Shown piece by piece: positions 1 to 64,000 of a stretch of 64,000 bases of DNA (position 1 is its first letter; each line of letters begins with the position of its first letter). The notes under the pieces are model-generated. The model did not search any database. It saw only the letters and a list, made by a program, of their open reading frames with translations, and had not been told where the DNA came from. The stretch comes from Gimesia maris (GTDB taxonomy: Bacteria > Planctomycetota > Planctomycetia > Planctomycetales > Planctomycetaceae), in the NCBI RefSeq assembly GCF_008298035.1, contig NZ_CP042910.1, positions 248,001-312,000 of the forward strand. The letters run 5' to 3'. The position numbers and the translations under genes were made by a program.

Positions 1-3000
1 ATCTACCGCGAGATGCCCGGCCTGGAGCCATCAGCGTCGCGCAGCAGAATCACGGACGGAGAACCGGGGAAAGCGCACCTGGTGCCGGTGACACTGCCTT
101 CGATTCTGCCCGCCCGCTTAAAGGAAGCGAAAACGACGGTGCAGCTGCCTTCCGAATTCAGTGATGTTGCCGAAGGGGGCGGCGGGCGGTTTCTGATTTT
201 CTATCTGAAAAAACTCAATCAGCTGGCCGTATTTGATGTGTCCGCGGCCCGGATTATCAAATATCTGCCTCTCGATGCGGAAGATGTAGCGATTGCCGCC
301 AGCGCGGACAAGCTGCTGGTTGTGGCGCGCGATAAAGGTTTTATCCGACGCTATGACCTGTTGACTTTCGAGCAGGAACTGACAAAGCCGTTACCGGAAC
401 CGGACATGTTCTACAGAATCGCAATGGGCTCTGCGTCGAATGGTCCCTTTCTGCTGTGTAGCGGAGAACAACTCCCTAAACAATGGGTGCTCTATGATCT
501 GGCAACGCTGGAGCCCAATGGAATGCAGGTTGAAGCAGATCGCTTCGATGTCCGCGGGGGCCGCGAACTGCTGCTCCGTGCTTCAGCCAACGGGCGTCTG
601 TTTACACTGCATGATCTGCATCATGCAGCAAGTATCGTGGTGGGCCAGAAATCGATCACGAAGCATTTCAATACCCATTCCGGCGGCTATCCCTTTCCCA
701 GCGCGGACGGTAAAACCATTTATCTGAATGGGAAAGTTTACAACCGCGAAATGAAACCCCAGGCTTCGCCTTTCAAGTTACCAGGTATTCCAAGCAGTAC
801 CGGCGATTTCTTTCTGACGCGTGGCGATGACGCGAAGAGTTCTACTTTGCAGATCATGCAGCCAGGTAATCCCGAGCCTCTGGTATCCGTTCCTGACATT
901 GGTGAGCCGACACAGGGGCCTTATTACGCGCTATGGAGAGGGCGTGAAAATGGTTACCGGTTGTATTTCGTGCCCGATGCTAAAATGCTGATCTTTCTGC
1001 CCCTTGATAATCGCCAGATTGAGCTCCACCGGTTCGATTTTGAACAGGCCTTGAAGAAGTCTGGTAAGGATTATCTGTTCCTGGCCAGTCGTCCTCCTTT
1101 AACCGTTGCGCGGGGAGCCACTTATACTTACCAGGTCAACGTGAACAGCAGTCCGGCAAAGGTGAAATACACAATGACTATCGGCCCGGAGGGGATGACC
1201 GTGAGCCCCGAAGGACTGGTGAAGTGGCAGGTCCCCCACGACTTTGCCGGAAAACAGACCGAAGTTGTGCTGACCATTTCCAATGAGGCAGGCAAGGAAG
1301 TTCTGCAGACCTGCAAATTAGGAATCGAGGGAGAGAATACTGCTCCCGAAACCGCGTCTAAAGAAGCAGTGACCTCTCCCGATGCAGATATCAGCACAGC
1401 GACGAACTCTACGGAAATGCCTGTTATTAAACCGGTTTCATTCAAGGAAGATCAGAAGCAGATCCAACTGCCGGCACCGATGACCGACCTGGTGGTGGGC
1501 GGGGGCGGACGCTATCTGATCATGTATTTAAAAAATCTGAAGCGGCTGGCAGTCTTTGACTGTTCCCAGGCAGCCATCGTGAAGTACCTCCCTGTCGATT
1601 CAGAAGATGTTCTGATCGCGGCCAGCGGATATCATCTGATCGTCCTGCTTCGCGATAAGATGTTAATCCAGCGCTGGAATTTAAAGACACTGCAGCGCGA
1701 ATTGATGATCCCCGCGCCCACCACGGTTCCGGTGGGAGGGATGGTAATGGGCAGCGCTTCACAAGGACCTCTGGTGCTGATCTGTGATACGGGGCCGTCG
1801 TTCCTGTTTCTTGATCCGAATACCATGCAGCCGATCGAGCTGGAATTGATGCGCGGATCGGACAGGAACCGTGGTACCTATCGTGGCGTCGAGTCGCGTT
1901 ATTTGAAATACGCGCATGCGTCGGCAAATGGTCGGGTGATTGCTGTCGGAGAGACGATTCTATTACTGAATGACATGACTTATGAGAGACGTCTCAGTCC
2001 CCGACTGTTCAGGTCTTCTGGAGTGAGGAAGGAAAAAGATTACGGGATGCGTCCCAATACAGATGGCAGTCTGATCTATGCTCCACTCGCGCTCTATTCA
2101 ATAAATATGGCTCGAAAGGAGAGTCACCGACATGGGGAGAATCTGCTGATTCCCGCAACACAGCCCGGGTTCTGTGTTTCTGTCACCGGGCATTACAGCA
2201 GGAAGGGGAGTACCGGGGTGGCACTCTGCCTGGAAGGCGAATCGACACCGTTTGCTGAACTGAAACAGGTGGATGTTTCCCTGAATCGTCTGCCACCAGA
2301 TCGCGTTTTCAGTTTCACAGGCATGGCTTATACCAAACGCTACACCCTGGTGCCTGATGCCCGTCTGCTGATCCAGATTCCCACAGGAGAAGACAGGCTG
2401 ATACTCCACAAGGTCAATCCAGAGTTACTGCTGAAACAGTCTGACCACAATTATCTGTATGTGACTTCGGGCTCACTGTCTGAAGCGCACCTGGGAAAAC
2501 CGTGGCAGCATCAGATCGAGGTGCAATCGAAGCAGGGCGGAGTGAAGTACCAGGTTTCCTATGGGCCCAAGGGTATGGTTGTTTCGCCCACGGGCCTGAT
2601 CACCTGGACGCCGCCGGAGGACTTCGCCTCTCCTGAAGAGGGCACCGTTTTCAATGTCCAGGATCAGTCCGGGAAATCCATCATGCATTCAGTGAAGGTT
2701 TCGATACCGGGCGCAGCGGAGAATGCAGCCCGTCGTGCAGAGGAGCAATTGGCACAGTTCAAAGCCGTCAAAGAGGCTCAGGAACGTCAGGCCAAAGAAC
2801 GTCGCAGCCAGGAAATGGAGAAGCAGAAACAGAGGCAGCTGCAAAAGCCGGCCCAGAGCAGGATGCGCAGAACTCCGACCAGGCAGCCTCGGGCAGTTAC
2901 AACCGAGTATGCAGTCAAAGTCGGCCCGATTGCCAAGGCCAAGGCTGAAGCCAATGCGCGAGCCCAGTTGCAGCAACAGATCGAAAAGCTGAACCAGCAG

Positions 3001-3837
3001 AAGCTGAATCTGAGAACCCGGGCCTGGACAGACCAAAAAGGCAACCAGTTTGAAGCACAACTGACGCGTGTGTTTGCCGGGAATGGATATTTTAGTACCC
3101 CTGTTATGAAACGGGATCAAAGCAACCTCACCCTCAAGCTGCCTCTGAAAAAGTTAAGTACCGAAGATCGTAAATATGTGAATACGATCACCGGGTATCT
3201 GGCTGATAAACGCAAATTATTTGAAACAATTCAGACTGAAGAACATTCGCCGCGACTGAGTATGTCGCAAATTACATCTGGCCTGGAACCGTTTACCTTC
3301 AGAGGTTCGCATTTAGTTCCGCCTTACTCCGTTGACCCTGAAGGCAAACCCTTGCTCAGCTGGCGCGTGCAGATATTACCTGCGATCGGCGGCTACGATC
3401 TGTTTCAACTGTTTCACCACGATGAACCCTGGGACAGTCCGCATAACAGACAGCTGATTCCATTTATGCCCGATTTTTATCGCTCTCCCGATTCTAAAGC
3501 AGATACGGGAAAGGCGAACCTGCTGGGAGTTTCCGGTAAGCATAGTCTGTTCTCTACAGCTGAAGAAGATGAGAAGCCTGAGTTGAAAGATAGCCATAAT
3601 AAGACGGCTTTACTGGTAGAAGTCCCAGACAGTCTGGCAGTCGAATGGACGAAGCCGGCTGACTGGGAGTTTATGGATCAGAATTCCATTAAATCTCTGT
3701 ATGGTTTTCGTCCAGATGGTTTTTATGTCCTGTTTGCCGATGGCAAATCGGAGTTTATTTCCAGCAGCAACTCCCTGAGTACTCTGTCCCGGATGTTTAC
3801 CTGTGATGACGGGCAGTCTTACGAATTAAAAAAATAA
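1..3837 (+). CDS. Two-propeller, Ig-like, SHD1 and DUF1559-type surface protein (5' partial)
   Basis: The reading frame is open to base 1, so the start lies outside the window; at least 1278 residues are present. Two copies of one module follow each other: a beta-propeller-like part opening with a Gly-rich GGGGR(F/Y)LI(F/M)YLK motif (about residues 60-355 and 490-830), each closed by an Ig-like domain of the He_PIG kind (GMTVSPEGLVKWQVP and GMVVSPTGLITWTPP). A charged coiled coil (about 905-1000) leads to an SHD1-like segment (RAWTDQKGNQFEAQL) and a C-terminal DUF1559-type domain (LSWRVQILPAIGG, then EPWDSPHN). No enzyme motif is visible. It is probably an exported or envelope binding protein; the function is unknown. 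The downstream gene begins 18 bp after the stop. Confidence 0.8.
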   Translation: MYREMPGLEPSASRSRITDGEPGKAHLVPVTLPSILPARLKEAKTTVQLPSEFSDVAEGGGGRFLIFYLKKLNQLAVFDVSAARIIKYLPLDAEDVAIAASADKLLVVARDKGFIRRYDLLTFEQELTKPLPEPDMFYRIAMGSASNGPFLLCSGEQLPKQWVLYDLATLEPNGMQVEADRFDVRGGRELLLRASANGRLFTLHDLHHAASIVVGQKSITKHFNTHSGGYPFPSADGKTIYLNGKVYNREMKPQASPFKLPGIPSSTGDFFLTRGDDAKSSTLQIMQPGNPEPLVSVPDIGEPTQGPYYALWRGRENGYRLYFVPDAKMLIFLPLDNRQIELHRFDFEQALKKSGKDYLFLASRPPLTVARGATYTYQVNVNSSPAKVKYTMTIGPEGMTVSPEGLVKWQVPHDFAGKQTEVVLTISNEAGKEVLQTCKLGIEGENTAPETASKEAVTSPDADISTATNSTEMPVIKPVSFKEDQKQIQLPAPMTDLVVGGGGRYLIMYLKNLKRLAVFDCSQAAIVKYLPVDSEDVLIAASGYHLIVLLRDKMLIQRWNLKTLQRELMIPAPTTVPVGGMVMGSASQGPLVLICDTGPSFLFLDPNTMQPIELELMRGSDRNRGTYRGVESRYLKYAHASANGRVIAVGETILLLNDMTYERRLSPRLFRSSGVRKEKDYGMRPNTDGSLIYAPLALYSINMARKESHRHGENLLIPATQPGFCVSVTGHYSRKGSTGVALCLEGESTPFAELKQVDVSLNRLPPDRVFSFTGMAYTKRYTLVPDARLLIQIPTGEDRLILHKVNPELLLKQSDHNYLYVTSGSLSEAHLGKPWQHQIEVQSKQGGVKYQVSYGPKGMVVSPTGLITWTPPEDFASPEEGTVFNVQDQSGKSIMHSVKVSIPGAAENAARRAEEQLAQFKAVKEAQERQAKERRSQEMEKQKQRQLQKPAQSRMRRTPTRQPRAVTTEYAVKVGPIAKAKAEANARAQLQQQIEKLNQQKLNLRTRAWTDQKGNQFEAQLTRVFAGNGYFSTPVMKRDQSNLTLKLPLKKLSTEDRKYVNTITGYLADKRKLFETIQTEEHSPRLSMSQITSGLEPFTFRGSHLVPPYSVDPEGKPLLSWRVQILPAIGGYDLFQLFHHDEPWDSPHNRQLIPFMPDFYRSPDSKADTGKANLLGVSGKHSLFSTAEEDEKPELKDSHNKTALLVEVPDSLAVEWTKPADWEFMDQNSIKSLYGFRPDGFYVLFADGKSEFISSSNSLSTLSRMFTCDDGQSYELKK

Positions 3838-3855
3838 CTGGATGAGGTACTTTCC

Positions 3856-5040
3856 GTGCGCGTTTTATTTTGTCTGATGCTGACTGTGTCCTTGATCCTG
3901 TTTTCGGGCAGCTTGCTGTCTGCGCAGGAATCGGTGACGTCGACGGTGTCCGTGCCATCAATTGAATTCAGGAAATATCAGGGTGGACATCAGGATCTGA
4001 AGCTGCCGGCTGAGATTACCGATGTGAGTCTGGCGGGGCAGGGACGTTATCTGCTGATTTACATGCAGTCATTGCGCAGGGTCAGCGTGTACGATGTGAA
4101 TGAGGTCCGGATCATTAAAAATCTGGCGATGGCGACAGACGATGCGCTGATCGTCGGCGGGGCTGCAGAGATGCTTGTCGTGAATCGCTCTCAGAACCTG
4201 CTGGAACGCTGGTCACTGGGGACCTTTCAGCGGGAGGCTGTCAAACTGCTGCCAATCAGGGGCGAAGTCACACGCCTCAAACTGGGTTTTGACTCCTGCG
4301 GCCCGTTGAAACTGACCTGGAAGGAAGTCCGTTCCGATCTTACCCTGCGTGGCAATCCTGAGCGCTATTTTGACTTGCAGACCCTGGAAGAGGTCGCCGC
4401 TCCCGAGCCGCACCTGGTACAGAAATTATCCAAAGAAGAGCAGAAATTTAACAGTAAGATGGGAATCTGCAGTCATCCGGATTATGCCATTTCGTTACCG
4501 CTTCGACTGGATGACAAGAAACGATTTCCGACGGGTGAAGGAAACACCGAGCACGTGAGCATCTTCACCAGGAAGCCGGTGAAACAGCTGGGATACGCGG
4601 AAATCGCGTTTATGGAGCATCAGGATTACAGTCCGCTGGAACGACTGTTTACAGTCAGGAAACGGATCTATTTCATTCCGCAGGCAGACCAGGTTCTGTC
4701 GATCCCCTTTCCCAGTGATCGCCTGCATGTCTCCCGGTTGGCGCTGCGCAAACTGTTGGAAAAGGAACCGCCTTATTTAGTCGTGTCTTCCGTTCCCTCC
4801 AAAGTCTGCTGGCGTGGACAGGAGTGGCAGTATCAACTTCAGCTGGAATCCTCTGCAGACGATGTATCCGTCGAGTTGAGCGCGGCACCAGAGGGCATGC
4901 AGATTACCGAATCCGCAAAGCTGACCTGGCGTGTCCCCGAGGACCTCCAGGCTGATCAGGCGTTTGTGATTCTCACACTCACACCGCGCGGAGGGAAGGC
5001 GAAATTTCAAAAGTTCCCGCTGGAAGTACGGGATCGGTAA
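3856..5040 (+). CDS. Secreted single-propeller/Ig-like paralogue
   Basis: 394 residues from a GTG start preceded by GATGAGG. The N-terminus is a signal peptide (LTVSLILFSGSLLSAQ). The rest is one propeller-like module (QGRYLLIYMQSLRRVSVYD) with a C-terminal Ig-like domain (APEGMQITESAKLTWRVPED). It is a single-module relative of the gene before it and lacks the coiled coil, SHD1 and DUF1559-type parts. Position and strand suggest it is co-transcribed with its neighbours. No catalytic motif was seen; a structural or ligand-binding role outside the cytoplasm is inferred. Confidence 0.8.
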   Translation: MRVLFCLMLTVSLILFSGSLLSAQESVTSTVSVPSIEFRKYQGGHQDLKLPAEITDVSLAGQGRYLLIYMQSLRRVSVYDVNEVRIIKNLAMATDDALIVGGAAEMLVVNRSQNLLERWSLGTFQREAVKLLPIRGEVTRLKLGFDSCGPLKLTWKEVRSDLTLRGNPERYFDLQTLEEVAAPEPHLVQKLSKEEQKFNSKMGICSHPDYAISLPLRLDDKKRFPTGEGNTEHVSIFTRKPVKQLGYAEIAFMEHQDYSPLERLFTVRKRIYFIPQADQVLSIPFPSDRLHVSRLALRKLLEKEPPYLVVSSVPSKVCWRGQEWQYQLQLESSADDVSVELSAAPEGMQITESAKLTWRVPEDLQADQAFVILTLTPRGGKAKFQKFPLEVRDR

Positions 5041-5059
5041 TACAATGAGGAAACCGAAT

Positions 5060-6526
5060 ATGAATTCAGCAAAAGTGATGGCCTGCGTTTTTCTGCTGCT
5101 GTGGGCGGGAGTCCAGGAGACTTCAGTAGGGCAGTCAAAACCTGGTGAAGCGCACCTGGTTCCCGTACAACTGCCACCGCTGTCTGTCACAAAGTTTGAG
5201 GGGACAAAGATCACGGTGAAACTGCCTGCCCCTTATGTGAATGATGCCGTTGATGGCGGAGGAGGGCGGTATCTGATCTTTCAGTTGCAGGACAAAAAAC
5301 AACTGGCGATTTTTGATGTGGTGGAAGCCCGGACTGTAAAAGTACTGGATGTGGGCTCGGATGATCTTGCTGTCGCTGCCGGCGCAGACAAGCTGGTAGT
5401 ACTGCTCCGCGACCAGAATCAGATTGAACGGTACAGTCTGCAGACATTCGAAAAAGAACTGTCGGTTGCCCTGGCGCCCGGCGATCCGGTGTCGCGCATT
5501 ACCATGGGGGCAGCTTCGAATGGGCCGATCCTGGTGGGGGCAGAAACAGGAGAGTCAGGGCACCCATATTTTCTGGATCTGCAAACGCTCCAGCCGAGTG
5601 CCATTCAGATGCCCGAGGAATCATGGGAATCTGTTGAAGGTCAGGACCTGCTGGTTAAGGCGTCTGCGAACGGGCGGATCTTTTGTCTGTCCCAGTCGGG
5701 GGTAGATCCCACATTCGGGACGATGGTCATTTCTGTTCAGAGAAATCAGGCGCGTGTCCTCTATTTCAAAGACCTGAAGGGATTCAAAAATGAGGATGGG
5801 GAATACCTGAATGTTGTGCTTCCCGGCCCGGAAGGGAAAGCGATTTACACGGAAAGAGGAACTCGCTTCCCGGACCTGTTTCTCCTGGACAAGGAAACGG
5901 ATTATCGACCAATCCCTCACGGTATACCGGCGTTGCATGGGGATCTCTGTATGACGCTCGACTCGGGCAGTTCTGCGATTAATATTTATCGTACAGGTTC
6001 CTTACCCCTTCTGACCACGGTTCCGGATATCTGGACGAAAGACCGCTGGCCGGATTACAACGCAGGTTTGAAAACGGCGCACGCACGTCTGCGATATCTT
6101 CCGGATGCGCATCTGATTTCCTTTCTGCCGGAGAGTCGGGACGAAATCATTTTGCATCGTTTTGATATCGATGCGGCTCTGGGGCAAGCAGGAAACAAAT
6201 ACCTCTTTGTAACGAGCTTTCCAACGCGTGATGCGGAGCGGGGAGAGACCTATCAGTATCAGGTGAGATACAAATCCAACACACAGCCGGTCAAATATCA
6301 GGTGTTGAGAGGGCCCGCTGGAATGACCGTCACTCCTGAGGGCCTGGTCCAGTGGGATGTGCCGGAAAATTCTACGAGTGATATCGAAAGAATTCACCTG
6401 CTTTTGGAAGCGCCTTCGGGGCACAGGTTTCTGCAGGCGTTTGTGATCCATGTGGCATACAAACCGGGTGTGTTAGGTGAGCCGCCTGTAAAACCCGACC
6501 GAAAGTCCAGAGCCTCGCGCCGATAG
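5060..6526 (+). CDS. Secreted single-propeller/Ig-like paralogue
   Basis: About 488 residues. An in-frame ATG at 5045 would add five residues, but the ATG at 5060 has GAGGAAA at good spacing and gives a clean signal peptide (VMACVFLLLWAGVQETSVGQ). The mature N-terminus (PGEAHLVPVQLPP) nearly repeats that of the first gene in the window (PGKAHLVPVTLPS), showing recent duplication. One propeller-like module (GGGGRYLIFQLQDKKQLAIFD) and one He_PIG-type Ig domain (GPAGMTVTPEGLVQWDVPE) follow. The tail is basic. Function unknown; probably part of the same surface set. Confidence 0.8.
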   Translation: MNSAKVMACVFLLLWAGVQETSVGQSKPGEAHLVPVQLPPLSVTKFEGTKITVKLPAPYVNDAVDGGGGRYLIFQLQDKKQLAIFDVVEARTVKVLDVGSDDLAVAAGADKLVVLLRDQNQIERYSLQTFEKELSVALAPGDPVSRITMGAASNGPILVGAETGESGHPYFLDLQTLQPSAIQMPEESWESVEGQDLLVKASANGRIFCLSQSGVDPTFGTMVISVQRNQARVLYFKDLKGFKNEDGEYLNVVLPGPEGKAIYTERGTRFPDLFLLDKETDYRPIPHGIPALHGDLCMTLDSGSSAINIYRTGSLPLLTTVPDIWTKDRWPDYNAGLKTAHARLRYLPDAHLISFLPESRDEIILHRFDIDAALGQAGNKYLFVTSFPTRDAERGETYQYQVRYKSNTQPVKYQVLRGPAGMTVTPEGLVQWDVPENSTSDIERIHLLLEAPSGHRFLQAFVIHVAYKPGVLGEPPVKPDRKSRASRR

Positions 6527-6619
6527 GGAACGCGAGCATTTTGCATCGTATGATAGTATCAGTGAAGCACTTATTCTCTTATTGTTTTTCAACCTGCCAG
6601 AGTTGTCTCCGAGGTTTCG

Positions 6620-8419
6620 ATGGTTATTAAATTCAAATGCAGTGGCTGCGGTAAAGGGTATAAAATCAGGGATGATCAAGCGGGAGAACAAATCGAGTGT
6701 CCCGAGTGTGACACCCTGATGATCGTTCCCCAGGCAGGCACTGATAGTTCATCAAACGTATTTCATCAGAGAACCTCTGCGGACTCCTGGGATAATAAAA
6801 TAAGACAGCAGGGTGCAGGGTCCCTGAGGAACAGGAAATCAACAACGAGTGGAAACCGGAAGCTACTGCTGATTGGCGCGGGCATCTCCGGAGTCGTTGT
6901 GTTGCTGGGAGGACTCGTGTTTCTGCTGCTTCCGGGTGAAAATGCGGAGGATGTTTCTGGAGAGAACCTGGCGGCCGCCGCAAGTCCCACCTCGCAAGCG
7001 GAGCCCGCCCCTCCCGTAGTCGATATGATAGGAACAGCTCCTGCCCGCCCGCCCCAACCTCAAAGTGCAGCCGGAGTCGCGCCTGTGCAGGGAAATACCG
7101 CACCGGGGTTCGACCGGTACGCAGGGGGACAGGAGGAGATCAAACTGCCGGGAGTGATGAAAGATCTAGTGGCAGGCGGCGGCGGGCGCTTTCTGGTTCT
7201 CTATCTGAAACAACTGCGACAGATTGCCATTTATGACGCCAACGAAGTCAAGATTGTCAAAACCATTCCCCTTGAAACAGATGATGCGCTGATTGCTGCC
7301 GGGGCGGAAGATTTTGTGGTCGCCGATCGAACAGGAAAGAAGCTGGAACGCTGGTCCTTTGCCTCTTTGCAGAAAGAGGCAGAAACTCCTTTGCCTGACA
7401 ACACGCAGTTAAAGCAAATGGCTCTGGGTTATGCATCGCAGGGACCATTGATGCTCTATCTGGAGAATGAAACGGACAAGCAGAATCAGTTTTTGCTGCT
7501 GTTCTGCGACCTGGAAACGCTGCAGGATGATCCTGCATACGATACCATCAGGCTGGCCGAGGTTTCAGCTCCGGACTTGCTGACATTCAGGGCATCGGGA
7601 GATGGAACTGTCTTTACACTCCATAATCCCAGGGACGGTGATTTCGAGGGGCTGTTTGCTGTCAATCGGAAACCCCTGTATTCAAAAATCTGGAAATTCG
7701 GGAAAAACCGTAACGGTGACACTTATGGTAATTACAATCTGCCGGACTGGAATGGATCGCTGATGCTGACAGAAAGTGGCCCTTATTCCCAGGCGTATCA
7801 ATATCGAGGTTTTAAACGCGGGGGGAGAAGTGTGGTCCCCTCCACTCATGCCAATTTCTATGTTTCCCACCCGATGGAAAGCAATTCGGTGGATATCTTT
7901 CTCGCCGAATCCGGTGAGAAGATTGCTTCAACGGTTGTGGGTCCCCTGGGAAAACTGTCTGACGAGATCAGTCCCCGCGGGAATGCTGCTCAGGCTCGCA
8001 ATTTAGATGATCTGATCTCACTGGAGAAGCGGGTTCATTATATTTACCAGGCGGATCAGATCGTGACGATTCCGTTTTCGGATGATGCACTGCGAATTGT
8101 CCCGTTTTCCCTGGTCGAAAATCTTGACAAAGCCAAAGAGGGTTATCTGTTTGCTTCTTCCGTTTCTCCCCAGTTATGCATCAGAGGATCTCAGCTGGAC
8201 TACCAGTTGGAATTCAAATCCAGTTCGCCGTCAGTGACCATTGAGTTGAGTGCCGCACCAGAGGGCATGCAGCTGTCAGAGACCGGGCGGCTGACCTGGC
8301 AGGTGCCGGAAACGTTTGAAGATAATTATGTGTATGTGATAATCACCTTATATTCCGAGGATCAACAAATGGCGTTCCAGGTGTTCCAGCTTTTCGTCCA
8401 GGATGAGGCAAGAGGTTAA
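6620..8419 (+). CDS. Zinc-ribbon, membrane-anchored propeller/Ig-like protein
   Basis: 599 residues; the start is supported by CGAGG six bases upstream. Residues 1-32 form a zinc ribbon with two CxxC pairs (C7/C10 and C27/C30). A single membrane helix lies at about 80-105 (GISGVVVLLGGLVFLLLPG), followed by a Pro/Ala-rich linker, a propeller-like module (GGGGRFLVLYLKQLRQIAIYD) and an Ig-like domain (APEGMQLSETGRLTWQVPE). The likely topology is a cytoplasmic zinc ribbon with the propeller outside the membrane. The same N-terminal layout occurs in the next gene. Function unknown. Confidence 0.8.
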   Translation: MVIKFKCSGCGKGYKIRDDQAGEQIECPECDTLMIVPQAGTDSSSNVFHQRTSADSWDNKIRQQGAGSLRNRKSTTSGNRKLLLIGAGISGVVVLLGGLVFLLLPGENAEDVSGENLAAAASPTSQAEPAPPVVDMIGTAPARPPQPQSAAGVAPVQGNTAPGFDRYAGGQEEIKLPGVMKDLVAGGGGRFLVLYLKQLRQIAIYDANEVKIVKTIPLETDDALIAAGAEDFVVADRTGKKLERWSFASLQKEAETPLPDNTQLKQMALGYASQGPLMLYLENETDKQNQFLLLFCDLETLQDDPAYDTIRLAEVSAPDLLTFRASGDGTVFTLHNPRDGDFEGLFAVNRKPLYSKIWKFGKNRNGDTYGNYNLPDWNGSLMLTESGPYSQAYQYRGFKRGGRSVVPSTHANFYVSHPMESNSVDIFLAESGEKIASTVVGPLGKLSDEISPRGNAAQARNLDDLISLEKRVHYIYQADQIVTIPFSDDALRIVPFSLVENLDKAKEGYLFASSVSPQLCIRGSQLDYQLEFKSSSPSVTIELSAAPEGMQLSETGRLTWQVPETFEDNYVYVIITLYSEDQQMAFQVFQLFVQDEARG

Positions 8420-8526
8420 CCGGTTCGCTTATGTGTTCTGTAGATGCATTTGACAATTCTGAATTCAGCTGTCATCTGTGTATGCTCTTCCTGTTTAGCA
8501 GATTATAGAATTGATGTGAGGCAGCC

Positions 8527-10572
8527 ATGGCCATTGAATTTCAGTGCAAGCAATGCGGTAAGTCTTATCGGGTTACGGACGAGAAAAGTGGTTGGCGGGT
8601 GAAATGCAAAGCCTGCTCGGCGCTGATCATGATCCCTGTGCCTGCTAAAGAAGATCTGGAATTTCTGGATGTGCTCGAAGAGGAAGACCTGGAGGAGTAT
8701 GAGGACATTTCCTACCTGGTGGATCGAAAGAAAAGCAGTCCTTTCGGAACGGAACAGAACGCTTCTCCAGAGAGTGACAGGACAGGGAAGTGGATTCTGC
8801 TCGGCGGTGGAACGCTTGTGGTATTGTTGTTGGTCGGCCTGGGTCTGTACCTGACCTTGCCCGCAGGTCAGGAAGTAGAGCAGGTTGCAGAAAGCGATCA
8901 ACCTGCCTTTGAGCCGCCAGTAAAAAGCGAACCGGAAGCAGCGCCATCGGGGCCGATCTTGTCTAAACCCGACGAACCAAAATCAGTCGAACCCAAGCCG
9001 GTGACATCGAAGCCTGTCGAAGAACCAAAGCCAATGGTTCCCAGGCCTGTCGCGCCGAAGCAGGCAGAACCGAAGCTGGCAAAATCCAGGCCGGTTGAGC
9101 CCATGCCGGTGAAACCGAAGCCGGTCGCACCAAAGCCCGCAGAATCAAAACCAGCCAAACCAGAGCCGACTGCCATGCCGGTAGTGAAAGCTACTCCCAA
9201 AAAGCCTGAGGCACCCGCAGTGGTTAAGGCGGAACCGGTAGAGGAAATCGTGACACAGGAAACGATGTCACCTGAGCGATATCATAAAGTAGAAGATTCA
9301 TTATCGAAAATCATGAATGCATTTCATAATTACTCTCAAACCCACAGGGGATTAGTGCCCGATCCCAAAATTTTCAAGCATTACTATGATGATCAGGGGC
9401 GTTTGAAGGTCAGCTGGCGCGTGCATCTGCTCCCCTTTCTGGAGGAAGAGTTGTTGTATCAGCGATTCAAGCTGGATGAAGCCTGGGACAGTCCGATCAA
9501 TCAGGCGGCTGCCAAATACATGCCTGCAATCTATCGCTCTCCTGAAACACCCGCGGCTTCGAATCAGACTCGCTTTCGTGGATTTGAAGATCCGGAAAGT
9601 GTCGCACAGCCGGCAACTGCCGGGCGGGCGCGGGGCAGGGGGACAAGCTCTGTGGCCTCAATATTTACAGTCGGCTCAAGAGGAAGGATGAGGGATGTCA
9701 TTGATGGGATTTCCAATACCGTCATGCTGATCGAAACGGGGCCCGATCAGGCCGTAGAATGGACGAAGCCGGGAGAATTGGATCTGGCTTCCGTATCCAA
9801 ATCCATCGGCAAGACTCCGCTGGGTATTCCTACCGCCTTTATTGATGGAAGAATCCGTTTACTGAAATCGAGCATTGATGATGAGACCTGGCGGAGTGTC
9901 ATTCATCCTGCCGATCGAGCCAAAGTCGATTTAGACAAGCTGTTGCTTAAGGTTCGCAGGCCGATAAAAGTGACGACTCCTGAAAACAATCTGGTTCAGT
10001 TGAAGAAAATTTCGTCTGGACTTTTGAGCTTCATCAATTCGCATCGTCGATTTCCCCCCGCCACTGAGCATGTGATCAAAGGGAAGGAGCTGTTAAGCTG
10101 GCGCGTGCACCTGCTGCCGTCCCTGGGGGCGCATACGTTGTATGCCCAGTTCAAGCTGGATGAGCCCTGGGACAGCCCGCATAATATCAAACTGCTGGAG
10201 CTGATGCCGGATGTTTATGAATGTGAAGGTGTGACGCAGCCCGGGCTGACTTCGATCATGAAGTTTGTCGGCCCCGGTACTCCCTTCCAGGTCGATAAAC
10301 CAGGTCCCACGTACAGTCGCATCCCAGACGGCAGAAAGTACACAATCCTGTATGTCAAAGCAGGACCGGACAAAGCGGTTCCCTGGACGAAGCCGGAGGA
10401 CCTGACCCTCGATCTGGAGAATCCTCACCAGTCACTGGGAACCATCAAGGGAGATCATTTTCAGGCCGGGATCGCGGATGGAACCGTACGCGAAATTAAA
10501 ACAGACATCTCTGCTGAAAAATTAAAGAATCTGATCAATCATCAGGATGGGCAGGTCGTCGGTGATTTTTAA
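8527..10572 (+). CDS. Zinc-ribbon, membrane-anchored protein with two DUF1559-type domains
   Basis: 681 residues, start preceded by GTGAGG. A zinc ribbon (C7/C10, C27/C30) and a membrane helix (about 89-112, GGGTLVVLLLVGLGLYLTLP) match the preceding gene. A long Lys/Pro-rich linker of PKPV-type repeats (about 145-235) follows, then two DUF1559-type domains, each with LSWRVHLLP or VSWRVHLLP and LDE(A/P)WDSP. Unlike the classic DUF1559 proteins later in the window, it has no prepilin-like helix, so this domain is reused outside pilin-like proteins. The Pro-rich linker may span the envelope. Function unknown. Confidence 0.8.
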   Translation: MAIEFQCKQCGKSYRVTDEKSGWRVKCKACSALIMIPVPAKEDLEFLDVLEEEDLEEYEDISYLVDRKKSSPFGTEQNASPESDRTGKWILLGGGTLVVLLLVGLGLYLTLPAGQEVEQVAESDQPAFEPPVKSEPEAAPSGPILSKPDEPKSVEPKPVTSKPVEEPKPMVPRPVAPKQAEPKLAKSRPVEPMPVKPKPVAPKPAESKPAKPEPTAMPVVKATPKKPEAPAVVKAEPVEEIVTQETMSPERYHKVEDSLSKIMNAFHNYSQTHRGLVPDPKIFKHYYDDQGRLKVSWRVHLLPFLEEELLYQRFKLDEAWDSPINQAAAKYMPAIYRSPETPAASNQTRFRGFEDPESVAQPATAGRARGRGTSSVASIFTVGSRGRMRDVIDGISNTVMLIETGPDQAVEWTKPGELDLASVSKSIGKTPLGIPTAFIDGRIRLLKSSIDDETWRSVIHPADRAKVDLDKLLLKVRRPIKVTTPENNLVQLKKISSGLLSFINSHRRFPPATEHVIKGKELLSWRVHLLPSLGAHTLYAQFKLDEPWDSPHNIKLLELMPDVYECEGVTQPGLTSIMKFVGPGTPFQVDKPGPTYSRIPDGRKYTILYVKAGPDKAVPWTKPEDLTLDLENPHQSLGTIKGDHFQAGIADGTVREIKTDISAEKLKNLINHQDGQVVGDF

Positions 10573-13436
<2,864 letters not shown>

Positions 13437-13493
13437 AAAAGGAAGCAGGCCTTGCTTACATCGTTTGATGTGAGTCCCTGAAGTTGCGGAGGA

Positions 13494-13539
13494 GGGGCAG
13501 AGTGATGAATCGTAAGTGATTGCACTCTGTCCCTTTTTT
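13494..13539 (+). terminator. Rho-independent terminator after katG
   Basis: GGGGCAGAGTG pairs with CACTCTGTCCC (11 bp, one G-U), followed by six T. Confidence 0.8.
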
Positions 13540-13581
13540 CGTTCCCCGCAGTATCTCGCCGATTCTGCTGAAGCGGCCGGT

Positions 13582-14310
13582 TCAGTTTGGATGATTGCTG
13601 TTTACCGGCAGGGCGGCTTTGATTTCCTTTGCGACCTGTTGTGCGAGTTTGTCGGAGCCTGCTTGTTTAAAATGCACATTTCCCGGGCCGGCCCAGTGGG
13701 GCGCGTCGAATTCGGAAGCGAGTTGGTGCAGATCGTTGATTTTGATGCCGTGCTGTTTCATGATCTTTGTTGCGACCTCGTTATACTTTAAGTCGTCGCC
13801 GACGACGCGGCCTGCTTCTCCTTCCGGGACCGGAGTGGTGGTGGCCCAGATCAGTGTGGCTCCCGTTTTTTCGAGTTGCTTCACCAGTGCTTCCAGATTT
13901 TTCTCGTACTGCGCGAGTGGCACGGAAATCGTGCCGTTGACTTTGTCGCGGTGTCCCTGGGTTTTTGAGTCGGGGTGCCGATAGCAGAGGTCGTGCAGAC
14001 CCCAGTTGAAATGAATCACGTCCCAGTCGGTCTTTCCCAGCCAGCGCTCAAGATTCTGCAGCCCCCGTTTCGTATCGCCGCAATTGGCTTTCACGCGTTC
14101 TACGTTCGCCACGTCTTTAAGCAGTTCGATGGTTGGTTTGGTATAGCCGATGGAAATCGAGTCGCCGATGATCAGAACGTGTGGTAGATCAGCCTCTTTT
14201 CTGTTGCTCTGTGTTGAGCCTTGGTTGTCCTGTGCTGTACTGGTGGAAGCCACACACAACATCATGAGGAGTGTTGTAAGAAATCTGAAAGCGTGCTTCA
14301 GCCGAGTCAT
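13582..14310 (-). CDS. SGNH/GDSL-family hydrolase, secreted
   Basis: 242 residues with an N-terminal signal peptide (FLTTLLMMLCVASTSTAQ) and an AGGAAAAGAG site upstream. Block I of the SGNH fold is clear: LIIGDSISIGYT, with the nucleophile Ser in GDSIS. The block with Asn appears in HFNWGLHDLCY, and a C-terminal DAPHWAGPGNVHF segment carries the likely catalytic His. Such enzymes are esterases, lipases or carbohydrate deacetylases; the substrate cannot be told from sequence. It is convergent with katG. Confidence 0.85.
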   Translation of the reverse strand: MTRLKHAFRFLTTLLMMLCVASTSTAQDNQGSTQSNRKEADLPHVLIIGDSISIGYTKPTIELLKDVANVERVKANCGDTKRGLQNLERWLGKTDWDVIHFNWGLHDLCYRHPDSKTQGHRDKVNGTISVPLAQYEKNLEALVKQLEKTGATLIWATTTPVPEGEAGRVVGDDLKYNEVATKIMKQHGIKINDLHQLASEFDAPHWAGPGNVHFKQAGSDKLAQQVAKEIKAALPVNSNHPN

Positions 14311-14441
14311 GTCTCTTTTCCTGCCGGTGATGAATTATGAAACGATTTCATTCAGTATCAGCATAGAACACACCGGGGTCAAGCAGGAGAGAAATGAATT
14401 GTCATCCAGTGAAACAAGTCGTAGTTGTTTTTATAAAGAGT

Positions 14442-14476
14442 AAAAAAAGCGTTCCGGCCAAAAACGACCGAAACGC
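14442..14476 (-). terminator. Terminator of the downstream-reading DUF1559 gene
   Basis: On the minus strand GCGTTTCGGTC pairs with GGCCGGAACGC (G-U pairs allowed), followed by seven T. It lies about 50 bp after the stop of the gene ending at 14526. Confidence 0.75.
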
Positions 14477-14525
14477 CAGTGCTTAAAGCAATGTGACGAG
14501 ACTTGGATATCTCGTTCAACATAGA

Positions 14526-15458
14526 TCAGTATTCGCCAATTACCTCTCCGTCGGACATGTTGCCCAGGAACTTATAGGTTTCGCGGTTGACGTTTTCTGA
14601 GATGAACCGGACGGCACCATCACAAAACAGAAAATGTGCGCCGCCCACGTGACGGCTGCTGGCGCTGGCCTGGTTTGTACCATTGGGAATGAACGCGTCC
14701 GAGTCGTTGGTGCGGAGCAGGGTTGCGTACTTTTCGCCGTCGTAAGGACGACCGGCCCAGACGGAACCTTTGCTGAGTGATCCGCCCGGATCATCGTCTT
14801 TAATGGAAATTCCATCCCACATCCGTTCGCCCGACGCCATCGTGTTGCTGGTTCCATCGGTGATGTCGCGCATCCGTGTGCTACTGTTATAATTGAAAAT
14901 GCCGCGTTCGTCTGCGTCATCACTGCGGTCGTACCACTCGTCATCATCAACGCCTTTACTGCCGCTGACGCCGGGATAGTTCGACTTGCCGAGCCCGACA
15001 CCATCTTCATTATTGGTGAATCCGACGTAGGTATTGATGCCACCACTGGCATCGGAGGGGCAGACCAGTATAGGAACGACCGTCTGAATCAGACTGCCGG
15101 CAGCGCTTGTGGGAAAATTCGCTCCGTTGGGAGTCAGTTGATTATAGAGCGGTGCCTGATCGATATAAGGGAGGAGGAAGGTGTTCCAGCCCCAGTTACC
15201 CAGATCGGGGTCGGGGTCGCCTGAACCGTCGTCAAACATCAGGACGCCTGGCGGTAAGACACTGTGAGTGTCGTGGTAGTTGTGCAGTGCGATACCAATC
15301 TGTTTAAGATTGTTCTTGCAGGTGGAACGGCGCGCCGCTTCACGCGCCTGCTGGACGGCGGGTAGCAGCAACGCAATCAGAATTGCAATGATCGCAATAA
15401 CGACCAGCAATTCGATGAGCGTGAAGCCTCGTTTGCGGGTTAAACTTATCTGTTGCAT
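14526..15458 (-). CDS. DUF1559 prepilin-like protein
   Basis: 310 residues. The N-terminus is a type IV prepilin/pseudopilin signal: basic leader, then GFTLIELLVVIAI with Glu at the usual place after the cleavage site, then the planctomycete LLLPAVQQAREAARR extension. The C-terminal H-X9-DG motif is present (HVGGAHFLFCDGAVRFI), and it ends DGEVIGEY. DUF1559 proteins are greatly expanded in planctomycetes; they are thought to be exported by a type II/IV-pilus-like system, though individual roles are unknown. The PulE-like and PilT ATPases in this window could serve such a system. Confidence 0.92.
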   Translation of the reverse strand: MQQISLTRKRGFTLIELLVVIAIIAILIALLLPAVQQAREAARRSTCKNNLKQIGIALHNYHDTHSVLPPGVLMFDDGSGDPDPDLGNWGWNTFLLPYIDQAPLYNQLTPNGANFPTSAAGSLIQTVVPILVCPSDASGGINTYVGFTNNEDGVGLGKSNYPGVSGSKGVDDDEWYDRSDDADERGIFNYNSSTRMRDITDGTSNTMASGERMWDGISIKDDDPGGSLSKGSVWAGRPYDGEKYATLLRTNDSDAFIPNGTNQASASSRHVGGAHFLFCDGAVRFISENVNRETYKFLGNMSDGEVIGEY

Positions 15459-15542
15459 TCGAAAACCTTTCTTCTGTAAACGATATGTCGTTTATCAAAT
15501 GATGAGTTAAAGTTGAGAATTCAGCGAGCAATATGAATTTCT

Positions 15543-17276
15543 TTACTTCAGTGATTGGCCCTGCTTTTCAGTAGTGGTATTGCTGACGACTTCGAACAAC
15601 GCGGTCGTACCGCTGATTTCATAGGAGACAGCGAGTAACGGTTTTCCTGTCGGACTCACGTCGGCAGGAATGAACGTCAGGCCTTCGGGCCCCAGGTCGC
15701 CTGCCTCTGGTTTCTTCGTCGATTTGTCGAAGTCGCGCGTGATGACATAGTCGCAGAAGACCGGCTGTTTCGGATTGGTGAGGTCGTAGACCATGATGCC
15801 GCTGTGTCGTTCCATGCCGATAAAAGCCACGGGACGACCTTCGATCATTCCCACAACCAGCCCTTCGGGCTCCGGCCCTTTATTGTCGCTGCGGTCATCG
15901 AGATCGTTTGACTCGTGATCGGCATTGAACGACTTGGGAAAACGATTCGCGATGATGCGTTCGAATTCGTTGCCGTTGTTATAGACCAGCTGGCCATCCG
16001 CACTGCGGATGGAGAATGACCTTCCGCCAAAACAATAAAGTTCTTCGTAGAGTCCATCACCGTCGGCATCACCGTTGGATGATGTCACCATCAGCCGCCC
16101 GAGTGCTTTAGGAGATTGCAGTTCTTTTGCGTTGGGGAACTTTTTCGGGTCAAGTTTCAGATCACCCACCCGGGCTTTCTCACTGAAGCCGTCGAAGTCG
16201 CGGTGGTCCCCTTCATCAGCAGTAATAACGTACGCCGTACCGTCGATCTCAAAGGAGTAGATGGCATCGGGCTGGTACATCCCTTTGACTGGCCAGGTGC
16301 GAAGCTGAATCTTCTTGTCTTTGTTGCTGGCATCAAAGGCATTTTCGGGAAGCGAATGATCTTTGAACCCCAGCGGCACGAGATCGACGAGTTTACTTGT
16401 TTCGAGATCGATGATCGCAAATGCATTCGCCTCCTGCAGCGACACCCATGCGGTTTTGGAATCGGGGGAGACTGCGATGTATTCCGGCTCGAAATCCTGG
16501 GCCGGCGTCGCATTCTTTCCGAAGACACGCACGCCAGATGGCAGTTTAGACTTGTCATTATAAGCTGTGAAATCAATGTGAACGACGGAGGCATCGGTTA
16601 CCGCTGCCACACCATCTTTCAGATCGATGAGCGAGACGCTGCCTTCCGGATTTCGCGTATAATCTTTTGTCGCCTCTCCTTCATTGGCAGTAATCAGCCA
16701 GTGCCCATCCGGTGAAATGGTGAGCATGTCCGGTTCGGGGCCAACGTGAACGGTTTTCAGCACTTCACCTGCGGGTGAGAGAAAAACAACCAGGCCCGGC
16801 TCCTGCTTTGGATCGGATGAAAGGGCGGCGGCGATCACACCTCCTTTCGCCGTGATCGAGTTTGGTTTGGATCCCAACTCTGCCAGGTCAACCGACTTGA
16901 ACAACTGCGGTTCGGACGGGTTGGTAATGTCAAGAATATCGACGGCGACCCGCTCTCCGTCTACAACAAAGAGTCGTTTCGACTCCGTGTCGAAGGCGCA
17001 GATTTCCGCCGTCGATTTTTTCCTTGTACCGTGACGATAGCGTCCGAGAAACTTCAGGCCGACAGCTTTGGACGCTGCGGGTGGTTCCGGAAGGGGCTCG
17101 GCAATCTCACCAGTTCCTCCACTGGGGGGCTGACTGTTGATCGCGGTCACCTCATTGCCTGCGGTATCGGAACAGCCGGAGACTGTGAGGCAGCACACGC
17201 TGAGAATCATTCCAACGAAAATGGGGAGGATGTGCGAACGCGGCTTCACTGCAGACTGTGGTGAGGTGTTAGTCAT
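15543..17276 (-). CDS. Choice-of-anchor-I family lipoprotein
   Basis: 577 residues from the ATG at 17276; a TTG ten codons upstream is less likely. A lipoprotein signal is visible with the box VSGC (Cys35). The mature part is a beta-propeller of the choice-of-anchor-I type: LDITNPSEPQLFKSVDL, SPDGHWLITANEGEATKDY, and late YVITADEGDHRDFDGF and DLTNPKQPVFCDYVI. Related proteins sit near alkaline phosphatases or act as surface beta-propellers; no phosphatase metal site was recognised. The protein is probably anchored in a membrane facing outward. Confidence 0.85.
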   Translation of the reverse strand: MTNTSPQSAVKPRSHILPIFVGMILSVCCLTVSGCSDTAGNEVTAINSQPPSGGTGEIAEPLPEPPAASKAVGLKFLGRYRHGTRKKSTAEICAFDTESKRLFVVDGERVAVDILDITNPSEPQLFKSVDLAELGSKPNSITAKGGVIAAALSSDPKQEPGLVVFLSPAGEVLKTVHVGPEPDMLTISPDGHWLITANEGEATKDYTRNPEGSVSLIDLKDGVAAVTDASVVHIDFTAYNDKSKLPSGVRVFGKNATPAQDFEPEYIAVSPDSKTAWVSLQEANAFAIIDLETSKLVDLVPLGFKDHSLPENAFDASNKDKKIQLRTWPVKGMYQPDAIYSFEIDGTAYVITADEGDHRDFDGFSEKARVGDLKLDPKKFPNAKELQSPKALGRLMVTSSNGDADGDGLYEELYCFGGRSFSIRSADGQLVYNNGNEFERIIANRFPKSFNADHESNDLDDRSDNKGPEPEGLVVGMIEGRPVAFIGMERHSGIMVYDLTNPKQPVFCDYVITRDFDKSTKKPEAGDLGPEGLTFIPADVSPTGKPLLAVSYEISGTTALFEVVSNTTTEKQGQSLK

Positions 17277-17691
<415 letters not shown>

Positions 17692-17837
17692 GCTCAACGA
17701 TGCCGGTCACGGTTTTTCGTCTGCTTTCTGATTTACAGAAACTGCTGAAAGTTTTTTGAAAGTGGCGAACCGGTTTTCTGTGCTTCCTGTCTATAACCAG
17801 CAGTTGGCGAACGCGTTTGGTCGACTCTGAATAATCT

Positions 17838-17908
17838 GCCTTGCGAGTGTGATGGATGCACAATGGTCTTCGGAACCATTAGACGGGGTTCGACTCCCTG
17901 GTGAGGTA
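17838..17908 (+). tRNA. tRNA-like gene, anticodon TCG (tRNA-Arg?)
   Basis: A 71-nt cloverleaf can be drawn by hand: acceptor GCCTTGC/GTGAGGT (7 pairs, three G-U), D stem GTG/CAC with a loop containing GG, anticodon stem ATGGT/ACCAT with loop CTTCGGA, 4-nt variable region, T stem CGGGG/CCCTG with loop TTCGACT, discriminator A. No CCA is encoded. Position 8 is G, not the usual U, and the acceptor has many wobble pairs, so it may be a divergent tRNA or a mimic. It leads the RNA array. Confidence 0.6.
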
Positions 17909-17917
17909 CTTTTGATT

Positions 17918-17989
17918 GACGCTGATACCTGATGGCCGGGAAACTGCCTGCAAAGCAGTTTGAAGTGGGTTCGATTCCCACCGGCGTCT
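17918..17989 (+). tRNA. tRNA-Cys (GCA)
   Basis: A 72-nt cloverleaf: acceptor GACGCTG/CGGCGTC, anticodon stem ACTGC/GCAGT with loop CTGCAAA giving anticodon GCA, T stem GTGGG/CCCAC with loop TTCGATT, discriminator T as expected for tRNA-Cys. The D arm is weak (CC/GG around TGATGGCC). No CCA is encoded. It starts nine bases after the previous tRNA-like gene and ends two bases before the first Y-RNA-like unit, suggesting processing from one transcript. Confidence 0.7.
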
Positions 17990-17991
17990 TT

Positions 17992-18066
17992 AACCGACCA
18001 ACTGTCGGCTCGGACTACATCTTTATGACAGAAACGATGTCTGAGTGATTTCTTCGTTGGCCGGTT
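17992..18066 (+). ncRNA. Y-RNA-like unit 1 (short form)
   Basis: About 75 nt. The 5' strand AACCGACCAAC pairs with the 3' strand GTTGGCCGGTT, with one A-C mismatch. Inside the 5' strand is ACTG, a small hairpin (GTC/GAC) and CTACAT; before the 3' strand is CTTC. The body is a single hairpin (ACATC/GATGT) with no tRNA-like arms. Shared ends with units 2-5 and the adjacent TROVE gene support a Ro60-binding RNA. Whether it is a stable RNA is not known. Confidence 0.6.
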
Positions 18067-18074
18067 TGTTGAAC

Positions 18075-18258
18075 AATCCAACTGCCCGTCGGGATTACAT
18101 TATGACGGTCCTGAGGTAGCCAACCTGGAGCGATCCAGGAAAGGTGAGCGCAACGGCATCTCTTTGAGATGGTCTGGCGTGTGCCCACTGTCGGTCTCAC
18201 ATGCGACCGATAAGAGCGGCCGAGAACAGCAACAATCTCGACAACCCTTCGTTGGGCT
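18075..18258 (+). ncRNA. Y-RNA-like unit 2 (long, multi-hairpin body)
   Basis: About 184 nt. TCCAAC near the 5' end pairs with GTTGGG at the 3' end. ACTG, hairpin CCC/GGG and TTACAT follow the 5' strand; CTTC precedes the 3' strand. The body differs from the other units: CCTGG/CCAGG (18124-18139), CATCTC/GAGATG (18157-18171) and TCGGTC/GACCGA (18191-18210) form three clean hairpins, none with a canonical TTCGA T loop. It could present a different partner-binding domain. Confidence 0.55.
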
Positions 18259-18271
18259 TATTAAGAACATT

Positions 18272-18415
18272 TGATCGACTGCCAGACTGGAGTACATGGT
18301 TCAGGACCCGGTGGTTGCGGGTTCGACTCCCGCCGGCGCTATTTTCAATGTGTGTCGCGCCGTAGCTCAACGGATAGAGCACCGTAAACGCTCTGGTTTA
18401 AAACTTCGTCGATCA
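18272..18415 (+). ncRNA. YrlA-type Y-RNA-like unit 3 with permuted tRNA-like domain
   Basis: 144 nt. Outer stem TGATCGAC/GTCGATCA is perfect. ACTG, hairpin CCAG/CTGG and GTACAT follow. The body is tRNA-like but permuted: T arm GCGGG-TTCGACT-CCCGC (18317-18333), acceptor-like stem CGGCGC/GCGCCG closed by a 17-nt loop, then TA and D arm GCTC-AACGGATA-GAGC (18365-18380). CGGT/ACCG takes the place of the anticodon stem. This is the layout described for YrlA RNAs, which tie Rsr to an effector and resemble tRNA. Confidence 0.75.
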
Positions 18416-18430
18416 TTCTTCACAAGAGAC

Positions 18431-18578
18431 ATAACTGACTGCCGAATGGGAGTACATGAAAATTAACCCGGAGGATGTGGGTTCGATTCCCACCAGCGCA
18501 ATTTCGCTAAGCCTGTCGCGCTGTAGCTCAACAGGTAGAGCACCGTTAAAAACTCTGATTCACCACTTCGTTGGTTAT
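18431..18578 (+). ncRNA. YrlA-type Y-RNA-like unit 4 with permuted tRNA-like domain
   Basis: 148 nt. Outer stem ATAACTGAC/GTTGGTTAT (9 pairs, two G-U). ACTG, hairpin CC/GG and GTACAT follow. T arm GTGGG-TTCGATT-CCCAC (18477-18493), acceptor-like stem CAGCGC/GCGCTG, D arm GCTC-AACAGGTA-GAGC (18526-18541). Compared with unit 3, an acceptor pair has changed from G-C to A-T on both strands, which supports real pairing. TTAAC/GTTAA extends the stem below the D arm. Confidence 0.75.
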
Positions 18579-18586
18579 TTAATACA

Positions 18587-18728
18587 CACTCGACTGCCGG
18601 TGTGGAGTACATGGTGAAGCTGGTTCGATTCCTGCCCGGCCGCTTTGTTACAAGAGTTATGCGGCCGGCCCCTGTGAATCGCGTGTGTGGTATCGCAGGG
18701 AGGTCTCTGCCCATCATTTCGTCGAGTG
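18587..18728 (+). ncRNA. YrlA-type Y-RNA-like unit 5 with altered D arm
   Basis: 142 nt. Outer stem CACTCGAC/GTCGAGTG is perfect. ACTG, small hairpin and GTACAT follow. T arm GCTGG-TTCGATT-CCTGC has one T-T mismatch. The acceptor-like stem is long and perfect, CCGGCCGC/GCGGCCGG, closed by a 17-nt loop. The usual D arm is replaced by CCCTG/CAGGG around a longer loop. It is the last unit; a terminator follows 21 bases later. Confidence 0.7.
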
Positions 18729-18749
18729 CTATTTACAGGATCCGGCTGC

Positions 18750-18775
18750 CGTCAGTGAGGACTGACGCCTTTTTC
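18750..18775 (+). terminator. Terminator or attenuator between RNA array and rsr
   Basis: CGTCAGT pairs with ACTGACG around GAGG, followed two bases later by five T. It ends the array and lies 29 bases before the TROVE start codon. Read-through would allow coupled expression. Confidence 0.7.
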
Positions 18776-18803
18776 GCCGGTTCCCTTTTTGAAGGAGGCT
18801 ATG

Positions 18804-20414
<1,611 letters not shown>

Positions 20415-20440
20415 TCGATGTTATTGTTAATCAGGGACAC

Positions 20441-20475
20441 CCCTGGTCTGATGTTTCGGGCCAGGGGCTTTTTGT
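20441..20475 (+). terminator. Rho-independent terminator after rsr
   Basis: CCCCTGG pairs with CCAGGGG, followed by CTTTTTG. Confidence 0.8.
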
Positions 20476-20604
20476 TTGTCAGATTCGTTTAGGACGCTTT
20501 CGTCAGTCCTCTCTTGACAGTTTATTCTCATTTAAACGAAAATACAGTACCGATTCTCTTGATGGGTTATCCCGAAATCATTCAGTCAAAATTAAGTTCT
20601 GATA

Positions 20605-20889
20605 ATGATCGAAGACATATTTGCGAATTCGATTCTGGTTTCCCTTGTCGCCGTACCATTGGTTTTATGGCTTGGACGGCAAAAGGTGTATGACGTATTC
20701 CCTACCCACGGCAAGTGGACGATTTTATTGAGTTGTGTTGTGGTCTTCAACATTCTTGCAGCCATCGTACACTTGAGTTTCGGAACCCGTGTTTCAGGTG
20801 TCAGCGTACTCTATTGGGGGGGCATTCTGTTCCTCGCATTCATCTGGATTCGAACGCTCGCTTTGCTCACTCATCAAGTTTCCACCTGA
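20605..20889 (+). CDS. Small membrane protein, three predicted helices
   Basis: 94 residues, not recognised. Three hydrophobic stretches are visible (about 8-25, 40-60 and 68-88), with YDVFPTHGKW between the first two. The ribosome site is weak. The next open frames, also hydrophobic, may belong with it. Confidence 0.5.
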   Translation: MIEDIFANSILVSLVAVPLVLWLGRQKVYDVFPTHGKWTILLSCVVVFNILAAIVHLSFGTRVSGVSVLYWGGILFLAFIWIRTLALLTHQVST

Positions 20890-20932
20890 CCAGGCATTAC
20901 ACACGGAGCCGCGGTCGGCGCTGAAGCCAACT

Positions 20933-21326
20933 GTGAGTAATCCAATTCCGACACCAGCAACACACAGCACTGACGGACATGCATCGGCAAGGCCATCACG
21001 ATTGTGGCGATTTTTACGGACGGTGGTTGTTTCCGTTTTTGTGTGTTGTTGCTTCGTTGCTCTGGGGGCGATCATGGGGGGGACTCAGTTGCTACACGGG
21101 CAAAGCTGAAGAAATTCCGAAATGGAATGGATGGTCGTATTTCATGTTTTCAGTGAAGGAATTCAGTAAGTTTGGCGCAGTACTTTCTTTTCCATTTGTA
21201 TTACTTGCGTTCGCAATTTCCAGGGTCTACTTCGCGGTCGAACAAAGAAATCTGATCGGAAAGATGGTGACGATATGCAGTCTTATCTGGAAGGAAACAG
21301 AACATTTCGTGCTGTTGAAAGTGTGA
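20933..21326 (+). pseudogene. Frameshifted small membrane protein
   Basis: A GTG-started frame (SNPIPTPATHSTDGH) runs into a membrane helix (VVVSVFVCCCFVALGAIMGG) and then stops at 21109. A frame one base away continues from the same point with GLSCYTGKAEEIPKWNGW and a second helix (GAVLSFPFVLLAFAISRVYF). The switch falls at a run of seven G (21075-21081); six G would join both parts. It may be a broken gene, a slippage-controlled gene or a sequencing error. Homology unknown. Confidence 0.5.
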
Positions 21327-21368
21327 AGAATGATACTCTGGAATTATGAGCCAACTCTGCTGGTTTCC

Positions 21369-21410
21369 TGTTCGCTACGCTCACCCCGAATTGCATTCGG
21401 GGCCACCCGT
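21369..21410. repeat. Intergenic repeat family D, copy 1
   Basis: TTCGCTACGCTCACCCCGAA followed by a palindromic CCGAATTGCATTCGG part. Related copies occur near 44949, 45169 and 45491. Probably a REP-like element. Confidence 0.55.
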
Positions 21411-21512
21411 CAGAGAAATTATCATTACCAAGAAAAACTGATGTTCTGACAGGGAGTGCCTGTCAAACGCACCGGTCGCCTGCTGATTTGCGGGCAGGGA
21501 ATGATTTCATTT

Positions 21513-22793
21513 TTACGGGCCGGAAAAGAGGGCTTTTTCTTCTTCGTCCTGCACGATGATTTTCGGGCGGATAAACAGGAAACTGCGGGTCTGCTCCAGA
21601 CTGGTGTACTTGTAGACCAGTTCGCCAGTGTCTGCTATTTTAACTGATACGGGGATTTCTGTCTTCTGCTGGGCGATTTCGATGAGGATCGTCTGGCGAT
21701 CGGGAACCGTATTCACGCAGGTCCACATGGCGGCAGCAGACGATTGGGGGTTGCTGACCCGCAGGTTGAGGCGGACGTCCCGGCGGTCGGCGGAAATGAC
21801 CGGCTGGATATAGCAGGGATGCTTCAGCGGATGCTGTTTGCCGCCGGCGGTGTAGTTCGTCACGCCAGCCGTCTGTGCATTGAGCAGGGTGACCTGGGGC
21901 GCCTGGATCAAATTTGTCCGGGCGTTGTTTTGTGCCTCGTTCAACAGCAGGGCCACTTCTTTATCTGTGAGGATGATGCCCTCGAGGGGGCCGTTGTTCT
22001 GTGGCTGCGGACGGGCGGTTTTCTGCTTATCGAGATCGAGGCCGATCTGTTCCCAGAAGTCCTCTGGTACGTTTTCGAGAAAATGCATTTCCAGCGAAAT
22101 CTGGAAGTCCTGCTGTCGACGAAGTTCCGTAAACAGGTCCTCGATTCGCTGATGCGTCTTTGAGGTCTGGCGGATGACGAGACTCTGCGAGGCCGCATGC
22201 GGTTGAATTGAGCCGTTACCTCCGACGGTCTCCCAGCTGTCGGGGTCTACCGTCGTCTGGATGAGGTCGATGAGCGATTCGAAATCGATTGCGGGCGTGT
22301 TTGGCACGGGTTCTGTTTCGTCAGCAGGCACCGGACCGGCGAGGGGGACGGGAACTGCTAAATCGGCAACCGGATAGCTCGCGACGTACGGCTTTCCCAG
22401 GGAGCGCGTGCGGCTGGTGATGACGACGACTTCGTCTCTGATGATATACGCGAGGTCCATAGGTTCCAGCAACAGATTGAGAACACTCTTCGACTTAATG
22501 CCTTTGACTTCGATGGTGACAGGAGTCTTGGGGGTTAAGCCGACCTCCTCCAGTCCGAAGGAATCGAGGAAGAGGTTAATGCCGCTCCGCCGGGAGATTT
22601 CTCTTAACACTTCGGACAGAGGCATTTCTTCCATCGTCAGTGCAATCGGTTGCTGGAGTGCTTTCCAGGTCTTCAATTCGAGGGGAGAGGCATTCGCCGG
22701 TGGTTTTGCGTTCGAGGAATCTGCTGCGTCGACCGGGGAAAAGGCGGCGCTCAGGGTGAGCATCCAGAGGGTGAGAGGTAAGAAATATCGCAT
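21513..22793 (-). CDS. Secretin-like protein with STN domain
   Basis: 426 residues. The ATG at 22793 has AAAGGAAG upstream and opens a signal peptide (MRYFLPLTLWMLTLSAAF); the longer frame adds 41 unlikely residues. An STN-like part (about 45-120, ALTMEEMPLSEVLREISRRS, GINLFLD) is followed by a second domain (FESLIDLIQTTVDPDSWE) and a C-terminal secretin-like beta region (LIQAPQVTLLNAQTAGV, ILIEIAQQKTEIPVSVKI, FLFIRPKIIV). Secretins form outer-membrane pores in type II/III secretion and pilus systems. This copy is shorter than a typical GspD or PilQ and lies alone, so pore formation is uncertain. Confidence 0.75.
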   Translation of the reverse strand: MRYFLPLTLWMLTLSAAFSPVDAADSSNAKPPANASPLELKTWKALQQPIALTMEEMPLSEVLREISRRSGINLFLDSFGLEEVGLTPKTPVTIEVKGIKSKSVLNLLLEPMDLAYIIRDEVVVITSRTRSLGKPYVASYPVADLAVPVPLAGPVPADETEPVPNTPAIDFESLIDLIQTTVDPDSWETVGGNGSIQPHAASQSLVIRQTSKTHQRIEDLFTELRRQQDFQISLEMHFLENVPEDFWEQIGLDLDKQKTARPQPQNNGPLEGIILTDKEVALLLNEAQNNARTNLIQAPQVTLLNAQTAGVTNYTAGGKQHPLKHPCYIQPVISADRRDVRLNLRVSNPQSSAAAMWTCVNTVPDRQTILIEIAQQKTEIPVSVKIADTGELVYKYTSLEQTRSFLFIRPKIIVQDEEEKALFSGP

Positions 22794-23258
22794 GCTTTGC
22801 TTCCTTTCACGACTGGGTGGCCCCAGTTCGAGGTGATCGATTCCGTTCCCAGCGGGTAGGTCCAGTGGACCCGCGCCAGGCCTGCGTGTGGCTCTGACAG
22901 CGGCGGCGAATCGCATCCACTTGCCCTCACTGGACTTGGATGATCGCTCTGTTTCGTCCGGCGTATAGTTGCTATTGTTTAATCACAATTGTCTACTACT
23001 AGAGCCGCGGCACTCTACCCGCAGTGCCGGAAATCTGTCAAGAGGAACCAGAAGCATGGCCGCTGGTCGGGCCGTCATCGGTGCGACTTGTGAATGGGCG
23101 TTTCTGGAAGAAAATGTCGGGCAGGATCCCCGGCGTTGAAGTCCGGCCCTCGTTCGACAAACTTGTTGTAATCCGATGGAAATCCGCTATGTTGAAGATG
23201 ATGGTTTTCCGAATTGATTTCGCCTGCTGCAAAATCGGGCTGCAAACGAGGTTTTCCC
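22794..23258. other. Divergent intergenic region
   Basis: About 465 bp between divergent genes. No gene, repeat or clear regulatory site was recognised; it presumably contains both promoters. Confidence 0.4.
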
Positions 23259-23633
23259 ATGGATGACAAATACTTTTCTCGCCGGGCCTGCTGGCACACG
23301 ATGGAGGGCCAACTGGTTGTGCATGATACCTTCAGCGATCAGGCTCCCCGGATGATCACCATGGAACCATGGTACGGGGTGGTCTTCATGTCTGCCGATG
23401 GGGAGCACACGGTCGACGAATTCGTTTCCAATATGGCCGGCCAGTACGAAGGGGGCGCACCGGCGGGGCTACGTGAACAGATCCACGAAATCATCGGTAC
23501 GTTGATTGAGGAAGGTATTTTGCGTCTCCACGATGAGCGCGAGCCGCTGCCGGCCTATTTTGCGGAAGAGTATTTTGAGCAAGATGCGGAAATCCGGAAA
23601 CAGCAGATGCAGGCGGACGGTCTGATTGATTGA
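23259..23633 (+). CDS. PqqD-like winged-helix protein
   Basis: 124 residues from the ATG at 23259, which has ACGAGG eight bases upstream. The pattern around GEHTVDEFVSNMAGQYEGG and EIIGTLIEEGILRL matches PqqD-like domains (hydrophobic strand, then G.hTv..i, then a helix ending LI.EGIL). PqqD-like proteins deliver peptide substrates to radical-SAM enzymes in peptide modification pathways. No radical-SAM gene or precursor peptide is visible nearby, so the role is open. It is followed 31 bp later by a DUF4375 gene. Confidence 0.65.
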   Translation: MDDKYFSRRACWHTMEGQLVVHDTFSDQAPRMITMEPWYGVVFMSADGEHTVDEFVSNMAGQYEGGAPAGLREQIHEIIGTLIEEGILRLHDEREPLPAYFAEEYFEQDAEIRKQQMQADGLID

Positions 23634-23664
23634 TCGCTCAGGATCAGCAGGAAAGGGGAGGAGC

Positions 23665-24168
23665 ATGACGCCGGAAGCGTTGCTGACCGAGTTCTCGATC
23701 AAGATTTATGAACCGCCACTCTCCGAGATGCGCGAGGATGGCAGAATCTGTGATCTGTCTGATCCGGTGGCGGTCCTGATGCTCATCATTGACTTTGAAA
23801 CCGAGGTCTCCATGAATGGTATCAACAATTTTCTCGGGAATAGCAGTGGTCAGTATGCGCATGAAACCGTTGCTGCGTTGCAGACGATCGGCGCAAAGAC
23901 TCAGGCCAACCTGCTCCAGAAAATTCTGATCGTAGCTGCCAATGCCGGCATGACCCATGACACGATTCAGGCAGATCGGTCGGGCCTCGAGGAGTTTTCG
24001 ATCACGAGCTTCCAAAAACTGCATGGTGACAAATGGGATGCCGCGTCCGCTGAGATCCAGGAGCTCGAAGAGCAGATTGATTACTCCGACATGTTTGAAT
24101 GGGCAGAGGAGTATGCAGGGAATCACAGCGCAGAGCTGCACCAGGCGCTGGGCATCAGACCGGATTAA
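23665..24168 (+). CDS. DUF4375 (DMP19-like) protein
   Basis: 167 residues; GGGGAGGAG precedes the ATG at 23665, which is preferred over a start inside the previous gene. The motif VSMNGINNFLGNSSGQYAHE, followed by a helix (ALQTIGAKTQANLLQKIL), is typical of DUF4375, the family that includes the Neisseria DNA-mimic DMP19. The C-terminus is acidic (EIQELEEQIDYSDMFEWAEE). It may bind proteins; DNA mimicry is only a possibility. Confidence 0.7.
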   Translation: MTPEALLTEFSIKIYEPPLSEMREDGRICDLSDPVAVLMLIIDFETEVSMNGINNFLGNSSGQYAHETVAALQTIGAKTQANLLQKILIVAANAGMTHDTIQADRSGLEEFSITSFQKLHGDKWDAASAEIQELEEQIDYSDMFEWAEEYAGNHSAELHQALGIRPD

Positions 24169-24186
24169 GAAAATCTTATCTTCAGA

Positions 24187-24419
24187 TCAGTGAGCAGCAT
24201 GGCTGGAACTGGGAGATCGAACTGGTGCCTGACCCCGATCTCGTGCTGAGTCGAGCTGACCAGATTGTTGCTTCCGCCGACAGCCAGATTCTCAACCAGG
24301 CCGAACGCTGGTTCAACCTGGCACGTTGCGCCATTGAGACGCGGATTCCCGCTGCCTGGATTGTGGATTTGTCGAGGGGAGAGGGTTTGACTGTCATGCA
24401 GGAACGCCCTGATCTGTAA
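24187..24419 (+). pseudogene. Gene remnant, possibly Uma2-like
   Basis: An open frame without a start codon reads WEIELVPDPDLVLSRADQIV and ends AAWIVDLSRGEGLTVMQ. The order PDLVL, then A..W..L, then AWIVDL resembles the end of Uma2-family endonuclease-like proteins, but the core Asp/Glu residues cannot be assigned. A second fragment with the same ending is at 28128-28163. Confidence 0.35.
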
Positions 24420-24527
24420 TGGGATCAGGTTTATTTGAGACAGCAGTCTTGAGCGGAGCGATCTGGTAAACGCCCCGGGTGGTATGTAAAGCCTGTTCCA
24501 GTAAAGAGAAAATTTCCAGAATTATAG

Positions 24528-24558
24528 TTGACATAAAAATAGTTTATATGTAAATTAA
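24528..24558 (+). promoter_or_regulatory. Sigma-70-like promoter overlapping palindromic site 1
   Basis: TTGACA (24528-24533), 17 bases, then TAAATT. The spacer carries ATAGTTTATATGTAAATTAA (24539-24558), a near palindrome that a dimeric repressor could bind. Confidence 0.5.
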
Positions 24559-24701
24559 AGATGTATGAGGCAGAGCTAAGTCAGCGATCTGAAGGTTCTC
24601 AATCTGACAGACAGACAGGCAGTTAAGCCGCAGTGACAAGGAGTCGATCAGAGCAGACATAATCTGACTTAATGATCTGAAAAAACTTTTTATTTGGGCA
24701 A

Positions 24702-24721
24702 ATAGTTTACATGTAAGCTAA
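24702..24721 (+). promoter_or_regulatory. Palindromic site 2
   Basis: ATAGTTTACATGTAAGCTAA matches site 1 at 16 of 20 positions and contains the perfect palindrome TTACATGTAA. It lies 163 bp downstream of site 1 and 180 bp before the operon. Confidence 0.5.
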
Positions 24722-24901
24722 TGTTTGAGAAATGAAGGGAGGCTGAGGAACTGAGAGGAGAGGATCGTCCGGATTTTACTGGACGGCGTAGAAATCACGT
24801 GCGTATAAATAGACTGATCCAGCCGCTCGCTGAGTGAAGTTTCCAGCAAATGAAACTGAAAATATCTCTATTCATCACTTTGTTTAATAGAAAAGAAACC
24901 C

Positions 24902-25570
24902 ATGAAAAATATTCTTCCCGATACTGATGGCGGACTGCTGACGGCAGAGAACTGTGCTCTTGTATTTATTGATCATCAACCACAGATGGCGTTTGGTGTA
25001 TCGAATCAGATTGATCGCCAGCTGCTGATGAATAATGTTTTGATGCTTGCCAAAGGGGCCAAAGAGTTTGATGTCCCTGTTATTTTGACAACGGTCGAAA
25101 CCGAATCATTCAGCGGGGCGATGTGGCCTCAGTTGCTGGATATTTTTCCTGATCAGTCTCCGATTGAACGTACGGGAATGAATTCCTGGGACACGGAAGC
25201 TTTTCGTGAAGCCATCAAGGCGACGGGCAAAAAAAACATTATTCTCTCGGGGCTGTGGACAGAGGTCTGCATCACCTGGCCGACGTTGAACATGCTTGAC
25301 GAAGGTTACAACATCTATGTTGTGGAAGATGCCTGTGGCGGCACTTCGCAGGCTGCTCACGATGCGGCTTTGTCACGCATGGTACAGGCTGGTGCCGTCC
25401 GCATGACAACGATTGCGACGGTGCTTGAATTCCAGCGTGACTGGGCCAACCGGGAGCATTACAACGCGTTAATGGATCTGTTTCGTGAACATGGCGGAGC
25501 TTACGGAATTGGAATTGAGTACTGTTACACCATGGTTCATAACGCACCAGCGGCCCGGAAGGTTACCTGA
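24902..25570 (+). CDS. Isochorismatase-family cysteine hydrolase
   Basis: 222 residues. The isochorismatase-like fold is clear: ALVFIDHQPQMAFGV carries the catalytic Asp, KNIILSGLWTEVCITWP the nucleophile Cys, and a Lys lies between them. The pattern resembles YcaC-type hydrolases, whose substrates are largely unknown amides. First gene of a three-gene set with an ABM-domain protein and an amidohydrolase; together they suggest breakdown of an organic amide or ring compound. Confidence 0.88.
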   Translation: MKNILPDTDGGLLTAENCALVFIDHQPQMAFGVSNQIDRQLLMNNVLMLAKGAKEFDVPVILTTVETESFSGAMWPQLLDIFPDQSPIERTGMNSWDTEAFREAIKATGKKNIILSGLWTEVCITWPTLNMLDEGYNIYVVEDACGGTSQAAHDAALSRMVQAGAVRMTTIATVLEFQRDWANREHYNALMDLFREHGGAYGIGIEYCYTMVHNAPAARKVT

Positions 25571-25662
25571 TCGTGTCGCCTGTGGGCACGCGGTCCAGAA
25601 GTCGCTGGAAATGCTGCTGTAAAAGTCCAGCACAAGCCTGTTGAATTCAGTGGAGATGTGAG

Positions 25663-26223
25663 ATGTCAGTCGTTCATGTTGCAGTCACACGTAATGTGCG
25701 TTTGGGGATGGAGGAGCAGTTTGATGCGAAGCTGCTCTCCTTCATTCGCGAGTCAATGTCCTCGGAAGGAGTTCTGGGAGTGCATATACTCCGGCCGGCT
25801 CCCCAGACGGGCAGTCGTGAATATGGTGTGCTGCGTACGTTTGAGAGTGAAGAAGCGGCTGAGAAATTTTATGCCTCGGATCTGTTTCACCTCTGGCTGG
25901 ATGATGCAGAACCATTGGTCGAAGGTGAGCCTGTGCATCGCAGGCTCACCGGACTGGAGGCATTCTTCCGGTCTGGCCGGGGTGCAATGCCGCCGCGCTG
26001 GAAGATGGCATGCCTGACTTTTCTGGGGGTCTTTCCAGCGGTTTTATTCTGGTCTACGGTACTGCTGCCTGTGTTGGAGGGGCAACACTGGCTGGTATTC
26101 TCCATGGCAGTGAATGTCTGTGTTGTTGTTACGCTTACGTGGTTTGTGATGCCTTTCATTACAAAAATATTTCATCCCTGGCTGCAGACCGGGCACGCGG
26201 AGCGGATTTCTATTCCCAGGTGA
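25663..26223 (+). CDS. ABM-domain protein with C-terminal membrane helices
   Basis: 186 residues. About 1-95 is an antibiotic-biosynthesis-monooxygenase-like ferredoxin fold (VAVTRNVRLGMEEQFDAKL, SREYGVLRTFESEEAAEKF, WLDDAEPL). Two membrane helices follow (about 110-132 and 142-165). This ABM plus two-helix layout is known in bacteria, but its reaction is not established. It lies between the hydrolase and the amidohydrolase. Confidence 0.8.
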   Translation: MSVVHVAVTRNVRLGMEEQFDAKLLSFIRESMSSEGVLGVHILRPAPQTGSREYGVLRTFESEEAAEKFYASDLFHLWLDDAEPLVEGEPVHRRLTGLEAFFRSGRGAMPPRWKMACLTFLGVFPAVLFWSTVLLPVLEGQHWLVFSMAVNVCVVVTLTWFVMPFITKIFHPWLQTGHAERISIPR

Positions 26224-26285
26224 TTCCGGAAAACGCGTCTGTTCTCTGATCGGGCCGTTTCTTTTTATACGAAAGAAGGTCAGCA

Positions 26286-28067
26286 ATGTCCGTTGATACG
26301 ATTCTTTATAATGGTCGCATTACTACACAGGATCCCTCCCATCCCGAAGTCGCTGCCATCGCTGTTTCGGAGGGGCGGGTGGCAGCGATCGGAACCAGTG
26401 ACGAGATCCGGGCGCTGGCGGAGCCATCCACCCGGCAGATTGATCTGGAGCATCGGCGTGTCATTCCCGGATTGAATGATTCGCATCTGCATGTGATTCG
26501 GGCCGGTCTGTTTTCGAATCTCGAATTGCGCTGGGATGGCGTACCCACCATTGCAGAAGCAATGAGTCAACTGAAAGGTCAGGCTGCCCGAACCCCTCCT
26601 CCCCAATGGGTGCGTGTGATTGGAGGCTGGAACGAATTTCAGTTTGCTGAAGGTCGCATGCCCACGTTTAAGGAGTTGAACGCAGCGGCTCCTGATACAC
26701 CTGTGTTCCTGTTGCATCTGTATGATTCTGCGATGTTGAATAAGGCGGCCATCCATGCATTGGGCATGGATAAAAATACGCCGAACCCACCAGGGGGCGT
26801 CGTGGTGAAAGATCAGCGGGGTAACCCGACTGGATTGCTGATTGCCGAGCCGAATGCCTTGATTCTGTATTCCACAATCGCCAATGCGCCCAAGCTGTCG
26901 ATGGAGGATCAGCTCAATTCCTCTCGTCATTTTATGCGCGAGTTGAATCGGTTTGGCGTCACCAGTGTTGCGGACGCCGGTGGCGGTGGGCAGAATTATC
27001 CCGACGATTATGCTGTCGTCAATCAACTGGAAAAAGCCGGCCAATTGACGCTCCGCATTGCCTACAGCCTGTTTGCGCAGAATTCGGGTGAAGAACTGAA
27101 TGACTATACGCGTTGGCTCGATATGACAAAGCCGGGTGCCGGTTCGGATCTGCTCCGCGTGAATGGAGCCGGTGAGAATTTAGCCTGGAGCGCGGCCGAT
27201 TTTGAAAATTTTCTGCAGCCACGACCCGATTTGAAACCGGTGATGGAATCAGAGCTTGAGGCGATTGTGATGAAGCTTGCTGAAGCCAGGTGGCCATGGC
27301 GAATTCATGCGACCTACGATGAAACTATCGATCGATTTCTGAATGTTTTCGAACGTGTGCATCGCGCGCATCCGATTGATGATCTGCGGTGGTTTATCGA
27401 TCACGCCGAGACGGTTTCCGATCGCAATCTGGAACGGATTCAGAAACTGGGCGGCGGCATTGCTATTCAGCATCGCATGGCTTACCAGGGGGAATACTTC
27501 ATTCGACGTTACGGAGTCGAAGAAGTCAAACGGCATCCTCCTGTCCGTCAGATGTTGAAGATGGGGATTCCCGTGGGAGCCGGGACGGACGGCACGCGGG
27601 TTGCCAGCTATCACCCATGGACCTGTCTGTGGTGGATGGTCACAGGGAAAACGGTGGGGGGAACAGTGCTGCATGATCAGGAAGACTGCCTGTCCCGCTC
27701 AGAAGCGTTGCGTTTATATACACAGGGGAGTGCCTGGTTCAGTAATGAAGACGACCGTAAAGGAACATTGTCAGTGGGTCAATTCGCAGACCTGGCAGTT
27801 TTGTCTGACGATTATTTTTCTGTAGAAGCAGATGCGATCCGCCAGATCGAAAGTGTACTGACAATGCTGGGAGGCAAGGTTGTTTATGGTAAAAAAAACT
27901 ATGCGAATTTGTCGCCGGAACTTCCCCCGGTCAGTCCTGACTGGTCACCCGTGGCATTTTACGGTGGATACGATAACAGCCAGCCCGCGCCCCCCATTCA
28001 CGAGCACACTCCCATTATGGCCCCTGACGGTCGCGTGTGGACAACCAGTTGTGGCTGTGGAAATTGA
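26286..28067 (+). CDS. YtcJ-like metal-dependent amidohydrolase
   Basis: 593 residues, start preceded by AAGAAGG-type bases. It opens DTILYNGRITTQDPSHPEVA, with the metal-binding HxH in PGLNDSHLHVIR. Further likely metal ligands are in ATYDETIDRF, FIDHAETVSD and VGAGTDGTRVASYHPW. The N- and C-terminal strands form the small composite beta domain typical of amidohydrolase family 3. It ends with a Cys-rich TTSCGCGN tail. The substrate is unknown; the operon suggests an amide or cyclic amide. Confidence 0.88.
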   Translation: MSVDTILYNGRITTQDPSHPEVAAIAVSEGRVAAIGTSDEIRALAEPSTRQIDLEHRRVIPGLNDSHLHVIRAGLFSNLELRWDGVPTIAEAMSQLKGQAARTPPPQWVRVIGGWNEFQFAEGRMPTFKELNAAAPDTPVFLLHLYDSAMLNKAAIHALGMDKNTPNPPGGVVVKDQRGNPTGLLIAEPNALILYSTIANAPKLSMEDQLNSSRHFMRELNRFGVTSVADAGGGGQNYPDDYAVVNQLEKAGQLTLRIAYSLFAQNSGEELNDYTRWLDMTKPGAGSDLLRVNGAGENLAWSAADFENFLQPRPDLKPVMESELEAIVMKLAEARWPWRIHATYDETIDRFLNVFERVHRAHPIDDLRWFIDHAETVSDRNLERIQKLGGGIAIQHRMAYQGEYFIRRYGVEEVKRHPPVRQMLKMGIPVGAGTDGTRVASYHPWTCLWWMVTGKTVGGTVLHDQEDCLSRSEALRLYTQGSAWFSNEDDRKGTLSVGQFADLAVLSDDYFSVEADAIRQIESVLTMLGGKVVYGKKNYANLSPELPPVSPDWSPVAFYGGYDNSQPAPPIHEHTPIMAPDGRVWTTSCGCGN

Positions 28068-28127
28068 TCAATTTCGAAGCGTGTCCTGACACCTTGAATG
28101 AGACGCACAACCATCGACGTACGGGTG

Positions 28128-28163
28128 TCCTACGCCTGGATTGTGGATCTGTCGGGAGAGTGA
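28128..28163 (+). pseudogene. Short AWIVDLS fragment
   Basis: The frame SYAWIVDLSGE then stop shares GCCTGGATTGTGGAT and following bases with the remnant at 24354. Probably a relic of the same gene family. Confidence 0.35.
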
Positions 28164-28182
28164 CGAAAGCTCAAGCAACAGT

Positions 28183-28226
28183 AATCAGGGTCAGTCTGAA
28201 TCTAAGCAGCTGACCCTGATTCTGTT
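28183..28226. terminator. Hairpin between convergent genes
   Basis: AATCAGGGTCAG pairs perfectly with CTGACCCTGATT. The T tract is weak, so it may act for either strand. Confidence 0.55.
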
Positions 28227-28229
28227 CTG

Positions 28230-28691
28230 TCAGGCGACCTCCGGAATCCCGGTGTGATCGGCGGGGCGTGAAGCGGAGGTCGGCCAGTGAAACCGGCGTT
28301 GATCTTCCGCGATAGGGACGTCGTTGATGCTTGCTTCGCGGCGGCGCATTAAACCTTCTTCATCGAATTCCCAGAGCTCATTGCCGTAGGCGCGAAACCA
28401 TTGACCGGCCGCATCGTGGTACTCGTACTGGAAGCGGACCGCGATGTGGTCGTCTGAAAAACTCCAGAGTGCTTTGACAAGTCGGTAATCGAGTTCCCGT
28501 TCCCATTTGTCAGACAGGAATTCCCGAATTCGATCGCGGCCCTGCAGGAACTGGTCGCGGTTGCGCCACTCTGAATCCGGGGAATAAGCCAGGGAGACTC
28601 TTTCGGGATCGCGGCTGTTCCAGGCATCTTCTGCGGCCCGGACTTTAGCGGTGGCGGTTTCGAGTGTGAACGGGGGTTTGAGAGCGGACAT
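28230..28691 (-). CDS. DUF1348 / NTF2-like protein
   Basis: 153 residues from the ATG at 28691, which has AAGGAG upstream. The sequence [40 protein letters not shown] and [20 protein letters not shown] is typical of DUF1348 proteins, small SnoaL/NTF2-like alpha-beta barrels. The specific reaction or ligand is unknown. Confidence 0.85.
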
Positions 28692-28837
28692 GAGATTCTC
28701 CTTTATTGGTTTGGGTTGCATTAGACAGACAGGTCTGCATAGTATGTGGTAAAAAAGTGGATGACCTCATTCAAAAACGTAACAATTTGATTGCACATTA
28801 TACCAAAATAAAAGGGCTATTATTTCAGATGAAGTTC

Positions 28838-28867
28838 AACCGGGGCTAACGCCCTGCGGCTAATGGG
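28838..28867. repeat. Intergenic repeat family C, copy 1
   Basis: CAACCGGGGCTAACGCCCTG then CGGCTAATGGG. A second copy is at 45268. Confidence 0.6.
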
Positions 28868-28980
28868 TCTTTTTGCGAACCGAGCGTCTGAATAAAAAAA
28901 GTATACAGATCAGTCTATTGGGGGTCAAGTGGAATTTGATCGGATCATCGCTGGTATTTCGATTTCACTGCGATCTTCGA

Positions 28981-29211
28981 TTATTGGCCCCCAAAGGCCT
29001 GGTCATCATCGCGCATATTTTTCAGTGCGCGGTCGACGATGCGGCGGAACTGTTGTTCCAGTTCGTCGACATTGCGTTTGTCCTGGGGGAGCATCATCCA
29101 GCACAGTTGCAGCGCCTGGCGCACGCTCTGGTCCACCTGTGCCGGGCTGAAGAGGTCGCGCATCTTGTCGAACGACTCTTCGTCATCAGGGTCGAATGTC
29201 TGAAACGCCAT
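28981..29211 (-). CDS. Small conserved-looking acidic protein
   Basis: 76 residues, start preceded by AAGAGGA. Mostly helical and charged (DKMRDLFSPAQVDQSVRQAL, ELEQQFRRIVDRALKN). Not assigned to a family. It precedes the esterase gene on the same strand by 40 bp and may be co-transcribed. Confidence 0.6.
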   Translation of the reverse strand: MAFQTFDPDDEESFDKMRDLFSPAQVDQSVRQALQLCWMMLPQDKRNVDELEQQFRRIVDRALKNMRDDDQAFGGQ

Positions 29212-29251
29212 GGGTTGGGTCCTCTTATCGGAACAGAATGATAAAACAATA

Positions 29252-31153
29252 TTACGGGTCGACCTGCCAGTGCAGGTTTTGGAATGTGGGTTGCGGGCCG
29301 CGCCAGTTTTTGCCGAGGATGCGTTGTTTCGTTTTGCTGCCGCGAGTGGGACGCTGGGCCTCGGCGGGGGTGAGCTTCAACTGACGGATACCTTGCCAGT
29401 CTGATAACGTTACGCCGGCCAGGTTTTGAAAGTCGGACGGTTTGAGGGTGATGGTCTGCCAGTCGGGGCCGCCGGTGAGTTCGACTTCGGTGGCGTAATC
29501 ATCCAGGACGACCACCATTTGATTGGCTTCGGCGGCGCGAACTTCCAAAGCAAGTTGTGCCTGCGGCGGTGCTTTCCAGAGACCGTCATTCAGTTTGTGG
29601 GTTGTAATGGCCCATTTGTCGGGTTGATACGAAAACCATTCCTGCCGCCAGTTGTCCTGGAAATCTTCGATTAGCAGGGAAGGCTCGCGCGTGGCCTGAA
29701 CGTCGGCTGCTTGTAATTCCGCAGGTGAGACCACCTGCAGCAGCGATGAAAGGTTGAACGACTTTGTGGTGTAAGAGCGATAGTAATAGCCGGCACCGGA
29801 CACCGGTTCGTCGAGGGCATAGCGGATGTTGGCGTACACCCACAGAGGCTGATTGATATTGCCCAGGGGCAGATTCGCAATCCAGGCGTCCTCGGCTTTC
29901 ACGGGTTTGACGTGATGCCAGAAGCGATGCTTGGTATTGAGCCGGTCCTGGGGACCTTCATCTGTTTTGCCCTGTCGGGAGTAATAGACGTCGATGGAGA
30001 GGATGGTTCGGGATTCGTCGGGAATCACTGTGAAGCGGGGCACGCCGTCTGTGGTGTTGAGCGTCAACTCTGTTTTGGGTGTCTGGGGAAACGTAAAGCT
30101 GCCTTTGAGATGCTGATCCATCCAGAGTATGGTGGCGACTTCGAAGTCGGGGGTGTCCTGATGATTGTGGTGTGGTGAGCAGGTGACGCGCCAGTCGCTG
30201 CTTTGAATTTCCTCGATGGCGGTCGGCAGATTGCCAATGCGCCCGTGAAAATCATTAGCGGGGCTGAGGAAAATGATGGGACAGGAAATCTGTTTGAGGC
30301 TGACGTTATCTCCCAGCGTCTGGCAGAACAGGGGGCTTCGGTTGTAGCGGTCGCTGATACCACCACACGAGGGGGCTGCTGCTTTGACGCGGGAATCGGG
30401 GGCCGTCAACACGGTGAGCTTGCCTCCCATCGAATGGCCATAAACTCCCAGGCGATCGGGGTCGACCAGGGGCTGCTGTTCGAGGAATGTCAAAGCCCGA
30501 CGCGCAGCGAGCGCACACAGGAACCAGCCACTGTTACGCGGCGATTCAATGTTGTCGAGCGTCCAGGCATCCGGCTCAATGCCGGGGAACTGATTGCCCG
30601 GGTTTTTTCCGGGCGCATGATAGCCGTCGAGTGCGCCCCAGTCTGTGGTGACTTGATAGCGGGGATCGTCGGTCTTGCCGTCCCAGAACAGTTTCACTTC
30701 CGCGGGCGTTACCTGGTAGTCGGGGGCGTTGATGCGGCCGGCCCAGGCGATGGAGAGGGTCGCGTACCCGCGTTTGGCATTCAGCAGGCAGGCCCGGTAG
30801 TCGGCGTACTGTCCGCCGCCATGAATCTGCAGCAGGCCCGGCAATTTCTGTTTGTTGGCGACAGCCTGTTTGGGATAACCAAACACGGCCGCGAGCCGGG
30901 CGGTCTTACCTTTGAAGACGCCGATACGGAAACGGACGATCTGCAGGACGACGCCTTCTTCTTCCCACTCTTTAAGAACTTCAGTTTCCAGCGGTTCACT
31001 GCGGGGATCGAAGCCGGCCCACATTTCAGCGAAGTTCTGCGGTGCGTGTTCGTCTTGGAGTGCAGGTAGAGTTTCGGCTGCCTGCACTGAAGACTGCATG
31101 ATTACGAACAGCAGGCAGACGAAGAGAGTTCGTTTATGAATGGTATGAGTCAT
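29252..31153 (-). CDS. Secreted alpha/beta hydrolase, acetylxylan-esterase-like
   Basis: 633 residues with a signal peptide (TLFVCLLFVIMQSSVQAAE). The fold markers are an oxyanion-type HGGGQYADY and the nucleophile elbow GHSMGG (Ser241). A conserved-looking SPANDFHGRIGNLP likely carries the acid and HHNHQDTPDFE the catalytic His. The last third (from about 500) is a separate beta-rich part (LLIEDFQDNWRQEWFSYQPD) that may bind carbohydrate. It could remove acyl groups from plant or algal polysaccharides; the substrate is inferred only from family resemblance. Confidence 0.8.
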   Translation of the reverse strand: MTHTIHKRTLFVCLLFVIMQSSVQAAETLPALQDEHAPQNFAEMWAGFDPRSEPLETEVLKEWEEEGVVLQIVRFRIGVFKGKTARLAAVFGYPKQAVANKQKLPGLLQIHGGGQYADYRACLLNAKRGYATLSIAWAGRINAPDYQVTPAEVKLFWDGKTDDPRYQVTTDWGALDGYHAPGKNPGNQFPGIEPDAWTLDNIESPRNSGWFLCALAARRALTFLEQQPLVDPDRLGVYGHSMGGKLTVLTAPDSRVKAAAPSCGGISDRYNRSPLFCQTLGDNVSLKQISCPIIFLSPANDFHGRIGNLPTAIEEIQSSDWRVTCSPHHNHQDTPDFEVATILWMDQHLKGSFTFPQTPKTELTLNTTDGVPRFTVIPDESRTILSIDVYYSRQGKTDEGPQDRLNTKHRFWHHVKPVKAEDAWIANLPLGNINQPLWVYANIRYALDEPVSGAGYYYRSYTTKSFNLSSLLQVVSPAELQAADVQATREPSLLIEDFQDNWRQEWFSYQPDKWAITTHKLNDGLWKAPPQAQLALEVRAAEANQMVVVLDDYATEVELTGGPDWQTITLKPSDFQNLAGVTLSDWQGIRQLKLTPAEAQRPTRGSKTKQRILGKNWRGPQPTFQNLHWQVDP

Positions 31154-31295
31154 GAAGGTAGTTCGCTTGTGAAAAGTAATGTAAGCCTGAAGAGATCTAT
31201 TATATAAAATAAAAGATGACCGAAGCCATAAAAATGTTTATGCTGAGGATTAAGGGTTCGGGGGTCGCTTATGTATTTTCTGTTCGAGTGCGGTT

Positions 31296-31350
31296 GATTG
31301 ACCAGTCCGGTAATTTTGCTACCACGAAAGACACGAAATGACACGAAAAG
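31296..31350 (+). repeat. CACGAAA repeat, copy A1
   Basis: GACCAGTCCGG then CCACGAAAGACACGAAATGA and CACGAAAAG. It matches copies at 32196, 38186, 41844, 42441 and, inverted, 44999. Confidence 0.8.
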
Positions 31351-31463
31351 AATGTGTTTCGCAGGGAATCGTGAAGTAACAATTTCTGGAACTGCCTGTA
31401 TGAACGGACGATTGGGAATTTTGTTTTGTAACACGAAGGCTGGTGCTTCTCAGGTCGGGTAAT

Positions 31464-32174
31464 ATGATGTTTTTGAGAGATGTCTCAATTCATGCAGACA
31501 AGGCAATTGTTTCGACCCATAAAGATGGTTTCGTGGGGAAATTTGCGCGGGATGTCACTGGTTGTATCAATTTGTTCCTGCGACTGATTCACCGAAAAAT
31601 TGAAACGGCTGGGACAGCCAAGCTCGCATTGACGTTTACGAATAACAAGTCGTTGGTCAAAGAACGCCACCATATGTATCCCGAACAGCCGGATGTGCTG
31701 ATCTTTACGTGGTTGTTTCAATTTGACAAATATGTTGAGGCATCCGAGCTGAATAAGAAGAAGATGATATTTTCAGCGATGACCGATTGTGTGAAGTATC
31801 TTGCCACTCAGTATGAGTGGGATGCGCGGCCCTTGAATGAAGCACGGAAACAGGCTGAACAGGATGATTATCAGTTCAATGGTTACCTGAAACATTCCTG
31901 GAGTTCTCCCGATTCCAAGTGGCGTGTGCGAATTTATTATGAATGCGGGCTTGAGTTTCTGGAGTTCTCCTGCTGTCTGTTTCGGAATCGATCCAAAACA
32001 GAATTGTTTCGCAAAAAAATGGGTCGGGTTGTGCCTGCGCAAGGGGGATATCGGATTGAGGAATCGAATGGGAAATGGCTTTCTAATACTCAATTTGAAT
32101 TAATATCACCCACATTCCAACGCATCGAATGGGGCGTTGATTTCGCCGAGATCATGACAGGCAGTAACCAGTAA
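31464..32174 (+). CDS. Hypothetical protein in a repeat-flanked unit
   Basis: About 236 residues from the ATG pair at 31464; the longer frame adds seven residues. Not recognised. It is mixed alpha/beta, with aromatic-rich WRVRIYYECGLEFLEFSCCL near 160-180 and no signal or membrane segment. Direct copies of the CACGAAA repeat lie 114 bp before and 22 bp after the gene, as if it were a single-gene cassette. Confidence 0.6.
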   Translation: MMFLRDVSIHADKAIVSTHKDGFVGKFARDVTGCINLFLRLIHRKIETAGTAKLALTFTNNKSLVKERHHMYPEQPDVLIFTWLFQFDKYVEASELNKKKMIFSAMTDCVKYLATQYEWDARPLNEARKQAEQDDYQFNGYLKHSWSSPDSKWRVRIYYECGLEFLEFSCCLFRNRSKTELFRKKMGRVVPAQGGYRIEESNGKWLSNTQFELISPTFQRIEWGVDFAEIMTGSNQ

Positions 32175-32195
32175 AGTGATCGCCATCGGCCGGTT

Positions 32196-32251
32196 GAGTG
32201 ACCAGACCGGTTTTTTTTGGCTACCACGAAAGACACGAAATGACACGAGAG
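32196..32251 (+). repeat. CACGAAA repeat, copy A2
   Basis: GTGACCAGACCGG then CCACGAAAGACACGAAATGA, same orientation as copy A1 900 bp upstream. Confidence 0.8.
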
Positions 32252-32290
32252 GTGTTTGTGGTTTCGGAGGCTGTTGCTGGGACATTGATG

Positions 32291-32839
32291 TCAGTCGTCA
32301 TAGCTGAGTTCTCCGATTTCCTCATCGACGATTTCGGTTTCCGCAGCGAACTTCTGCATGTAGTAAGCAACACCGCTGACTGCGATTACGAATGAAAATC
32401 CGAACAACATGTAGATTGATGCGGGAGTCAGCTGCCACCAGGCGACTGCAATATAAAGTAAAAAGGCTGATGCCAGGAAAATGACGACGAAATGAATCAG
32501 CGATTTCAACCGGTAAGCGGGACTGCTCAAGTCATTTTTGAGTGGAGGATAAACAAGTTTCTGGCGTTTGATGTCATTGCCGTTTTTGCTTAATGTGCAG
32601 AGAAGAGGTCCTTTGGAAAGGCTGACCATTTTCGTTGTCGTCGTGTAACGGTCGTCACCTATCATGAAATTATGAGCGGTTTCGGTAGCGACGCTTCTTT
32701 GTGTCGAGACCAGAGTCCCGTCAACAAACACCTTTTGTAAACCGGATAACGAACTGAACCACGCCTCAATTATTCTGCCGTCATCCTCGAACGAAAATGA
32801 ATACCCTTTCAGAAAGCTGAATGCTTTTGGTTTGCTCAT
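32291..32839 (-). CDS. Hypothetical membrane protein, two helices
   Basis: 182 residues. A soluble beta-rich N-terminal half (VFVDGTLVSTQRSVATETAH, DRYTTTTKMVSLSKGPLLC) is followed by two membrane helices (about 113-135 and 140-162) and an acidic tail (DEEIGELSYDD). The layout recalls small SHOCT- or PH-like membrane proteins, but no family is assigned. Confidence 0.65.
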   Translation of the reverse strand: MSKPKAFSFLKGYSFSFEDDGRIIEAWFSSLSGLQKVFVDGTLVSTQRSVATETAHNFMIGDDRYTTTTKMVSLSKGPLLCTLSKNGNDIKRQKLVYPPLKNDLSSPAYRLKSLIHFVVIFLASAFLLYIAVAWWQLTPASIYMLFGFSFVIAVSGVAYYMQKFAAETEIVDEEIGELSYDD

Positions 32840-32927
32840 CAGTCAGAGTTCTGTTTCACTTGAAATCGAGTTAGAGACCGGCCTGTTTCAATGATGGCTA
32901 CGCTACCCCGGTAGTTCGTTGATTCTA

Positions 32928-33572
32928 CTACGATTCTGCTCCGTTTAAAATGAATTTCTGAAGTTCAGGAACATACCGCCACCAGCTGCGTTCGCTTTCC
33001 AGTCTCTCTCGATACTCTTGATCTAGTTTGCAATAAACGAAATATTCTTCCGGCGTCCATTCGTACTGTTCCTTGTATGTTGCCACGCCGACATAGAGTT
33101 GCGGAAAGGAGCGGCGGTGAACCAGACCGAAATCGGCGATGGTCGCGGTGCGACGGCGCGCAGGATACATCGGCCACAATCTCAGGAAATCATCTCGAAT
33201 CTGTGGCGACACGGCAAAAACCGTCATCATGGTACGTTTTTGAGACGTGGTTTTATAGCGCTCTGTGCAGAACCGGTCCCAGATCGGACAACGTTCCTCC
33301 GACCACAGTTCGTCCCCTTTGAGTGTGATCCGGAAGTAAGGCTGATTTCGGTTTCCTCCGACTTCAAGCACACCACGCTTACATAACCACTTAAGGCGGT
33401 CTTGTAATTGATCATCATCGAAGTCATGTGAGTAACCCAGATTCCACTGCTCGCAGAAGACCTCCTGCCGCAGGTATTGAAACCGAACATCACAATCAAA
33501 AAGAACATCCAGCAGAATCAGATCATTGTCTGAGAGACAGGTAGAATCAGTACGATAGGGCAGTTTCTGCAT
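32928..33572 (-). CDS. Hypothetical protein, possible winged helix
   Basis: 214 residues, not recognised. The N-terminal half (about 15-95) has a helix-helix-strand pattern ending in CKRGVLEVGGNRNQPYFRIT, compatible with a winged helix. The C-terminal half is Trp/Tyr/Arg-rich (YKEQYEWTPEEYFVYCKLDQ). No catalytic motif is evident. Its start is 98 bp from the neighbouring small zinc-ribbon gene. Confidence 0.6.
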   Translation of the reverse strand: MQKLPYRTDSTCLSDNDLILLDVLFDCDVRFQYLRQEVFCEQWNLGYSHDFDDDQLQDRLKWLCKRGVLEVGGNRNQPYFRITLKGDELWSEERCPIWDRFCTERYKTTSQKRTMMTVFAVSPQIRDDFLRLWPMYPARRRTATIADFGLVHRRSFPQLYVGVATYKEQYEWTPEEYFVYCKLDQEYRERLESERSWWRYVPELQKFILNGAES

Positions 33573-33670
33573 TGCGTGGGGGATTTATTTTTCGGTTCCT
33601 GGAACCTTTAATGTTTATGGAACCTTTAATGTTTAGCTTTGACGTTCAATATAATAATACAGGAAACCAG

Positions 33671-33919
33671 TCACTTCGCAAAGGAGCGCAACAGGCCACA
33701 TTCGGGGCAGCGATAGGAAATGATCTTTCTTGTTCGGGATTCTTCAATTCTGACAGTCTTGGTTCTGTTTTTCGTCTTGAACCCGAAAAACGTGCCGCCC
33801 GCGTTTTCTGGATCGTCCGGATGCCACGTCGCCTGGAGCGCACCCAGGAGTGTCGTATCTGGAATGAATCCTTTTTCCATCTGTTTTTCACAGTCCGGGC
33901 AGTGGGGTATCGTGTTCAT
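33671..33919 (-). CDS. Small zinc-ribbon protein (DUF6487-like)
   Basis: 82 residues. CPDCEKQMEKGFI near the start and CPECGLLRSF near the end supply four Cys for one zinc ion, with a TW.P middle strand. This matches the short DUF6487-type proteins common in planctomycetes. Function unknown. Confidence 0.7.
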   Translation of the reverse strand: MNTIPHCPDCEKQMEKGFIPDTTLLGALQATWHPDDPENAGGTFFGFKTKNRTKTVRIEESRTRKIISYRCPECGLLRSFAK

Positions 33920-34121
33920 CAGACGCTCCGATCAGTCTTGTTTTCATAACTGCTGATCTGGGTTGAACGCAGCATGATCGCCATTGGATCATTCGAATGT
34001 CAAAATAATCCAAAACGTCATCACGAGGTTGTGTCCCGATAAACGGGGCGTCTTCCGGTGGGTTTGGGCCGGGTGTTGATGGATGAAAGACGTTGGTGCA
34101 AGCCGGGTACGTTTTAGGCTA

Positions 34122-34192
34122 TGTCCAGTTTTACAGTAGTGTCTCCTGGGCCATTTAGACCGCGTATCTTAGACTGAGAGACGCTATGGTTA
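34122..34192 (+). repeat. Intergenic repeat family B, copy 1
   Basis: TGTCCAGTTTTACAGTAG then GCCATT, CGTAT and a final CGCTATG. About 80% identical to 60078-60149. Confidence 0.7.
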
Positions 34193-34208
34193 TCTGTGAC
34201 GCGTTTTT

Positions 34209-34607
34209 TTAGAAGTCTTTCAGCTCTTTTTCTAAATTGATATCGAGGCTGGTGGAGAGTGTGATTCGCAGGCTGCCAGAATCACTTTCTTCAAACTGAA
34301 TGGATTTGTGCGGCATCTGTGATGTTGGTGACTGGCAGAGAATCACGTTTTTACCTCGCAGAGAAAAATAGTATTCCTTCAGTCCATCCTTTTCGAACGC
34401 TACAAAAATCAGTACGCCGTCTCGGACCGTTACGCTTTGAACCCTGCCATAGGTCGTCGTTTTTTTCTCAGGAGGCTGCTTTCGCTGAGTGGCAATCGTC
34501 TTTTTCTGTTCGCCGGATTCTACATTCGGCTCTTCAGTCAGGAACAGTAGCGACAGGCTGAACAGGATGATAAAGAGGGATGAGGTCGTTGATAATAAAT
34601 CTTTCAT
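34209..34607 (-). CDS. Small membrane-anchored or secreted protein
   Basis: 132 residues from the ATG at 34607, which has GGAGAAG upstream; the longer frame lacks support. A hydrophobic N-terminus (TSSLFIILFSLSLLFL) is a signal or anchor. The rest is a small beta-rich domain (GRVQSVTVRDGVLIFVAFEK). Not assigned. It lies downstream of the kinase operon on the same strand. Confidence 0.6.
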   Translation of the reverse strand: MKDLLSTTSSLFIILFSLSLLFLTEEPNVESGEQKKTIATQRKQPPEKKTTTYGRVQSVTVRDGVLIFVAFEKDGLKEYYFSLRGKNVILCQSPTSQMPHKSIQFEESDSGSLRITLSTSLDINLEKELKDF

Positions 34608-34781
34608 GTCACTTCTCCACCCGTGGGTATCAGGCATTGGTTGATTCTGGAATCTGGCAGTCGGTATCTGCCGGCGAATTCTTCCTGATAGTAACACACA
34701 TGGCGCGCGGCTCTGTTTCATGCTTTTCTGGAAAAGAGGCTGACAATCCCAACAAAAGTCAACCTTACTGAATGACGACGG

Positions 34782-35663
34782 TTATTTATCGAGCGGTGCG
34801 ATGAGTTCAAGTCGGTTGATTGCTGTCACCCGCCACTCGCCTGTCGTGAATCGCTCCAGTTCGAACAGGACCCGTTCCCCATGAACGGTCATCAAAATCT
34901 GGGAATGGGTGGTTTTCGAATCGACCAGCACTTGTTGAATAAAGTGGGGCTGCTCATTCAGAAATGCATTCCAGCGCTTCAGGGATGCTTGCTGTGCCAG
35001 TTCATCGCTGGCCCATCTGGCTGCTGCCTTTGAATCGAGTGCCAGGGCCGCTGCCATATATTTAAGCACGGCATCTCGGGGGTAGATCGGTAATTCTTCC
35101 GGAGCCTGAGACTTCGGCGTATTGCGAGGAAAAGCAGAGGCCACCGGCAGTTTTGAGGCATTTCCCAGCCACGAGAGATCGTCACTGTGGGTCAGTTCTT
35201 CAACGCGGCGCCGGATAATAATTCTGGCATCCTGTTTGCGCTGGCCGAGTTGTTCCCGGGTCTCATTCAACTTTTGTTCGACCAGCTCAATTTGTGCCCG
35301 TTGTATTTGTAGACGCAGATTGAAGGCACGCTCTACTGCCTCCGCTAACTGGCTTTTCATTTGATCCCAGGTCTTTGGATCTTCGTTCTGCTGATCGATC
35401 GCAGCAGCAGCTCCCTTTTTTTCTTTTGACGGGGCGTCTGTCTTCGAATGTTTTCTCAACGCGACGGCGTAGCGGGCTGAATCTCGTTCCGCCTGTTCGT
35501 AATCAGCGCGTAATGCTTGAATCTCGTGCGAGTGTTTACCGGAAGTCAGGCTGGGATCGGGACGCGAAGTTTTCTGCTTTGCTTTCGGATCTTCTTTGAC
35601 GGTCTGGGCGAGTGTTAAACCAACAAAGCCGGAAAAAAGTAAGATTAAACTCAGTATCATACG
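34782..35663 (-). CDS. Secreted coiled-coil protein next to kinase
   Basis: About 293 residues from the ATG at 35663 (one four codons earlier is also possible). A signal peptide (MILSLILLFSGFVGLTLAQ) leads to a long coiled coil (about 45-165, rich in E, Q, R and K) and a C-terminal alpha/beta domain (KYMAAALALDSKAAARWASD, ILMTVHGERVLFELERF). It is 40 bp downstream of the kinase and probably co-transcribed. It could be a sensed partner or target; this is inference. Confidence 0.65.
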   Translation of the reverse strand, partial: RMILSLILLFSGFVGLTLAQTVKEDPKAKQKTSRPDPSLTSGKHSHEIQALRADYEQAERDSARYAVALRKHSKTDAPSKEKKGAAAAIDQQNEDPKTWDQMKSQLAEAVERAFNLRLQIQRAQIELVEQKLNETREQLGQRKQDARIIIRRRVEELTHSDDLSWLGNASKLPVASAFPRNTPKSQAPEELPIYPRDAVLKYMAAALALDSKAAARWASDELAQQASLKRWNAFLNEQPHFIQQVLVDSKTTHSQILMTVHGERVLFELERFTTGEWRVTAINRLELIAPLDK

Positions 35664-35703
35664 CATAAGAATCACCTCGTTGAGGAAAAGGGTTTGTATC
35701 TGT

Positions 35704-37203
35704 TTATTCTGAAATGGTTGTCTCTGCTGACGGGGTGTTACGGAACGGTCGTTGTGCGTCTTGCGAAAGGGTATCGGAATAATTCAGCAGTTCGGTTGTC
35801 TCCTGCAGAGAGGGTCCTGTATTCCATCCTGTTCCTTTTGCCATTTCAGGCACTTTCTGTGTCTCGAAGCCCAGTTCTTTCGCTGAGTGCGATGTGTTGC
35901 CAGGATGATGCTGCGCCCCGCTCGGCGACGTGACTTTCCCCGAATTAAGCAGGATCAGCGTCGTCAGTAGTATCACACTTACACAGCCGGCAATCAGCCA
36001 GCGCTTGTGGTTTCCGGAACGGGCCGTGTTTGTGATGATCACCGTTTCGGGTTGGCCTGCAGATGGCATTGGCTGACTCGGCAGCGGAGCTGAGTCCGGT
36101 GTCTGCAGATGCGCCAGCCATTGATTCAGGAGGCCGGATACATCTTCGGCAGATTGAAAACGGTCTTCCCGAATTTTTTCAAGCAGCTTCATCACAATCG
36201 CTTCCAGCCAGACTGGTACATCGACGTTGATGCTTCTCAAGCCACGTGGAGAGTCGTTCCCAATACGATTCAAGATTCCCATCGTTGTTTCAGCGCGAAA
36301 CGGGCTGCGGCCCGCGAGCATGAAGTACATCACGCTGCCGAGCGAAAACAGATCGCTGCGATGGTCGATCGAATCACCGTGTGCCTGTTCGGGCGACATG
36401 TATTGTGGCGTACCGGCGATCACACCACTGCGGGTCATGCTGGCATCGTCGATGGCGCGGGCCAGTCCGAAGTCGGTAATCTGAACCCGCTCGACCTCAT
36501 GTTCCAGCAGGATGTTTTCCGGCTTGATATCTCGATGAACCAGTCCCTGGGTATGAGCTGCCGCGAGCCCGTCGGCAACCTGTGCAGCGATGCGTATGGA
36601 TTCAATGACAGACAATGGCCCGTATTCCTCAATGCGGCGTTGCAAACTCTGGCCTTCTACAACGGGCATCACAAGAAACGGCAGTCCGTTATGTTCGTTG
36701 ACGGTTAGAATCGGTACCACGTGCGGATGGACTACTGCTGCGGCGCTCTTCGCTTCCCGAGAGAAACGTTTGCGGGCCGCCGCGCTGCTGGCGAAGCGCG
36801 GAGCGAGGACTTTGATTGCACATTGGCGGTCGAGTGCCGTATCAAGCCCTCGCATCACGATCCCCATTCCGCCTCGCCCCAGGAAATCCAGTATTTCATA
36901 TTGAGCGAAACGTCCCAGCGAATCTTGACGTTCCGTCGGTTCCAGCAAATCTGCCTGGTCGTCTTCCGGGGAACGCGACTCCGGATGGTCTGCTCCTGAA
37001 ACGGCTTCGGAGAGTTCATCATCACGCAACATCTCCCCCACGTCGTCCCATGACAGCCCCTGCTGTGACAAAGTGTCAATATGTTGAAGGCAGACTTCGC
37101 ATGTTTCGACATGTTCGACCAGCGCACTCTGCTGTTGATCGTCAAGCTGATCACGCAGGTAACGTTCCAGCATGATTTCGTCGAAATGAAAACGTGCCAC
37201 CAT
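35704..37203 (-). CDS. Ser/Thr protein kinase with N-terminal zinc finger and membrane anchor
   Basis: 499 residues from the ATG at 37203, supported by GAGGTAAG. Residues about 10-40 hold an anti-sigma-type zinc finger (HVETCEVCLQHI). The Hanks kinase domain covers about 95-365: glycine loop GRGGMG, Lys in CAIKVLAP, catalytic loop HRDIKPEN, DFGLA and APE-like SPEQA. A membrane helix (about 395-412, WLIAGCVSVILLTTLILL) precedes a C-terminal tail outside the membrane. The start overlaps the sigma factor end by spacing of 10 bp. Known planctomycete sigma/kinase pairs suggest that the kinase controls its sigma factor. Confidence 0.92.
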   Translation of the reverse strand: MVARFHFDEIMLERYLRDQLDDQQQSALVEHVETCEVCLQHIDTLSQQGLSWDDVGEMLRDDELSEAVSGADHPESRSPEDDQADLLEPTERQDSLGRFAQYEILDFLGRGGMGIVMRGLDTALDRQCAIKVLAPRFASSAAARKRFSREAKSAAAVVHPHVVPILTVNEHNGLPFLVMPVVEGQSLQRRIEEYGPLSVIESIRIAAQVADGLAAAHTQGLVHRDIKPENILLEHEVERVQITDFGLARAIDDASMTRSGVIAGTPQYMSPEQAHGDSIDHRSDLFSLGSVMYFMLAGRSPFRAETTMGILNRIGNDSPRGLRSINVDVPVWLEAIVMKLLEKIREDRFQSAEDVSGLLNQWLAHLQTPDSAPLPSQPMPSAGQPETVIITNTARSGNHKRWLIAGCVSVILLTTLILLNSGKVTSPSGAQHHPGNTSHSAKELGFETQKVPEMAKGTGWNTGPSLQETTELLNYSDTLSQDAQRPFRNTPSAETTISE

Positions 37204-37213
37204 ACCACTTACC

Positions 37214-37798
37214 TCATTCTTCGAATGTGCGTACCTTATCGCGTAATCGGGCCATGACACGACAACGCGACATACGAATCGAACCCTCTGACTTTTCCAA
37301 CTGCTGTGCAACGTCAGCAATCGAGTGTCCCTCCACTGCTGTCAGCCAGAAGGCCAGCCAGATGGGATCATTAAACTCAGTCTTCAGTTCCTCTGCCGCT
37401 ACGCGAAACCGCATCCGCTTCAATTCGATATCGAACAGTGTTGCCGTGGGGTCGTCACACGCAGGAACCTGTTGCAACATTGCCTGAACATTACTGTCCC
37501 CCGACCCAACTGGTCCTTTTGAGCGCGTCAAATGGTTGATTACCAGGTTCCGGGTGATGGTTCTCAGCCAGCCTCGAAATGTACCCTGCGCGTGGGGGAC
37601 AAATCGTTTGATTGACTTGCGAACCGCTGCTAATACTTCCTGGGCCATGTCTTCTGCATCGGCATGCTGTAAACCTTTCAGACGAGCGACTCGCACGATC
37701 AGAGGTCGATAGATGCCGTTGAACTCATCCCAGGCAGCATCATCGGCAGGATGCTGTAGTCTTGCGATCAGCGACACTCTTGTTTCAGGACCTTGCAA
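37214..37798 (-). CDS. ECF sigma factor (kinase-linked)
   Basis: 194 residues using the TTG at 37798, placed behind GGAGGAG; a GTG eight codons earlier lacks such a site. Region 2 is clear (DEFNGIYRPLIVRVARLKGL, DAEDMAQEVLAAV, GTFRGWLRTITRNLVINHL) and region 4 follows (LKTEFNDPIWLAFWLTAVEG, SIADVAQQLEKSEGSIRMSR). Its partner kinase is directly downstream. No separate anti-sigma factor is seen; the kinase zinc finger may serve that purpose. Confidence 0.9.
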   Translation of the reverse strand: MQGPETRVSLIARLQHPADDAAWDEFNGIYRPLIVRVARLKGLQHADAEDMAQEVLAAVRKSIKRFVPHAQGTFRGWLRTITRNLVINHLTRSKGPVGSGDSNVQAMLQQVPACDDPTATLFDIELKRMRFRVAAEELKTEFNDPIWLAFWLTAVEGHSIADVAQQLEKSEGSIRMSRCRVMARLRDKVRTFEE

Positions 37799-38289
37799 AG
37801 CGACTCCTCCACGAGATAACACACGGGAATGCTGAAGTTGTCACAAAAAAAGAAATAATATTTGAATGGGATCTCTTTAGTCGTGTTGTAAAGTCATTTC
37901 AGAAAAGGATATACGCTTATCTTTTTAGTTTTGTCAGAAGATTGAAAATTGAGTTTGTTGATCCGGTTCCGGTACGTCTCAGGGGGCAGGCAGCGCCTGG
38001 TGTGGTTTGAAATGTGCAGACATGTGACCAGTAGAGTTCCTCTATCCGTTATATCAGTTTTCTGTGTGAATGCAGCAATGTTTTCGGACAAACCCTGAAA
38101 CGGCTCTTATAGTCAGAGCGTTAACAGAACCAGTCCCCCGGGCTGACCATCGCTGGTTCAGGACTGGTGTAAACGGGGCCAGTTGTATGACCAACCCGGA
38201 AATATTCCGACCACGAAAGACGCGAACCGACACGAAAAATATTTAATTCGGGTATCTGGCTGCTGACTCTTGTGATGTTGCCAGCGTGG
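37799..38289. other. Divergent intergenic region with repeat A3
   Basis: About 490 bp between the sigma factor and the glycosidase-like gene. It holds CACGAAA repeat copy A3; nothing else was recognised. Confidence 0.45.
38186..38240 (+). repeat. CACGAAA repeat, copy A3
   Basis: ATGACCAACCCGG then CCACGAAAGACGCGAACCGA and CACGAAAAAT. More diverged than A1 and A2. Confidence 0.7.
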
Positions 38290-41200
38290 TTATTTGGCAT
38301 TACTTTCTGCTGTGTTTTGCACACGAAAGTAAGAGACGCCGGTCTGTCCCGCAGCCAGTTCCCGGACGTGAACTTTCCACATCCCGGGCCGGTCGTTGCC
38401 GGCAATGTCGAGCTTTAAAGGGAGTTGTCCCTGTTCGGCTCCGTAATATCCGCTGAATTCAGCCACCCTGCCGGCGGGATCGGTGATCTTTACTTGCAAT
38501 GGAATCACAGCAGGGATCGTTTTTGATTTGCTATCAAGTACCGACACCAGCAACTCGAGCGGCTTTCCGGCTGGCGTGCTTTCATTGCCTGTAATCTTCA
38601 CTGCAGCGATTGGAGTGGGTGTCACCAGAAACACTCGTCCTTCACAGGGGCCCAGTTGCACGGGCCAGCTTACCTTGTTTTCTGTCTGCTGGGTCGAAAT
38701 TTCACGGTTTGTCTGTAAATCATAAACGTGACCACCCTCGCGTAATAAAGTGAGACTGCCTTCCGCTGGCAGGCCATCTTCCATCACCAGGCCATGCTGT
38801 CCCACATACGTTCCAAATTCGCGTCGATCATTGATCACGAATACATAATCACTGTTTCCAGCCGAGCGGGTTCTGGTTACGATCTCGGGAGTCGTACACT
38901 GCGAATACCATTCATACCGTCCTGCTAACGCGGATTTTAACTGCGCTGCATGCTGCAGAATGGTCTTCTGATCTTCCTGTGTCCGTTTGGAACGTACGAA
39001 TTTCGGCAGCACGATGTCCGCTTTGATCGCCGGTGTCAGATTGGGGTCGCCAATGACGATGCCTCCCCGTTTCTGAAAGGCAAGGATCTTTTCTACGACG
39101 GAGCGGGTCAGCACATCACAGTCAGCCAGCACCAGCAGCTTGTACTGATCCAGTCCTTTTTTGAGCAGTGTCTGTTCGAAGATCACTTCGGGCTGCAACT
39201 GTGCATGCAGGAGCGTCAGGTATGCTTCGTCATGGTAATACCCGTAACTCCCGCGGCCTGCGAATATTTGCGATGTGAAGCTGTCGAGGTACGCGACATC
39301 AGCCTGACGGTCGGGGACTTTTAGCAGCGTCGGTCCCAGCGGTTCCAGGATTTCCCGATGCAGGCGTTTGAATTCCGTCTGCAGATCGGGCTGCGTGTAT
39401 TTGTAGGCATGTGTGCCATCGGTGGGCACCAGGGAGGACCAGCCGTGATACATCAAGCCTGTTACGGGTCGTGCAATTTTGTTCCAGAAAGCGCTGCGTA
39501 AATGTGTGGGTGCGATGGAGATGTAGGCGGCATCGGGATCATGATCGTCAAACGGAGAAGCGATAAATTCTTTACCGGTTTTCTTTGGCGCGCTGGAAGA
39601 GCGGTACCAGAACAGTTGTGTCATTTTCATGACATCCTGTGGTTTGTCTGAGGCGGCTGCCATCGCAAAAACTTCATCACAAAAATAGCCTACGCGTAAT
39701 GCCGAAGGTTCGGTATAGGTCCACTGACTGATCACATCTACCTCTCCACCTGAGCCACCGATGCTGGGGGCACGAATGGCGGGATCATAAAACGTCCAGA
39801 TGCGATCTCGCCCGTCGGCCTTCAGGCCCCGATGCAAAGCGGTGTGTAACGGGTTCCAGCCATCACCGACGGTCCAGAACCAGCGATAAAACTTCAGCAG
39901 CCGATCATCATCGGGCAGGACCCGGTTTTTGGGAAAATCGGGGATGGTATGCCAGCGTGGCCCGATTTTATCAGTCACCTCAGCCGGAATGTCTTCCCCA
40001 GAGAACTCACGATAACGTGCAAAATCACTCTTGGAAAAACTGACGTGTGTGCTATCGCGGACTTCGCTGTTAATGAGTGCTGCCGTTAAGGCGGGGTGGT
40101 CACCATACATCTCTCCCACACTGCGGCCATAGTTTTCTGAGAACTCCTGCAGACCGGGCAAGGAGGCATTGCAATCGTGCCGTTGGTAAGGCTGACCGTT
40201 TCGATCGACCCTGCTCAACTCTTTACGATCTTTTAAAAAGTGGCCTGCATAGAGTGAAGCAGCGATATCAAAATCATTCGCCAGGGCTGAATCGAGCATG
40301 CCCCTGACGGCATTGATCGTTTCCGGACCATCTGTCGGCACCGGTTTGCCGGCGTCCCAGACTTTTTGTGGTGATGTCGAAAAACCCAGGCAATGGTTGA
40401 ATCCCAGATCCTGCAGGCGGGGCAGTTCTTTTTCGAATTCACCAGGACTGCCAATGCCCCACATCAAGACAGGCATGCGTCCCGGTACTCTTCGCGGTAC
40501 CAGTTTGAGTAACAGGCTCTCTTCGCGCGACATCGGGTATTCGCCTCCGACACGGACCTGTCCCTGGAGAACATAATCATCGGGCCGCAGCGTGGTGTCA
40601 AAGGAAACCTGTTCTATATACTCTCCCTCAGCGGGTAGTTCCGGCAGGTCAATCTCGCGCTCAATCCAGCCCGGGCCGAGCAGCCGCAGTTTCGCGCCGC
40701 TCAATGGTTTTTGCTGCTGGTTGCGGACGGTGACTTGAATCTTTGGTGAGGGTTCAAAACGCCGCCAGACACTCCGGTCAACGGTCAGCGAAATGGTCAG
40801 GGGACTGAATTCGAGCGCCCCCGAGCTGATGCGCACTTCATCGATGAAGCCGGGAAAACCGCCGTAGTTGCTGCCGATCCGATCTCCAATACTTAAGGGA
40901 AGTTTACCGGCGGCAATTCCGTGACGGCCAGGTCGGGTGACATTTCCGACGGAGGACCCATTTTGATAAAAACGAACCGTTCCCGCTCCATCGTAGCTGA
41001 ACGCCACATGTTGCCAGACGTCCTGTTCAAAGGTGAGAAAATCGGTGACGAAAGTTTCTATCTCTTCCCCAAAGCCGAGCACGACATTCATCCGCCTTCG
41101 ACCGGCAGGGTTGGGTGGGCTCAATAACCATTGGTAGTCATGCTTTGAGGCGTATTTCTTATCGATTAAATAGGTCAGGCTGGCATCCCGCAGCTGTGCC

Positions 41201-41571
41201 TTCGGTTTAATCCACATTTCTACGGTGAAGGCTCCTGGGGGACTCAGTTCCGGATGGTCTGCCACCATGAGCGCATGATGTTTATCATCAATGGGCCAGC
41301 CTGGGAATGACTCCAGGCCTCCCCCAAATTTTCCAGCGGTCGCGGGCACCGCGCCATCCAGTGTTCCGGTAAGGCCAAGACGCCCGGAGTCAACCGTTTC
41401 GGCCCCCTGTTTGAACTGCCAGTGACCAATGACTGTCGGCCCGTTCGAATCGCTGCCAGAGTACTCGGCCTGCCAGTTTTGAGTGATGGTCTCTGCTGAC
41501 AGGGCAGCATTTCCTGCAACCTGGAGAGCAGAACAGATCAGTAGTAGAACAATAAAACAAGGACGATTCAT
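38290..41571 (-). CDS. Large secreted LamG and glycosidase-like protein
   Basis: 1093 residues with a signal peptide (FIVLLLICSALQVAGNAALS). Residues about 45-260 form a LamG/concanavalin-like domain (FTVEMWIKPKAQLRDASLTY, WQHVAFSYDGAGTVRFYQNG, GFPGFIDEVRISSGALEF). A beta-sandwich follows, then a TIM-barrel-like region (MPVLMWGIGSPGEFEKELPR, AASLYAGHFLKDR, ALINSEVRDS) resembling beta-galactosidase or GH42-type folds, then a glutamine-amidotransferase-like subdomain (LLVLADCDVLTRSVVEKILA, KRGGIVIGDPNL). Catalytic Glu residues cannot be fixed by eye. It probably attacks extracellular polysaccharide. Confidence 0.75.
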   Translation of the reverse strand: MNRPCFIVLLLICSALQVAGNAALSAETITQNWQAEYSGSDSNGPTVIGHWQFKQGAETVDSGRLGLTGTLDGAVPATAGKFGGGLESFPGWPIDDKHHALMVADHPELSPPGAFTVEMWIKPKAQLRDASLTYLIDKKYASKHDYQWLLSPPNPAGRRRMNVVLGFGEEIETFVTDFLTFEQDVWQHVAFSYDGAGTVRFYQNGSSVGNVTRPGRHGIAAGKLPLSIGDRIGSNYGGFPGFIDEVRISSGALEFSPLTISLTVDRSVWRRFEPSPKIQVTVRNQQQKPLSGAKLRLLGPGWIEREIDLPELPAEGEYIEQVSFDTTLRPDDYVLQGQVRVGGEYPMSREESLLLKLVPRRVPGRMPVLMWGIGSPGEFEKELPRLQDLGFNHCLGFSTSPQKVWDAGKPVPTDGPETINAVRGMLDSALANDFDIAASLYAGHFLKDRKELSRVDRNGQPYQRHDCNASLPGLQEFSENYGRSVGEMYGDHPALTAALINSEVRDSTHVSFSKSDFARYREFSGEDIPAEVTDKIGPRWHTIPDFPKNRVLPDDDRLLKFYRWFWTVGDGWNPLHTALHRGLKADGRDRIWTFYDPAIRAPSIGGSGGEVDVISQWTYTEPSALRVGYFCDEVFAMAAASDKPQDVMKMTQLFWYRSSSAPKKTGKEFIASPFDDHDPDAAYISIAPTHLRSAFWNKIARPVTGLMYHGWSSLVPTDGTHAYKYTQPDLQTEFKRLHREILEPLGPTLLKVPDRQADVAYLDSFTSQIFAGRGSYGYYHDEAYLTLLHAQLQPEVIFEQTLLKKGLDQYKLLVLADCDVLTRSVVEKILAFQKRGGIVIGDPNLTPAIKADIVLPKFVRSKRTQEDQKTILQHAAQLKSALAGRYEWYSQCTTPEIVTRTRSAGNSDYVFVINDRREFGTYVGQHGLVMEDGLPAEGSLTLLREGGHVYDLQTNREISTQQTENKVSWPVQLGPCEGRVFLVTPTPIAAVKITGNESTPAGKPLELLVSVLDSKSKTIPAVIPLQVKITDPAGRVAEFSGYYGAEQGQLPLKLDIAGNDRPGMWKVHVRELAAGQTGVSYFRVQNTAESNAK

Positions 41572-41843
41572 GGTGAAAATCCTGAGGTGTGTAAAATAGT
41601 CATATCGCGAAGGAGTGAAAGAAAATCCGATTCAGCGTAAGCAGCGATGCGAGATAATACGTGCTCCCTGACTGACTTAGAAGGGACTCCCCTCGCAAAG
41701 ATCAGAGTTTCAAGCGATATTGAGATTGTAATGATACCGACCGTGCTGCGTCTATTCTTATTTGAGAGCTGATAATTTCTGAAACAGGTGAAGCACAGGG
41801 GGGACATCGGAAACCGGGCACCGTGCGATTCGGGTACGAGCGG

Positions 41844-42001
41844 GTGACCAGCCCGGTATTTCTGCGACCACGAAAGGTACGAAACGACACGAAAAAGATT
41901 TGATTTGCGGAGCTGGTTCCGGGAAACTGGTGTCACTCGGAATGGCTGTGGCTTTACTACTGGCGGAGGTTCCGTTTGGTGGAGTAGATTAATGGTTCCG
42001 G
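41844..42001 (+). repeat. 158-bp direct repeat, left copy (contains CACGAAA copy A4)
   Basis: Begins GTGACCAGCCCGGTATTTCT, includes CCACGAAAGGTACGAAACGA and ends ATGGTTCCGG. The right copy at 42441-42598 can be aligned along its whole length. Confidence 0.75.
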
Positions 42002-42029
42002 ACATTATTGATTTATCTGGGATATCATG

Positions 42030-42392
42030 ATGCGCCTTGTAGACAATCCGCAAAACAAACTTGTAGTAAAACAGATTCAGGATGTTGATTCGTATCATGT
42101 CATCTTGCGACAAGGGGCTAAGTACGCAAGGTATCTGCTGGGAGAGCCAGACGATGACATGCGGGATTATTATACAGAAGGTATGTGGGTGCCGATGATG
42201 TCGAAAGTCCGTTATGCTTTAATGTGCCTGGGAATCAAAAATCCTGAAAACGAGGAACCCTATCACAGGTTTTGTGAGATCCACATGACCCGGAGAGAGA
42301 GTTGCAGTCTGACTGATTACAGGGGGAATGTCGTGTTAAGAGAGTGCATTCACCAACTCGAACTGGAAATCAAAACGCAGCAAGACAAATAA
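42030..42392 (+). CDS. Small hypothetical protein between direct repeats
   Basis: 120 residues from the second of two adjacent ATGs. Not recognised. It has an N-terminal beta part (KLVVKQIQDVDSYHVILRQG) and a Cys-containing helical part (RYALMCLGIKNPENEEPYHR). No membrane segment. It is the only gene between two 158-bp direct repeats. Confidence 0.55.
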   Translation: MRLVDNPQNKLVVKQIQDVDSYHVILRQGAKYARYLLGEPDDDMRDYYTEGMWVPMMSKVRYALMCLGIKNPENEEPYHRFCEIHMTRRESCSLTDYRGNVVLRECIHQLELEIKTQQDK

Positions 42393-42440
42393 ATTGGGAA
42401 TGCTGTTGAGTACAACGAAGGTGCCATTCAGGGCGACTGC

Positions 42441-42598
42441 GTGCCCAACCCGGTATTTTTGCTACCATGAAAGGCACGAAACGCCACGAAAAAAATTTGA
42501 TTCGGGCGGCTGGTTGTGGGAAGCTGGTGTCTGTTGGAATGGCTGCGATTTAACTACCGGCGGCAGTTTCAGTTTGGGGAGAGGATCAACGGTTCCGG
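42441..42598 (+). repeat. 158-bp direct repeat, right copy (contains CACGAAA copy A5)
   Basis: Contains CCCGGTATTTTTGCTACCAT, GGCACGAAACGCCACGAAAA and ends CAACGGTTCCGG, parallel to the left copy. Confidence 0.75.
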
Positions 42599-42780
42599 TC
42601 AGCTTTTTAATGCACAGCTAAGAAGAGCAGCCTGCGAATGATCCTGATTTTGTGAGATTTCGCTTTGTCACTCATTTAGCGATATCAGAGAGAAGGTTGT
42701 GTAGTCCTCCACTGCAGCATAACCGTTTGGCCTGAGAGTCACTACAAAAATCAGACAACCCTATTGATTTTCAATCAAAG

Positions 42781-42822
42781 AAAACAGCCCCGATGCATGC
42801 AGATTCATCGAGGCTGTTTTTG
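42781..42822. terminator. Bidirectional-type terminator
   Basis: AAAACAGCC and CGATG pair with CATCG and GGCTGTTTTT. It lies 38 bp beyond the MltR-like stop and is A-rich on one side, T-rich on the other. Confidence 0.75.
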
Positions 42823-42859
42823 GTTCCTGGAACCTCTCTTTCAGCCGTTTGCATCCGAG

Positions 42860-43522
42860 TTAATTGTCACCCTCGCGAAAGGTCGGCCCTGAAAATTTGG
42901 GAACTGACCGGATCGGTGTTTGTGCGTTCGCACTGTGTTTCCACCAGTTGGTCTCGTCAATAATTGTGCGTAGGAGTATCCATATCGCTAATGCGAATGA
43001 AATACGAAACACTCCGACTGTCGCTACCGTGGAGTCAAAATCGACGTCATTGGGGAGAAGCCCTACATAGCGGATGTCCCAGATACCGGGCCCGATTACA
43101 TTAGAGCGTATGTCCATAACTGCCTCGGCTGAAAGTTTTGGGCGGGTGCCGTTGGCCTTTCGATGGGCGTAGCTGTTTCGGAGATTGCGGAGAGCCTCTA
43201 AGGCCGTCAAATAGTCAACGTCAATGATGCCCAATACATAAGCCAAGGTGATGCGCGATGAGAATGAACCAAGCGGTGCGTCAATGCCAGACTTGGTTAG
43301 GCGATTTAGCTGTGAGGCGAATTTATCGTCAGAAGTGTTGCAGGATTTGACTGTGAATACTTGTCGCAGCAAGTGCTCTAAAGCTTCCTCGACAAATGCG
43401 CTTGCAACCAAGACAGCACCACGGTCCGACTCGTTAAGCACAATCTCGTATCTGAATTCCTCATTCAAGTCTTCCAGCCATTTTTGTCGCCGGTCGTCTG
43501 GCGTTTGCTTGTTCTTTGACAT
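42860..43522 (-). CDS. MltR-like (mannitol repressor family) protein
   Basis: 220 residues from the ATG at 43522; the longer frame adds 19 residues. The core DRGAVLVASAFVEEALEHLL, SSRITLAYVLGIIDVDYLTA and RNLRNSYAHR matches the MltR family, a helical fold. In Enterobacteria MltR represses mannitol genes, but most distant members have no known role. No sugar transport genes are near. A hydrophobic stretch near 175-192 is unusual. It shares an upstream element with the interrupted gene next to it. Confidence 0.75.
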   Translation of the reverse strand: MSKNKQTPDDRRQKWLEDLNEEFRYEIVLNESDRGAVLVASAFVEEALEHLLRQVFTVKSCNTSDDKFASQLNRLTKSGIDAPLGSFSSRITLAYVLGIIDVDYLTALEALRNLRNSYAHRKANGTRPKLSAEAVMDIRSNVIGPGIWDIRYVGLLPNDVDFDSTVATVGVFRISFALAIWILLRTIIDETNWWKHSANAQTPIRSVPKFSGPTFREGDN

Positions 43523-43601
43523 GGAGAATTTCCAGACTGGGTACGATTGTAGCCTAACTATTGATAGGCAGTATTTCATTCTCTCAAAAGCTATCGAGAG
43601 T

Positions 43602-43620
43602 TTTGTCTATTATCAATTGA
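43602..43620 (-). promoter_or_regulatory. Shared upstream element, copy 1
   Basis: On the minus strand TCAATTGATAATAGACAAA, 80 bp before the MltR-like start. It repeats with one change at 44678. TTGATA may serve as a -35 box. Confidence 0.4.
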
Positions 43621-43842
43621 TGAGATGAGGACTGAGAGAGTCCTGATTATTTCTCAGGAATTAACCGTGTGCGGGTTAGTTTAGTTTGTAGATTTCATTC
43701 GTTAAGCGGTTTTGAAATTCCTGAAACGGTAGTTTAAAAACACATCTGAGAAAATGTTTGAGTACATTGACCAGGTGAGAAAGGTGGTCAGGATTGATTA
43801 AGAGTCCTGACCATTTTCTTTTACGCTACCCACTGGCGCCCG

Positions 43843-44619
43843 TCAGGCTGTCTGGTGCTTTGCCTTGGTTGACATTTCATCCCAATAATTGATTAATCGA
43901 CAAGCCTTACTCATGTATGTTACGAAACACCTAAGAACCATGATGCTGTCTTCTTTACTCAAAGTGCTGCCAGTTGGATGACCAGCATCGTTTCGATTTA
44001 CTCTTATGACATCGAACATCGAATCTAGCCAGATCGACATGTTATCTGCAAGGTTTCCCGGGATTCTTTTCTTGGCCTTTTCTAGTTCAGGGCGCATTTA
44101 GCTGAACAGTTCTCGAATTCCGATCCGTGGGTTGCCAACTGCAATTGAGATTGACTCATGACCTTCAATTAGATCGCTCTTTGCCATAGCATGTGCCATT
44201 CGAATAATTACAGACTCTGAAGATACTCCAATCAGTACGTGGCAGGCCACATACAATTCATTGACGAACGCTTTAATTGCCTCTTGGGCGTATTGTTTCT
44301 CAATGTCACTTATTCCGACTGCTTTCTTAAGTAAGCTGGCATACCAAATGTTGTCATTGTATGGGTTTTCTTCTTCCTCCTCAATATACCGTTTGCCCTT
44401 TTCAGTGAGCCGGAGATCCCAGTTCGATGGGGCCGGCTGACTGATATCGAAGTATGCCAACCCTCGAGAGATCCAATCCCATGCCATAGGAATTAGACTG
44501 TACTGAGTTACCCGGTAGTCAGATTGTTTCCCGTTGAATTCACGGGCAATAAAGTACAGACGTCGGTCACTCATTTTTTCGATAAATCGTAACAATTCAA
44601 TCTCAAGTTCAGGTTTCAT
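43843..44619 (-). pseudogene. Hypothetical gene interrupted by an in-frame stop
   Basis: Two frames in the same phase are separated only by TAA at 44098-44100: a 173-residue part ending IGIRELFS and an 84-residue part starting MRPELEKAKKR. Read together they give about 258 residues of one domain, with VACHVLIGVSSESVIIRMAH before the stop and DVIRVNRNDAGHPTGSTLSK after it, an order seen in related hypothetical proteins. The break is best explained by a nonsense mutation. Alternatives are two genes abutting by one codon, or read-through. Confidence 0.6.
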
Positions 44620-44677
44620 ATCGCATGTCCAACTTTTTGATAGACAGAATTTGACTCTCTATACAATTATCAGGATT

Positions 44678-44696
44678 TTTATCTATTATCAATTGA
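44678..44696 (-). promoter_or_regulatory. Shared upstream element, copy 2
   Basis: On the minus strand TCAATTGATAATAGATAAA, 59 bp before the start of the interrupted gene, 18 of 19 bases identical to copy 1. Confidence 0.4.
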
Positions 44697-44948
44697 CACC
44701 AAAAATGGATAAGAGTTCACAGCGGAGAGAAAAGGTGTCCGGAACCAAAAAGTTTATAGTTCAAAATACAAGTCAAGGTAATCAGGAAATGTTTCTGTCT
44801 CGGTCAGTCTATTTCGGGAACTGGCTTGCGAGTAACAATATCCGTACGAGGTCAATCGCGAGGGTAGAGATGTAGGTTCACTCATATGTGTAGATCAGGT
44901 TGATCGCAGTGTCACTGGTAATTCTGTCGTTGCCTGTTCTGACAGTTT

Positions 44949-44973
44949 ACTGCTCGCTGCGCTCGACATGAAT
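44949..44973. repeat. Intergenic repeat family D, partial copy 2
   Basis: ACTGCTCGCTGCGCTCGACA, lacking most of the palindromic half. Confidence 0.45.
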
Positions 44974-44998
44974 TGTTTTTGGGTTTACTCTTTGTCGA

Positions 44999-45038
44999 TT
45001 TTCGTGTGGTTTCGTGTCTTTTAGTGGTAGAAAAATCG
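44999..45038 (-). repeat. CACGAAA repeat, inverted copy A6
   Basis: Minus-strand reading gives CTACCACTAAAAGACACGAA and CCACACGAAAA. The only copy in the opposite orientation. Confidence 0.65.
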
Positions 45039-45168
45039 ATTTCGAGAGGTTCATCGGTTCTCGTTGTGGTGTGATACTGGTGCGAACCGTGTCAGACGGA
45101 CACGTGGGTTCCGTTCCTATGGCTGGGCAGGTTGGTGATCTGGAAACTGCTTGTGCGGTTTCCCTGAC

Positions 45169-45220
45169 GGTTTCCTGTTGTCTGCGACAACCCCGGACTG
45201 CATCCGGGGGCACCCTTTCT
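45169..45220. repeat. Intergenic repeat family D, copy 3
   Basis: TTTCCTGTTGTCTGCGACAA then CCCCGGACTGCATCCGGGGG, palindromic. Confidence 0.45.
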
Positions 45221-45267
45221 TTCACATGAGCCGTACAGCGTGAGACGCTGTTTCTGCAGATCGGGAG

Positions 45268-45300
45268 ACAACCGGAGCTAACGCTCTGCGGCTAATGGGG
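45268..45300. repeat. Intergenic repeat family C, copy 2
   Basis: ACAACCGGAGCTAACGCTCT then GCGGCTAATGGGG, matching 28838. Confidence 0.6.
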
Positions 45301-45490
45301 AATGTTCTACGGTGAATAGCGATGACACCTTTTGAACTTCCAGTGGTTCGAGATTTTCATCTGCGGGGGGTGGGAGCCGATCTTTATAATTTGTGGTGAA
45401 TCACGTCAGGGAACCGTGAGCCACGATCACAGTCGGACAAGCCGAATGGATATAGGAATCCCGGTTCCGGATGGTGCGTGGTAGCTGCGA

Positions 45491-45536
45491 CCTCCTGCTC
45501 GCTGCGCTCGGCCCGAATTATATTCGGTCTTACCCC
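45491..45536. repeat. Intergenic repeat family D, copy 4
   Basis: CCTCCTGCTCGCTGCGCTCG then CCCGAATTATATTCGG. Confidence 0.5.
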
Positions 45537-46305
45537 TGCGCTTTATGTGCGGGAGCTGGTTGACTGAGCCCTGTCGGGCAAGCCGACGGATGGCACCCGT
45601 GCTATAAGGGATGTTGAGTTATGTTCGTTGTTGTAGTGTTCAATCTGTTATTCAATCCGGGGTGTCTGGTGACTGTGATACCGTTGCATGGTGAACTATT
45701 TTCTATAGAGGCGCGGGGGCGTCAAGGGGGGATGAACCGAATCGGGTGGCGATCTGCGTTGATACAGGGACGATGCTGGTGTGAGCAGTGGCGGTTCCGG
45801 GGTGAAAGACTGCGAAGTGCGTCGACCCGCAGGCATACATTCGGAACAGGTGCTGTTCTGCGAACTGCTTATCTGGAAAAAAGGGGCTGTTTTATAGTGA
45901 TGACTGCGAACAAGTGGCCCGTGTTTCAGTGCACTGTAAACTGGGCACGCGCGCGACCCAAAACAACGCTTATCGCCGGCGGCGTGGCGGGGTCAAGTTC
46001 AAAATGCTCAGTATGACTTTGCGAATCCCCCGGTTGTGTGCGGAATTTACACTTTCCCTTTTGGGGGACTTACCGTTAAGATGTGTGGTATATACTTGTA
46101 TTGTTTGAGCCGAAACAAATGGCACAGTTCGTACAAACCGCCGATGAAAAGGGGGTTCACAGGGAGAAATCCCGAGAATTCCGTTTCTTCCGGGAACATT
46201 ATCGATTAAATTCATCTCCTTGTATTAGCTCATTTTATAGTGATCTTTGGCCGGAATCCCAGTCAATCAGATTTGAGTATCAGCCCAATTTTGAGGAACA
46301 ACAGC

Positions 46306-48126
46306 GTGAAATCTATCTGGGCGTATCTGTTCGTCTTTCTTTGCGTGGTGCTGTGTTCGACGGAACTGCCTGCGCAGACTGATCAGAATGACGGCGGTGG
46401 TCAGCAGGAGCAGACCTCGCGGACAGTCACCGTTGCTGCCAGGCAGGGGCAGTATCCGCCTCTGCCAGTTCCCTTTTTTCGGGGGAATGACCCGCGGTAT
46501 GAGAACATGCAGGGCTTTTATTTCAGCCTGTGGAAGTTCGTGCCTGTCGTGCTGCTGTTTCTGTTGTGGGCAAAAACTTCGTACTGGGTGGATGATGACA
46601 GCCGCAGTCTGAAGTGCGATACGGAATTCTGGAGTTCTCTGATCCTGGTCGCAGGGGGGCTGGGTTTTCTGTTTGTATTCTGCATGCCCAGTTTTGCGCT
46701 GGGCTTTGTGGTACTGGCGCTGGCTTATGGCGGACCCCTGGGTTTTTATATTCGTGAGCGAAATGCAAAGGTTCCCGCTTCGAGCCGGGTGATGACCCCG
46801 CAGCACATCCGGAATATGACCCTGCGCTATCTGTCACAGATGGGGATTCGTGTTGGCGGTTCTAAGACGCAACAGGCGGCGATGGGACCTGAGATCCGGT
46901 TTGTCGGCCGGTCTGCTACCGGTCGCGGGGATGACCCGGCCAGTTCGCGACGTGTGGAAAATTCACGTGGTTTTCTGGCAGCGAAAGAACTGGTTTACGA
47001 TGCCATTATGCGTCGGGCGACGGACGTGCATCTGGAGCCGAAAGAAGATGAATTTGGCGTTCGCCTGCGTATCGACGGGGTGATGTATCCCACCGAGGGT
47101 TTTGACCGGGGTATTGGCGATGCGGTGCTGAACATTTTCAAGGTGCTGGGGGCGATGGATATTACCGAGAAGCGGCGTCCCCAGGACGGCAGTTTTCGGG
47201 CGATCATGCCTGACCGCGAGATTGACTTTCGTCTGGCGAGCCAGGGAACGCGCCACGGCGAAAAAATGAGTTTGCGTATTCTGGACCAGACGAACTCGAT
47301 CGCGTCGCTGGCCGAGTTGGGAATTCGCAAGCAACTGGTTGACAAAATGAGTTCGATCGTCAAGCAGCCTCATGGTCTGTTTTTATGCTGTGGTCCAACC
47401 GGTGCCGGTAAGTCAACGACACTGTTTGCCGCTTTGCACGAGATCGACCCTTACCAGCGGAACATTATTACGATTGAAGATCCGGTGGAATACCGGATTG
47501 ATAACGTGTCGCAGATTGAGATCAACCAGAAGGCGGGTCAGACGTTTGCGGAGTCTTTAAGAAGTATTCTGCGTCAGGACCCGGATGTGGTGATGATCGG
47601 GGAAATTCGTGATGCGGAAACGGCGCGAATTGCCTGTCAGGCCGCGAATACCGGGCATATGGTGTTTTCGACGGTTCACGCGAACGATACGTTTACGGCC
47701 TTGTATCGATTGATTGACCTGGAAGTGGAGCCGTTCATGCTGGCCAGTTCGCTGTCGGCATTACTGGCGCAGCGGTTGGCGCGGCGGTTGTGTCCGGACT
47801 GTAAGGAAGAGTACCAGCCGAATCCGGAGTTTCTGAAGAAGGCCAATCTGCCTCCCGATAAAGTGAAGTGCTTTTACCGGCAGCCGAAAAATCCCGAAGG
47901 GGTCTGCTCGACTTGTGGTGGCCTGGGCTACAAAGGCCGGATCAGTGTGGTCGAGCTGCTTGATTTTGACGAGCGGATGAGGGATATGATTCGAGATATG
48001 GCGAACATTTCCCAGTTGAAAGCACAGGCCCGGAAGAACGGCATGTTGTATATGAAAGAAGAAGGTTTGAGGCTGGTCGTTAAGGGGGTGACCTCCATTG
48101 ACGAATTACTGCGAGTTGTGAAGTGA
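46306..48126 (+). CDS. PulE/GspE/PilB-type secretion ATPase with membrane N-terminus
   Basis: 606 residues from a GTG with GAGGA eight bases upstream; a GTG 22 codons earlier hides the signal peptide (KSIWAYLFVFLCVVLCSTEL). Two hydrophobic regions follow (about 88-105 and 125-165) where other family members have a soluble MshEN/GspE_N domain. The ATPase part is complete: Walker A GPTGAGKST, Asp box ITIEDPVEY, Walker B VVMIGEIRDAETA, His box TGHMVFSTVHANDT, and the zinc site CPDC...CSTC. It powers pilus or type II-like export and could serve the DUF1559 prepilins. Confidence 0.9.
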   Translation: MKSIWAYLFVFLCVVLCSTELPAQTDQNDGGGQQEQTSRTVTVAARQGQYPPLPVPFFRGNDPRYENMQGFYFSLWKFVPVVLLFLLWAKTSYWVDDDSRSLKCDTEFWSSLILVAGGLGFLFVFCMPSFALGFVVLALAYGGPLGFYIRERNAKVPASSRVMTPQHIRNMTLRYLSQMGIRVGGSKTQQAAMGPEIRFVGRSATGRGDDPASSRRVENSRGFLAAKELVYDAIMRRATDVHLEPKEDEFGVRLRIDGVMYPTEGFDRGIGDAVLNIFKVLGAMDITEKRRPQDGSFRAIMPDREIDFRLASQGTRHGEKMSLRILDQTNSIASLAELGIRKQLVDKMSSIVKQPHGLFLCCGPTGAGKSTTLFAALHEIDPYQRNIITIEDPVEYRIDNVSQIEINQKAGQTFAESLRSILRQDPDVVMIGEIRDAETARIACQAANTGHMVFSTVHANDTFTALYRLIDLEVEPFMLASSLSALLAQRLARRLCPDCKEEYQPNPEFLKKANLPPDKVKCFYRQPKNPEGVCSTCGGLGYKGRISVVELLDFDERMRDMIRDMANISQLKAQARKNGMLYMKEEGLRLVVKGVTSIDELLRVVK

Positions 48127-48211
48127 GAAACGTCGATTGCGTTTTTCATAATGCAGTCGCATTCATCCCTGTTTTCATTGAAATCATCGTTATTCATTCT
48201 GGACTTCAATC

Positions 48212-48874
48212 ATGATCGACATCTTTCTGCTGGCTATAATGGGGATCGTGATCTGGTGTGTCGCCAGTGAAGGCGCCTGGGGAGCCGGCTTCATCTTTGT
48301 CTCCGTGCTGCTGGCGGGTCTGCTGGCGATGAACTTTTTTGAACCCCTGGCGACATTACTGACTAACCATGTTTCGGGTTCCAGTTCGTGGCAGCAGCGG
48401 TGGGACATCATTGCCCTGGTGGGGTTGTTTGTGGGTTTCATCTTTCTGTTTCGAGAGGTCACCGTGCGCATTGCGCCCGCATACATGCAGGTGCATCCGC
48501 TGGTTCACGAAGTAGCCCGCTGGGGCTTTGCCGCGATGACCGGTTACATCGCGATGGCATTTCTGCTGACCGCCTTGCACACCGCACCGCTGCCTCGCGA
48601 GTTTGCCGGATTTACTCCTGAACGCAATAACTTTTTTAGCGTGTTGGCGCCGGACCGGGAATGGCTGGGATTCACTCAGTATGTTTCGGAGAAATCGATG
48701 CGCAAAGGGACGTTCGGGCATCTGTTTGACGGACCGGAATACTCATTCCCCAAGCAGGATAATAAGATCTGGCCTTCATTTCCGATTCGCTATGCGACGC
48801 GCAGAGCAGAGGGTGGTGCAGGGGGAGCCGCGGCGAGACCATCGGCCGGAGACAAGGCGGACCGTTCTTTCTGA
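48212..48874 (+). CDS. CvpA-like membrane protein
   Basis: 220 residues with four predicted helices (about 2-20, 24-45, 70-90 and 108-130). The first, DIFLLAIMGIVIWCVASEGA, resembles CvpA-family proteins. A soluble C-terminal tail (from about 135) ends in Ala/Gly. In Enterobacteria CvpA is linked to colicin V production; elsewhere its role is unclear. It follows the ATPase gene by 85 bp. Confidence 0.65.
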   Translation: MIDIFLLAIMGIVIWCVASEGAWGAGFIFVSVLLAGLLAMNFFEPLATLLTNHVSGSSSWQQRWDIIALVGLFVGFIFLFREVTVRIAPAYMQVHPLVHEVARWGFAAMTGYIAMAFLLTALHTAPLPREFAGFTPERNNFFSVLAPDREWLGFTQYVSEKSMRKGTFGHLFDGPEYSFPKQDNKIWPSFPIRYATRRAEGGAGGAAARPSAGDKADRSF

Positions 48875-48898
48875 GGCGGATCGGCCTGAAAGCCGGGT

Positions 48899-49519
48899 TT
48901 AACTCTGTTGATTTTGAAACAGTCGGACCAGTTGCGGGATGAAGCGTTCGAAAGCGCGGGCACGATGGCTGAGATGCTGTTTGACGATTGGCGCCAGTTC
49001 TCCAAATGTTTTATGCAATTCGATGATTTCGAAATAGGGATCATAGCCGAATCCGTTCTGTCCGCGCGGGGCTTGTGTCATCCGTCCCCGGCAGCGGGCT
49101 TCGACCTGCAGGCAGATTTCTCCTGTGGGATCTGAGAGCGCGACGTTACAGACATAGGCGGCGGTTCGTTTTTCCAGGGGAACGCCACTCAGTTCCTGCA
49201 GCATCTTTTCGTTGTTCTTTTCATCGGTTGCATTCTCGCCACTGAAGCGGGCGGAATAGATTCCCGGGGCACCATCAAGGACATCGATCATGAGTCCGCT
49301 GTCTTCACCAATAGTCCAGTGTGAGAGGGTGCGCGCTGTCTGCGCAGCTTTTTTGGCCGCGTTCTCGCCGAAGGTGCTGCCGTCCTCGACGACTTCTTCT
49401 GCTTCCGGGAAATCGGCTACGCTCTGAACCTGGATGCCATGCGGGGCCAGGAGCTCGGAAATTTCACCTGCTTTTTTCTGATTACGACTGGCGAGAACGA
49501 TGATTGGATAATGAGACAT
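48899..49519 (-). CDS. rdgB: Non-canonical purine NTP pyrophosphatase RdgB/HAM1
   Basis: 206 residues from the ATG at 49519. Hydrolyses dITP and XTP to monophosphates and so keeps them out of DNA. Signatures: VLASRNQKKAGEISELL at the N-terminus, TFGENAAKKA, the metal-binding GEDSGLMIDVLDGAPGIYSA, and QNGFGYDPYF near 155. The length fits the family. Confidence 0.93.
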   Translation of the reverse strand: MSHYPIIVLASRNQKKAGEISELLAPHGIQVQSVADFPEAEEVVEDGSTFGENAAKKAAQTARTLSHWTIGEDSGLMIDVLDGAPGIYSARFSGENATDEKNNEKMLQELSGVPLEKRTAAYVCNVALSDPTGEICLQVEARCRGRMTQAPRGQNGFGYDPYFEIIELHKTFGELAPIVKQHLSHRARAFERFIPQLVRLFQNQQS

Positions 49520-49665
49520 GGAACTGTTTTCAAAAGAGACATCAATCAAAGGCGACGAACGCGAGAAGGCGCGGCGCAAAAAAGAAGCCTTCCCGAATTC
49601 TGGCACTTTATCAGGCCTGATTAGCAGAGGGAAGGCTGTCGCGATGGTTGACTTGATCCGGAAGC

Positions 49666-50736
49666 TTACTTTACTTTGGGAACCTGTATCAATACAGGTT
49701 TGGGATCGAAGACCCAGGAAGCCAAGGGGGGGGCACCAGGTGAAGTTCCGGGGATGATAAAGTACTCGGACGTCATGGCTTTGACACCTGTTTCCGGGTG
49801 TGGTCTCATTTTCGAGCCAAACAGTTTGGCATAAGGCTCAATGCGAGGATCGTCTGGTCCTTTGAACGAGCCGACGGTTACAATCGAGCGGTATTTTTCA
49901 TGGAGCACGTAGGCATCGATGTCTGTTGCATTCCCGGCAGGAAAGCCATATTTTTTCGCTTCACGCAAGGCCTTTGTTAAGAGCCAGGCATTTTGTGCGG
50001 CTATGTCCAGACTGTTGCTGAGTTCTTCTGATTCAGAGGCATTGGTAAATCGTGAAGTGGCTGTTTCGGTGACCGAATTTCCATAAAAGGAGGCGACGAC
50101 CAGAGAGTAGTTGCCTTTGTTATTCAGCAGCGAGAATTCGACGCCGGAGTTGAGCTTGGCGATCAGGGGATCCTGTTTTCGCTGGGCAACTTCCTGGGGC
50201 GAAAGCAGCGGGTTGATGGTGAGGAACGCACCGCTCAGAGGCCCGGGCTGACCGGGAGTTTTTTTGTAGACTCCATTTTCAGTAATGACTTCGGGTTGGA
50301 AGTGTTTGATGTATTTGAGAGTCTTCTGTGCGACTTCATCTTCGCTGTCGGAATAGTTGCCGGCGATCACCGAAATCATGGCGCGCTGTGCGGCATAACT
50401 GCGACGTTCTTCCCGACCCAGACGGTCGAGCGTGTTGAACCGTTGGATGACGGATTCCTGACTGAAGGTGTAGGCAGGAATGCCGCGTTTGCGGAGTTCG
50501 TAAACCAGTTCATCGGCTGCTTCCTGGGCGCTTAAGCCTTTGGATCGCCTGCTTTCAGGGATATCGCGCAGACTGGCGACCATGATCATCCATGGCCCGT
50601 GGCGTTTGGTCAGCTTGTATTTCTTACCTTTGACGGCTTCGATGCGCGCCTCTGCGACAGGCAGAAAACTGGTCGCGCAGACCGTCATGGCGATGGTAAG
50701 AATCAGACATTGTTTAAACAGTCGCATGGTCCGCAT
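49666..50736 (-). CDS. Secreted SPOR-like repeat protein
   Basis: 356 residues, start supported by GAAGGGA. Signal peptide (LFKQCLILTIAMTVCATSFL). Two similar parts (about 45-150 and 205-300) each have a strand such as PWMIMVASLRD or YSLVVASFYGNS followed by a helix (EAADELVYELRKRGIPAYTF; AWLLTKALREAKKYGFPAGN), recalling SPOR-type peptidoglycan-binding folds. This assignment is uncertain. No catalytic motif is seen. Confidence 0.6.
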   Translation of the reverse strand: MRTMRLFKQCLILTIAMTVCATSFLPVAEARIEAVKGKKYKLTKRHGPWMIMVASLRDIPESRRSKGLSAQEAADELVYELRKRGIPAYTFSQESVIQRFNTLDRLGREERRSYAAQRAMISVIAGNYSDSEDEVAQKTLKYIKHFQPEVITENGVYKKTPGQPGPLSGAFLTINPLLSPQEVAQRKQDPLIAKLNSGVEFSLLNNKGNYSLVVASFYGNSVTETATSRFTNASESEELSNSLDIAAQNAWLLTKALREAKKYGFPAGNATDIDAYVLHEKYRSIVTVGSFKGPDDPRIEPYAKLFGSKMRPHPETGVKAMTSEYFIIPGTSPGAPPLASWVFDPKPVLIQVPKVK

Positions 50737-51077
50737 ATCAGTATCCCTTCTGAACAGCGTCCGAACCGGATGGATTTAAATTGAATGATTGAGGCTTAGT
50801 TTCCGACTTCATCCTGAAGAGAAACATCCGTCTGAAGTGTAGACGGGGGTCGTAATGATGTTGAGCAGCCTCAGACATGCGGCGGGAGTCTAGCAGTTAC
50901 GCAAAAATGAGTCCAGAGCTGATTTTTTCTACCGATTTATCAGGGAGAGCAGCTGGAAAAAGTGACAGGAACGGAGTTGGCAGAGCGAAATGGTTTCCCG
51001 CGCCTGGAGAGTTGTCTATAATCTAAGTGATTGTGAAATAATAAGATATCGACTTCGTTGATTACGGATGATGATGT
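50737..51077. other. Divergent intergenic region
   Basis: About 340 bp between divergent genes; no further feature was recognised. Confidence 0.4.
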
Positions 51078-51773
51078 ATGCGTGTACTTGTGGTTTCCGA
51101 TGTCCATTCCAACTGGGTGGCACTTTCTTCGATTCAGGAAGAGTTCGACTACTGCCTGTGTATCGGGGATCTGGTCGACTACGGGACCGATCCGCTGCCC
51201 TGTATTGAATGGATCAAAGTACATGCCACTGCCTGTGTGCGCGGGAATCACGATCATGCCGTCGCGCAGCGGGTGGAAGCGAAAGGCTCTACCGGTTTTC
51301 GCAGGCTGGCATGTGCGACGCGGCCGCTGCATTGGGAACTGCTGGATCGCGTGAGAATGAAATACCTGGCACGGTTACCGATTTCACAACAGATTACGAT
51401 TGAGGGTGTCACGTTTTATCTGGTACATGGCACGCCCCGTGATCCCCTGGATGAGTATCTGGGTGATAACGAATCAGCGTGGACTTCCCGGCTGCAGGGG
51501 ATCAACGCGAACTTCATCTGCGTGGGACATACACATATTCCCTTTCACCTGGATCTGGGTGACAAGCAGGTGATCAATCCCGGCAGCGTGGGGCAGCCCC
51601 GGGACGGAGATCCGCGGGTTTCTTACGCGATCATCGAAGATGGCAAGGTCACGTTGAAACGTCAGGAGTATGATATCCAGGCAGCCATCCGCCAGATGGA
51701 AGCAGCAGGCCTGTCAGGAGAAACACTGGAGATGGCCTCCAGTGTGCTCCTTAACGGCCGAATGACTTCCTGA
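51078..51773 (+). CDS. Metallophosphoesterase (YfcE/MJ0936-like)
   Basis: 231 residues. The calcineurin-like metal motifs are in order: SDVHSN (D-x-H), GDLVDYG (GDxxD), RGNHDHA (GNHD) and VGHTHIPF (GHTH). Such enzymes cleave phosphomonoesters or phosphodiesters in the cytoplasm; the natural substrate is unknown. The gene ends close to fumC and converges on it. Confidence 0.9.
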   Translation: MRVLVVSDVHSNWVALSSIQEEFDYCLCIGDLVDYGTDPLPCIEWIKVHATACVRGNHDHAVAQRVEAKGSTGFRRLACATRPLHWELLDRVRMKYLARLPISQQITIEGVTFYLVHGTPRDPLDEYLGDNESAWTSRLQGINANFICVGHTHIPFHLDLGDKQVINPGSVGQPRDGDPRVSYAIIEDGKVTLKRQEYDIQAAIRQMEAAGLSGETLEMASSVLLNGRMTS

Positions 51774-51789
51774 CGATCCACGCTGGCAG

Positions 51790-53214
51790 TTAAGCATGTG
51801 GTTCGGTCATGCTCATTGGATCGAGGGCTTCTTTGAGTGTCTCTGCCGGCAGGATCTCCTGTTCGGTGCAGAGTTCTCGAATCGTCTTACCGGACTTGAA
51901 TGCTTCTTTCGCCAATGCCGATGCTTTTTCATAACCGATGTGCGGGTTGAGGCTGGTTACCATGGAGAGACTGTTTTCGACGGCTGCGTTACAGGCTTCT
52001 TCATTGGCTTCCATATTGTCGGAGCAGAGCCGCACGAACTCATTACTGGAATTGGCCAGCAGGTGAATGCTTTCCAGCACGGTGAAGCCCATCACGGGCA
52101 TCATGATATTCAGCTGGAACTGGCCACCGGCTGCCCCGGACATGGTAATGGTCTGATCGTTGCCGATGACCCGGGTTGAGGCCTGCATCATGCTTTCACA
52201 CATGACCGGATTCACTTTTCCGGGCATGATGGAACTGCCGGGCTGCAGGTCGGGAATCTTGACTTCATAAAATCCACAGCGGGGACCTGAGCCGAGCCAG
52301 CGGATATTATTCGAAACATTGAACAGGGTGGTGGCGATGGTTTTTAAGATGGCGTGGCATTCAACCAGTCCGTCGCGCTGTGCATTGGCTTCAAAATGAT
52401 CGGCGGCTTCGACAAATGAGATGTCGGTCAGCTTTGCGAGTTCCACACTCACGCGGTGACCGAATTCCGGATGGGTATTGATACCGGAACCGACGGCAGT
52501 GCCTCCCACGGGTAGTTCATACACGGCAGCCGCTGCCTGGTAGGCACGTTCCACACTGAGTTCGAGCTGACGGGCGAACCCGCCAAATTCCTGTCCCAGT
52601 CGGAGTGGCGTGGCATCGGCCAGATGAGTGCGGCCGATCTTGATGATCTGGTCCCAGTCTCTGGCTTTCTGTGCCAGGCTGGCGGCCAGTTTTTCCAGTC
52701 CCGGGATCAGATGATTGTGTATGCTGGAGGCGACGGCGACATGGATGGCGGTGGGGAACGTGTCGTTGGTGCTCTGTCCCATATTCACATGGTCGTTGGG
52801 GTGGACAGACTTCTCAGGAGCAAAGCGGTCCTGCCCCAGAATTTCAATCGCGCGATTGCTGATGACTTCGTTCACGTTCATGTTGCTCGAAGTTCCCGAG
52901 CCGGTCTGGTAAACGTCAATCGGAAACTGATCGTCGAATTTTCCATCGGCGACTTCGGTGGCAGCATCGATCAGCGCTTTGATCTGCTCATCATTCAGAG
53001 GATTTTTTCCGCTGCCGGCGAGCTTTCCGATGTCGCGGTTCGCATGGGCGGCGGCCAGCTTGACCTGACCCATGGCATGAATCAGACTGGGCGGCAGTGT
53101 ATTGCCGGAGATCTGAAAATTCTCAACGGCCCGTTGCGTCTGTGCGCCGTAGTACGCTTCTGCTGGAACCTGTACTTCACCCATCGAATCACGTTCGGTT
53201 CGAAACCCCGACAT
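51790..53214 (-). CDS. fumC: Fumarate hydratase, class II
   Basis: 474 residues. Interconverts fumarate and malate in the citric acid cycle. Signatures: the N-terminal FRTERDSMGEVQVPAEAYYG, the catalytic-base region GRTHLADATPLRLGQEFGG, and GSSIMPGKVNPVM containing the active-site Ser loop. Full length, no iron-sulfur site, as expected for class II. No other cycle gene is adjacent. Confidence 0.97.
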   Translation of the reverse strand: MSGFRTERDSMGEVQVPAEAYYGAQTQRAVENFQISGNTLPPSLIHAMGQVKLAAAHANRDIGKLAGSGKNPLNDEQIKALIDAATEVADGKFDDQFPIDVYQTGSGTSSNMNVNEVISNRAIEILGQDRFAPEKSVHPNDHVNMGQSTNDTFPTAIHVAVASSIHNHLIPGLEKLAASLAQKARDWDQIIKIGRTHLADATPLRLGQEFGGFARQLELSVERAYQAAAAVYELPVGGTAVGSGINTHPEFGHRVSVELAKLTDISFVEAADHFEANAQRDGLVECHAILKTIATTLFNVSNNIRWLGSGPRCGFYEVKIPDLQPGSSIMPGKVNPVMCESMMQASTRVIGNDQTITMSGAAGGQFQLNIMMPVMGFTVLESIHLLANSSNEFVRLCSDNMEANEEACNAAVENSLSMVTSLNPHIGYEKASALAKEAFKSGKTIRELCTEQEILPAETLKEALDPMSMTEPHA

Positions 53215-53256
53215 GGTCTGTTTCCTGTCTCGTTTAAAGTTGTCAATTGTGAATGT

Positions 53257-53293
53257 AAAAAGAGCCGACTCCTCATCAGTGGGGAAGTCGGCT
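53257..53293 (-). terminator. Terminator after the PVC haem-protein gene
   Basis: On the minus strand AGCCGACT and AGTCGGCT pair, then CTTTTT. Placed between the haem-protein stop and the fumC start. Confidence 0.75.
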
Positions 53294-53352
53294 TCAATTC
53301 TAGCAAGTTGTCCTGGTTTCTCAATCGCCGCCCGGTTCGGGAGGAAAAATGC

Positions 53353-56300
53353 TCAGGGCAAAGGCTGTGAACTGCGGAGATAGCTGAACAGGTCGCGAAC
53401 TTCTTTCTCAGAAAGCTTGTCGAGCAGGCCTTCAGGCATCAGTGATTTCTTCTGCGGCAGCATTTCATCTATATTGTCGCGTTCCACGGTAATGCTCTGG
53501 CCGTCGGCACTGCGGATGACGATCACATTATTATCCTGGTCGGCGAGGAACCCGTTTACCGTTCGGCCATCTTCGGTAACAATCAGATAGGTTTCAAAGC
53601 CTTCGCGGATTTCGTTGGAAGGGTTGATGATATTCACCAGCATGCGGCCCACGTCATCCCGTTTGAACGAAGTCAGATCAGGGCCGATTTCGCCTCCCTC
53701 GCCAAACAGCTTATGACATTTGCCGCAGTTCTTCTGGAACAGCTTTTCGCCGGCGTAGCGATCGGGTTCTTCAGTCGCAGCCGAGAGCATTTTCTGTTGC
53801 GCGGCGATCTGCTGCTGCATCTGTTCGGTTGTGGCACCGGCGATGGAACCGAAATGCTTTGCGATGAGAGCGGTAATGCCTTCATCACCGTAGACAGTCA
53901 TTTTGCGGGCTGTTTCAACGGGGACGGTGGCTTTATCAATTTTCCCTGCATCGATGGACCGAAGAAATTCATAGGCCCAGGGTTTGCGAATGGACACCAG
54001 GGTCTGGGCGGCACTGCGGAGATCGTCAGACATGTTCGGGTACTGCGCGGTGACCACATTGCCGATGGATTCATTCGGGTATTGCTGCAGGGCGCTGATG
54101 GCGGCAATCTGCAACTGCAGGTCACTGGAATTCTGTATGATCTTCAACAGGACGGGGACCGACTGCGGGACTTTGACTTCGCCGAGGATCTGGATCAGGT
54201 CGAGACGCTTCTGGTTATCGGCTTTGGGGTCGGCGACGATCTTCAATGCTTTTTCAACGGCTGCCTGATCACCCTGGCGCAGACCCAGCGACAGAGACTG
54301 TCCGCCATACTTTGACATGGCCGTGATCAGCTCCTTGGGGAAGCTGGTTTGTGAACGACCTTTCATGGCGGTTTCAAATCCCGCCATCAGAATCTCGGCA
54401 TGCGACTTTTCCGGAGCGAGTTCCAGCAGGCGGGCACAGACCAGCAGATCATTTCGTGAGCCGGTGGAAGCGAACCGCCGCATGATGCGTTCGAGAATGT
54501 ACTTCTCCACCAGCGGATACTGCCAGACTTCCGGCTTTTCAAAGTATGCAAGCAATTCTGCCCGGTTTTCGGCAACCCGTTTTTCCAGGGACCACCAGAG
54601 AATCAGAGGCACGTGCACATCATCCAGGTCTTCAGAGCGGCTTAACAGATGAAAGGCGATCGGCAGACCTGGTTCTGCAGGCAGCCGTTTGGAAGAACTG
54701 GCGAGCTGGCTGCGAACCTGCACGTGCGGTTCGGTTAAGGCAAGCGCGACGAGCTGCTGACCGATTTCAGTGGAGACCTGATGGTCATCACAGAGCAGCC
54801 GAATCGTCCAGGCTCTGACATAAGGATCGGAATGCTGTAGCGATTTCTGCGCGACGCTTTCATCAAAACCACCACTCAGGTTCAATGCCCAGAGTGCTTC
54901 CAGGGCAGACTGCCCGTCTGCAGAGAACAGTTTTTGTTTGAGTGCAGGAATCACACTGGCGTCTTTACGATCGCCGAACAGGCGGAGTGCCTGCTGGCGA
55001 AACCATTTGTTGGGATGGTCCAGAACGGTGATCAGTTCCCGGGAAGATTTCTGGCCGAGGTCGAAGGGAGCCAGCGGTTTCGCATTTTTCGCAGTGAGCC
55101 GATAGATGCGTCCATCGTCTTTTTCGACCTGGCCGGAATAGTGCTGACCGTGGGCAATCTGATGTTCGTACATGTCACAGAAATAAATCGCGCCGTCGGG
55201 ACCGAGTTTAATATCGACGGGTCGAAAGCGTTTGTCGGTGGTGGCGACGGGGCGTTGCAGGTCTTCTGTCTGATAGGACGATCCGTCGCCGGTGATCTTA
55301 CTTTCGACGACACGGCCCTGCAGCGGTTCGATTCCAAACAGGTGTCCCCAGTATTTTTTCGGTAGTGTTTCTGCTTCGTAGATAATAAAGTTGTGGGTGA
55401 AACGAGGCACGTTGGCATGTTTCATGGCCTGGAAATAACCGAAGGCATAGGGGTTGGAGAGAGGGCCGTGTTTACCGAAGCCTTTCTGGTAGTAGCTGCC
55501 TTGTGTGTAATGGAAACCACGTGTATTGCCCCCGTTGTGACCGGAATAGAGTCGGCCTTTGTCATCGAATTCGACGCCGAATGCGTTTCCGCCTCCCTCT
55601 GCAAAAATTTCGTAAATCTGTTTTTCCGGGTGATAACGCCAGATCAGCTGCCCCAGCGTCTGAATGGCTTCCTTGTCTTTCTGACCGGGCTTTTTGACTT
55701 TCCCGGAAACAGTACTTCCCTGGGAAGAGTAGAGCCAGCCGTCCGGCCCCAAGCGGAGGCTGTTGACAACCGAGTGTGTGTCTTCCAGGCCGAAGCCTTC
55801 GAGGTGCACCACGGGATCGCCGTCGGGAACATCATCGTTATCCTTGTCTGGATAAAACAGTAGATAAGGCGGGTTCAAGACCCAGACTCCGCCCCGACCT
55901 TTGACAAACGAGGAAGCGATATTCAGACCGTCCACAAACGTTTTATGCTTATCATATTTTCCATCGCCGTTGGTATCTTCATGGATGGTGATTTTGTCGG
56001 CCCCTTTTTCATGGTGTGGCGGAGGCAGGGGGATTTTATCGTAAACGGCGCGATGGTGTTTGTCTTTGCTGAGAATTCTCAATCCTTCCGGATACGGATA
56101 CTGCAGGTAGTTGATTACCCACATGCGTCCGCGTTCATCGAAGTTTTGAAAGATGGGTTGCTTGACCTCGGGCTCGGCGAGCACCTGTTCAATCTTAAGA
56201 TCATCGGGAACGGTAAACTGCTTGAGTGAGTCCGCCGGACTGAAGAATTCACCCCCTGTATTATTCGGTGGAGGCACCGGAGGGGCAGCCTCTGCTCTCT

Positions 56301-56358
56301 TACTTTCGGAATACGAGGCTGCCAGGACAGTCAGCAGAATGAGCAGTCGATGGTTCAT
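53353..56358 (-). CDS. PVC-type haem-binding CxxCH protein with HEAT-like repeats
   Basis: 1001 residues from the ATG at 56358; the annotated longer frame adds nine. A signal peptide (LLILLTVLAASYSESKRAEA) precedes a sorbosone-dehydrogenase-like propeller (about 60-440: FDERGRMWVINYLQYPYPEG, KRFRPVDIKLGPDGAIYFCD). HEAT-like helices fill about 440-840. A cytochrome c domain has the haem motif NCGKCHKLFG with a downstream Met-containing strand. These large proteins are typical of planctomycetes and are thought to oxidise sugars or alcohols in the periplasm; the substrate is unknown. Confidence 0.9.
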   Translation of the reverse strand: MNHRLLILLTVLAASYSESKRAEAAPPVPPPNNTGGEFFSPADSLKQFTVPDDLKIEQVLAEPEVKQPIFQNFDERGRMWVINYLQYPYPEGLRILSKDKHHRAVYDKIPLPPPHHEKGADKITIHEDTNGDGKYDKHKTFVDGLNIASSFVKGRGGVWVLNPPYLLFYPDKDNDDVPDGDPVVHLEGFGLEDTHSVVNSLRLGPDGWLYSSQGSTVSGKVKKPGQKDKEAIQTLGQLIWRYHPEKQIYEIFAEGGGNAFGVEFDDKGRLYSGHNGGNTRGFHYTQGSYYQKGFGKHGPLSNPYAFGYFQAMKHANVPRFTHNFIIYEAETLPKKYWGHLFGIEPLQGRVVESKITGDGSSYQTEDLQRPVATTDKRFRPVDIKLGPDGAIYFCDMYEHQIAHGQHYSGQVEKDDGRIYRLTAKNAKPLAPFDLGQKSSRELITVLDHPNKWFRQQALRLFGDRKDASVIPALKQKLFSADGQSALEALWALNLSGGFDESVAQKSLQHSDPYVRAWTIRLLCDDHQVSTEIGQQLVALALTEPHVQVRSQLASSSKRLPAEPGLPIAFHLLSRSEDLDDVHVPLILWWSLEKRVAENRAELLAYFEKPEVWQYPLVEKYILERIMRRFASTGSRNDLLVCARLLELAPEKSHAEILMAGFETAMKGRSQTSFPKELITAMSKYGGQSLSLGLRQGDQAAVEKALKIVADPKADNQKRLDLIQILGEVKVPQSVPVLLKIIQNSSDLQLQIAAISALQQYPNESIGNVVTAQYPNMSDDLRSAAQTLVSIRKPWAYEFLRSIDAGKIDKATVPVETARKMTVYGDEGITALIAKHFGSIAGATTEQMQQQIAAQQKMLSAATEEPDRYAGEKLFQKNCGKCHKLFGEGGEIGPDLTSFKRDDVGRMLVNIINPSNEIREGFETYLIVTEDGRTVNGFLADQDNNVIVIRSADGQSITVERDNIDEMLPQKKSLMPEGLLDKLSEKEVRDLFSYLRSSQPLP

Positions 56359-56696
56359 TAATCGAAATCCTTTTGGTTGGATCATGCAGTCGGTCTGAAT
56401 CAGATCAAGGTGGGATGGATGTACGATTCCGCAGGACAGCTTTCCTGTGGATTGATGGATATCGTGCAGAATCTGTTACCCAGTCTGCAGGGAGCGCATG
56501 CCAAAATCAAGTAACCCACAGAGAATGCAGTCTGGTTTCTCTGACGACCCTGTCATATTTCTTATCTGTTCTGGTGCTTTTCAAGTCCTCTGAAGTGGAA
56601 ACAGGTTCCTGTATTTACTTACGATAAATGATCGCCGATTCCTTAAAGGCAATCTGTGGTTTTCGTTAAATCGTTTCCATTCAGGACTATACACTT
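56359..56696. other. Divergent intergenic region
   Basis: About 340 bp; no gene, repeat or clear regulatory site recognised. Confidence 0.4.
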
Positions 56697-57626
56697 ATGT
56701 TAAAACGAATCATGCTGGTAACCATTGTGTTGAGTTTGTCACATTTCGTCTCGTTGGCAGGGGCCCAAAAACAGAAGACGGAAACTCATCCGCTGCCTGA
56801 TACAGTAGCTGATGACGCAAAGTTGCAGGAAGAGTATGCCGCGAAAGCATTTTTCGAAGGGCCGATCTGGGACCCGGCGGGCGAACGGTTGTACTTCACT
56901 TCATTCGTCGACAAGGACACGAAAATCTTACGTCTGGATAAAACGGGGAAAGCGAGCGTCTGGCTGGATGATACTAAAGGCATCAACGGGACATACCTCT
57001 CGGTAGAGGGGCGCATGCTGGGCGCGCAGGCTTATGGTCAGCATGTAATGAGTTACGCCTTCGGAGAGTCTGGACCAGCCGATACGATTGTGGTCGCAGA
57101 GAACCCGAAATGGAACCAGCCCAACGATGTGTGCCAGACACCCAATGGGAATATCTATTTTACCGACCCTGATTTCAAGAATCGAAAAACCAGCGCCGTG
57201 TATGTAAAAACAACCGAGGGAGAAGTGAAAAAAATCATCACCAGTATGCCGGTCCCGAATGGCGTGATCGCATCGAATGACGGGAAGACTCTGTATGTGG
57301 GCGACAGTCACGAAAAGCTGTGGCGCAGTTTTCCGATCCTGGCAGACGGAACGGTAGGAGAAGGTCGGTTGTTTTTTGATCCAGAAACATCACGCAAGGA
57401 TTCTCCTGACGGGATGAGCATTGATGCGGAGGGGAACCTGTATCTTTCCGGTCGGGGTGGTGTGTGGGTAGCGAGCCCCTACGGGAAATCACGGGGCCTG
57501 ATTCCTGTTCCCGAGTTCTGTTCGAACGTCACTTTCGGGGGAGCGGATGGAAAGACGCTGTATTTCACCTGTGCGAATAAAGTCTATAGCCTGCAGATGA
57601 AGGTGAAAGGCGGGCAGTTTCGTTAA
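56697..57626 (+). CDS. Secreted SMP-30/gluconolactonase-like protein
   Basis: 309 residues, signal peptide (IMLVTIVLSLSHFVSLAGAQ). Six-bladed propeller markers of the SMP-30 family are visible: FEGPIWDPAGERLYFTSFVD (metal Glu), NPKWNQPNDVCQTPNGNIYF (Asn), DPDF and KDSPDGMSIDAEGNLYLSGR (Asp). Family members hydrolyse sugar lactones. Export suggests an extracytoplasmic sugar pathway, in keeping with the neighbouring haem protein, which is divergent from it. Confidence 0.87.
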   Translation: MLKRIMLVTIVLSLSHFVSLAGAQKQKTETHPLPDTVADDAKLQEEYAAKAFFEGPIWDPAGERLYFTSFVDKDTKILRLDKTGKASVWLDDTKGINGTYLSVEGRMLGAQAYGQHVMSYAFGESGPADTIVVAENPKWNQPNDVCQTPNGNIYFTDPDFKNRKTSAVYVKTTEGEVKKIITSMPVPNGVIASNDGKTLYVGDSHEKLWRSFPILADGTVGEGRLFFDPETSRKDSPDGMSIDAEGNLYLSGRGGVWVASPYGKSRGLIPVPEFCSNVTFGGADGKTLYFTCANKVYSLQMKVKGGQFR

Positions 57627-57649
57627 GCTTCAGCAGGCGGTGATGAAAA

Positions 57650-57686
57650 AAAACAGGCGCTGTCCGGATGTGACAGCGCCTGTTTT
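57650..57686. terminator. Bidirectional terminator between SMP-30 gene and pilT
   Basis: AAAACAGGCGCTGTC pairs with GACAGCGCCTGTTTT; A and T flanks let it act for both convergent genes. Confidence 0.9.
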
Positions 57687-57709
57687 GTATTTGCAGGGGG
57701 ACAGCAGGT

Positions 57710-58864
57710 TTACAGAATCGCAGCCCCTTTGACGTCGATGCCTTTGAGAACCATTTTCAGCTCTTCGACGTTCGGTGAAATTTCGAACGCATCGGCACGG
57801 CTGATGAATTCACGGTCGATGAATCCTTTCAGGCTGTCGTTAAACTGCTGCATACCTTCGTCTTTACCGATCCGAATGGCGGCGGACAGTTTTTCGTCCT
57901 GCTCTTCCAGAACCAGTTTACGCACGGTCGGATTGAAGGTCATGATTTCGACAATGGGAACACGACCCGGCTTGTCGACAATGGTCTTGAGCAGTTTTTG
58001 CGCGACGATGGCACGCATGTTGAACGCCAGACTGCCTCGCAGCGCTTTATGCATATCCTGCGGGAAGAGGTCGAGAATACGACCGATACAACTGGGGGCA
58101 TTGGAAGCGTGAATGGTTCCAAATACAAGGTGACCTGTTTCCGCAGCGTGGATCGCAGTCGAGAAGGTTTCCATGTCACGCATTTCGCCCACCAGCATGA
58201 TGTCGGGATCCTGACGCACGGCGTGTTTCATTGCGATTTCGAAGTCTTTCACATCGATGCCGACCTCGCGCTGATTGATCAGACACTTATTCTGTGTGTA
58301 GACGAATTCGATCGGGTCTTCAATCGTCAGAATGTGCTTGCGGTAATGATCGTTCACCCAGTTCAGCATGGAAGCAATGGTGGTTGACTTACCACTACCC
58401 GTCACCCCGGCCAACAGTACCATGCCCTGGTCGAACTTACATAATGACTCCATCACGGGAGGCAAATACAAACCATCAAAGTTGGGAATCGAGCGTTCGA
58501 TTTTACGGGAGACCATGCCGGGAAAACCGAGTTGGATAAACAGGTTCACACGGAAACGCCAGGGTTCCCCTTCGTGTTCCACGACATAAGAAAAGTCAGC
58601 TCCCCCTTCATCGTGGAAGATCTTCAAGTTGCGTTCATCCATCATCGGTGTGAATAACGCCATCATCTGGTCGCGGTCGATGGGGTCCATCTGCAGTTCC
58701 CGCAGCGTCCCTTTGACACGCAGGATCGGGGCTTTGCCGACCTGCATGTGTAAGTCGGAACCGCCATGCTTGATCAACTGGCGGAAGACTTTGTCGATTT
58801 CATTTTCAACACGCCCTGTGATGGGATTGACATCTTTGGGGGTCGCAGGAACTGTTGTCGCCAT
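57710..58864 (-). CDS. pilT: Twitching motility ATPase PilT
   Basis: 384 residues from the ATG at 58864 (GGAG upstream). Retraction ATPase of type IV pili. Signatures: GGSDLHMQVGKAPILRVKG, Walker A GVTGSGKSTT, ILTIEDPIEFVY, Walker B DIMLVGEMRDMET, and TGHLVFGTIHASNA. The AIRAG motif of many PilT proteins is not evident at the end. It stands apart from other pilus genes. Confidence 0.92.
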   Translation of the reverse strand: MATTVPATPKDVNPITGRVENEIDKVFRQLIKHGGSDLHMQVGKAPILRVKGTLRELQMDPIDRDQMMALFTPMMDERNLKIFHDEGGADFSYVVEHEGEPWRFRVNLFIQLGFPGMVSRKIERSIPNFDGLYLPPVMESLCKFDQGMVLLAGVTGSGKSTTIASMLNWVNDHYRKHILTIEDPIEFVYTQNKCLINQREVGIDVKDFEIAMKHAVRQDPDIMLVGEMRDMETFSTAIHAAETGHLVFGTIHASNAPSCIGRILDLFPQDMHKALRGSLAFNMRAIVAQKLLKTIVDKPGRVPIVEIMTFNPTVRKLVLEEQDEKLSAAIRIGKDEGMQQFNDSLKGFIDREFISRADAFEISPNVEELKMVLKGIDVKGAAIL

Positions 58865-59102
58865 AAACAAACTCCACTTATTCTAACACTGCATTCTGCT
58901 GCAAGAGCGAGCAGCGGAATTGACAGGAAATGCTGATCTGAAATGGGGGCTCTGATCAGAGCCCTTTTCTCTACTGCGAACCCACCTGGATCCGCTATTA
59001 CTATTTTGAGGACTCTGAAAGAACATGCAAGCTTCAATTCCCGCGATACCGGTAAATTTGTTGCTCTACCGGGGAAACGGGTAGACCTTTTTCGGTTATC
59101 GG

Positions 59103-59897
59103 TTACACCCGGTCCAGAGAGACATCGCTTTTGAAACGAATCGGAATTCCCCGTTCCGCCAGATAATGTTTCGTTTCATCAACAGGATGGGTCCCATAGT
59201 GAAAAATGCTGGCAGCCAGCGCCGCGCTGGCTTTGCCTTCGGTCAGAATCTGATATAAGTGTTCAGGGCAGCCGGCCCCCCCACTGGCAACCACGGGGAT
59301 CGTAACGGCTTCCGCAACGGCGCGCGTCATCGGCAAGTCGTAGCCGTCTTTGGTTCCGTCGGCGTCCATAGAAGTCAGCACGATTTCTCCTGCTCCCAGA
59401 TCTTCGACTTTTTGAGCCCATTCGATGGCTTCCAGACCAGTCGGGACGCGACCGCCGTTTACATGCACTTCCCAGAATTCTTTGCCGTCTTTCTGTACCC
59501 GTTTGGGGTCGATATTCACGACGATACACTGGCTGCCAAATCGCAGGGCGGCTTCGCGGATCAAATCCGGATCTTTGACGGCGGACGAGTTAATGGAAAC
59601 TTTATCACAACCGGCGTTCAGCAACGCGCGGATATCTTCCAGTGTGCGAATTCCGCCTCCTACGGTGAGAGGCATGAAGATGACTTCCGAGGTGCGGCGG
59701 ACGATATCGAGAATGATCTCGCGTTCTTCGTGGCTGGCGGTGATGTCCAGAAAGACCAGTTCGTCGGCTCCCTGTTCTTCATAGCGCGCGGCGACTTCAA
59801 CCGGATCACCGGCGTCCTGCAGATTCAAAAAGTTGACCCCTTTGACAACGCGCCCCGCATGGACATCCAGGCAGGGAATAATTCGTTTTGCCAGCAT
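59103..59897 (-). CDS. hisF: Imidazole glycerol phosphate synthase subunit HisF
   Basis: 264 residues. Cyclase subunit that, with HisH, converts PRFAR to imidazole glycerol phosphate and AICAR in histidine synthesis. Signatures: [20 protein letters not shown] with catalytic Asp11, [27 protein letters not shown] with the second catalytic Asp, and [14 protein letters not shown]. No other his gene is next to it, as is common when the pathway is scattered. Confidence 0.96.
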
Positions 59898-60077
59898 TGA
59901 ATAAAAGCCTTGGTATTTTTGATGATAGGTAGTTGAATCTATATTACTTGCCGGATTGCACTGTCTAGATTATCCGACAGGGAAAGATTTCGGTAGTGAT
60001 CGGGCCTGCTGTCACTTGAATTGAAGGCTAAAATAGCGGTTTTCATAGCGAATTACTGGCTGCAGAGAATCGGACTG

Positions 60078-60149
60078 TGTCCAGTTTTACAGTAGCAACT
60101 CCAGCGCCATTAGAACCGGGTATAATAGAATGAGAAGCGCTATGCTTAA
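60078..60149 (+). repeat. Intergenic repeat family B, copy 2
   Basis: TGTCCAGTTTTACAGTAG, then GCCATTAGAACCGGG, TATAATAGAATGAGAAG and CGCTATG. Resembles 34122-34192. Confidence 0.7.
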
Positions 60150-60171
60150 AGACGATGAAAGCGGGATTCGT

Positions 60172-60207
60172 AAAAAAACCGGCTGCCCCATTGAGGGACA
60201 ACCGGTT
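60172..60207 (-). terminator. Terminator of the small lipoprotein gene
   Basis: On the minus strand AACCGGTTGTCCC pairs with GGGGCAGCCGGTT, followed by a T run. Confidence 0.75.
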
Positions 60208-60280
60208 GGAGGAAGAAATCCAAATCAGTTACATGCAAATGATCAAGCTTTAAGTAACAGGATGCCAGTGGTTCATTTTA

Positions 60281-60451
60281 CTATGGCTTTGTTGTATCAA
60301 CAGGAGGCTTAAGAGCTGGATCATCTTCTATAGGAGCTGAAGCCTCTTTCTCAGATTGGGCTGCGCCTCCCGAACAGGCAGACATCGGTAGCATCAGAGC
60401 CAGGCTCATAAGACAGGGACATACCTTTCGAAACAATTCCACAAACACCAT
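60281..60451 (-). CDS. Small lipoprotein downstream of a DUF1559 gene
   Basis: 56 residues from an ATG just after AAGGAG; a GTG one codon on is also possible. A lipoprotein-like signal (CLMSLALMLPMSAC) is followed by GGAAQSEKEASAPIEDDPAL. Small lipoproteins of this kind often accompany planctomycete DUF1559 genes. Function unknown. Confidence 0.6.
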   Translation of the reverse strand: MVFVELFRKVCPCLMSLALMLPMSACSGGAAQSEKEASAPIEDDPALKPPVDTTKP

Positions 60452-60550
60452 CATCTCCTTCAAATGCGAATCAAAAAAAAACTCTCCAGGAGTAAACTGT
60501 GTACTCAGCCAGGGCGCCTGCGAAAGGAAGCCCTGACTGAAAAAACTGAT

Positions 60551-61597
60551 TTAGTATTCACCAATCACCTGACCGTCATGGATACGTGTGAGCAGGGCAT
60601 ACTGATTGTGGTCCATATTTTCGCTTAAGAAGCGAACAGCGCCATCTCCCATCAAAACATGACAGCCCCCTTCGTGGACACTGGAGGCCACTTCGATATA
60701 AATTCTGGGGTCATTCGCTGTACCAGCGCCCGTCGCGCCGAGGACATCGTAAGGGCCATTAATATGATACCGTTTGTTGTTGATGTAACTGGGATCAATA
60801 TTGGGGTGGTTCACTGCGAACGTTCCGCCGTAACGATGTTGCGCCCATAAGGGGGAATACGCATCATCGCGTTTTCCGTAAATGCAGCCTTCGGTCATGG
60901 CAATTGAGTTGCTGAGTCCGTCAGTAACTGCCTTGAATTTAGCAGCCCCGTTGAAACCAAACATGCCTTGATATTGAATCCCGGTCTTACCATTCGGCAG
61001 GCTACCAGTCGATTCGCGATAAGCAGAATAGAGTCCTCCCCCTGGCCAGCCATTACTGTGCCCTCCGGCGCAGAACAGATAATTTGATCTGGCGGCACTC
61101 GTGGCGAGATAGCTGGCATCCGTTCTGTCTTCAGGAGTCTGACCTTCATCGGAAGGGCATAAGAGTGCCGGCAGGAGAGTCTGACCCAGTGGGGTATTCG
61201 AGTTAGGCCACCCGCCTGCGACAGCAGTAAAATAGCCGTTTGTCGCACCGCTGCTGGCAATATTAAAATTCCATTTGTTATAGAGTGGTGCCTGATCGAT
61301 GAATGGTAACAGTAAAATAAAACCGGTGTGGTTTAACCCGTTCGTTGCAGGCTGACCTGCAATCGTTCCAGAACCTGCCGGGTTAATGGCACCGGGGGGC
61401 AGTACACCATGGGTTTCATTATAGTTGTGGAGCGCCAGTCCCAACTGTTTCATGTTATTGACGCAGGCTGATCTCCGCGCTGCTTCGCGTGCCTGCTGTA
61501 CAGCGGGCAGCAGCAGTGCAATCAGAATTGCAATGATGGCAATGACCACCAGCAGTTCGATCAGCGTAAAGCCCCGTTTGAATGTAAGTCGCTTCAT
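60551..61597 (-). CDS. DUF1559 prepilin-like protein
   Basis: 348 residues from the ATG at 61597, which follows GGAG and begins MKRLTFKRG; the longer open frame is rejected. Prepilin motif GFTLIELLVVIAI, then LLLPAVQQAREAARRSAC. The C-terminal H-X9-DG motif (HEGGCHVLMGDGAVRFL) and the ending DGQVIGEY are intact. Paired with a small lipoprotein downstream. Confidence 0.93.
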   Translation of the reverse strand: MKRLTFKRGFTLIELLVVIAIIAILIALLLPAVQQAREAARRSACVNNMKQLGLALHNYNETHGVLPPGAINPAGSGTIAGQPATNGLNHTGFILLLPFIDQAPLYNKWNFNIASSGATNGYFTAVAGGWPNSNTPLGQTLLPALLCPSDEGQTPEDRTDASYLATSAARSNYLFCAGGHSNGWPGGGLYSAYRESTGSLPNGKTGIQYQGMFGFNGAAKFKAVTDGLSNSIAMTEGCIYGKRDDAYSPLWAQHRYGGTFAVNHPNIDPSYINNKRYHINGPYDVLGATGAGTANDPRIYIEVASSVHEGGCHVLMGDGAVRFLSENMDHNQYALLTRIHDGQVIGEY

Positions 61598-61858
61598 GTT
61601 CATCTCCAGAAAGATAAAGAAATAAGAGATAAGGATAAACAATTTTAGAACTTTGAGATCGTTCTCAGCGGAACGAAAGTTCTTGACAAAGGCACGACAC
61701 ATTGAATTAAGTCAATTGAGTTCTGCCTGAACTGGCGGGTCAATCCATTTGATAGAGAGATCCTTAAAAAATCAGTCGCAAGACGCCATTCCGTTACAGG
61801 CTTATCTGGCAGAAGGTATTGAATGTCAGATGCTTAAGATCGTTTGCTGGTGAAAGCT

Positions 61859-62347
61859 TTATTTCGACTCCAGTTTGAAATCGATGTTATTTTCTCCCGC
61901 TTTCACCTCTGCCGTCAGGGTTGTGTTGGCATTGTATTTTGCGGGGATAGGCTCCTTTTTTGCTGTTTTCGCTTTCGGGGTTCCCGCTTCTTCGAAACCA
62001 GCATCCGTTGCGGGATCTACATTAGCCATATCGGCATCCGGATCGGCTTTGGGAGCCGGAGGTTTCCCCGTGGTAATTCGGACTTTATGCTTCCCGGGAA
62101 TGGCGCCCATCGCATTACCTCGATGGGCAAGTTCATACTTACCATCAGCATCAGTCTGATCAGTGGAAGGATTTCCATTCTCAGGTATAAAGACCACTAT
62201 TGCGTTGGCCAGTGGCTTGCCATCCATCGTGACGACGCCGGTGACTTTTTCGAGCTTGACTTCCGTTCCACTTCCTGAGCATCCAAAACAAAAAACAGTT
62301 ATTAACATCAGTGAAGGCAGCAGTGATAATTGGTCTTTACAGCGCAT
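61859..62347 (-). CDS. Lipoprotein with carboxypeptidase-regulatory-like domain
   Basis: 162 residues. Lipoprotein-like signal (SLMLITVFCFGC, Cys23). A single transthyretin-like beta domain follows: VTGVVTMDGKPLANAIVVFI, TDADGKYEL and IPGKHKVRI. Such small lipoproteins are usually next to DUF1559 genes in planctomycetes, as here on both sides. A binding or structural role is likely; no enzyme motif. Confidence 0.8.
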   Translation of the reverse strand: MRCKDQLSLLPSLMLITVFCFGCSGSGTEVKLEKVTGVVTMDGKPLANAIVVFIPENGNPSTDQTDADGKYELAHRGNAMGAIPGKHKVRITTGKPPAPKADPDADMANVDPATDAGFEEAGTPKAKTAKKEPIPAKYNANTTLTAEVKAGENNIDFKLESK

Positions 62348-62404
62348 TCAAGAACTCCGGTGTTTTCTCATGAGAGTAATATCTGAGTCGATTCAGTAAG
62401 CGAG

Positions 62405-62434
62405 AAAACCCGGTTCCACCAAGGGGTGAAACCG
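62405..62434 (-). terminator. Terminator of the last DUF1559 gene
   Basis: On the minus strand CGGTTTCACC pairs with GGTGGAACCG, followed by GGTTTTC. Confidence 0.65.
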
Positions 62435-62461
62435 AGTAAAGCAGTTACGTTTTCGTGAGTA

Positions 62462-63415
62462 TTAGAATTCACCCACAACGTTTTTATCATCGATACCACA
62501 CAGGAAAATCAGGGTGTCACCGTTGATATTTTCGCTGATAAACCGAACGCCACCATCGCCTAACAGGAAATGACAGCCGCCTTCATGGGAACTGCTCAGT
62601 CCCCAGGCATTCGCAGACCCGGTGTTGCCTATGCCATTGATCATATAGTACGACGACAGAACCTGATCTGAGTTTGTTGACCAGCCTTCAAAGGTGCGCA
62701 CGACCGCGGTGTGATATTGCCAGCTTCCATAGCTACCGGAATTAGCATTGTTGGTAGCATTTGACCCTGCCCAGACCGCGCCACTGAAAGTGCCTTCTGT
62801 GGTTCTTTCACCCAGCATCACAACATTACTCAGGCCATCTCGGAACGATTTCATGTTTCTGGGAGTGTGATCAGCCCAGGCTGAATTGACACTCGTTTGC
62901 GTAGTGGCACCAGTTGGGAGAAAAGCACATGAGTAAAGACCAACATAGTTGGACTTTCCAAAGTTACCGATATTCGGATTCAGACCGTCAGCAGGATCCG
63001 AAGGACAGGCCAGTGAAGCTATCGGAGTTTGAAAGAGGCTCAGCTGAGCGACCGTGTAAGGCGAAATCGGTTCACGCCAGGGGCCATTCATGTTGATCTG
63101 GTTGTAAATGTTTGCCTGGTCCATAAAGGGGAGCAGCATAACATTCCAGCCGAGATAGCTTTCCGTACCAGGAGGGTCGTAAACCGTATTCCGAATGTTC
63201 TCGACTTGCATTTGTGGGAAAATACCATGTGTTTCATGGTAGTTGTGTAAAGCAATTCCTAGCTGCTTCATGTTGTTCTTGCAGGTTGATCTGCGTGCTG
63301 CTTCTCGTGCCTGTTGCACTGCGGGCAGCAGCAGGGCAATCAGAATGGCGATGATGGCAATGACCACCAGAAGTTCGATCAGGGTAAAACCCCGTTTTGC
63401 AGTGAGCCGTTTCAT
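62462..63415 (-). CDS. DUF1559 prepilin-like protein
   Basis: 317 residues, GGAGAC before the start. Prepilin motif GFTLIELLVVIAI after MKRLTAKR, then the AREAARRSTCKNN extension. H-X9-DG motif HEGGCHFLLGDGGVRFI; ends DDKNVVGEF. The lipoprotein gene lies 114 bp downstream and may share its transcript. Confidence 0.93.
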   Translation of the reverse strand: MKRLTAKRGFTLIELLVVIAIIAILIALLLPAVQQAREAARRSTCKNNMKQLGIALHNYHETHGIFPQMQVENIRNTVYDPPGTESYLGWNVMLLPFMDQANIYNQINMNGPWREPISPYTVAQLSLFQTPIASLACPSDPADGLNPNIGNFGKSNYVGLYSCAFLPTGATTQTSVNSAWADHTPRNMKSFRDGLSNVVMLGERTTEGTFSGAVWAGSNATNNANSGSYGSWQYHTAVVRTFEGWSTNSDQVLSSYYMINGIGNTGSANAWGLSSSHEGGCHFLLGDGGVRFISENINGDTLIFLCGIDDKNVVGEF

Positions 63416-64000
63416 CCAGGTCTCCGGTAATAGAAAGAGAATTAAGAGAAATGAAAAGCATTTCTCACTCTTATCCGGCCTTTTAAGCGAATTGAAAACG
63501 GCGATGCAGGGGAGGTATAAGTATGTATCGTTTTTAGGGTTACGAAGCGCATCATTTTACGCCGCGCAGCGATACACAAAATATCTGAGCACAGTCAAAT
63601 TTCAGCTAGCTGTCAAAGAGCGACTTTTTTAATTAACAGATAAGAATAAGAAATTTGCATATATCAACAAATAAACTGTCCGAAGAGACAGAGAACTACT
63701 CTCGCTGTAAAGTGACACATTTAGAAATGTGTAAAGAGACTGAACAGAACTATTTAAAGAATTGTATTTTGATTTGTCAACAAAAAAATTCATGCCGGGC
63801 ATTAATTATTTCACCTCAAATTGCATAACTGGCAGAAATTATTGGCTTTAAGTACATTTGTTTTCTTTGAAATATTATTTTTGCCCAAATATTTGCGGAA
63901 TTGCCGGGTTGACGCTCATTTTTATACCCTGCTAACCAGAATTTGATCGAATTCTGTCAGCGTCGCAATTCAAATTGTCATCTGAATCAATAAATAAACC
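63416..64000. other. AT-rich intergenic region at window end
   Basis: About 585 bp, strongly AT-rich. No gene or repeat could be supported; it should contain the promoter of the last DUF1559 gene. Confidence 0.4.

Follow-up and report, generated by a model that had tools for sequence, protein, structure and literature searches.

Second, clustered sets of tRNA genes are known beside the housekeeping set. According to the available text of PMC10272220, the trn operon of Anabaena sp. PCC 7120 comprises 26 clustered tRNAs on a megaplasmid, is silent under repression by TrcR and is activated by translation inhibitors or stress; in a trcR mutant, the rise of the operon is accompanied by that of an HNH gene, rtcB and a slipin gene. 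Tandem arrays on mycobacterial plasmids and phages likewise consist of clustered, redundant and divergent tRNAs, often with an HNH gene (PMC5966550 and PMC12803027, available text). Ro60 homologues accompany Y RNAs in the Salmonella rsr-yrlBA-rtcBA locus, where YrlA carries a tRNA-like domain (PMC7790460, accessible part), and Y RNAs have been proposed near the Rsr gene of a Listeria phage (PMC12282133, accessible part). We also found rtcR-Ro60-rtcB loci on plasmids. As far as these sources extend, tRNA arrays with HNH genes and Ro60 with Y RNAs and RtcB are both already known associations.

The locus described here lies in the window, the whole 64-kb stretch of DNA that was analysed. It is similar to the Anabaena trn operon in being part of a second clustered tRNA set next to housekeeping tRNAs. 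Unlike here, neither Y RNAs nor Ro60 are mentioned with the trn operon in the available text (PMC10272220), and stress induction has been shown in Anabaena, whereas the window locus is known from sequence alone. The available text on the mycobacterial arrays also differs in lacking mention of Y RNAs or Ro60 ("Y RNA" and "Planctomyc" each have 0 occurrences). In Salmonella, the Y RNAs follow rsr and rtcB is adjacent (PMC7790460, accessible part); in the window, the Y RNAs precede Ro60. Searches of the whole genome return one TROVE match (C1:266807-268411) and a single RtcB match (C1:1702411-1703454), 1.4 Mb apart; linkage to RtcB, or membership of an rsr-rtcBA operon, was rejected because rtcB is not adjacent to Ro60 here. 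Myxococcus phage Mx1 encodes a Ro60 homologue (39% identity), tRNAs, HNH and peptidyl-tRNA hydrolase within 14 kb, but its tRNAs are scattered between genes. The combination of a tRNA array with Y RNAs and Ro60 was not found among the top matches listed in the open-licence literature. The features of the locus are as follows.

17765-17795, + strand: promoter-like block GCGAACC-N16-TGTCTAT 5' of the first tRNA; kept in same-genus loci, putative function
17838-17909, + strand: tRNA-Arg(UCG), array-type, G8, discriminator A at 17908; ARAGORN, Rfam RF00005, covariation
17918-17989, + strand: tRNA-Cys(GCA), array-type, A8, discriminator U at 17989, no encoded CCA; ARAGORN, RF00005, covariation
17990-17991, + strand: two-base junction TT, conserved spacing; putative RNase Z cut expected between 17989 and 17990
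17992-18066, + strand: Y RNA unit 1 (Y1), short, without a tRNA-like module; fold, covariation in 21 aligned units
18077-18257, + strand: Y RNA-like unit 2, with 23S rRNA-like segment; box positions, blastn, limits by eye
18272-18415, + strand: Y RNA-like unit 3, circularly permuted tRNA-like module; YrlA model, limits by eye
18431-18578, + strand: Y RNA-like unit 4, circularly permuted tRNA-like module; YrlA model, fold, limits by eye
18588-18729, + strand: Y RNA-like unit 5; YrlA model at 18.3 bits, fold, limits by eye
18801-20414, + strand: Ro60 homologue with TROVE and Ro60 vWA domains; Pfam PF25045 and PF05731 above cut-off

The Arg(tcg) and Cys(gca) genes are the only tRNAs that ARAGORN calls in the window, and both reach the RF00005 gathering score of 29 bits, Arg with 40.0 and Cys with exactly 29.0. 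Two tRNA genes abutting the Y RNA array, the first with anticodon TCG, had been read in the preliminary description, and the programs agree with it. The G at position 8 that it reported is correct for Arg and is invariant among the array Arg(tcg) genes (20/20), and the three wobbles it saw in the Arg acceptor are G1-U72, U5-G68 and G6-U67. Decay was rejected as the cause of these wobbles: acceptor positions form standard pairs in 100% of cells across 17 distinct Arg sequences. Its suggestion that this gene may be specialised holds in the sense that the pair belongs to a divergent, conserved second tRNA set. U8 is present in 42 of 43 housekeeping tRNAs versus 99 of the 199 parsed array tRNAs upstream of Ro60; among array tRNAs, G8 also occurs in 15/16 Arg(gcg) and 18/21 Cys genes. 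No CCA is encoded in any of the 43 housekeeping tRNAs, the 18 array tRNAs elsewhere in the same genome or the 199 parsed array tRNAs upstream of Ro60 (22 of 221 could not be parsed and hence are absent from the position-8 and CCA counts).

A count of other Cys and Arg genes had been proposed as a check. Outside the arrays, ARAGORN on the fetched tRNA places finds one Cys(GCA) gene and five Arg genes (TCT, CCT, TCG, CCG and ACG), numbers that are lower bounds: 150 of 341 candidates were scored, and the window's own Cys is not among the matches listed. These belong to 43 tRNAs outside the arrays. Since normal housekeeping copies of both Cys(GCA) and Arg(TCG) are present, the pair in the window is redundant, and the idea that it supplies the sole Cys or Arg genes was discarded.

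The pair is best understood from the loci of other planctomycetes. Of 59 relatives, 14 have a Ro60 homologue, as do 36 named loci; with the window included, the loci number 50. Of the named loci, 35 bear a planctomycete taxon (some genera being taken as planctomycete) and one is labelled only "bacterium". The 44 loci with at least 1.2 kb of upstream sequence were used, and six with less were dropped. Upstream of Ro60, 34 of the 44 contain a tRNA, 15 five or more, 6 ten or more and 3 twenty or more; ARAGORN calls none in the remaining 10. All 221 upstream tRNAs point in the sense direction toward Ro60 (0 antisense), and pooled over the loci they cover all 20 amino acids. A frequent order at the 3' end runs Trp, Thr, several Arg and Cys, then Y RNAs and Ro60. 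Dense arrays occur in relatives such as L111 (37 tRNAs) and L083 (25); the window, with two tRNAs, does not hold a dense array, and same-genus Ro60 loci have two or three upstream tRNAs each. Three loci, L083, L108 and L111, carry an HNH-type gene that separates His from the tRNA after it (Pfam was run on L083 only).

The genome of the window holds its second tRNA set as three separated pieces. One, at 2.256 Mb (L041 7805-9854), contains 13 ARAGORN tRNAs and, read by eye, one further Ala-like tRNA; a 2OG-Fe(II) oxygenase gene comes after them. Another, at 3.781 Mb, reads Phe-Glu-Ser-Ser-His and then an HNH gene; such an HNH gene with its tRNAs occurs at every same-genus HNH locus (16 of 16), whether or not Ro60 is present. 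Nineteen of the 20 array tRNAs of this genome (18 plus the window's two) are closer to an array tRNA of another genus than to its own housekeeping tRNAs. The simplest account would be one ancestral array, later split, with the window as its 3' end. The preliminary view of a tRNA pair linked to Y RNAs is in this respect correct and too narrow: the pair is the end of an array that occurs, whole or broken, in many planctomycetes.

Comparison of the sequences indicates that the structures of both tRNAs and the stems of Y1 are under selection. In the Arg alignment (17 distinct sequences), pairing extends to 99.7% of cells, and both sides vary in 12 of 21 pairs; for Cys (19 distinct sequences, L111 omitted as its anticodon arm is missing), the values are 94.9% and 8 of 21. 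These pairing and covariation values are equalled in none of 500 shuffles. The count of further pair types speaks less clearly, since for Cys 98 and for Arg 22 of the 500 shuffles match it. Arg genes were grouped by anticodon, so that conservation of the Arg anticodon follows from the selection of rows. In Y1 (21 units, without L099 and L113), 93.8% of cells are paired and 10 of 17 pairs change on both sides, which 0 of 500 shuffles reach. The covariation contradicts the possibility that the window tRNAs are pseudogenes.

The two-base gap between tRNA-Cys and Y1 is as originally described: the Cys discriminator is T 17989 and the predicted outer stem of Y1 starts at 17992. An array-type Cys gene is found by pattern search in 23 loci, and a Y box follows it in 21; L099 and L113 have the Cys gene and no Y box after it. 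The distance from discriminator to box is 8 nt in 20 of these 21 loci (L095 and L108 read by eye) and 9 nt in L088. The letters in between vary among loci, and other tRNA-tRNA spacers range from 0 to 116 nt (n=154, gaps under 120 counted). Judged from sequence comparison, the junction exceeds chance, recurring in distant planctomycetes with nearly fixed spacing. The predicted fold of a 233-nt stretch consists of two cloverleaves and the Y1 hairpin, with three unpaired bases at the junction including the discriminator; its overall stability is unremarkable (z -1.13), and Y1 alone has a z of -2.12. In L111, the Cys anticodon arm is gone and the acceptor, T arm and junction are retained; this case, from one MAG, is no more than suggestive.

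A block similar to GCGAACC-N16-TGTCTWT precedes the first tRNA in 9 of 9 same-genus Ro60 loci, and each of the other two array pieces of the genome has a comparable block upstream, at distances of about 350 and 336 nt. We take it to resemble an ECF-sigma promoter. Genome-wide the motif is a weak marker (28 sites versus 14 for a reversed control), and among 20 housekeeping tRNAs examined, two also have it upstream (Lys at -204, Thr at -52). No sigma-70-type promoter was found on the + strand between 17250 and 18850; one on the - strand compares with 1.3 in shuffles. A terminator-like hairpin at 18750-18767 was dismissed as chance level (1 found, 1.8 in shuffles). A perfect (TC)27.5 repeat lies at 17634-17688, about 75 bases 5' of the promoter-like block, and is absent in the aligned same-genus loci.

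We propose that the window tRNAs are the last members, in this genome, of an old second tRNA set, which is joined at its 3' end to Y RNAs and Ro60. A single transcript would run from the conserved block 5' of tRNA-Arg through Arg, Cys and the Y RNAs, and RNase P and RNase Z would free the tRNAs. A tRNA without encoded CCA calls for RNase Z. With no CCA encoded, RNase Z is expected to cut after the Cys discriminator, which would leave Y1 with a two-base 5' leader beside its stem. That tRNAs and Y RNAs share one precursor, and that this cut makes the 5' end of Y1, is in our judgement fairly probable. We infer from the arrangement a single transcript, cut by RNase Z, whose tRNAs would be charged and whose Y RNAs would be bound by Ro60.

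The components of this proposal, both foreseen in the preliminary description, differ in strength. Common transcription is well supported by layout: the genes lie on the same strand, the gap is two bases and a conserved block precedes Arg, so that a common precursor is plausible, the transcript itself being deduced. A separate promoter between the tRNA and unit 1, named beforehand as what would refute it, has no room in two bases, although transcription may start inside the tRNA genes. Constant spacing favors formation of the Y1 5' end by tRNA 3' processing, as do the lack of encoded CCA and a junction predicted to be unpaired. Such processing would concern unit 1 only; units 2 and later need other cuts.

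This last point also bears on a rather unlikely alternative, in which co-transcription is real, the Y1 5' end comes from another nuclease or from trimming to the Ro60-protected stem, and the gap reflects operon compactness. Units 2-5 must in any case be freed without a preceding tRNA, and the RNase Z-like genes of the genome (5 matches) all fall under the curated cut-off (0/5 reach it). The fixed spacing could be mere compactness, but neighbouring spacers vary, whereas 8 nt recur in 20 of the 21 loci. Array tRNAs might also act outside translation, whether by serving as decoys or by being substrates for Ro60 or tRNA-cutting enzymes. The loss of U8 (99/199 in arrays against 42/43 in housekeeping tRNAs) is specific to isoacceptors, as such roles would allow, but we consider them improbable given what the genes retain: CCA-less ends, the cloverleaf and, in 22 of 22 aligned Cys genes (L111 excluded), both U73 and the GCA anticodon. 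These two features are identity elements for CysRS.

Least of all do we expect the tRNAs to be what is left of a mobile or phage tRNA cluster in decay, placed beside the Y RNAs by chance, a highly improbable origin. It would fit the arrays of mycobacterial plasmids and phages (PMC5966550 and PMC12803027, available text), the Ro60 homologue among the tRNA genes of Mx1 and the D stem of array Cys, which pairs in just 76.3% of cells; the compensatory changes in both Arg and Cys, and an order and junction conserved across genera, speak against it.

The tRNAs may serve as backups made alongside a Ro60-Y RNA particle under translational stress, a role drawn by analogy with the Anabaena trn operon. 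The broader notion of an integrated planctomycete translation-rescue locus, in which divergent backup tRNAs covering every amino acid, an HNH nuclease and a Ro60 particle would all derive from one precursor, is tentative and, taken as a whole, doubtful. Were it true, the Y RNAs would mimic tRNA and a piece of 23S rRNA, and tRNA maturation would release a Y RNA, coupling tRNA replacement to RNA quality control. Conservation of the physical join suggests that the second tRNA set and the Y RNAs are active under the same circumstances. It also provides a way, open to testing, for an enzyme of tRNA maturation to define the end of a regulatory RNA.

The association with Ro60 was followed with R1, a covariance model of Cys and the first Y strand (17-row alignment without L068, L069, L071, L099 and L113). 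In the nine same-genus genomes that have Ro60, R1 scores at least 99.7 bits; in the eight that lack it, the score is at most 52. This comparison does not amount to 17 independent events, since the model was built partly from genomes in which it is found and the genomes are related. Planctomycetes lacking Ro60 (L151-L155, L157) keep an array-type Cys, in some at array ends, and have no Y box; Cys is therefore not retained for Y1 alone. In these genomes another tRNA-like stretch with varying anticodon follows the Cys. An SPFH/Band_7 gene is next in L151 (region 3012-4792) and L155 (both by Pfam) and in L153 (by eye), which may be compared with the slipin gene raised in the Anabaena trcR mutant (available text).

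In a sample of the phylum, 38 of 392 genomes give a Ro60 match. Among 21 new loci read, six encode a Ro60 65-75% identical to that of the window; four of these have an upstream Y box and four an upstream tRNA. The other 15, at 44-48% identity, have Y boxes downstream in 10 and upstream in none, RtcB motifs downstream in three and an upstream tRNA array in one.

The window's Ro60 scores 45.4 bits with PF05731 and 51.4 bits with PF25045, both over cut-off, and so contains TROVE and vWA domains, with just 63 residues aligned in the best TROVE stretch. The Y RNAs are its putative partners, considered here through neighbourhood and stem covariation. Against the YrlA model RF02553 (gathering score 69), units 3 (match at 18309-18386) and 4 score 44.8 and 39.9 bits, below threshold, and align through T arm, joined acceptor and D arm, as a permuted tRNA-like module does; unit 5 is non-significant (18.3 bits, E 0.87). 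The model also gives ordinary tandem tRNAs 24.0 and 19.4 bits, so that low YrlA scores alone are weak proof. Units 3 and 4 fold no better than shuffles (z 0.07 and -0.57).

To RF00005, the stretch 18356-18501, made up of unit 3's D half and unit 4's T half, is one tRNA with a long insert (39.2 bits); the permuted module thus resembles the junction of two tandem tRNAs. The nearest likeness of the unit 3 D half is the genome's own housekeeping Arg(tcg) gene. Within unit 2 lies a 23S rRNA-like segment, GACGGTCCTAAGGTAGC, which is common to 19 loci and has one difference in the window. By blastn, a 121-base stretch of L104 has matches in 5375 of 5426 E. coli genomes (best 30 nt, 96.7%, E 2e-3), and all three listed places lie within E. 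coli 23S rRNA. The segment may mimic helix 69-71.

The Phe-Glu-Ser-Ser-His-HNH piece has features of its own upstream. In 14 of 14 same-genus loci (L042 7445-7780 and L121-L136), a hairpin and T run are seen by eye just 5' of tRNA-Phe. Other features before this piece are a GCGAAC promoter-like motif in 11 of the 14 and, in 6, a small ORF with PLR and one final residue at its C-terminus. Hairpin and ORF together possibly form a leader-peptide attenuator.
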